Assembly: GCA_020352895.1 (NCBI GenBank)
Contig: CP070685.1
Span: 2,428,847 to 2,465,573 of the forward strand
Direction of reading: 5' to 3'
Length of the DNA stretch: 36,727 nt
Source of the DNA: Phycisphaerales bacterium
GTDB taxonomy: Bacteria > Planctomycetota > Phycisphaerae > UBA1845 > G020352895
The position numbers and the translations under genes are program-made. Numbering within the stretch: the stretch's first letter is position 1; every line of letters starts with the position of its first letter. The notes under the pieces are model-generated. The model ran no database searches, was not told where the DNA came from, and saw nothing but the letters and a program-made list of their open reading frames with translations. Positions 1 through 36,727 of the stretch are shown one piece after another.

Positions 1-1249
1 GGGCGTGATCGGCCAGCATCGAATAGTCGAACTGCGAATGATCCGTGGCGATGACCACGCAGTCGTAGGCCGCCACGCTCTCGGGCGTGACCTCGACGCT
101 TATCATCTGAAGATCGTGCTCGCGCTGCCGGTGCGTCTGCTGAATGAACGGGTCGCAGTAGTCCACCAGCGCGCCGCGGGCTCGCAGCATCTCAACCAGC
201 GTCACGCTCGGCGACTCGCGCAGGTCGTTGATGTCCTTCTTATAAGCCAGCCCCATGACCAGAATCTTCGAGCCGTTGACCGGCTTGCGCTCCTCGTTCA
301 GCGCCTCGCTCAACCGCTTGACCACGTACTCGGGCATGCTGCTGTTGATCTCGCCGGCCAGTTCGATGAACCGCGTCGGCGTGCCGAATTCGCGGGCCTT
401 CCATGACAGATAGAACGGATCGATCGGAATGCAGTGGCCGCCCAGCCCCGGCCCCGGGTAGAACGGCGTGAACCCGAAAGGTTTGGTCGACGCCGCCCGG
501 ATCACCTCCCACACGTCGATGCCCATCCTGTCGAAGAGCACCTTGATCTCGTTGACCAGGGCGATGTTCACGCACCGATAGACGTTCTCCAGGATCTTGC
601 AGGCCTCGGCCGCTTCGCAGGACGAGACCGGCACCACCTTGCTGATGGCCTGCCCGTACAGGGCCGTCGCCAGCTCCAGACTCTTGGGTCCGATCCCGCC
701 CACCACCTTGGGAATCGTCTCGGTCGAGAAGTCCTTGCGCCCCGGATCCTCGCGCTCCGGCGAAAAGGCCAGGAAGAAGTCTCGCTCCGCCTTCATGCCC
801 TTCGACTCCAGAAGCGGCAGCACCTCCTCACGCGTCGTGCCCGGGTACGTGGTCGATTCCAGCACGATCAACTGCCCGGGCACAAGGTGCTCCAGAATCG
901 TCCGAGCCGTGTTGAGTACGTAGGTCAGGTCGGGCTCGTGCATCGGGTTCAGCGGTGTCGGCACGCAGATCAGAATGGCGTCGGCCTCTCGCAGCCGCGA
1001 CGCGTCGCTCGTCGCCTCGAACATCCCCTTGTCGCGCAGGCCAGCGATCAGGTCGTCTGGAATGTAGTGGATGTAGCTCTTGCCCGCATTCAGGCTGTCC
1101 ACCTTGGCCTGGTCGATGTCGTAACCCAAAACGCGGAAACCGGCACCCGTGAAGGTGCGCATGAGGGGCAGCCCGACGTAGCCGAGCCCCATAATCGCGA
1201 CCACGGCGGACTTGTCCTGGATTTTGCTGCCGAGGGCTGCGTTTGCCAC
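1..1249 (-). CDS. UDP-N-acetylhexosamine 6-dehydrogenase-like nucleotide sugar dehydrogenase (3' end outside window)
   Basis: NAD-dependent nucleotide-sugar dehydrogenase (UDP-glucose/GDP-mannose dehydrogenase superfamily, WecC/WbpA/TviB branch) that oxidises C6 of a UDP-sugar to a uronic acid in the cytoplasm. About 416 residues are visible and roughly 20 are lost at the left edge. The Rossmann motif GLGYVGLP is at residues 21-28, ESTTYPGTT near 129-137, and the catalytic cysteine is C273 in GGHCIPID. The C-terminal domain reaches the ATDHSQFDY segment typical of the family. The GTG start at 1249 is preferred because AAGGAG lies 8 bases upstream; no in-frame ATG fits. It is divergent from a DegT aminotransferase and close to a NeuD-type acyltransferase, which suggests synthesis of an amino or acetamido sugar for surface polysaccharide. 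Substrate (UDP-GlcNAc or UDP-ManNAc) cannot be decided from sequence alone. Confidence 0.93.
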   Translation of the reverse strand, partial: MANAALGSKIQDKSAVVAIMGLGYVGLPLMRTFTGAGFRVLGYDIDQAKVDSLNAGKSYIHYIPDDLIAGLRDKGMFEATSDASRLREADAILICVPTPLNPMHEPDLTYVLNTARTILEHLVPGQLIVLESTTYPGTTREEVLPLLESKGMKAERDFFLAFSPEREDPGRKDFSTETIPKVVGGIGPKSLELATALYGQAISKVVPVSSCEAAEACKILENVYRCVNIALVNEIKVLFDRMGIDVWEVIRAASTKPFGFTPFYPGPGLGGHCIPIDPFYLSWKAREFGTPTRFIELAGEINSSMPEYVVKRLSEALNEERKPVNGSKILVMGLAYKKDINDLRESPSVTLVEMLRARGALVDYCDPFIQQTHRQREHDLQMISVEVTPESVAAYDCVVIATDHSQFDYSMLADHA

Positions 1250-1291
1250 TCCGCCCACTCCTTCTGTTCATAGACTGCGGGCAGGGCGGAC

Positions 1292-1320
1292 ATGATACGG
1301 AGCCCCCGCCATGCCAACAA
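1292..1320 (-). promoter_or_regulatory. Sigma70-type promoter for the nucleotide sugar dehydrogenase
   Basis: Read on the minus strand, TTGTTG (1320-1315) is followed after 17 bases by TATCAT (1297-1292). The -10 box matches 5 of 6 consensus positions and the -35 box 3 of 6. Predicted transcription start is near 1285, giving a leader of about 36 bases that contains the AAGGAG ribosome site. This is a consensus match only. Confidence 0.5.
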
Positions 1321-1435
1321 GCGACGAAGTGCCCGCGCGGCTGGTCCGCTTGATTTGTCGAACCGCAGCCCCTACACCTTCGTCTTACCGGAGAGCGGTC
1401 AATCGCATAGCCCGCAGCACGCATCGAGGTGGCGG

Positions 1436-2545
1436 ATGGAAGTTCCCTTGTCACGCCCCGACATAACCGACGCTGAGCGCCAAGCCGTGGCGGCGGTGCT
1501 GCACACCCACTCGCTGGCTCTGGGGCCAGAGATGCCGGCGTTCGAGCAGGCCTTCGCGGATTACTGCGGAAGCCGCCACGCCATTGCGGTCAGCAGCGGC
1601 ACGGCCGGCCTGCATGCGTGCCTGCTGGCTCTCGGGGCCGGGCCCGACGACGAGATCATCACCACGCCGTTCAGCTTCATCGCCTCGACCAACTGCATCC
1701 TCTTCGTCGGGGCGAAACCGGTCTTCGTGGACATCGATCCGGAGACCTGGAACATTGACCCAAGCCGCATGGAGCCGGCGGTCACCGACCGGACCCGAGG
1801 CCTCCTCCCCGTGGACGTCTTCGGGCAGGTGGCCGACATGGACCCGATCCTGGACCTCGCCAGCCGTCGCGGCCTCTTCGTGCTGGAGGACGCCTGCGAG
1901 GCGGTAGGGGGGTCCTACAAGGGCCGCAAGGCCGGCACGTTCGGCCACGCCGGTGTCTTCGGCTTCTATCCCAACAAACAGGTCACCACCGGCGAGGGAG
2001 GCATGATCGTCACCGACGACGAGCGCCTGGCCCAACTGTGCCGCTCCATCCGCAACCAGGGCCGCGACCCCGACGCCGGCTGGCTGGCCCACGCCCGGCT
2101 CGGCTACAACTTCCGCCTCCCCGAAATGAACTGCGCCCTGGGACGCGTGCAGATCGCCCGCGCCGGTGAGATGCTCGCCAAGCGGGCCCGCGTGGCCGGC
2201 TGGTACCGCCAGCGCTTGCGCGACGAACCTCGGGTCGTTCTGGCCCGCTGCCACGCCGACGTGCAAATGAGTTGGTTCGTCATGGTGGTCCGGCTGGTCG
2301 ACTCCTACGACCAGGCCGATCGCGACCGCATCCTTACGCAGTTGGCCGGGCGCGGCATCGGGTGCAGCAATTACTTCACACCCATTCATCTCCAGCCGTT
2401 CTATCGCGACAAGTTCGGCTACAAGCCGGGCGATTTCCCCGTCACCGAGGCCCTCTCGGCCCGCACCGTGGCCCTGCCCTTCTTCAGCACCATGACCGAA
2501 GAACAGGTCGACTACGTCTGCCGGGTGCTTAAGGAACTTCTGTAG
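1436..2545 (+). CDS. DegT/DnrJ/EryC1/StrS family PLP-dependent sugar aminotransferase
   Basis: PLP-dependent aminotransferase that installs an amino group on a keto-sugar nucleotide. It has 370 residues from ATG 1436, the usual family length. The N-terminal segment begins with EVPLSRPDIT, and SSGTAGLH near residue 52 contributes to cofactor binding. The PLP lysine is K181 in YPNKQVTTGEGG. The open frame extends 48 codons upstream, but ATG 1436 has GAGGTG just before it and matches family N-termini, so the longer start is unlikely. The neighbouring dehydrogenase and hexapeptide acyltransferase resemble the dehydrogenase/aminotransferase/acetyltransferase sets that build diacetamido uronic acids (WbpA/WbpE/WbpD) or related sugars. 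The exact position aminated is not visible. Confidence 0.93.
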   Translation: MEVPLSRPDITDAERQAVAAVLHTHSLALGPEMPAFEQAFADYCGSRHAIAVSSGTAGLHACLLALGAGPDDEIITTPFSFIASTNCILFVGAKPVFVDIDPETWNIDPSRMEPAVTDRTRGLLPVDVFGQVADMDPILDLASRRGLFVLEDACEAVGGSYKGRKAGTFGHAGVFGFYPNKQVTTGEGGMIVTDDERLAQLCRSIRNQGRDPDAGWLAHARLGYNFRLPEMNCALGRVQIARAGEMLAKRARVAGWYRQRLRDEPRVVLARCHADVQMSWFVMVVRLVDSYDQADRDRILTQLAGRGIGCSNYFTPIHLQPFYRDKFGYKPGDFPVTEALSARTVALPFFSTMTEEQVDYVCRVLKELL

Positions 2546-2626
2546 ATGCGGCTGGCGTTCCGGCCGGGACTGCGGGAAGACTGTGGGCTCGGCAGGGACT
2601 CGCGTCGGCGCTGGCCGGCATCATGT

Positions 2627-3403
2627 TCAGGAAGTGGCCGAGGGCAACCGGCTACGCTCAGGCGCGCTATCATCCGCCGTCACGCCTGAAGGCTCGGCGC
2701 GAACGTACTCCGGAAGAAGCCACTCAGCGAACTCCTCTACCGAGGCGAAGTCCTTGATCACGCGGGCCGGTACGCCGACCACGGTCGTCATCGGACTCAC
2801 GTCGCGGATCACGACCGCACCGCCTCCGACTACCGCCTCGTATCCGATGCGCACATTCTGAATGATGGTTGCGCCGATCCCGATGAACGCCCCTGAGTCC
2901 ACCGTTACCCGCCCGGCCAGCTTCGCCCCCGGGCAGATATGCACGGCCGTCCCGATCTTGGACTCGTGGTCCACGATGCACCCGGTGTTGAGAATTACCG
3001 AATCGCCCAGTTGGCAATGCGTGCACACCAGCGCCCCGGCGGCGATGACGATGTTCTTTCCCAGCATCACGTTGTGAGCCAAATGGGCCGACGGATGGAT
3101 GGCATTCACCAGACGTAGCTCCATCTCCTCGACGTGATCCGCGAACTCCCGCCGCACGCCGTTGTCTCCAATGGCTACCACGGCGCCGTACAGCCCTTCA
3201 TCACGCAGACGCGGTAGGCAGGACAGATCCCCTAGGACCGTCCGCCCGTCCATACGCCGACCATGGAGATTGGGATTAGAGTCCACGAAGCCATCAACCC
3301 GATAGGTGCCGGCACGCAAGAGAATGTCCAGCACCACTCGGCCATGGCCGCCGGCCCCGACGATGACGACAGAGGGTTGGTCAGAGCAGCGCGTAGGGTC
3401 CAT
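2627..3403 (-). CDS. NeuD/PglD-type sugar O- or N-acyltransferase
   Basis: Left-handed beta-helix acyltransferase of the NeuD/PglD family, which transfers acetyl from acetyl-CoA to a sialic acid or to a UDP-4-amino sugar. It has 258 residues. An N-terminal Rossmann-like subdomain carries VIVGAGGHG (residues 13-21). The hexapeptide-repeat coil runs from about 110 to 220, with the likely catalytic base H146 in CIVDHES. The C-terminal turn GVPARVIKDF ends the fold. The last ~35 residues are a non-conserved tail, making it longer than the usual 200-215. The start is ATG 3403; the ribosome site is weak. It is convergent with the DegT aminotransferase (82-base gap), and the two may act in sequence on one sugar. 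O- versus N-acetylation cannot be decided here. Confidence 0.88.
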   Translation of the reverse strand: MDPTRCSDQPSVVIVGAGGHGRVVLDILLRAGTYRVDGFVDSNPNLHGRRMDGRTVLGDLSCLPRLRDEGLYGAVVAIGDNGVRREFADHVEEMELRLVNAIHPSAHLAHNVMLGKNIVIAAGALVCTHCQLGDSVILNTGCIVDHESKIGTAVHICPGAKLAGRVTVDSGAFIGIGATIIQNVRIGYEAVVGGGAVVIRDVSPMTTVVGVPARVIKDFASVEEFAEWLLPEYVRAEPSGVTADDSAPERSRLPSATS

Positions 3404-3588
3404 CAGGGCTCTTATCGGACGGGTTGGGGCCGGTCTGAACTTTTTCCCGGCATAGCCCGTACCGTCCTTCGGGGGGTGCGTTTGCCGGACTCAAGGGCTG
3501 GCAGAGGGAGAATCCGCCTTCCGATAGCCCGGTCTGGCTGGTTCCGGAGCCGCAGCGGTTCACGTGACGCTCTGCGTGCTCCAATTCG

Positions 3589-3617
3589 TTGACAGCTAGG
3601 GACTTGGGGCTTAGCAT
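3589..3617 (+). promoter_or_regulatory. Sigma70-type promoter for the epsI-like/TPR operon
   Basis: A perfect TTGACA (3589-3594) is followed after 17 bases by TAGCAT (3612-3617), which matches TATAAT at 4 of 6 positions. It lies in the 298-base divergent gap between the acyltransferase (start 3403) and the epsI-like gene (start 3702). The predicted leader is about 78 bases. No gene was seen in the rest of this gap. Confidence 0.6.
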
Positions 3618-3701
3618 GGCGAGCTCGTGTCGGCTCGCAGCTCGGCGGGCAAGCCTCTCGGCAGCTGCCCGCCCGCACGATTCCACGCTCAGGACGGCAA
3701 T

Positions 3702-4493
3702 ATGCAGGATGCTCTGAAACTAGCCTTCAGGAGCCGCGCATTTCTCGTCTGCGCGCTGCTCCTGGGTCTCGGCGCGATCAGCCTCCAGGCTTCCGCTCGC
3801 TGGCTGGAAATGTACTTCCGCAAAGAGGCCGCGCCCCTTCTCAAGCCTCTCAAATACCTGGATCAGGAAGCTCTGGCCCCCTACACAGTGCTGCAAAAGC
3901 GCCTCCTGCAGCCGGAAGAGGAGGAGTCCCTCGGAACCACGGAGTACGTGAACTGGATCATGGAGGACACCTCCGCCGAGCCCGACGATCCCGGACGCCT
4001 GGTACACCTGTTCATCACCTACTACACCGGCCTGCCCGACCAGGTTCCTCACGTCCCCGACGTGTGCTACCTCGGCGCCGGTTACAGCCCGGCCGGGGGT
4101 GGTGCCGGCTCCTTCGATATGCCCGAGCTGGCTGAATACGGCTACGATACGCGCGTGCCGTATCGCGCCCTGACTTTCATCAAGCCCGGCGACGTGCAGG
4201 ACATCCGTCCCGTCGTGGTCTATACGTTTGGTGTGAACAATGTGCTCGCGGCGGAGCGAAACCGGGTACGTAAGGAAATGGCCAGCATCCGCCAACGGTA
4301 CGCTTACTTCAGCAAAGTGGAACTGTCCTTCGGCTTGGGGCCAGAGCAACCATCGCGTGATGCGGCTGTTGAGGCGGCTAAGAAGATGTTGCGCAAGGTG
4401 CTGCCCCTGCTGATCAGTCAGCACTGGCCCGATCTGGACAATCTGGAGGCTGCCGAGGAAGGCAGGGTACGCCCGAGTCATTCCGCCGCCTGA
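3702..4493 (+). CDS. EpsI-like (DUF3485) exosortase-associated protein
   Basis: Resembles the EpsI/DUF3485 family, which is found fused to or beside exosortases in exopolysaccharide and protein-sorting loci; its biochemical role is unsettled. It has 263 residues. One N-terminal membrane segment spans about residues 12-30 (signal anchor). The rest should be extracytoplasmic and includes the family signature YYTG...HVPDVCY (about residues 107-123, with H117 and C122). The ATG at 3702 is chosen over a start 25 codons upstream because it directly precedes the membrane anchor and has AGGACGG upstream. It is followed 73 bases later by a giant TPR protein on the same strand. No exosortase is present in the window, so its usual partner must lie elsewhere or be absent. 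Confidence 0.85.
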   Translation: MQDALKLAFRSRAFLVCALLLGLGAISLQASARWLEMYFRKEAAPLLKPLKYLDQEALAPYTVLQKRLLQPEEEESLGTTEYVNWIMEDTSAEPDDPGRLVHLFITYYTGLPDQVPHVPDVCYLGAGYSPAGGGAGSFDMPELAEYGYDTRVPYRALTFIKPGDVQDIRPVVVYTFGVNNVLAAERNRVRKEMASIRQRYAYFSKVELSFGLGPEQPSRDAAVEAAKKMLRKVLPLLISQHWPDLDNLEAAEEGRVRPSHSAA

Positions 4494-4566
4494 CCGCGCG
4501 GACATGGCCGGCGGGCGGCTATGTGGCACTAGGCACGGCTCGATTTCAGTCCGGGGATCACCAATC

Positions 4567-7500
4567 ATGGCTAAGCGATTGAACAAGAATCTCGTAGTTG
4601 GCTTGACGCTGACCGGCATGACCGTCCTGACGGTCGTGGCCATATGGATGTTAAAGACCCTGCGCGACCAGGATCCACAGACCTACGTCGTTCAGGCTGA
4701 GGAGTACGCCGCCGACGGCAAGCACGTCATGTCCCTCAAGGCCTACCTGCGCGCTCATCGCGCCGCCGGCCGTAAGGACGCGAAATACCTCGTTTGGGCC
4801 GGCGACCAGGCCATGGAGGCCGAGGACTCCGACTACGCCCTCCGTCTCTGGTCTACCGCCATGACCCTCGATCCCAAGAATCTGGACGCCCAGCGCAACA
4901 TCGTCCAGTTCCGCCTGGAGCAGGCTCGGCTCACGAGGTCGGTGAGCGTATGGGCTGAGCTCAGAGGGCAGGCCCAGCTCCTCCTGAATCTGGAGGACTC
5001 ATCGGCACTCGGGCATAACGCCCTCGGTCTGTCCCTGATCGGCCTGAAGGGCCAGGATGAGTCGTTCGAGGCCAAAGGCGAGGAGCATCTCAGGCGCGCC
5101 GTCGAACTGGCTCCCGACGACGCCGACTACACGAATGACCTGGCCATGTACTATGCGTCGAGTGAGCGACTCGATGAGGCCAAGGCCATCCTGGTCAGAT
5201 TCCTGGAAGACAATCCCGATTCCGCACGTGGCATGATGCGCTACGCCGAGTTTCTCCAGCGATACGCCGATTACTATCGCCGACAGGCCCAAAACGCCCG
5301 CTCCAGAAGCAGGAATGAGCAGGCCGCCGAATTCACCGCAGAGGCCCTGGCCACGTCTGACGAAGCAGAAGCGTTGCTGCGCACCGCCCTCGAGCTACAC
5401 CCCGGTGATGCCGAGCTTTACATCGCCATGGGCGGCTATTGGAACGGGCAGCGTCAGTTCCTGGAAATGCGAAACGCCAAGAGGCCCGAGGACCAGAAGC
5501 TGACCGAGGAGCAGCTCTTCGAGCGGATCCGCACGTCTCTTGAGAGGGCCATCGAACTGGACCCCGACTCGTACCTTCCTTACATGGCCCTGGGCGACCT
5601 CTACCGCCAGCAGAACCCGCCTGCGCTTGAGGAGGCTCTCCAGGTCTACAAGGCCCGCTACGACCGGCCTCCGGCCTCCCGCAGCGGCTTCAAAGGGATG
5701 CTGAACCGCCAGAACCAGTTCCGTCTTTATGTCCAGGTCGTAGAAACGCTCCTGGAAGGATACGTCGCAGACGAGCCGACCAAAAAACAGAAGAAACGCA
5801 ATGACGAAATCATACAGGAGGCCGAGAGGTTCCTTGCCCTGGCCGTCTCAGAGCGCACCGGCGAAACCTCCGATACCTACAAGCTGAGGGGCAAGATCTT
5901 CCAGAGACAGGATAAGATACGCGAGGCTATCAACGAGCTGGAGAAAGCCAACGCCGCTTCCAAAAGACCGAATGTCGAGACGCTCCTGTTGCTCGCCGAT
6001 CTGTATCGCAAGGACGGGCAGTTGGGTGTTGCTTATCGCTCGGTGAAAGACGCGCTGGCCATCCGGCCTCAGTTCCCGCCTGCCTGGAATCTGCTGGGCC
6101 AGATCACATTGGCTCTCGACCAGCCGCAGCACGCCCTCGATGCCGCCGAACAGGTCCTTCGAATCGATGCCCAGAACCAGCACGGCCGCTGGCTGCGGGC
6201 TCAGGCCTTGGTGGCCCTGGGGCGGGAGGACGAGGTCGGCGAGGACCTGGCAATGCTGGTCCGCCAGGACGACGTGGTGAAGGGCAAGCTGCAGCAGGCG
6301 GTCATCCTGCAGTTTCAGGGTAGGGGCGACGAGGCCATCAAACTCGTGCATGAGGCCCTCGCCATTGAGCCCAACAATCACGAGGCCGTGCGCTTGGGCG
6401 TGCTCCACTACGAGGCCTTGGAAAAGAAAGACGAGGCCATCGCCATCATCGATAAGGGCCTGGAGGCGGACCCCAAGGATCGCCAACTGATGGCGATGAA
6501 GGTCAACCTGGAGGAGGAGGATCCCGAGCAGCGCGACGCCAGACTGATCGAGGTCATTCAGCAGGGCAGAAACCCGGCGGGCGTAGCGATCCAGATGTAC
6601 AACTTCTATGTCAGCAGAAGGAACGTCGAGAAGGCTCGGGAGTGGCTCGATAAAGCGGAGGAACTCGAGCCGTCTACCCCCGTCGTGATCGAGCGGCAGT
6701 ACCGCCTGGCCCTCCTGACCAAGGACTTCCCGAAGGCCGAGGAATATGTGGACAAGGCTGCTCGCCTGAACATCGACGGCGCCAATGGAGAGTTCATGCG
6801 TGGCGAGCTGCTCGTTGCCAGAGGTGAGTACCAGCGCGCCGTCGAGGTCCTCCGCAACGCCATCGGCGCCTACCCCAGCAACTCGGACGGCTACGTCTAC
6901 CTGGCCGCCGCCCTCCAGATGACCGGTCAGACCGCGGATGCGGTTGAGGCCCTGAGCACGGCCCTTGAGTATGACCCCACCAACGGGCGAGCCCACCTGG
7001 GTTTGGCCAAACTGGCCGAGGCAGAAGGCGATACGGACGGACTCTACGTGCACTTGGAAGGGTGCGAGAAGTATCTTCCCTCTGATCCCTGGGTCCGGGA
7101 GCAGCTCCAACTCAAACTCGAGAAGGAAGATCCCCAGGCGGGAATCGCCAAACGCGAAGAGGTCCGTCGCGAGCAACCCAAGAACGTGGAGAACCTCGTC
7201 AGGCTCGCCGACCTGTACGCCGATGCCGGCAGGTTCGACGATGCTGTCCGGATCGCCGACGAGGTCCTGGAGGAGGACCCGGAGCGCACCTGGTTCGTCT
7301 CCCGGGTCTACACTCGGGCGGGACGGGCCTCCGACGCCGAGTCCATGCTGAAGAGAAGGATTGAGCAGGCCGATGACGACCTGGCCAAGGCTCAGGCGCA
7401 GCTCTTCCTGGCTCAGCATTACCGTGCTCTGGCCAAGAGCCCAGAGCAGATGGCCCTGGCCGAAGAAGCCTTCCTGCAGGCGGCCAATTACTCCGACAAC

Positions 7501-9237
7501 TGGACTATCGCCTTCCAGATCGGTCGCTTCTACCATGGCCAGGCCCAGGAGCTGAACGATCGGGATCAGTTCCTTAAGGCGGCGCAATGGTACGATCGCG
7601 CTCAAGCCAAGGCCCAGCAACCATCGGACAGGGCCAATGTTGCACGGTTCATCTTCGACGCCCTGATTAGCGCCAGGGAGTTCGAAGAGGCCCGCGAGCG
7701 GATCGAGGCCTATGTCGCCGAGTTCCCGGCCGAACCCAGAGGCCTGCTTTATAGAGGTGAGATCGCCCTGCAGTTGGGCGAGATCCCTCAGGCCCTGCAG
7801 GCCTTCGATCGTTACCTTGAAAACAGCCCCAAGAGCGCGGTCGGCTACTACCGCCGCGGTACCGTGTACTTCGTCCGAAGCGAATGGGATCAGGCCATCG
7901 ATGACCTCTCGCAGGCCAAGGCTTTGGCTCCCGACGGGTTCGAGTACAACCACCGCAAGCGATTGGCCACCGCTCTTATGCGGCGTAGAGACGTGGACGC
8001 GGCCGTCGCTGAGCTCCAGAGCGTCCTGGCCGAGATCAAACCCGAGAATCGAACATCAGAAGAGGCCCTCAGTGTGGCCCGTCTGCTTTCCGAGGTCCTC
8101 GGGCGAAATGGACGCTTCGAGGCCCAACGTGCCCTGGCCACGCAGTATAAGAACTTGTTGCCCAACGATCCCTATTGGCACACCGTGCTGGGCCGCAATG
8201 CCATCGACATGGGTAACCTTTTCCAGGCCTCGCAGTATTTGCGCGAAGCCTGCAAGCTCAGCAACTATGACGAAGCGCCCGTGGCATCCGCCATGGACGC
8301 CTGGATCCGGGCCCGCGACTACGATCAGGTCATCAGTTTCGTGACCAACGAGGTCCCCGAGGACCGCCGCGGTCCCAGCGTTCACCTCCGGTGGGCTCAG
8401 GCCCTGGCCGCCAGAGGCGAAATAGAGGAAGCCAAGACCCATTTCGTAATCGCCCTGGACGGCTCGGCCCGAGACCCCGAACTCAATGCGACCGTCGCTT
8501 ATGGAATGCTCTTGTCTCTTGGCAAGGACGGTGCCATCGAGTTCGCCCGCGAGCGCCTCAAGAGTACCCCGGACGACCGCACGGCCAAGATGATGCTGGC
8601 TTCTTTGCTCGGCCAGACCCCCGAGAACCGCTCGGAGGCCATGGAGCTGTGGAAGTCCATGGCCGCCTCGGCAAGCTCAGACGGCGAACGGATCCTGCCC
8701 TTGACTGCGGGGGCCCAGCTCGCCTATCGGATCGGGGAATACGACACGGCCAAGATCTACTATGAGGACCTCATCGGCCTGTATGAGCGCGCTTACGAGG
8801 CGACCAAGAACCGGCTTCTCATGGTCAATCTGCCCGGGGTCTTGAACAACCTGGCTTACATGCTGGCCAACGACATGGATCAGCCGGAACTGGCTCTGCC
8901 TCACATCGAGCGGGCCGCCAACCTGGTCAGCGACAGTCCGCAGATTCTCGACACCCTGGGCTGGGTGCAGGTCAAGCTCGGGCGCTATCGCGAAGCCATC
9001 GGTGCCCTGAGCCGAGCCGTCGAACTGGGCGTCGAAAGCGGCAGGGACGTGGCGGAGTATCACTATCACGTGGCCGAAGCCTATGCCCGGGAAGGCGAAG
9101 ACATGACCTCGGCCGGCAACGAGTTCCAGCGAGCCTACGAACTTGCTGTCGGCGCGGGCGACGCGGCCACGAAGGAGTTGATCGAGAAACGCGCCGCCGA
9201 ACTCAACCTGACCGTGACGCCGCCCATCGAGCAATAG
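4567..9237 (+). CDS. Giant membrane-anchored tetratricopeptide-repeat protein
   Basis: A 1556-residue protein with one N-terminal membrane segment (about residues 8-30), followed almost entirely by helical TPR repeats to the end. Repeats have the usual A/G-8 and A-20 pattern, for example around the segments ending LDPKN, LAPDD and YDPTN. The nearest functional analogy is the PEP-CTERM/EPS system TPR protein (PrsT-like) that accompanies EpsI. Here the N-terminus is a transmembrane anchor rather than a lipobox, since no cysteine follows the hydrophobic stretch. The ATG at 4567 is preferred over one 21 codons upstream because it leads directly into the MAKRLNKN positively charged anchor. Probable role is scaffolding of an envelope export or assembly complex. 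The long antisense open frames here are codon-bias shadows. Confidence 0.9.
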   Translation: MAKRLNKNLVVGLTLTGMTVLTVVAIWMLKTLRDQDPQTYVVQAEEYAADGKHVMSLKAYLRAHRAAGRKDAKYLVWAGDQAMEAEDSDYALRLWSTAMTLDPKNLDAQRNIVQFRLEQARLTRSVSVWAELRGQAQLLLNLEDSSALGHNALGLSLIGLKGQDESFEAKGEEHLRRAVELAPDDADYTNDLAMYYASSERLDEAKAILVRFLEDNPDSARGMMRYAEFLQRYADYYRRQAQNARSRSRNEQAAEFTAEALATSDEAEALLRTALELHPGDAELYIAMGGYWNGQRQFLEMRNAKRPEDQKLTEEQLFERIRTSLERAIELDPDSYLPYMALGDLYRQQNPPALEEALQVYKARYDRPPASRSGFKGMLNRQNQFRLYVQVVETLLEGYVADEPTKKQKKRNDEIIQEAERFLALAVSERTGETSDTYKLRGKIFQRQDKIREAINELEKANAASKRPNVETLLLLADLYRKDGQLGVAYRSVKDALAIRPQFPPAWNLLGQITLALDQPQHALDAAEQVLRIDAQNQHGRWLRAQALVALGREDEVGEDLAMLVRQDDVVKGKLQQAVILQFQGRGDEAIKLVHEALAIEPNNHEAVRLGVLHYEALEKKDEAIAIIDKGLEADPKDRQLMAMKVNLEEEDPEQRDARLIEVIQQGRNPAGVAIQMYNFYVSRRNVEKAREWLDKAEELEPSTPVVIERQYRLALLTKDFPKAEEYVDKAARLNIDGANGEFMRGELLVARGEYQRAVEVLRNAIGAYPSNSDGYVYLAAALQMTGQTADAVEALSTALEYDPTNGRAHLGLAKLAEAEGDTDGLYVHLEGCEKYLPSDPWVREQLQLKLEKEDPQAGIAKREEVRREQPKNVENLVRLADLYADAGRFDDAVRIADEVLEEDPERTWFVSRVYTRAGRASDAESMLKRRIEQADDDLAKAQAQLFLAQHYRALAKSPEQMALAEEAFLQAANYSDNWTIAFQIGRFYHGQAQELNDRDQFLKAAQWYDRAQAKAQQPSDRANVARFIFDALISAREFEEARERIEAYVAEFPAEPRGLLYRGEIALQLGEIPQALQAFDRYLENSPKSAVGYYRRGTVYFVRSEWDQAIDDLSQAKALAPDGFEYNHRKRLATALMRRRDVDAAVAELQSVLAEIKPENRTSEEALSVARLLSEVLGRNGRFEAQRALATQYKNLLPNDPYWHTVLGRNAIDMGNLFQASQYLREACKLSNYDEAPVASAMDAWIRARDYDQVISFVTNEVPEDRRGPSVHLRWAQALAARGEIEEAKTHFVIALDGSARDPELNATVAYGMLLSLGKDGAIEFARERLKSTPDDRTAKMMLASLLGQTPENRSEAMELWKSMAASASSDGERILPLTAGAQLAYRIGEYDTAKIYYEDLIGLYERAYEATKNRLLMVNLPGVLNNLAYMLANDMDQPELALPHIERAANLVSDSPQILDTLGWVQVKLGRYREAIGALSRAVELGVESGRDVAEYHYHVAEAYAREGEDMTSAGNEFQRAYELAVGAGDAATKELIEKRAAELNLTVTPPIEQ

Positions 9238-9258
9238 AGAGCCGGACGCAATCCGCCT

Positions 9259-9284
9259 CGGCGGCGGTGCGGGATCGGCCGCCG
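9259..9284. terminator. Possible hairpin between convergent TPR and metH genes
   Basis: CGGCGGC (9259-9265) pairs with GCCGCCG (9278-9284) across a 12-base loop, in the short gap between two convergent stop codons. There is no T-tract on either side, so it is at best a weak bidirectional structure. Confidence 0.25.
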
Positions 9285-9326
9285 CATGATCGCCTCCGGC
9301 CGACTCCCGGTAACGCCTGGCCCGCC

Positions 9327-12300
9327 TCAGGCCTTGAAATATCGCGCCTCAGGGTGGTGGCAGATGAGGGCCGTCGTGGTCTGCTCGGGGAGCAACTGAT
9401 ACTCTTCGGTGAGTTCCACGCCGATATCGGCCGGCTGGAGAATCTCCCATAGCTTGGCTTGGTCCTCCAGCTCTGGACAGGCCGGATACCCGAAACTGTA
9501 CCGGCAGCCCTGGTAACCTTGCTGCAGCAGCTTACGCAGCTCACCGGCGTCCTGGCCGCCGATCTTCAACTCTTGCCGAACCCGTTTGTGTATGTACTCG
9601 GTCAGCGCTTCGGCCGCCTCCACGCTCAAGCCGTGCAGAAACAGGTAGTCCCGATAGCGGTTGTTCTCGAACCAGTGTCGCGCCACATCGCTTGCCTGCT
9701 GCCCGACGGTGCAGATCGCAATGGGTAACACGTCCTTTGCCTCGCTCTCGACCGGACGGAAGAAGTCGGACAGGCACCAGTAGGGGGGCTTGGTTTGGCG
9801 CGGGAAAGTAAATCGGGTGACCTCCCGGTCGTGGTCCTGTGGATCATAGACGATCAGGCTCTGGCCTTCCGACCGGGCCGGCCAGTATCCATATACTGCC
9901 CGAGGTTGCAGGATGTGCTCCCGCTCGCAGCGCTCCACCAGCTTTCGGTAGATCGGCCGGACCTCGGTCTCGATGTGCCGCCTGAATTCCTCCGCCGGAC
10001 GACCCAGCTTCTTGAACTGCCACTGCATCTGAAACAGCATGACCTCGTTGATGTAGGCTAGAGCATCTCCAAGAGGCACCTCCACCACGCGCGATCCCCA
10101 GAACGGCGGCGCGGGGACCGGGACCGTCGTCGAGATCGAGGACCGCGGCAAAGCTGCCGCTTTCTCTTCGCGCACCTCCAGAACCCCGCGCAACGGCTTG
10201 CGGGCCGGCTGTTCCGGCGCCAGCACCGCCTGCACTTCCGGATCGACCCGCCCGTGGTCCGCGCAAACCAGGTCCATCAGGCGCAAACCCTCGAACGCGT
10301 CCTTGGCGTAATACAGCGGTCCCCCGTAGATGGCCCGCAGGTCCTGCTCCACGTATTTCCGAGTCAGGGCCGCGCCGCCCAGCAGCACCGGCACGTCCAG
10401 CCCCCGCTCGGTCATAATCTCCAGATTGTCCCGCATCACCACCGTGGATTTGACCAGCAGCCCGCTCATGCCGATCGCGTCCGCTCCATGCTCCTGGTAG
10501 GCCGCCAGGATGGCCGCAATCGGCTGTTTGATCCCCAGGTTCATCACCTCATACCCGTTGTTGGTCAGCAGAATGTCCACCAGGTTTTTGCCGATGTCGT
10601 GCACGTCCCCCTGTACCGTGGCCAGAATCACCCGACCCTTCTTGCGCCCCTCCGCCTTCTCCATCCGCGGTTCCAGAAAGACCACCGCGGCCTTCATGGT
10701 CTCGGCGCTTTGCAGGACGAACGGCAACTGCATCTGGCCGGACCCGAACAACTCGCCCACCACCTTCATCCCTTCGAGAAGGATGTTATTGACGATATCA
10801 AGCGGCTTGTGCCTGCCGATGGCCTCGGCCAGATCGTCCTCCAGCCCCACACGATCGCCGTCAATGATCCGATTCTTGAGTCGCTCTTCGACGCACACAG
10901 TCTCGACGGGGGCGGCTCGCTCGGCCGTTCGCGCTTCTTCAAACAGAGCCATGTATGCAGCCAGCGGGTCCTCCACCTCGTCTCGGCGGTCAAAGATCAG
11001 CCGCCGAGCAGCTTCGCGGTGCTCCTCATCCACGCGGTACAGCGGCAGAATCTTCGATGCGTGAACGATGGCGGCGTCCAACCCCGCCTCCCGGGCGTAG
11101 TGCAGGAACACGCTGTTGAGCATCTGCCTCGCAGTGGGATTCAACCCGAAGCTGACATTGGACGCGCCCAGCACCGTGTGCACTTCGGGCAGATGTTTCT
11201 TAATCAGGCGGATGCCTTCCAGCGTCTCCACGGCCAGACGACGATCATCCTCCATGCCCGTGCAGATCGTGAAGGTCAGGGGATCGAACATCAGATCGCC
11301 GGCGGCGATGCCGTACTCCTTCGTGGCCAGCTCGTAGATCCGCTTGGCCACGGCCAGCTTGCGATCGGCCTCCTTGGCCATCCCCTCTTCGTCGATGGTC
11401 AGCGCCACCAGCGTGGCTCCGAAGCGGCAAGCCAGCTCGCAAACCTCGGCCATCCGCTCTTCCCCCGCTTCCAGATTGATCGAGTTGATGGCGCACTTGC
11501 CTCCGACCAGCTTCAAGGCTGCTTCGATCGCCGGCGGCTCGGTGCTGTCGATCATCAGGGGGACGCTGATATCGGTGCGAAACCGCGTGATGATCCGGCG
11601 GAGGTCTTCCACCTCGTCGCGACCGGTGTAGGCCGCACACACATCGATCATGTGGGCTCCGCCTTTGACTTCGTCCCGACCGATGGCCACCAACGAGTCC
11701 AGGTCTCCGGCCAGCATGGCTTCCCGGAACTTCTTGGACCCGTTGGCGTTGGTCCGCTCCCCGATAATCAGGAAACTGAGTTCCTGCCGCACGGTGGCGG
11801 CCTGGTACAGACTGGATACGGCCGGTTCCCATTGTGGCTCGCGCTGGATCGGAGCCCGCCCGCCGATGGCCTCGACGACAGCGGCCATGTGCTCCGGCGT
11901 CGTGCCGCAGCAGCCGCCCACCAGGTTCACCCCGTTAATCTCCACGAACTCGACGAGCCATCGGGCCAATTCATCCGGGGTCAGCCTGTACACGGGCTTG
12001 CCGTCAATCACCTCCGGCAGGCCCGCATTCGGCTGCACAGAAACGAACCGCGTGCAGTGACGCCCCAGGTGTCGCACGTGCTCGCTCATCTCCTGTGGAC
12101 CCGTGGCACAATTCACCCCGATCACGCCGACGTCAGGATATGCCTCGATCGCAGTCAACGCCGCTGCGATGTCTGTGCCGATCAGCATCGTGCCCGTCGT
12201 CTCCATGGTCACGCTGACCATCAGGGGCACGCGCCGCCCAAGCTCCTTCATCGCCCGACGTGCAGCACACAAGACTGCTTTGGGCTGCAGGATGTCCTGG

Positions 12301-12782
12301 CATGTTTCGATGTTGACCGCGTCGACTCCGCCCTCCACCAGCCCCAGTATCTGCTCGGTATACGAGTCCACCAACGTGTCCCAGTCGGTTTGCCCCAACG
12401 AAGCCAGCTTCGTTCCGGGACCAACCGAGCCGATCACGAACCGAGGCATGGAGTCGGTGCGGAAGCCCTCGGCCACCTCGCGGGCGATCATGGCTGCCCG
12501 CCGATTGATTTCGCGTGTGCGATCGGCCAGACCGAACTCCTGCAAAACGTGCTTGCTGCCCCCAAACGTGTTGGTCTGAACCGCGTCACACCCTACCGCC
12601 AGAAATGAGCGATGAATGTCAGCTATGGCATCAGGCCGCGTCAGCACCAACACCTCGTTGCAGTTCTCCAGACCGTCGTAGTCACTCAAGGGCAAATCCA
12701 GCGCGTGGATACTCGTGCCCATGGCGCCGTCCAGCACCAGCACACGATCTCGTAAAACGTCGAGTATGTTTGGATTGAACAT
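9327..12782 (-). CDS. metH: Cobalamin-dependent methionine synthase MetH
   Basis: Transfers the methyl group of 5-methyltetrahydrofolate to homocysteine through methylcobalamin. It has 1151 residues, all four modules in order and full length for the family. The homocysteine-binding barrel (about 1-310) has zinc ligands in VNCATGP (C near 224) and GGCCGT (near 289-290). The pterin-binding barrel (about 330-600) includes IGERTNANGSKKF. The cobalamin module (about 640-880) has the axial histidine near 728 in DVHDIGKN. The SAM-dependent reactivation domain (about 920-1151) includes YGYWPARSEG. ATG 12782 is chosen because GGGAGGG sits just upstream; a start five codons earlier lacks one. It is transcribed alone. 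No metF or metE is nearby, and the short leader leaves no room for a cobalamin riboswitch. Confidence 0.97.
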   Translation of the reverse strand: MFNPNILDVLRDRVLVLDGAMGTSIHALDLPLSDYDGLENCNEVLVLTRPDAIADIHRSFLAVGCDAVQTNTFGGSKHVLQEFGLADRTREINRRAAMIAREVAEGFRTDSMPRFVIGSVGPGTKLASLGQTDWDTLVDSYTEQILGLVEGGVDAVNIETCQDILQPKAVLCAARRAMKELGRRVPLMVSVTMETTGTMLIGTDIAAALTAIEAYPDVGVIGVNCATGPQEMSEHVRHLGRHCTRFVSVQPNAGLPEVIDGKPVYRLTPDELARWLVEFVEINGVNLVGGCCGTTPEHMAAVVEAIGGRAPIQREPQWEPAVSSLYQAATVRQELSFLIIGERTNANGSKKFREAMLAGDLDSLVAIGRDEVKGGAHMIDVCAAYTGRDEVEDLRRIITRFRTDISVPLMIDSTEPPAIEAALKLVGGKCAINSINLEAGEERMAEVCELACRFGATLVALTIDEEGMAKEADRKLAVAKRIYELATKEYGIAAGDLMFDPLTFTICTGMEDDRRLAVETLEGIRLIKKHLPEVHTVLGASNVSFGLNPTARQMLNSVFLHYAREAGLDAAIVHASKILPLYRVDEEHREAARRLIFDRRDEVEDPLAAYMALFEEARTAERAAPVETVCVEERLKNRIIDGDRVGLEDDLAEAIGRHKPLDIVNNILLEGMKVVGELFGSGQMQLPFVLQSAETMKAAVVFLEPRMEKAEGRKKGRVILATVQGDVHDIGKNLVDILLTNNGYEVMNLGIKQPIAAILAAYQEHGADAIGMSGLLVKSTVVMRDNLEIMTERGLDVPVLLGGAALTRKYVEQDLRAIYGGPLYYAKDAFEGLRLMDLVCADHGRVDPEVQAVLAPEQPARKPLRGVLEVREEKAAALPRSSISTTVPVPAPPFWGSRVVEVPLGDALAYINEVMLFQMQWQFKKLGRPAEEFRRHIETEVRPIYRKLVERCEREHILQPRAVYGYWPARSEGQSLIVYDPQDHDREVTRFTFPRQTKPPYWCLSDFFRPVESEAKDVLPIAICTVGQQASDVARHWFENNRYRDYLFLHGLSVEAAEALTEYIHKRVRQELKIGGQDAGELRKLLQQGYQGCRYSFGYPACPELEDQAKLWEILQPADIGVELTEEYQLLPEQTTTALICHHPEARYFKA

Positions 12783-12811
12783 CGACCCTCCCGGCACGCT
12801 GCTTGTCCGCT

Positions 12812-12839
12812 ATTGTAGATCGGCAGTATCGCCAGGCAA
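12812..12839 (-). promoter_or_regulatory. Sigma70-type promoter for metH
   Basis: On the minus strand TTGCCT (12839-12834) is followed after 16 bases by TACAAT (12817-12812), 4/6 and 5/6 consensus matches. The predicted start near 12805 gives a leader of only ~23 bases containing the GGGAGGG ribosome site. Confidence 0.5.
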
Positions 12840-12900
12840 CCGTAGTGTCCTGCGCTGGTCGCCTCTCGGTCGCTGGCGATGGTCCATCCTCGCCATTACA

Positions 12901-14514
12901 ATGTCCCGGTTCGCTGTCGCTACTCCCGAGACCGTGCAGGTGAACATCACTTCACCCCATTCTCGTTCAGCCGCCGGATTGCGGCCGGCTGCCGCCGCGT
13001 GGCTCTGCGCCTTTGCCGCCGCGCTCCTGCTCTACGGCCTGACCATGGCTCCTGGTCTCCTCTGGCAGGACAGCGCCGACGTGCAGATTGCAGTCGCCCT
13101 CGATGACTGGCGCGGACCCTATGATCTGGCTCGTACCCATGTTGTGCACCTCGCTCTGGCTTCGGCCATCCGTCACGCTTTCGACGCCAATCCCGCCTGG
13201 GCGGCCAACTTCGTCTCCGTCCTGGCCGGAGCCCTCACCGTGGCGAACCTGGTCGCCGTCCTGGTCCTGATACTACGCCGATCGGCCGCAGTGCTGGCCG
13301 CCGGCACCGCACTCGCGCTTTCCCATACGCTCTGGCAGTTCAGCACCGCGGCCGAGGTCAACTGCATGGTCGCGGCCTTCCTCTCAGCCGAGCTGCTCAT
13401 TCTGGCTATCTTTGACCGCGTCCGGCGCGGCTGGTTGCTCTGGATGGTGGGCCTCGTCAACGGACTCGGCGCCGCCAACCACAACTTGGCTCTGCTGACG
13501 CTGACCTGCTACGTCGCTCTAGCCTTGCTGAGCATCCGCAAGTGGCTTCGTCCCTACGGGCGTGATGTACTCATAGCGGCAGTCCTTTGGCTGGTCGGTT
13601 ACATACCCATGCTGGTGCTGGTCATCATGGAACTGCGGCTCGGGCTTGCTCTGCGGCAGGTCGTCGCCTCGGCCTTGGTAGGGAGTTACGCCGATGCCGT
13701 CTTCAACGTCCGCGTCACGCCGACCGACGCGATCAAGATCGTGGGCTTGCTCGGCCTCAACTTCCCCACGCCGCTCATATTTGCCGCCGTCGTGGGCTGG
13801 CCGGGATTAGGTCACCGATGCGGGCACCATTACCGGATCGTTCTGGCCTTGCTGTTTGTGACTCACTTTCTCTTCGCGGCCCGCTACAACGTGCCCGACC
13901 AGTACTCGTTCATGATTCCCGCATACTGGCTGCTCGGCGTCTTTCTGGGAGCCGGGATTGACGTGCTTCTTGAGCGGTCCCCGGCTGGGCGGCGGCTGGC
14001 TCTCTCCGTCCTGGTCCTCGCGCTGGCCGTCCCGGCACCGATCGTCTATGCGGTTCTGCCGTCCCTGGCCCGCAGACTGCCCGCGTCCGTCATCCCTGTG
14101 TCGACCCGCCCGGTGCCGTATCGCGACCCCTACAAGTGGTTTCTGCAACCATGGCGCCCTGGCTATGATGGCCCGGAGCGCTTCGCCCGCGAGGCCCTTG
14201 CCGTATTGCCCCCCGACGCGTTCGTCCTGACCGACACGACGCTGCGCGGGCCGATTCTGTTTCTTCAGAATCACGAAGGCCTCCGTCACGACGTGCGCGT
14301 CGGCGAGGCCCTGCTGCAGCCGTTCCACGACCGGTGGCAGCCCAACCCCGACGCGTTCCGCCAGTTAGTGCGGGAGGGACGGCTGTTCTCGTTGGTCGGC
14401 GACGGTAAGTACCTCTGTGCAAACCGTTGGATCGGCGACGAGTTCCGCTTCCGGCCGGTCGGCCCCATCTATCAGGTCGTCCCGCCAAGGCAGACCGACG
14501 AACAGGGAGTGTGA
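12901..14514 (+). CDS. DUF2723 polytopic membrane protein, likely glycosyltransferase of the GT-C fold
   Basis: A 537-residue polytopic membrane protein of the DUF2723 type, related to protein O-mannosyltransferase-like GT-C enzymes that use a polyprenyl-linked sugar. The N-terminal third has the family segment MAPGLLWQDSADVQIA (about residues 45-60), with the acidic residue after the first membrane helix expected for GT-C catalysis. About ten hydrophobic helices follow up to residue ~390, then a soluble C-terminal region of about 150 residues. ATG 12901 is used: the open frame continues upstream into metH on the other strand, which cannot be the true start. No good ribosome site is visible. 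Function as a glycosyltransferase is inferred from the family; substrate is unknown. Confidence 0.8.
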   Translation: MSRFAVATPETVQVNITSPHSRSAAGLRPAAAAWLCAFAAALLLYGLTMAPGLLWQDSADVQIAVALDDWRGPYDLARTHVVHLALASAIRHAFDANPAWAANFVSVLAGALTVANLVAVLVLILRRSAAVLAAGTALALSHTLWQFSTAAEVNCMVAAFLSAELLILAIFDRVRRGWLLWMVGLVNGLGAANHNLALLTLTCYVALALLSIRKWLRPYGRDVLIAAVLWLVGYIPMLVLVIMELRLGLALRQVVASALVGSYADAVFNVRVTPTDAIKIVGLLGLNFPTPLIFAAVVGWPGLGHRCGHHYRIVLALLFVTHFLFAARYNVPDQYSFMIPAYWLLGVFLGAGIDVLLERSPAGRRLALSVLVLALAVPAPIVYAVLPSLARRLPASVIPVSTRPVPYRDPYKWFLQPWRPGYDGPERFAREALAVLPPDAFVLTDTTLRGPILFLQNHEGLRHDVRVGEALLQPFHDRWQPNPDAFRQLVREGRLFSLVGDGKYLCANRWIGDEFRFRPVGPIYQVVPPRQTDEQGV

Positions 14515-14586
14515 AAGCCCGCGGGCCGGGTCATGCCGTAGCGTCGCCTCGCCCAGTGCATAGGCACGGCCGCCGCAATGCTGCCA

Positions 14587-15393
14587 TCATTCCTGTTCTT
14601 CACCTGACCCGCGGTTACGCCCTCGAGGCTCTCTGCCCCCTCGGTCACGATGGTGGCCACGCTCCCCGGCCTCGCCTGCCCCCCCGCGACGGGAGTGCAT
14701 CCACCGGCCTCCTGGGCCGCGCTCCAAGGCCGCCTGAAGGTGCTCGGCCACCATTTGCTCGCGGTTATCCAGATCCTCTTGCAGCATTTCCCGCTGTCGC
14801 TGGAGCCTCCGCTCCAACGCCGCGATCTCGTGCTCCCGGCGCTCCAGCCCGATGTCTACCATCCGGGCGACGATCTCCTCGATCTGGCCCTTCAGGCCTT
14901 CGCGGGCCACTTCGGCCTCGGCATCCAGCGCGCGGTATTCTCTGACCAGCTCCCGAAGATCCTCCTCCAGGCGTTGTTGCTCGATCAGCAACTCGCCCAG
15001 TTCGGGGTCTTCTCTGGTCCGTAACAGCAGCTCCAACACGCGAGGGGCCAGCTCCGAGACGCGATGCTCGAAAGCCTCGGGATTGTGTTCCTGCAGCCGG
15101 CGAAGCAGCCTGTGCCGCTTGGGAAAGTGCTCCTCCAGGAACTCCATCAGTTGCTCAGTCTGCTCCGGCGACACGAACGGGAATCGCTCGCGCCCTGGCG
15201 GCGCACCCCGCATGTCTGGCCTGTCGAACCCCCCAAGCCGGGCCTGCTGACCCTCCGGCGGAGATTGCGACGCCGTCGACGCATCCTCCGGCTCCTGACC
15301 CACAGCAAACGCCTGCCACGCAAGCATCAAACCCGCGATCACGAACAGTCTGCCTGTTCCATACCGTCGTTCAGTCCACAATATGCTTCTCAT
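14587..15393 (-). CDS. Secreted coiled-coil protein of a sigma-factor operon
   Basis: Not assigned to a named family. It has 268 residues from ATG 15393. A signal peptide or anchor lies at about residues 14-32 (ending AVGQEPED). A helical region around 60-130 begins with SPEQTEQLMEFL. A long, highly charged coiled coil rich in Glu, Arg and Leu runs from about 130 to 225. The Gly/Arg-rich tail ends in EEQE. This start shares one base with the stop of the anti-sigma-like gene (TGATG), indicating translational coupling; an alternative start 11 codons earlier would overlap that gene more. As the third gene of an ECF sigma operon it may be a periplasmic sensor or target. The helical, charged architecture recalls periplasmic CpxP/ZraP-like proteins, but no specific motif proves this. 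Confidence 0.75.
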   Translation of the reverse strand: MRSILWTERRYGTGRLFVIAGLMLAWQAFAVGQEPEDASTASQSPPEGQQARLGGFDRPDMRGAPPGRERFPFVSPEQTEQLMEFLEEHFPKRHRLLRRLQEHNPEAFEHRVSELAPRVLELLLRTREDPELGELLIEQQRLEEDLRELVREYRALDAEAEVAREGLKGQIEEIVARMVDIGLERREHEIAALERRLQRQREMLQEDLDNREQMVAEHLQAALERGPGGRWMHSRRGGAGEAGERGHHRDRGGREPRGRNRGSGEEQE

Positions 15394-15974
15394 CACACGC
15401 CATCTCCGTTCAGCTCTGTCAGCCATGACGACTCGTCTCCCAGGCTGTCGATGGCCTGCCGAACCTCGTCAAGATCGGCATCCCCCCAGCCCGATCCCCA
15501 AGGAACATCCGTCAAGGCATCGACCTCAAGATCACTGACGTCTTTCTCCAGCAGTGCCAACTGCACATTGCCCTGTTCGAGAATCCCGTCCAGGGTCTCG
15601 ACGAATTCGATCAGCTCGCGCTCAGTGGCAGCGAGGGCCGCACCTTGTCTAGGCGCCACGACCTGCCAAGCCAGACCGCACAGTAGCGCCAGACACGCGG
15701 CCGCCGAGAGCCCCGCGCTCCGCCATCGACGCCACGGACCGTCCTGGCGGCGAACCGCCAACTCGCCGCGAACGCGCTTCTTGACTTTCTCCACCAGCTC
15801 CGGGGACGGCGCCGGCACGGCCGCATCGGCCAGAAGCCCGGCCGCGTCCAGCTCCACCCGGACGGCCTCCTTGACCCGACAGATCGCCTCACGAGGGGGT
15901 AGGGGGGAGGCATACCTTGATAACCATGCCTCGTGCCCTTCGATCTCTCTTAGTCTGTCCCAGTCCGTTGACAT
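15393..15974 (-). CDS. Anti-sigma-factor-like membrane protein
   Basis: A 193-residue protein with a soluble N-terminal region (about 1-80), one membrane segment near residues 87-106 (the stretch around SAAACLALLCGLAWQVV), and a C-terminal part of about 85 residues expected outside the membrane. This layout and its position directly after an ECF sigma gene fit a membrane anti-sigma factor. No zinc-binding HxxxCxxC motif is visible, so it is not a classical ZAS-type anti-sigma. Its ATG start overlaps the end of the sigma gene by 25 bases, and its stop overlaps the next start by one base, so the three genes form one tightly coupled operon. Confidence 0.72.
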   Translation of the reverse strand: MSTDWDRLREIEGHEAWLSRYASPLPPREAICRVKEAVRVELDAAGLLADAAVPAPSPELVEKVKKRVRGELAVRRQDGPWRRWRSAGLSAAACLALLCGLAWQVVAPRQGAALAATERELIEFVETLDGILEQGNVQLALLEKDVSDLEVDALTDVPWGSGWGDADLDEVRQAIDSLGDESSWLTELNGDGV

Positions 15975-16540
15975 GCCTCAGGGTCCAGCCATTCACGCAG
16001 CTTGCGTAGCCCGCGATGAGCACGCGCCAGCGTCGTCCCCAGCGGCGCTCCCATCGCCTCGGCAATCTCCTGAAAACTCATCTCCGAGAAGTGACGCAAC
16101 ACAATCACCTCTCGTTCGGCCACAGGCAGTCGCTCCAGGGCTACCTGCAGCTCATCGACCTCTTCCCGCAGACGCAGGCGGAAATCCGGAGCTGCCTGCC
16201 GATGATCGGGCGCCTGCCTCAGCGCATCATTCCCGTCGCATGAGTCCAACGGCCCAATGGAGGGATGCCCCGCGGCTTGGCGGGCACGGTCGCGAACCAG
16301 GTTGGCCGCGATCCGAAACAACCACGCCTCAAAGCGCCCGCGATGCGTATAGTCACCGATCCGCCGAACCACCCTCAGCATCACTTCCTGCAGAAGGTCC
16401 TCGGCGTCGGTCCGACTTCCCGTGAAGCGATAGCAGAACCCGTAGACGCGCGACGCATAGGCATCGACCAGCACGTCGAACCCGCTCGGGTCGCCTGCCT
16501 GAGCTCGGGCTATCGCCTTTTCCAGTGTGTCGGTTTGCAT
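15950..16540 (-). CDS. ECF-type RNA polymerase sigma factor
   Basis: A 196-residue sigma-70 family factor with only regions 2 and 4, as in ECF factors. Region 2 (about residues 25-90) includes YRFTGSRTDAEDLLQEVMLR for core binding and the GRFEAWLFRIAANLVRDRAR stretch for -10 recognition. Region 4 (about 130-185) includes LERLPVAEREVIVLRHFSEM and the helix-turn-helix SFQEIAEAMGAPLGTTLARA for -35 recognition. It is the first gene of an operon with an anti-sigma-like membrane protein and a secreted coiled-coil protein, so it probably responds to an envelope cue. The operon may be autoregulated, but no promoter was convincing in the 81 bases upstream. Confidence 0.93.
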   Translation of the reverse strand: MQTDTLEKAIARAQAGDPSGFDVLVDAYASRVYGFCYRFTGSRTDAEDLLQEVMLRVVRRIGDYTHRGRFEAWLFRIAANLVRDRARQAAGHPSIGPLDSCDGNDALRQAPDHRQAAPDFRLRLREEVDELQVALERLPVAEREVIVLRHFSEMSFQEIAEAMGAPLGTTLARAHRGLRKLREWLDPEACQRTGTD

Positions 16541-16621
16541 GCGTCCATCGGGTAAAACGTGGCGGCGGGGCGGTTATTGCAGTGCTCTTGCGGCCGGCTT
16601 ATCGGCACCTGGCGCAGCGGC

Positions 16622-16957
16622 TCAACCGGCTTCCTGCGGTCGCACGTCCGCCAGGGCAACCTCGACTTCGACCGCCCCGATAGCCACCACAGCTTGCTGT
16701 TTGTGCAGTTGAAGACGAACCACCGTGCCGTCCCGATTGAAAGACCTGATGTGAACCTTGTCGCCCGGTTTGAGCGTCGTCACCCGCTGCCGCCAACGCT
16801 CGAAATCCTGCTGCTGGAGGCGCAGTTCGGCTACTTGTTGCTCGAGCATCTCTCGGGCCGACTCCGCCTGCTGCTCTCTTCTCTCGGCCTGCTCCAAGGC
16901 TTCCTCCGCCCGTCGCCGCGACTGCACCGTGCCGGCTATGGCTCGGCTGAAGGCCTT
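16622..16957 (-). pseudogene. 3' part of mutS2, separated from the main gene by an in-frame TAA
   Basis: These codons continue in the same frame directly after the TAA at 16958-16960 that ends the MutS2-like gene. They encode KAFSRAIAGTVQSRRRAEEA, a charged coiled coil, then a KOW-like segment with PGDKVHIRSFNRDGTVVRLQ and the terminal EVALADVRPQEAG. Both match the region expected after the ATPase domain of MutS2. The C-terminal Smr nuclease domain (about 80 residues) is absent: the frame stops at 16622 after the KOW-like segment. Separate translation could start at GTG 16927, but no ribosome site precedes it. It may be a decayed 3' end, the downstream half of a gene read through at TAA, or the result of a base error. 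Confidence 0.8.
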
Positions 16958-18580
16958 TTAGCGGTCCGACAGGTGCTTCTCGGCTGCGTCTACCAGCCGC
17001 TTGGGCATGCCCAAACGCTGCGCGATCGCCAGAGCGTTGCTGTTGCCCGCCTCGCCGATGCGCAGCCGATACGTGGGCATCAAGGTCTCCAGATCGAACT
17101 CCACGCTGGCGTTCTCAACCCTCGTGTGCGTGTGAGCCCGGCTCTTCAGGACGCCCAGGTGCGTCGTGATGATCGCCCGGCACCCAATCTGTAGAAGCTC
17201 GTCCATGACCGCCCGACCTATGGCCGCGCCCTCGTCTGGATCGGTCCCGGCGCCAAGCTCGTCGATCAACACCAGCGTACGGGGCGTCGAACGACGCAAC
17301 GTCTCCAGCACGTACCCCAGGTGCGAGCTGAATGTGCTCAGCGACTGCTGCAGGCTCTGCTCGTCTCCCACGTCCATCAGGACGTCGTCAAATACCGGCA
17401 TCTTGCAGCCGGGGGCCGCAGGGATGGGCAGGCCCGATTGGTGCATGGCCGCCATCAGCCCCACCGTCTTGAGGGTCACGGTCTTGCCGCCCGTATTAGG
17501 CCCCGTTACCACCAGAAGGTCGAAGTCATCGCCCACCCGAATGTCGATAGGTACCACCCGCTCGAAGCGGGGCTCCGGCCGCCCAATCGCCGCCCGTCCC
17601 TGCCCCTCTTGGTCCTCCGTGGGCTCCTCCGCCCGCCGGTCAGGCATGGTCAGCAGGATCGGGTGGCGGGCCTCCCGCAGCCGAATCTGCTGCTCATCGA
17701 TCAGGTCGGCCACCTCCAATCTCAGATGCCGCGCCATCCGTACCTTCGCCCCGATCAGGTCCAGCACCGCCAGGGCGTTCAGCGTCTCCAGGATCGTCTC
17801 CCGGTTCAGATGAATCAGTTGGGTGAGCTGCCACAGCACCCGCGTAATCTCCTCGTGCTCCTCATATCGCAGCTTGATGATCTGATTGTTCAACTGCACC
17901 ACCGGCGCGGGCTCGATGAACAGTGTGGCCCCGCTGTCGCTGCTGCGGTGAATGATGCCCTGGATACGACCCCGGTGCTCAGCCTTCAACGGGAGCACCG
18001 TGCGGTCGTTGTGGAAGGTCGCGTTGGGATACTGAAGGATCTTCTGGATCTGCGGGCTGTGCAATAACTTGGTGATTACCTCGCCGATGGAGTCCTTGGC
18101 CCTGATGATCTGGCCGCGGATCCGGGCCAGCCTCGCCGTGGCCTCGTCCCGCACGTGTCCGCGGGCATCCACGGCCTCACTGATCTGCTGGGCAATGCTC
18201 AGAAAGTCCCCCACACGCTCCCCGAGATGCCGCAAGCGCCCGGCCTCTTCCGGTAGGGCGTCCAACCAGGCGCGCACATGATGAGTGCCCTGCAACGTCT
18301 CGGCGATCTGCGCGAAGACCTCCGGCTCCAACCTGGTCGGAGGAACGGCGGCGCGCACCTCCGGCCGCACGTCGCGAATCCCTGCGAACGGCGGCAGCCC
18401 CATGCTCTTTTCAACCGCCAGCATTTCTCGGACCTGCTCGAGCCACGCCAGAATCTGACCCGCGCCGTGCGCAGGGCGCACCTGCAGCGCCAGGCCGCGC
18501 CCCAGACCGCTGGCGGCATACCCGGCCAATAACTCCGTGATGCGCTCGAACTCCAGCTTGTCCAGCGTGTGCGCGTTCAT
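16958..18580 (-). CDS. mutS2: MutS2-like ATPase, truncated by in-frame stop
   Basis: MutS2 family ATPase, linked in bacteria to suppression of homologous recombination and rescue of collided ribosomes. It has 540 residues from ATG 18580; a TTG two codons earlier is unlikely. The N-terminal clamp/core region occupies about 1-330. The ATPase domain has Walker A GPNTGGKT near 358-365 and Walker B LVLIDELGAGTDP near 440, followed by ITTHLGVLKS. It ends at GMPKRLVDAAEKHLSDR and then TAA, just where the family normally continues into a coiled coil. The same frame stays open for 111 more codons after TAA. Intact MutS2 proteins are about 780 residues with a C-terminal Smr domain; even with readthrough this would be only ~652 and lack Smr. 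Confidence 0.9.
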   Translation of the reverse strand: MNAHTLDKLEFERITELLAGYAASGLGRGLALQVRPAHGAGQILAWLEQVREMLAVEKSMGLPPFAGIRDVRPEVRAAVPPTRLEPEVFAQIAETLQGTHHVRAWLDALPEEAGRLRHLGERVGDFLSIAQQISEAVDARGHVRDEATARLARIRGQIIRAKDSIGEVITKLLHSPQIQKILQYPNATFHNDRTVLPLKAEHRGRIQGIIHRSSDSGATLFIEPAPVVQLNNQIIKLRYEEHEEITRVLWQLTQLIHLNRETILETLNALAVLDLIGAKVRMARHLRLEVADLIDEQQIRLREARHPILLTMPDRRAEEPTEDQEGQGRAAIGRPEPRFERVVPIDIRVGDDFDLLVVTGPNTGGKTVTLKTVGLMAAMHQSGLPIPAAPGCKMPVFDDVLMDVGDEQSLQQSLSTFSSHLGYVLETLRRSTPRTLVLIDELGAGTDPDEGAAIGRAVMDELLQIGCRAIITTHLGVLKSRAHTHTRVENASVEFDLETLMPTYRLRIGEAGNSNALAIAQRLGMPKRLVDAAEKHLSDR

Positions 18581-18727
18581 CGACAAACGATTCTACGTTT
18601 TCGGCCCTCCCCGTCGCAAACGGCGCAGCCTGCTTCGTGGAGATTCGCTCTCTCCCGGCCGACATATGACTGAGCCGCAGCCACAGCGGTGCCATTCGTG
18701 CCGCCACGCCGTACTAGGGGGATTCTC

Positions 18728-19948
<1,221 letters not shown>

Positions 19949-20081
19949 GACCATTTGAGCCTGCCGCAGCCTCTCGTCTCAAGCTGCCGAAACTTCACCC
20001 GCCCGGCCGATTCTGGTAAGTAGACACATTCGTGCGCCCGCTCGGCGCGGCGCGCCCAGCCATGACAGCGGAGCCTGCTGA

Positions 20082-22775
<2,694 letters not shown>

Positions 22776-22816
22776 ATCTGAGGGCATGAGTCGTCGCCCT
22801 GATGCCGCTCAAATGC

Positions 22817-22845
22817 TTGACAGCGGTCAACTGGCCAGCTAGATT
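22817..22845 (+). promoter_or_regulatory. Sigma70-type promoter for the rpmF-plsX-fab cluster
   Basis: A perfect TTGACA (22817-22822) is followed after 17 bases by TAGATT (22840-22845; 4/6 match). The -35 box is part of the short inverted repeat TTGAC-AGCG-GTCAA (22817-22830), a possible but weak operator. The expected leader before rpmF is ~110 bases. Confidence 0.55.
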
Positions 22846-22963
22846 CCGCCCTCTTGGATTGGGGCTTGCACCGGCGGCCTTGCAGGCGTTTCGGCGGCGT
22901 TGCAAGCCTTTGTCTTGTCGGCCGTGACCCGCCCTGCGGGCTTGGCTGCGGAGGAGAATATCG

Positions 22964-23149
22964 ATGCTCCCGGTCAAGAAAATATCAAAATCGCGCACAC
23001 GGACTCGTCGCGCGCATCACGCGCTCAAGCCCGCTCGCATGGCATCCTGCCCCAAATGCGGGAACCGAAAGCTCCCCCATGCCGCCTGTGAGAACTGCGG
23101 TTACGTCTCCTCGAAGGTTGCTCTGCCCGTCGAGACTGAGGAATCGTGA
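22964..23149 (+). CDS. rpmF: 50S ribosomal protein L32
   Basis: Small zinc-ribbon protein of the large ribosomal subunit. It has 61 residues with a basic N-terminus (PVKKISKSRTRTRRAHH) and the zinc knuckle CPKCGN...CENCGY (about residues 29-47). The tail is short and acidic. GGAGGAG lies 7 bases before ATG 22964. Its stop overlaps the GTG start of plsX by four bases (GTGA), the classic rpmF-plsX-fab arrangement that couples ribosome and membrane-lipid synthesis in many bacteria. Confidence 0.93.
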   Translation: MLPVKKISKSRTRTRRAHHALKPARMASCPKCGNRKLPHAACENCGYVSSKVALPVETEES

Positions 23150-24150
23150 AGCGGATCAACGTCGCCGTCGACGCTATGGGGGGAGACAACGCCCCTCGAG
23201 AGATCGTGCGCGGTGCCGTCGCGGCCCTGGATCTTCCCTCTCAACCCGAGCTGACTTTTTTCGGCGACGAAGAAACCGTCCGAGCCGAGTTGGAAGAAAC
23301 CGGCTGCAACTCGGACCGCGTCCATGTGGTGCACACCACACAGGTCATCGGCATGGCCGAATTGCCCGTCGAAGCCCTTCGTCGCAAGCGCGATTCGTCC
23401 ATCATGCAGATCGTGCTGCGGTGCGCGTCCGGTGAGTTCGACGGCTGCATCAGCGCGGGGAATACGGGTGCCTTCGCGGCCGCCGCCCAGCTCAAACTCG
23501 GTTTGTTGGAGGGCGTCAGCCGCAGCGGGATTGCCGTGGTGATCCCGTCCTTCCACGGTCCCTTGACGGTCTGTGATGTGGGGGCAAACGTTTCGGCCAA
23601 GCCGCACCATCTCAAGGACTACGGCGTGATGGCCAGCGCCTATGCCAGGGAAGTCGTCGGCGTGAAGGAGCCGCGGGTCGGATTGCTCTCGATTGGGGAG
23701 GAAGATGCCAAAGGCAACGAACTGGTCAAAGAAACCTGGCAGATGCTCAAGGAGACCGAAGGCATCCGCTTCATCGGCAACGTCGAGGGCCGGGCCCTTT
23801 TCAGCGGCGAATGTGACGTGGCCGTCTGTGACGGCTTTGTCGGCAACGTCGTGCTCAAACTGACCGAAGGCCTCGCCGAGGGCCTCCTCCAGACCATCGC
23901 TCGCGATATCGCCGCCCGCAGCGCGGATTTGGCCGAACGCTTCAAGCCCGTCGTCAAGGCCCTCTGGGACAGACATGACTACTCCGAGTACGGCGGTGCT
24001 CCGTTGCTCGGCGTCAACGGCGTCGTTATCATCTGCCATGGGCGCAGCGACCGGAGGGCCATCCGAAACGCCGTCCGCGTCGTCTGCGAGTTTGTAGCCC
24101 ATGACCTCAACGCCAAGTTCGTCCAATGCTTGGCGACCAGCCAGAGATAA
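23146..24150 (+). CDS. plsX: Phosphate acyltransferase PlsX
   Basis: Converts acyl-ACP and phosphate to acyl-phosphate, the donor for PlsY in phospholipid synthesis; a peripheral membrane enzyme. It has 334 residues with the family N-terminus INVAVDAMGGDNAPREIV, the central SAGNTGAFAAAA motif near residue 104, and LLSIGEEDAKGN and ALFSGECDVAVCDGFVGNVV in the C-terminal half. The GTG start overlaps the rpmF stop, so no separate ribosome site is needed. Next in the cluster is fabH, five bases after the plsX stop. Confidence 0.97.
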   Translation: MKRINVAVDAMGGDNAPREIVRGAVAALDLPSQPELTFFGDEETVRAELEETGCNSDRVHVVHTTQVIGMAELPVEALRRKRDSSIMQIVLRCASGEFDGCISAGNTGAFAAAAQLKLGLLEGVSRSGIAVVIPSFHGPLTVCDVGANVSAKPHHLKDYGVMASAYAREVVGVKEPRVGLLSIGEEDAKGNELVKETWQMLKETEGIRFIGNVEGRALFSGECDVAVCDGFVGNVVLKLTEGLAEGLLQTIARDIAARSADLAERFKPVVKALWDRHDYSEYGGAPLLGVNGVVIICHGRSDRRAIRNAVRVVCEFVAHDLNAKFVQCLATSQR

Positions 24151-24155
24151 GCCGT

Positions 24156-25148
24156 ATGTATAAACCGCTGCGCATGACCATTCGGGGCACTGGTCACGCC
24201 CTGCCCCAGAGGGTGGTGACCAATCAGGAGCTCGCTCGGACGCTGGACACCTCCCACGAATGGATCGTCAGCCGCTCCGGCATCCGCGAACGCAGGATCA
24301 TCGCCGGTGGCGAGTGCACGGCCTCGATGGCGGTCGAGGCGTCGCGCAAGGCCATGGAGGCTGCAAGCGTCGCCAAAGACGAGATCGACATGATCATCTG
24401 CGGCACCATTACGCCCGATCTGCGTCTCCCGGCCACCGCCTGCCTGGTCCAACGAGAGCTGGACATGGGCCACGTACCGGCCTTCGACATCAACGTGGCC
24501 TGCTGCGGCTTTCTCTACGGCATGTTCATCGCCGCGCACTTCGTGGATAAGGGCACCTACAACAACGTCTTGGTGGTCGCGTCGGACGCCATGACCAGCA
24601 TGGCCGACCCGGATGATCGCGCCACCTATGTACTCTTCGGAGATGGAGCCGGGGCTGCGGTGATCGGCCGTCAGCAGGAGCCCGGCCAGGAGCTCATTTA
24701 CAGCGCCCTGTACGCCGATGGTCAGGGGGCCAAGCTGATCTGGGTTCCGGGCGGGGGAGCGGTGATGCCGGTGTCCCAGACCGTGCTGGACGAGCGGCTG
24801 CACTTCGTCAAGATGAAAGGGCGCGAAGTCTACAAGTTCGCCGTCACTGAAATGCAGAATGCCATCGCCGAAGGCTTCGAGAAGACGAGCCTGACCGTTG
24901 ATGACGTGGCCATGGTCATTCCGCACCAGTCTAATCTGCGCATCATTGAGTCGGCACGCGAGAAGCTCGGGATTCCCACCGAGAAGATGTATGTAAACAT
25001 CGATCGCGTGGGGAACACTTCGGCGGCCTCCGTGCCCATTTGCCTGGATGAGTTGATCAGAGCCGGCCGGCTGAAGAGGGGTGATGTCGTCCTGAGCGTC
25101 GCTTTTGGGGCCGGACTCACCTGGGCTACGTCCGTCTTCCGCTTGTGA
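24156..25148 (+). CDS. fabH: 3-oxoacyl-ACP synthase III
   Basis: Condenses acetyl-CoA with malonyl-ACP to start fatty acid synthesis. It has 330 residues in a thiolase fold. The catalytic triad is visible: the nucleophile C116 in NVACCGF, the histidine in PHQSNLRI and the asparagine in GNTSAAS. A second cysteine, C117, takes the place of the usual Ser or Ala. The N-terminal segment TSHEWIVSRSGIRERR is characteristic. ATG 24156, five bases after the plsX stop, is chosen; the frame is open upstream inside plsX, and an ATG six codons later (24174) is also possible. Confidence 0.95.
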   Translation: MYKPLRMTIRGTGHALPQRVVTNQELARTLDTSHEWIVSRSGIRERRIIAGGECTASMAVEASRKAMEAASVAKDEIDMIICGTITPDLRLPATACLVQRELDMGHVPAFDINVACCGFLYGMFIAAHFVDKGTYNNVLVVASDAMTSMADPDDRATYVLFGDGAGAAVIGRQQEPGQELIYSALYADGQGAKLIWVPGGGAVMPVSQTVLDERLHFVKMKGREVYKFAVTEMQNAIAEGFEKTSLTVDDVAMVIPHQSNLRIIESAREKLGIPTEKMYVNIDRVGNTSAASVPICLDELIRAGRLKRGDVVLSVAFGAGLTWATSVFRL

Positions 25149-25188
25149 GTTGCGAGATTGCCCCATCGTCCTGAACCGGAATGAGGAC

Positions 25189-26160
25189 ATGAGCCAAGCC
25201 GCCGAAGTCGCCTATCTGTTCACCGGCCAGGGAGCCCAGTCGTCCGGCATGGGACAGGCTCTGCTCGAGAAGTATCCCCAGGTGCGTGAGTTGTTCGACC
25301 AGGCCGACGATGTGGTCGGCTTCGGTCTGACCCAGGCCTGCTGCGAAGGCGGCCCGGACGTGCTCGAGCAGACTGAGATTCAACAGCCGGCCATCTTTCT
25401 GGTTAGTGCCGCCTACCTGAAGGTCTTCGCCGAGCGCTGCGGAGCGGCCTTCCCTATGGGAGCCGCCAGCGGGCTGAGCCTGGGCGAATACACCGCCTTG
25501 TATGCGGCCGGGGCCGTCGATTTCGCCGGTGCTCTGAACCTCGTTCGGCATCGCGGCCGCCTCATGCAGGAGGCCGGGGTCCGGCACCCCGGCGGGCTGG
25601 TTTGCCTGATGAACATGGATTTGCCCGCGGCAGAGACGCTCTGCGAGAAAGCTGCCGAGGGCGGCGTCCTGACCCCCGCCAATCTCAACTGCCCTGGACA
25701 GATCGTGGTCTCTGGCGACAAGGCGGCCTGCACACGCGCCCTGGAGCTGGCTAGCGAGTTTGGCGGCCGGGGAGTGGAACTCCCCGTTTCAGGGGCCTTC
25801 CATTCGCCCCTCATGGCCGAGGCGGCCGAGGAACTGAAGCACCACCTTGAGGCTACGCCGTTTGAAGCCCCGGCCGTTCCCGTGTATAGCAACGTCACTG
25901 GCCAGCCACACTCGGACCCGGCCGGTATTCGCGACCTGCTGTACCGCCAGATGATCAGCCCTGTGCGGTGGCAGACCTGTGTGGAGAACTTGGCGGCGGC
26001 CGGCTACACGCGGAGCGTCGAAGTGGGCCCCGGCAAAGTGATCTCCGGGCTGCTCCGCCGGATCGACCGCTCGCTGGAATGTCGGAATATCGGCAGCCCT
26101 GAAGCCTTAGAGAAGGCCGCTGGCGAGTGCGACCCCACCGCGAGAGAGCTGGCCTCATGA
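25189..26160 (+). CDS. fabD: Malonyl-CoA:ACP transacylase
   Basis: Moves malonyl from CoA to ACP for chain elongation. It has 323 residues with the N-terminal FTGQGAQ (11-17), the nucleophile S97 in GLSLGEY, and the catalytic H205 in SGAFHSPLM. The usual GHSLGE motif has Leu in place of His, a variant also known in active acyltransferases. ATG 25189 has AGGA close upstream, and the preceding 28 open codons overlap the fabH end. Its TGA stop overlaps the ATG of a fabG remnant (ATGA), the coupling normally seen for fabD-fabG. Confidence 0.95.
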   Translation: MSQAAEVAYLFTGQGAQSSGMGQALLEKYPQVRELFDQADDVVGFGLTQACCEGGPDVLEQTEIQQPAIFLVSAAYLKVFAERCGAAFPMGAASGLSLGEYTALYAAGAVDFAGALNLVRHRGRLMQEAGVRHPGGLVCLMNMDLPAAETLCEKAAEGGVLTPANLNCPGQIVVSGDKAACTRALELASEFGGRGVELPVSGAFHSPLMAEAAEELKHHLEATPFEAPAVPVYSNVTGQPHSDPAGIRDLLYRQMISPVRWQTCVENLAAAGYTRSVEVGPGKVISGLLRRIDRSLECRNIGSPEALEKAAGECDPTARELAS

Positions 26161-26258
26161 TGCCTGCAGAGCAGGTCGGCCTGGCGACCGGCGGCTCACG
26201 CGGCATCGGCAGGAGTATCTGTCTGCACTTGACCGTGGACGGGGGCTTGAATATGTAG
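26157..26258 (+). pseudogene. fabG: fabG remnant: N- and C-terminal ends joined in frame
   Basis: A 33-codon open frame from ATG 26157 to TAG 26256-26258, overlapping the fabD stop as fabG does in fab operons. It reads VGLATGGSRGIGRSICLHL, the glycine-rich NADPH-binding start of 3-oxoacyl-ACP reductase, and continues at once with TVDGGLNM, the typical end of that enzyme. FabG is normally about 245 residues, so ~210 interior codons are gone: no catalytic Ser/Tyr/Lys remain. The joint keeps the frame open. It cannot be a working reductase. It may be a real deletion relic or an assembly collapse; the neighbouring genes are intact. Confidence 0.82.
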
Positions 26259-26334
26259 TCGCCGGGCTCAAGGGGCGATACCGGTTGGTCGGCAGAGCCG
26301 CCGGCGGCACCTGTCGGGCACGGTTCCCCCGTTG

Positions 26335-26363
26335 TTGAAGGGAATGTGGACGGTGGGTATAGT
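26335..26363 (+). promoter_or_regulatory. Sigma70-type promoter for acpP
   Basis: TTGAAG (26335-26340) is followed after 17 bases by TATAGT (26358-26363), 4/6 and 5/6 consensus matches and one of the best promoters in the window. Predicted start near 26370, leader of ~44 bases containing GGAGG at 26401. Upstream, GCCGCCGGCGGC (26297-26308) is a perfect 12-base palindrome of unknown role. Confidence 0.6.
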
Positions 26364-26413
26364 ACGCCGCACGATGCTACTGTACTCACTCACGGGTTTT
26401 GGAGGATCTGTGC

Positions 26414-26671
26414 GTGCTTAGCCAAGACGAAATCCAAGACAAGGTCATATCGATTGTCAGCGAGCAGATGGGCGTGGACAAAGCCGAGATCAACAAGGAT
26501 ACGTCTTTCGTCAACGATCTGAACGCTGACTCCCTCGACACGGTCGAGCTGGTGATGGAGTTTGAGGACGAGTTTGAGATGAGCATTCCGGATGAGGAGG
26601 CGGAGCAGATCCAGACCGTCGGCCAGGCGGTGGAGTACATTGTCGCTCACGCCAACAAGTCCAGGAGCTGA
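26414..26671 (+). CDS. acpP: Acyl carrier protein
   Basis: Carries the growing acyl chain on a phosphopantetheine arm. It has 85 residues, acidic and helical, with the attachment serine S40 in [14 protein letters not shown]. The GTG start at 26414 is preferred: GGAGG (26401-26405) lies 8 bases before it, and family N-termini begin at about [10 protein letters not shown]. The TTG at 26399, five codons earlier, precedes the ribosome site and is unlikely. It sits between the fabG remnant and fabF, the usual order. Confidence 0.95.
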
Positions 26672-26737
26672 TCGCAATCACCTGGCAAGACCGAATAGGC
26701 GGGATGCGAGACTCCTTCATCAAGGCATGACTCCCTC

Positions 26738-27982
26738 ATGACGGATAGGCGCCGCGTAGTAGTCACCGGAATGGGCGCTGTCACCGCGCTCGGCGAAACC
26801 ACGGAGGCGCTATGGGATGGCGTCCTCGCGTGCGACAGCGGCGTCGGTCCGGTCACACGCTTCGACCTGACCGACCATACTGTTCGTATCGGTGGAGAAT
26901 GCACGGACTTCGACCCCGGCAAGTACATTGATCGCAAGGCAGCCAAGCGGTTGGACCGGTTCGCCCAGTTCGCCATGGTCGCCGCCGACTCCGCTGCGAA
27001 GGACAGCGGGCTTGATTTCCAGTCCCTGGACGGCAAGACCACCGGCGTCATCATCGGATCCGGCATCGGCGGGCTGTGGGAACTCGAGGAACAGCACCTG
27101 CGCCTGGTCCAGAAGGGCCCGAAGAAGCTCTCCGCCTTCACCATCCCCAAGCTCATGGTCAACGCAGCCACGGGGAACATCTCCATGGCCTACAACGCCC
27201 AGGGGCCCAGCACGGCCGTGGCCACGGCTTGTGCGTCCGCCACACATGCCATGGGCGATGCCCTCCGGGCCATCCAACACGGCTACGCCGAGGTGGTCTT
27301 CACGGGCGGGTCGGAGGCCGCCCTCACTCCCTTGGGGTTAGCCGCCTTTGCCGCCATGAAGGCGTTGTCCACGCGGAACGACGACCCGACTCACGCCAGT
27401 CGCCCCTTCGATCGCGACCGCGACGGCTTCGTGCTGGGTGAGGGAGCCGGCCTGCTCATCTTCGAAGAGCTGGAACATGCCAAAGCCCGGGGGGCTCGAA
27501 TCTACGGGGAGGTCCTAGGCTTCGGCATGAGCGGTGACGCCTCTCACATTACCCAGCCGGCCGAGGACGGTACCGGAGCCGCCCTGGCCATGACCCGGGC
27601 CCTGGAGAACGCAGGCCTCGACCCGGAAGCCATCGACTACGTCAATGCCCATGGAACCGCCACGATCCTTGGCGACATCGCCGAGACGATCGCCATCAAG
27701 CGCGTATTCGGGGACCACGCCGACAAGCTGGCTATCAGCAGCACCAAGAGCCAGTTGGGTCATCTGCTGGGTGCCAGTGGGGGGGTCGAGCTGGTGGCCA
27801 CCCTCATGGGCCTCTACCACAATGTGGCTCCGCCCACGGCCAATCTGGACGAGCCGGATCCCCAATGTGATCTGGACTACGTCCCGCACCAGCCACGGGA
27901 CATGCGTATCCGCAGAGCAATCAGCAATTCCTTCGGCTTTGGCGGCCACAACGCCACCATCGTCGTCGGCAAGCTCGACTGA
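26738..27982 (+). CDS. fabF: 3-oxoacyl-ACP synthase II
   Basis: Elongating condensing enzyme of type II fatty acid synthesis. It has 414 residues with the complete active site: C165 in ATACASAT, H305 in NAHGTAT, K337 in STKSQLG and H342 in GHLLGASG. The N-terminal RRVVVTGMGAVTALG is standard. ATG 26738 follows acpP by 66 bases; only a weak AAGG is seen upstream. It is the last gene of the fatty-acid cluster. Confidence 0.97.
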   Translation: MTDRRRVVVTGMGAVTALGETTEALWDGVLACDSGVGPVTRFDLTDHTVRIGGECTDFDPGKYIDRKAAKRLDRFAQFAMVAADSAAKDSGLDFQSLDGKTTGVIIGSGIGGLWELEEQHLRLVQKGPKKLSAFTIPKLMVNAATGNISMAYNAQGPSTAVATACASATHAMGDALRAIQHGYAEVVFTGGSEAALTPLGLAAFAAMKALSTRNDDPTHASRPFDRDRDGFVLGEGAGLLIFEELEHAKARGARIYGEVLGFGMSGDASHITQPAEDGTGAALAMTRALENAGLDPEAIDYVNAHGTATILGDIAETIAIKRVFGDHADKLAISSTKSQLGHLLGASGGVELVATLMGLYHNVAPPTANLDEPDPQCDLDYVPHQPRDMRIRRAISNSFGFGGHNATIVVGKLD

Positions 27983-28073
27983 GCTGTTCAAGTCCGCTCC
28001 GCTGCCCAGTCGATATATTCATATTCAGCGTATCAGCCCGCGAACCGAGCATGCGGGCGGCACGGGCGGATGA

Positions 28074-28499
28074 ATGGCCATGAGTTCTCAGGCGGATATC
28101 GACGCGCTGCTGGCGGAAGCCGACAGCTTGGCTACTCAGACCGACGCCGATCTGCGCGCCGCCGACTCCGTCTCCCAAGGACAGCGCTCGTCTCCAGCGA
28201 GCCCGGTCCTCGAGACGCCGACCGATCGTCTGCCCGAGGACCTGCAGCGCGTGCTGAACGTAGAGGTCCCGCTCATCGTGCGGCTGGCTCAGAGGCCCAT
28301 CCCCGTCTCACGGATCATCAAGTGGGTGCCCGGATCGATCATCGAGTTCGAGAAGAGCGCGGACGGACCGCTCGACATCATGACCAGCAACACCTGCATC
28401 GGCTTCGGATCGGCTGTCAAGGTCGGCGAGAACTTCGGCGTCCGGATCACGTCCATGATCAATGCCCGGGGTAAGCTTCAGGCCATGGCCTCGGGCTAG
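28074..28499 (+). CDS. FliN/SpoA-domain protein with FliM-like N-terminus
   Basis: A 141-residue protein with a C-terminal SpoA (FliMN_C) domain at about residues 55-138, including LNVEVPLIVRLAQRPIP and VKVGENFGVRITSM, as in the flagellar switch protein FliN or its type III secretion relatives. The N-terminus MSSQADIDALLAEAD resembles the SQxEIDALL motif that in FliM and FliY binds CheY-P. The middle is a Ser/Pro-rich linker. No other flagellar or secretion gene lies in the window. Two close ATGs (28074, 28080) are possible. The 91-base gap upstream is AT-rich around 28012-28025, but no convincing promoter was found. Its stop overlaps the convergent pcnB/cca stop in CTAG. Confidence 0.85.
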   Translation: MAMSSQADIDALLAEADSLATQTDADLRAADSVSQGQRSSPASPVLETPTDRLPEDLQRVLNVEVPLIVRLAQRPIPVSRIIKWVPGSIIEFEKSADGPLDIMTSNTCIGFGSAVKVGENFGVRITSMINARGKLQAMASG

Positions 28500-29725
28500 C
28501 CCCGATGCTCCTCGACCATACCGCGCAAGTGCTCCAGCGCCTCGGCACGCGTGCGAATCTCCTCTTCGAGCTGCATCATATAAAGCCGCTCCAGCGCGTC
28601 GCTGTAAATGGGCCCGGGCTTCAGTCCCATATCCAGTAAGTCGGTGCCCGTGACCAGCGGGGCAGGGCGTATCGCTTCCGGCGCGATGACTGCGGCTCGC
28701 CTCCTCAGTTGGTCGTTCGCCGCGGGGCCCTCTTGCCGGGCGGCCAACAGGGCCCGGTGCATCTCCATCAGCTCCTCGAATCCGTCTTCAGCCATCAAAA
28801 CCTTCAGCTCCCCCAGTGTCGGTTCGGGCCGGCGCAGCAACTCAGCAGACTGCTGGACCAGCCAGCACACTTTCTTGCGGGTCAGATTGCTGCACGCCAG
28901 ACGACGGCAAACCTGCCCGCAGTGCAGCTCCTCGCGGCCATGCAGCAGCACCGCCATGGCCAGCTCAAAGCTCACCGGTTCACTCAGGCGCTCCATCATG
29001 ATCGTGCATGCCGCGATCTCTTCCTTCGTCCACGCTGCCCCCTCCCAAAGGTGTGGCAGCAGACCCAATTCGTTCATGAAACAGAACGCGCGGGCTCGTC
29101 CCCCGTCCTCGAAGGCCAGAATCAACTCCTCGCGAACGCGCTCCGGACTCACCGCGCGAATCGTGTGTGCGTGCTCCGGTATCGCCCGCCGCGTCCCCGG
29201 ATCGATCTCGAATCCGAGCTTGGCGGCGAAGCGCACGGCCCGCAACACCCGAAGGTGATCCTCTCCGAAGCGGGCCCCTGGCTCGCCTATGGCCCGGATC
29301 ACTCGCGCCTCTAGATCCGTCTGCCCGCCTACGAAATCCACCACCTGCTCGGCGATCGGGTCGTAGAACATCCCGTTTACGGTGAAATCGCGCCGCCGGG
29401 CGTCCTCCTCAGCCGAGCCGAACGTGACCGCGGTTGGGTGCCGGCCGTCCTCATACGAAAGATCAGATCGGAATGTGGCCACCTCCGTCCAGACCTGGCC
29501 CTGGCGTACCAACACCACGCCGAATTGGGCTCCGACCTTCCGCGTCACCCGGAACAACTGGATTACCCGCTCCGGCCGTGCGTTCGTGGCCACGTCATAG
29601 TCGTGCGCCTCGCGCCCCAGAAGCATGTCCCGTACGCACCCTCCCGCCCACAGAGCCTCATGTCCGTGCTCCCGGAGGCGGTGGACGATTCTCAGGGCCG
29701 CATCACGCGGGGTCAGTCGGGCCAT
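28496..29725 (-). CDS. tRNA nucleotidyltransferase / poly(A) polymerase family protein
   Basis: Class II nucleotidyltransferase of the CCA-adding/PcnB family, adding CCA to tRNA or A-tails to RNA. It has 409 residues. The head domain has GGCVRDMLLG (residues 28-37), the metal-binding aspartates D42 and D44 in HDYDVAT, and RRRDFTVNGMFYDP. The RNA-binding domain follows, including RVLRAVRFAAKLGFEIDP. CCA versus poly(A) specificity cannot be separated from sequence alone. ATG 29725 is chosen at MARLTPRDAA with GGGAAG upstream; the 25 codons before it lie inside rsmD. It overlaps the rsmD end by 23 bases, so the two form an operon. Confidence 0.92.
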   Translation of the reverse strand: MARLTPRDAALRIVHRLREHGHEALWAGGCVRDMLLGREAHDYDVATNARPERVIQLFRVTRKVGAQFGVVLVRQGQVWTEVATFRSDLSYEDGRHPTAVTFGSAEEDARRRDFTVNGMFYDPIAEQVVDFVGGQTDLEARVIRAIGEPGARFGEDHLRVLRAVRFAAKLGFEIDPGTRRAIPEHAHTIRAVSPERVREELILAFEDGGRARAFCFMNELGLLPHLWEGAAWTKEEIAACTIMMERLSEPVSFELAMAVLLHGREELHCGQVCRRLACSNLTRKKVCWLVQQSAELLRRPEPTLGELKVLMAEDGFEELMEMHRALLAARQEGPAANDQLRRRAAVIAPEAIRPAPLVTGTDLLDMGLKPGPIYSDALERLYMMQLEEEIRTRAEALEHLRGMVEEHRG

Positions 29726-30338
29726 TTGCGCTACTTCCCAGGGAACAGCCTCGGGAGACCTGCAACCACCAGATGCGCATTCGTCCGTACTTCTGGTCAT
29801 CCATGATCTTCATGGGACCGGTCTCGTCCGGCAAGTCTACGTCGGCCTCGCAGCGAAACAAGATCACCGCATCGTCTTGCACTTGTTCTGAGACCGCCAG
29901 GCGCCTCAGCAGTCGCCCCAAGCCCGCGCGCTTGGCCTCATCCCGAAGATACCGGTAGGGGGGGTCAACAAAAACAAGGCCGTACCCGCCCTCCCAAGGG
30001 CAGCATACTTCCCAGCGCATAGTGTCCGTGGCCAGGACCACCGCCCTCGCGGCGCACCCCAACGAATCGATGTTGGCCCTCAGGGCCGTCAGTGCTGCCC
30101 AAGCGCTATCGATGAAACAACAGTATGCCGCTCCGCGCGACAGGGCTTCCAGGCCGAATGCCCCGCTGCCGGCGAACATGTCCAGCACGCTGATCGGCGG
30201 CAGGCTGCCCGGCATGGCCAGGTGCGCGCCCAACCGGTCGAAGATCGAGGTCTTGACCCGATCGAGGACCGGGCGAGTCCGCTCCGTACGAGGGGCGCGC
30301 AACGTGCGCCCACGCCATTGACCACCGACGATTCTCAT
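29703..30338 (-). CDS. rsmD: 16S rRNA (guanine-N2)-methyltransferase RsmD
   Basis: SAM-dependent enzyme that methylates G966 of 16S rRNA. It has 211 residues. The N-terminus MRIVGGQWRGRTLRAP is diagnostic, followed by the SAM loop DMFAGSGAFG (53-62) and the catalytic DPPY at 125-128. ATG 30338 is chosen at this N-terminus; the open frame upstream runs 81 codons against a divergent gene and is not coding. A -10-like TATACT on the minus strand (30350-30345) ends only 7 bases before the ATG, so the transcript may be leaderless. It overlaps the downstream nucleotidyltransferase. Confidence 0.95.
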   Translation of the reverse strand: MRIVGGQWRGRTLRAPRTERTRPVLDRVKTSIFDRLGAHLAMPGSLPPISVLDMFAGSGAFGLEALSRGAAYCCFIDSAWAALTALRANIDSLGCAARAVVLATDTMRWEVCCPWEGGYGLVFVDPPYRYLRDEAKRAGLGRLLRRLAVSEQVQDDAVILFRCEADVDLPDETGPMKIMDDQKYGRMRIWWLQVSRGCSLGSSANGPTDPA

Positions 30339-30381
30339 GGCCACAGTATAACCCCTGCATGGTCCACATGACCCAGGGCCT

Positions 30382-30410
30382 TTGTTTATCTGCGCAGGCG
30401 CACATATAAT
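30382..30410 (+). promoter_or_regulatory. Sigma70-type promoter for the ykgJ-like/hisS operon
   Basis: TTGTTT (30382-30387) is followed after 17 bases by a perfect TATAAT (30405-30410). It lies in the 118-base gap divergent from rsmD. The predicted leader before ATG 30457 is about 40 bases. Confidence 0.58.
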
Positions 30411-30456
30411 CGCGCCGACCGTGTGGCCGAGCCCCAACACTGCGGAGCCAAAGACC

Positions 30457-30930
30457 ATGGGAAGCGTCCTCTGCGAGCACTGCACCGCCGCGTGCTGTCG
30501 ATACATCGCTCTGCCGATCGAAACGCCCAAGAACAAGCGGGACTTCGACGACATGCGCTGGTACATCATCCACGAAAACATCGCCGTCTTTGTGGAGGAC
30601 GGCGATTGGTACGTTCAGATCCACAATCCGTGCCGGAACATCCTTCCGGACGGGCGCTGTGCCAACTACGAAACGCGGCCCGCGATCTGCCGCGAGTATA
30701 CGACCTCCGAGTGCGACTACCACATCGGTGACGAGGAGGCCAGCTCGTACTTCGACAGTCCCGACGCGCTGGCAGCCTTTGCCAGGGAGTTCCTGCGCAA
30801 CCAGAAGACCCGAACCGACGGCAAAGCTCGCAGAACGTCCACGCGCAAAAGACCCCGCCGGATTCCCAAAGGCGTACGCCGCCCGGGGGCGGGGGCGGGT
30901 TCATTGAGAGTATCGCATCTCCAGAAGTAA
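30457..30930 (+). CDS. YkgJ-type zinc/iron-chelating cysteine-cluster protein
   Basis: A 157-residue protein of the YkgJ (UPF0153) cysteine-cluster family, thought to bind a metal; cellular role unknown. The cluster begins with C6, C9, C13 and C14 (LCEHCTAACC) and continues with NPCRNILPDGRCANYETRPAICREY and a further cysteine after TTSE. The C-terminal ~40 residues are a basic, low-complexity tail (KRPRRIPKG). ATG 30457 has GGAG 10 bases upstream and starts just before the first cysteine; the 25 codons upstream contain the promoter. Only 3 bases separate it from hisS, so the two are co-transcribed. Confidence 0.85.
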   Translation: MGSVLCEHCTAACCRYIALPIETPKNKRDFDDMRWYIIHENIAVFVEDGDWYVQIHNPCRNILPDGRCANYETRPAICREYTTSECDYHIGDEEASSYFDSPDALAAFAREFLRNQKTRTDGKARRTSTRKRPRRIPKGVRRPGAGAGSLRVSHLQK

Positions 30931-30933
30931 GCC

Positions 30934-32247
30934 ATGAAGTTCAAGGCCATCAAGGGAGCTCGCGACTTCTATCCCCCGGACATGGAGGTCCGCAATGCCA
31001 TCTTCGACGCATGGCGGGAGGTCTCGCTGCGCAACGGTTTTGTCGAATACGACGGCCCCACGCTCGAGTATCTGGACCTGTACACGGCGAAGAGCGGCGA
31101 CGAAATCGTCCAGCAGCTTTTTCATCTGACCGATCGCGGCGGTCGGGAGCTCGCCCTCCGCCCCGAGATGACCCCCACGCTGGCCCGTATGGTCAACGCC
31201 CAGGTCGCGACCCTGCCCAAGCCGATTAAGTGGTTCTGCATCCCACGGTGCTACCGGGCCGAACGCCCGCAACGGGGCCGCCTCCGCGAATTCTTTCAGT
31301 GGAATATCGACATCGTAGGGCTCGACGATCCGCTGGCCGATGCCGAGACCATCTTCGTCGCCGTGGACCTGTTCCGCTGGTTCGGGCTTTCGCCCCGGCA
31401 GGTCGTCATGAAGATCAACTCCCGCGAACTCGTCGCCCACATGCTCCTGGACTTGGGCGTCGACGCGACTCGGCTTCCGCCGCTCTACGCAGTGCTGGAC
31501 AAGCGCGACAAGATGCCCCGCGCAGCGTTCGACGCGGCCCTCGCTGAGATCCTGCCCGACGAGTCTGTCCGCCGAGCCATGAACGAACATCTCGCCTTGC
31601 CCACATTGGCCGACGTCCGATCGGCCCGGACTTGGGCACCCGCCACGCACGATGCCATCGTCGAGGTGCAGAAAGTCCTGGACTGGCTGGATCGGTGGGG
31701 GGTAGGGGAGTACTGCACGTTCGACCTGGGCGTCGTACGGGGTCTGGCCTACTACACTGGCATCGTCTTCGAGGCGTACAGCAAGGGCGGGCTCAAACGC
31801 TCAGTCTGTGGTGGGGGCCGCTACGATGAGCTCTTACGCGTTCTCGGGGGCCCCGAGATACCCGCCGTCGGTTTCGCCAGCAGCGACGTGGTCATGCAGG
31901 ACCTCTTGGACGAGTTCAATCTCCTTCCGGGCCGCGGGGGACAGCGGCTTGATGCCTACGTCATTGACGCCGATCCAAGCCTCTTCGAGCAACTCATCAG
32001 CATCGTGGGTGCCCTCCGCGAGAAGGGCGTGCGGGCCGATTTCTCTTATCGACGCCTGCCCCTCGGCAAGCAGCTCAAGGCCGCCTCCAACGCCGGCTGC
32101 GCGGCAGCCATCCTGCTGGGGCAGGAGACGCGTGACCGCGATGTCGTGACCATCAAGGATCTGGCCACCGGCCAGCAGCGGGAGGTTCCTAGAGAGCGGC
32201 TGCTGGCCGAACCCGTCTCGAATCTGCCCCGAGGGGGGCCGGCCTGA
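30934..32247 (+). CDS. hisS: Histidyl-tRNA synthetase
   Basis: Charges tRNA-His. It has 437 residues, class II. It begins KAIKGARDFYPPD; motif 2 includes CIPRCYRAERPQRGRLREFFQ. The histidine-specific motifs are GLAYYTGIVFE and SVCGGGRYDELL (about residues 270-300), and the C-terminal anticodon-binding domain starts near residue 345. The common RPEGT motif reads RPEMTPTLAR here, a known variant. It starts 3 bases after the ykgJ-like gene and its TGA stop shares one base with the ATG of the next gene. Confidence 0.97.
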   Translation: MKFKAIKGARDFYPPDMEVRNAIFDAWREVSLRNGFVEYDGPTLEYLDLYTAKSGDEIVQQLFHLTDRGGRELALRPEMTPTLARMVNAQVATLPKPIKWFCIPRCYRAERPQRGRLREFFQWNIDIVGLDDPLADAETIFVAVDLFRWFGLSPRQVVMKINSRELVAHMLLDLGVDATRLPPLYAVLDKRDKMPRAAFDAALAEILPDESVRRAMNEHLALPTLADVRSARTWAPATHDAIVEVQKVLDWLDRWGVGEYCTFDLGVVRGLAYYTGIVFEAYSKGGLKRSVCGGGRYDELLRVLGGPEIPAVGFASSDVVMQDLLDEFNLLPGRGGQRLDAYVIDADPSLFEQLISIVGALREKGVRADFSYRRLPLGKQLKAASNAGCAAAILLGQETRDRDVVTIKDLATGQQREVPRERLLAEPVSNLPRGGPA

Positions 32248-32771
32248 TGACTCCGGCCGACACCGTCCGTAGCAGTCGCCATTACGAAGCCGCCCTGGAG
32301 GGGTTCCTCAAAGACCATCAGACGCCATATGTGGCCTTGGACGAGACCCGGCGTGTTATCTTCGCCGGGGCCAGGCTCAAGTCCTTCGACTTCCTCATCT
32401 ACCCGTCTTCCGGGGCCAAGCTCATCGTCGACGTGAAAGGCCGCAAATTCCCCTACACCTCAGGCTCCACCCGACGATACTGGGAGAACTGGATCTCCCG
32501 CGCCGACCTGGACGGCCTGACCCAGTGGCAGAGTGCCTTCGGCGAGGGCTATCGCGCTGCCCTGGTCTTCGCCTATTGGCTCTCCGGACCGCCGGAGCGC
32601 TGGCCCGCAGGCCCTGTACATACCCATGACGAACAGCTCTATGTGTTCCTGTACTCGGACATCGCCGAGTATGCCCGACATGCCCGGCAGCGGTCCGGCA
32701 AATGGGATACGGTCTCCGTGCCCGGCAAGGCCTTTCGACAAATGGTCCATCCGCTCGCGGATCTGCTCTGA
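32247..32771 (+). CDS. HYExAFE-type protein, PD-(D/E)XK nuclease-like
   Basis: A 174-residue cytoplasmic protein resembling the HYExAFE family found mainly in Planctomycetes. The name motif appears near the start as HYEAALEGFL (residues 12-21). The segment LKSFDFLIYP, then LIVDVKGRKFP, has the spacing of a PD-(D/E)XK nuclease core (D, then D-x-K). It continues with WENWISRADLDGLTQW and LVFAYWL, which I recall as conserved in this family. The function is unknown; nuclease activity is an inference. The ATG shares a base with the hisS stop (TGATG), so it is translationally coupled to hisS. Confidence 0.78.
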   Translation: MTPADTVRSSRHYEAALEGFLKDHQTPYVALDETRRVIFAGARLKSFDFLIYPSSGAKLIVDVKGRKFPYTSGSTRRYWENWISRADLDGLTQWQSAFGEGYRAALVFAYWLSGPPERWPAGPVHTHDEQLYVFLYSDIAEYARHARQRSGKWDTVSVPGKAFRQMVHPLADLL

Positions 32772-32801
32772 TCGACAGCACGGCCGAGACCCGTTTCCAG
32801 C

Positions 32802-32829
32802 TTTACCCGGCCGCCTGCGGACGTATAAT
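32802..32829 (+). promoter_or_regulatory. Sigma70-type promoter for the small membrane-protein genes
   Basis: TTTACC (32802-32807) is followed after 16 bases by a perfect TATAAT (32824-32829). The predicted leader before ATG 32867 is ~30 bases and contains GAGGA. Confidence 0.5.
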
Positions 32830-32866
32830 CGAGCGTCGAGAGCACACCGAGCCGAGGATTCTCAAC

Positions 32867-33103
32867 ATGAAGCCGATGTTTCGTTCCCTGACGCGGGCAG
32901 TGATGATCGGCCTGACCTGCCTGAGCCTGGCCGGCCCCATCGCTTGGGGCCAGGAGTCGACCCGGCCTTCCGACCAATCCCAGCCGACCTACATGCGGAT
33001 TGTTCCCAAGACTTCGACTTACACTTGGCTGGCCGCCGGGGGGATGCTGGTGGCCACATTGGTCGTTGCTTTTATTCGGCCCAAACGCTGCGCCTCGCAC
33101 TGA
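32867..33103 (+). CDS. Small membrane protein with two hydrophobic segments
   Basis: No family recognised. It has 78 residues: a signal-peptide-like segment at about 8-29 ending in PIAWGQ, a short Ser/Thr/Gln-rich loop outside the membrane, and a second hydrophobic segment at about 50-68 followed by the basic end RPKRCASH. It probably either is cleaved and anchored by its C-terminal helix, or spans the membrane twice. ATG 32867 has GAGGA 8 bases upstream; the longer open frame upstream overlaps the HYExAFE gene. It is the first of three small envelope genes. Confidence 0.65.
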   Translation: MKPMFRSLTRAVMIGLTCLSLAGPIAWGQESTRPSDQSQPTYMRIVPKTSTYTWLAAGGMLVATLVVAFIRPKRCASH

Positions 33104-33154
33104 TTCGAACTCGTTCCCGCCACTCGAACTTCCGTTTCTGACTGGAGGTCAACT

Positions 33155-33454
33155 ATGCCACGCAAGAACCTGATTCTTGGGCTGCTGACGGTGCTGAACG
33201 TCGTCCTGCTTGCTGCCCTTATGGTGCAGGCCCTGCCGGAGCGGCAGGCCTTCGCCCAGCCCGTCGACATGCCTGCCAACTACCTGGCCGTCACGGCCAC
33301 CGTCACCAGTGGGCTGGATGCCCTGTACCTCGTCGACATCGCCGACCGACGCCTGTACATGCTCGTTCCCAACAAGGGAGCCCGGCCCCTCCAACTGGAG
33401 GGCGTCGACACCCGTGACCTCACCGAGGACTTCCGTGCGCCGGTCGCACCCTAG
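33155..33454 (+). CDS. Small membrane-anchored protein (paralog of next gene)
   Basis: No named family recognised. It has 99 residues: an N-terminal anchor at about 6-28, then a compact domain outside the membrane containing DALYLVDIADRRLYMLVPN. This core is similar to the LLYVIDTATKRLNAY of the next gene, so the two look like diverged paralogs. GGAGG lies 6 bases before the ATG. The YVID-T-RL pattern resembles a single blade of a beta-propeller-like sheet, but no fold can be assigned from sequence alone. Confidence 0.75.
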   Translation: MPRKNLILGLLTVLNVVLLAALMVQALPERQAFAQPVDMPANYLAVTATVTSGLDALYLVDIADRRLYMLVPNKGARPLQLEGVDTRDLTEDFRAPVAP

Positions 33455-33479
33455 TTCGTCTTAGGAATGGAGATTTAAC

Positions 33480-33803
33480 ATGGACACCAAGAGTTTCGCC
33501 ATCGGCACCCTGAGCGTCACCGCGGTGATTCTGCTCGCCGCCCTGGTCATCCTGGGCCAACTGCCGGATGCGCGGCCCGCTCTCGGAAGCGGTGTGGCCA
33601 TGGCCGGCGGGGATTACATGATCCTGACCGGCTACTATGAGCGCAATTCGGAACTGCTCTATGTCATCGATACGGCCACCAAGCGTCTCAACGCGTACGC
33701 TTACGACATGAGCCGGGGCAAGGGCCGCGGTGGGCTGGGCATTCTCCAGAGCGTAGACCTCACCAAGCTACTGCCGGGCCCTCCGGCCAAGCGAAGCCCA
33801 TAG
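33480..33803 (+). CDS. Small membrane-anchored protein (paralog of previous gene)
   Basis: No named family recognised. It has 107 residues: an N-terminal anchor at about 7-27, a Gly/Ala-rich linker, then GDYMILTGYYERNSELLYVI and DTATKRLNAYAYD, paralogous to the preceding gene. The tail is basic (KGRGGLG...PPAKRSP). GGAG lies 8-9 bases before ATG 33480, 26 bases after the preceding stop. Small anchored proteins of this pattern are, to my knowledge, frequent in Planctomycetes; the role is unknown. Confidence 0.75.
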   Translation: MDTKSFAIGTLSVTAVILLAALVILGQLPDARPALGSGVAMAGGDYMILTGYYERNSELLYVIDTATKRLNAYAYDMSRGKGRGGLGILQSVDLTKLLPGPPAKRSP

Positions 33804-34019
33804 CGGCCGCTCGGAACCTATCCGCCGCTTTCAGCCGACTGTGCGGTTTGCGCCAGCCGCCTGGGCAGCATGCGCGTGGCGGCGTCGTCGAGCTGGCGGG
33901 GGTCATCGAGGGGCGTGGGCCAGGATATCACAGAAGCACATGGATTCCGTGGTGGTCGATGACGAGACCCGGCCGTTGCCGTCCATCGGGTTTGCAGGCT
34001 CGCTCGGTGATTCTGCCTC
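33804..34019. other. Intergenic stretch with no gene seen
   Basis: 216 bases between convergent small genes. No ribosomal, tRNA-like or repeat structure was recognised. A short minus-strand frame ending at 33818 reads like a C-terminus (LDDAATRMLPRRL), but it has no start and no family resemblance. Confidence 0.4.
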
Positions 34020-34295
34020 TCAGTCCCCGCGTTGTCTGCGAACCTGAATGTACTTCACGAGATGCACCAGCAGCGTCACTACGCATCCGCCTTTCCACAA
34101 CAGGAGCCACCAGGGTCGCCACCATGCTCCCGTGTGGGCCTCCACGATATCTGACGCGCCGAAGGCGATGAAGGCCATCGCAAGGACGACACACTGGGAC
34201 CGCCGGCCGGCCGAGAACCTGATTGCTGCGACCAGGAATGCGAAGCCGATGGTGCCCCAAAGCGATGCTTCGAGGAAGTTGACAGTCTCAAACAT
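34020..34295 (-). CDS. Small multi-spanning membrane protein
   Basis: No named family recognised. It has 91 residues with three likely membrane segments: about 8-25, 34-49 and 60-80. Between the last two lies the motif DIVEAHTGAWWRPWWLLLWK, with charged and aromatic residues unlike random translation. The C-terminus is basic (VKYIQVRRQRGD). ATG 34295 has GGGAG about 6 bases upstream. It stands alone on the minus strand, 144 bases downstream of the mannosyltransferase-like gene. That gap contains AT-rich stretches (34364-34378) but no clear promoter. Confidence 0.65.
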   Translation of the reverse strand: MFETVNFLEASLWGTIGFAFLVAAIRFSAGRRSQCVVLAMAFIAFGASDIVEAHTGAWWRPWWLLLWKGGCVVTLLVHLVKYIQVRRQRGD

Positions 34296-34439
34296 CCAGG
34301 CTCCCGGGCTCCAGTGATCTGACAGACGGCATCGCTGCTAGCCTGAGCATGCCCAATGCAACATAACATCTATTATGGGACGTTCGGCCAGGGGGGCTGA
34401 TTCAGCATCCTCGTACGTCATCCTTGGCGGAAAAGCCGC

Positions 34440-35600
34440 TCAACCGTTGCGTACATGCCCCTGGTCAGCGGCGTTCAGGGCGGCCTCTCGGGCCGCGTCA
34501 TCAAACGCCTCGGCCCTCTGACGCCAGTCACATCTCCTCGCATGGGTCGCAAGCTCCCGCCTGGCCTCCTCACCGGGCTGCCGCTCCAGCGCTGCCGCAA
34601 GCCGCCGCGCGAGCAGCGAATCGTCCCGGTAGAGAACCTGTGAATGCCATTCCGGAGGGATCAGCTCCGGGTACGAGAGCCTGTCCGGCAGGATCGGAAA
34701 GCAGCCCGCCGCGATGGCCTCAACCACCGCCAATCCGAAGAACTCGTGCACAGCCGTGCTGACGACCAGGTCCGCCGATTCAAGAGCCTCCAAATAGGCT
34801 TCGCGGGTTTCGTAGTAGCCGAAGTGGTCGACGTGCTCCGTCAACCGTCGGCGGGCCTCGTCGAAGATCGCCGGCTCGGTCCGGAAGCGTTCACCCGCTA
34901 CCCGCAGCCGGAAGCCCATGCCGGCCTCCGACAAGGAGAATAGTGCTCGAAAGAACGTCTCCGGCCCCTTGTCGTATTCCCAGCGATGGTTCCAGACGAT
35001 CACCGGCGGCTCGCCAGCCGCGTGGCTCATGCGACCTTTCAATTCACTCAAGTCCACCCCCGGATGCAGGACCCGCGATCGGGCCTCGATTCGACGGGCT
35101 ATCCCGGTCGGTAGGCAATCCGGCATTTCCATTAGCAACTTATTTGTTGCCGTCAGGAAATCGTTCCGGTGATAGCCTGAGTTGAACCAGACCTCGTTCG
35201 CCGCCAGGCACGACGTGATGTTCGTAAACCCGTATTGATAGTCGCGTCGGTCATCCGGCGACAGCGGGTAGGTCAACTGGTTCTCGTGGAAGTAGCAAAC
35301 CAGCGGAAGATGCCTCAACCGGACCGGCAAGAGGGCTCGCAAGTCGGCCACCGGCATCATGTCCGAGGTGAAGATCAGATCGAAATCGCCCCCGAACTCG
35401 GCTTCGGCTAGCCGCTCGGCGCACCACATGGCCGCCCCACGCATCCGCCATTTCCACTTGCGGGCCGGCATCGTCAGCACTCGGAACTCATGCCCGGATG
35501 CACGCTTCCAGCCGTCCAGAAACGCCTGGTGCGATCCCCCATAGTACGGCTCTATAGCGAGAATCCGGAGCCTTTTGCTGCCCGGAGAACGGTCGCTCAT
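34440..35600 (-). CDS. tRNA-queuosine alpha-mannosyltransferase-like glycosyltransferase (DUF3524/GTDC1)
   Basis: A 386-residue GT-B glycosyltransferase of the DUF3524/GTDC1 type. The animal member (QTMAN) mannosylates queuosine in tRNA-Asp. The signature N-terminus IEPYYGGSHQAFLDGW (about 15-30), ARKWKWRMRGAAMWCAE (near 45-60) and CYFHENQLTYPL are visible. The C-terminal GT4-like domain has WNHRWEYDKGPETF and the donor-binding stretch STAVHEFFGLAVVEAIAAGC. ATG 35600 is used, with GAGG upstream; the 114 open codons before it overlap the regulator gene. It starts 27 bases after the winged-helix gene stop on the same strand. Queuosine as substrate is an inference; other sugar acceptors are possible. 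Confidence 0.85.
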   Translation of the reverse strand: MSDRSPGSKRLRILAIEPYYGGSHQAFLDGWKRASGHEFRVLTMPARKWKWRMRGAAMWCAERLAEAEFGGDFDLIFTSDMMPVADLRALLPVRLRHLPLVCYFHENQLTYPLSPDDRRDYQYGFTNITSCLAANEVWFNSGYHRNDFLTATNKLLMEMPDCLPTGIARRIEARSRVLHPGVDLSELKGRMSHAAGEPPVIVWNHRWEYDKGPETFFRALFSLSEAGMGFRLRVAGERFRTEPAIFDEARRRLTEHVDHFGYYETREAYLEALESADLVVSTAVHEFFGLAVVEAIAAGCFPILPDRLSYPELIPPEWHSQVLYRDDSLLARRLAAALERQPGEEARRELATHARRCDWRQRAEAFDDAAREAALNAADQGHVRNG

Positions 35601-35626
35601 GCCTCGCACCTCGATCTTCACCCCCC

Positions 35627-36292
35627 CTACCGCATCCTGCCCAGGGCCGCCGCCATCAGCAGGCATCGCATGCCCTTGGAGGTAATCTCGTACAGGTCGC
35701 GCTCCTTCGGCCGGACCAGCCCCGCCAGGCGAAGCTGGTTCACGTGATGATACAACGGTCCCGCTGCCAGTCCCGTCGTCTTGACCAGTCGCCGATATGT
35801 CGCCGCCCCGCCGGCCAGAGTTCCCAGTATTCGCAGCCGGTGGCCGCTCCCCAGCACGCCCATCATCCGCGCCGCCCGCTCCACCCGCACCTTCCGCCGC
35901 AGCTTGGCCCCCAATGCCTCGCGCCGCCGCTCCAACGACCACGACGCCGGCACCCGACCCTCGCCCACTGCCGTTTCCACCCTGCTGACCTTGCTCCCGT
36001 TCTCGTCGCGCACCGTCACCCTGCAGAGCACCTGCATGCCCAGATTCTTTCTGCCTCCTTTCCTCCGGGCCCTTGCGGCGTCGGCGCCCTGCCGTGGGCT
36101 TCCGCGGCCCGTCTTCAGCCTGGCGGCCACATGCACTCCCCTGGGCCGGGCGGCCTTCCTCCCCCCTACCGAGCCGCCGGGCTCCGTTTCCGCCCCGCGC
36201 TCTGCGCCGGCATGCTTCGTTACTTCTGTACGCCGGGGCCGGCTCATTCTCCGGGTCTTGGGCTTCTCGGCCCCTCGTTTCTTGGCCTTCAC
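35627..36292 (-). CDS. Winged-helix (ArsR-like) regulator with basic N-terminal extension
   Basis: A 221-residue DNA-binding protein. The C-terminal winged helix (about residues 145-215) has HRLRILGTLAGGAATYRRLV, the recognition helix around LAAGPLYHHVNQLRLAGLV, and the wing/strand DLYEITSKG, as in ArsR-type repressors. The middle (about 86-140) starts with MQVLCRVTV. The first ~80 residues are Lys/Arg-rich low complexity, perhaps giving extra DNA contacts. The GTG start at 36292 is supported by GGGAGG 8 bases upstream; a shorter form from ATG 36037 lacks a well-placed site. No metal-binding cysteine cluster is visible. It sits upstream of the mannosyltransferase-like gene and downstream of a palindromic operator candidate. 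Confidence 0.78.
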   Translation of the reverse strand: MKAKKRGAEKPKTRRMSRPRRTEVTKHAGAERGAETEPGGSVGGRKAARPRGVHVAARLKTGRGSPRQGADAARARRKGGRKNLGMQVLCRVTVRDENGSKVSRVETAVGEGRVPASWSLERRREALGAKLRRKVRVERAARMMGVLGSGHRLRILGTLAGGAATYRRLVKTTGLAAGPLYHHVNQLRLAGLVRPKERDLYEITSKGMRCLLMAAALGRMR

Positions 36293-36430
36293 CGCGTCAA
36301 CCTCCCTTCGGGCCCGCTCTGCTGCCGTCTGCCCCCGAGGCTGGGCCGGCAGCGTGTTGCCCCGGTATACCCCTGCATCCGTATCGGTCGACCGGGCCTT
36401 CAGGGGCCAGCAAATGTTTTCCTGTTATTA

Positions 36431-36448
36431 CATTATAATATTATAATG
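36431..36448. promoter_or_regulatory. 18-bp perfect palindrome of TATAAT boxes, operator/promoter candidate
   Basis: CATTATAATATTATAATG at 36431-36448 equals its own reverse complement over all 18 bases and contains two TATAAT hexamers on each strand (36434-36439 and 36442-36447 on the plus strand). It is an AT-rich island in a very GC-rich region, 139 bases upstream of the winged-helix gene. A dimeric winged-helix protein binding here would cover the -10 boxes. No clear -35 partner was identified. The rest of the 328-base gap (36293-36620) holds no recognised gene. Confidence 0.6.
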
Positions 36449-36620
36449 CCGGACCGCTCGGCGCCGTGGCCCCGGCCGGTGACGCCCTTGATTCGACCGA
36501 GATGGGTCTCCACTGGCTTATCCCGGCGCCTCTCCGGTCGCCAACCCTCCTTCTCAGTCGTGGGACTCGGGTGCGAAATCATGGCGCCGTATGGCTGGAC
36601 CACAAACGCCCAATCCCCGG

Positions 36621-36727
36621 CTAGGGGGATTCTGGCTCTACGCGGGTGACCGTAACGCGGACCCGCCCCCCGGAGGCGGCGGCCTCCTCGGCGCCTGCGA
36701 CCGCCTGCGTGTTGATGTAGTAACTCG
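36621..36727 (-). CDS. C-terminal end of an unidentified protein (5' part outside window)
   Basis: A minus-strand frame enters from the right edge and stops at TAG 36623-36621. The 34 visible residues include SYYINTQAVAGAEEAAASGG and RVRVTVTRVEPESP, which look like a beta-strand-ending extracellular or enzyme C-terminus rather than noise. No family can be assigned from this length. Another minus-strand frame is open longer but is Arg-rich and shadow-like. Confidence 0.4.
   Translation of the reverse strand, partial: SYYINTQAVAGAEEAAASGGRVRVTVTRVEPESP

Follow-up and report, generated by a model that had tools for sequence, protein, structure and literature searches.

A 33-codon remnant of fabG in the fab operon of a concatenated planctomycete draft genome

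In the genome of a Phycisphaerales bacterium (GenBank assembly GCA_020352895.1, contig CP070685.1), the place of fabG between fabD and acpP is held by a 33-codon reading frame, a remnant without function of what was an ordinary fabG of the operon. We lean towards attributing the join within this remnant to a fault of assembly or consensus, to a chimeric or minor-strain molecule, or to a deletion private to one strain, and not to a feature of the species. The features listed below lie in the window, that is, the whole stretch of 36,727 nucleotides that was analysed, and their coordinates are positions within it.

16958..16960, reverse strand: in-frame TAA inside mutS2 (mutS2 at 18586-16620, reverse strand)
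23146..24150, forward strand: plsX, intact (TIGR00182, 326 bits)
24126..25148, forward strand: fabH, intact (TIGR00747, 373 bits)
25189..26160, forward strand: fabD, malonyl-CoA:ACP transacylase, intact (TIGR00128, 281 bits, over the cut-off)
26157..26258, forward strand: fabG remnant of 33 codons, N-terminal ~25 residues fused in frame to the C-terminal 8 residues of FabG
26226..26237, forward strand: region of the deletion-type join, CAC TTG / ACC GTG, placed by comparison with intact FabGs
26335..26363, forward strand: promoter-like site TTGAAG-17-TATAGT between the stub and acpP (consensus match only; 1 found versus 0.2 expected)
26399..26671, forward strand: acpP, acyl carrier protein (TIGR00517, 105 bits), with a GTG at about 26414 as the likelier start
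26738..27982, forward strand: fabF, intact (TIGR03150, 606 bits)

The stub frame (26157-26258, forward strand; translation MMPAEQVGLATGGSRGIGRSICLHLTVDGGLNM, followed by a stop codon) begins at an ATG that overlaps the fabD stop codon TGA (26158-26160), and another ATG, at 26160, overlaps it too. Residues 5-29 of the query matched the N termini of SDR and FabG proteins (NCBIfam FabL, E=2.3e-4; FabG PRK05653, E=1.1e-3). When compared residue by residue with the intact operonic FabGs of 62 relatives, TGGSRGIGR-I-C-L-x-L and VDGGL-M agreed with the two ends of these proteins, and the N-terminal cofactor motif TGxxxGIG is present as TGGSRGIG at residues 11-18. Both natural ends of fabG are found in order and at the orthologous locus. 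The TGG and DGG motifs are 17 residues apart in the stub and 230-232 residues apart in 60 of the 62 relatives, so 213-215 codons are missing. The original prediction had described an in-frame fabG stub of 33 codons that had lost ~210 codons in one join; the reading frame, the motif spacing and the match of both ends in the alignment to the 62 FabGs bear this out.

The stub shares with the operon copy of FabG (3-oxoacyl-[ACP] reductase; TIGR01830 / PF13561) its place in the operon, the overlap with the fabD stop, the Rossmann start TGGSRGIG and the C-terminal VDGGL-M ending, but it has 33 residues where FabG has ~245 and is without the whole core, most of the nucleotide-binding fold and the catalytic Ser-Tyr-Lys: neither the catalytic Ser nor the Tyr-x-x-x-Lys motif of FabG occurs in its 33 residues. 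As the criterion for membership of the FabG family we used the curated TIGR01830 cut-off of 297.75 bits over ~239 positions. The operon place holds no match to this model and no full-length SDR fold, and only 20-25 residues fit FabG-like models. A frame of just 33 codons might be unrelated to FabG and resemble it by chance; we rejected this reading, to which we give practically no credence, on finding both ends aligned in the expected order, frame and operon position.

Around the stub the cluster runs plsX-fabH-fabD-[stub]-acpP-fabF, and its neighbours are complete, each scoring over the curated cut-off of its NCBIfam model, in agreement with the prediction of an otherwise intact operon. The loss is confined to the body of fabG because the fabG stop lies at a normal distance from the ACP serine motif, 263 bp against a median of 266 bp (n=54 relatives). 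The locus is far shorter than its counterparts: the gap between the FabD and ACP matches is 242 bp here and 819-1424 bp in 79 loci of related planctomycetes, which are those with both fabD and acpP and include some genomes represented twice, from two collections. Comparison with relatives, which the original prediction had itself named as a way in which it could fail, went against it, as fabG is full-length in all the other genomes examined whose locus is unbroken. The relatives compared belong at closest to the same order, and none of the 113 other genomes of the order is a close relative; the nearest, with 71% across acpP-fabF in a DNA comparison, has a full fabG. FabG over the curated cut-off was present in 38 of 40 same-order genomes, 37 of which have it as the operon copy. 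Of the two remaining genomes, fabD was not found in one (G013), and in the other (G039) a 100-N spacer interrupts fabG. No comparable stub was seen in any other genome examined.

It had also been suggested that the stub persists as a leader that is translated, or as a micropeptide, coupling fabD to acpP or serving a role of its own. The frame is open, in frame with both ends of FabG, and its start overlaps the fabD stop; such an overlap, however, can be simply inherited from the parent gene. The short frame is not conserved, since the relatives examined contain no such stub. About 155 bp separate the stub from acpP, with the promoter-like site lying between them, and the spacing is the same as in relatives with a full fabG. 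The normal gap and acpP's own promoter-like site give no sign of a coupling role, and no Rfam family matched the interval as an RNA element. We consider a retained leader or micropeptide very improbable.

If the join is an artefact or a private deletion, as we prefer to think, a single deletion-type event would have removed about 640 bp, from a Leu codon near the start of fabG to a Leu codon near its end, leaving a stub without a function of its own. The event would have taken place while the fragmentary draft, which is 67% complete, was being assembled, or else in a chimeric or minor-strain molecule that entered it. Leu is common in intact FabGs on both sides of the break (53/62 on the 5′ side and 37/62 on the 3′ side), and it is plausible that the break fell at a Leu codon common to the two sides, with microhomology of a few bases, the exact breakpoint being approximated from these proteins and not from the parent sequence. 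The original prediction had regarded an in-frame joint as unusual for decay. A deletion leaves the frame intact by chance 1 time in 3, whether it is artefactual or real, and for this reason the argument is weak. Pseudogenes with internal deletions, and misassemblies of the deletion type, in metagenome-type drafts resemble the stub in their one clean join, their restriction to one assembly and the intact homologues in other genomes checked; nothing specific sets the stub apart from them, and its being in frame is expected in one case out of three.

The state of the assembly argues for an artefactual or private origin. The listing gives the genome as a single contig of 3.60 Mb, 67% complete, but a 400-kb sample contained 60 runs of N, 58 of them exactly 100 N long and the other two cut by the end of the sampled stretch. 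Extrapolated from this sample, the record would consist of an estimated ~540 contigs strung together by 100-N spacers, in places arranged by decreasing length, and the window is exactly one such contig flanked by two spacers. Spacers of 100 N also occur in four other records of the order (G039, G063, G064 and G081). The listing of such records as single contigs does not make them closed genomes. That this is a fragmentary, spacer-joined draft, that the FabD-ACP gap is so much shorter than in the related loci, and that the fabG locus is intact in relatives and in three sibling 100-N drafts (G063, G064 and G081) all favour a faulty or private join. So does the interruption of another conserved gene of this contig: the in-frame TAA of mutS2 falls at a position that is a sense codon in 19/19 relatives, and the frame runs on for 111 codons past it, to a total length like that of relatives lacking an Smr domain.

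Three observations point away from an artefact. The join is unmarked, with no gap or N. The ~110 orthologous pairs compared from the sampled stretches contained no further internal deletion and only one frameshift, which indicates that this assembly is not generally rich in deletions; three flagged apparent truncations were inspected and are not counted as internal deletions. We note an apparent frameshift in a gene resembling that of ribosomal protein S1, close to where its contig ends (G000:C1:2800001-2820000, about 18840-20000 of that stretch). Finally, the retained N-terminal part of the stub carries unusual residues where FabG is nearly invariant (A to G, V to A and L to P), and only one of 58 sequences ranks below it. 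This is suggestive of relaxed constraint on the retained codons, a signal inseparable from the general divergence of the lineage, whose fabD, fabH and plsX are also among the most divergent.

These same observations fit the main alternative, in which the in-frame deletion is fixed in the organism, leaving the operon fabG as a pseudogene, and ketoacyl-ACP reduction is carried out by a FabG encoded in the unassembled third of the genome or by a divergent SDR. The clean join, the low rate of internal deletion elsewhere and the unusual retained residues are consistent with such a loss, as are the missing third of the genome and the presence of a second FabG over the cut-off elsewhere in 16 of the 38 same-order genomes that have one. 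Against it, a loss of the operon copy in this way is seen in no other genome examined, and searches of the assembled two thirds for a canonical FabG (queries PF13561, TIGR01830 and the nearest relative's FabG) returned only other SDRs, the best at 173.8 bits against the TIGR01830 cut-off of 297.75, and none with more than 36% full-length identity to that relative's FabG. The deleted middle of fabG was not found elsewhere in the assembled genome either. The best of the genome's own SDRs, at G000:C1:2367450-2368202, carries SNAMR at the position of the catalytic YxxxK and is probably not a classical reductase. This protein has a FabG-like ending, TGQTIAVDGG. In Ralstonia, the operon fabG is essential despite a second active FabG (PMC4618531), and most FabG-like SDRs are reported to be unable to replace the essential operon copy (PMC4618531, PMC6558427).

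The lack of a second FabG carries little weight by itself, because a third of the genome is absent. A second reductase elsewhere, which the original prediction had said must exist, is only one of two possibilities in a concatenated draft of 67% completeness with no canonical FabG assembled; its proposed search for other copies recovered only the SDRs described above. Were the loss real and the missing third devoid of FabG, it would be lethal. Taken with the assembly evidence, the loss of a normally essential gene from a genome with FabZ- and FabI-type genes and no canonical FabG elsewhere favours an artefactual or private join. We regard a fixed loss as a possible but doubtful explanation. Its more specific form, in which a free-living planctomycete has fixed the in-frame loss of operonic fabG and makes its fatty acids with a divergent, non-canonical SDR (for example that at G000:C1:1495238, or one that is unassembled), seems to us very unlikely.

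The stub is unlikely to represent a new kind of gene, and an assembly fault or a private deletion is the most likely account of it. Records listed as a single contig may be concatenated drafts, and absent genes or clean joins in them call for comparison with reads and relatives before they are taken as biology. If the loss were genuine, a housekeeping ketoacyl-ACP reductase would have been lost from its operon and replaced from elsewhere, which would be a minor variation.
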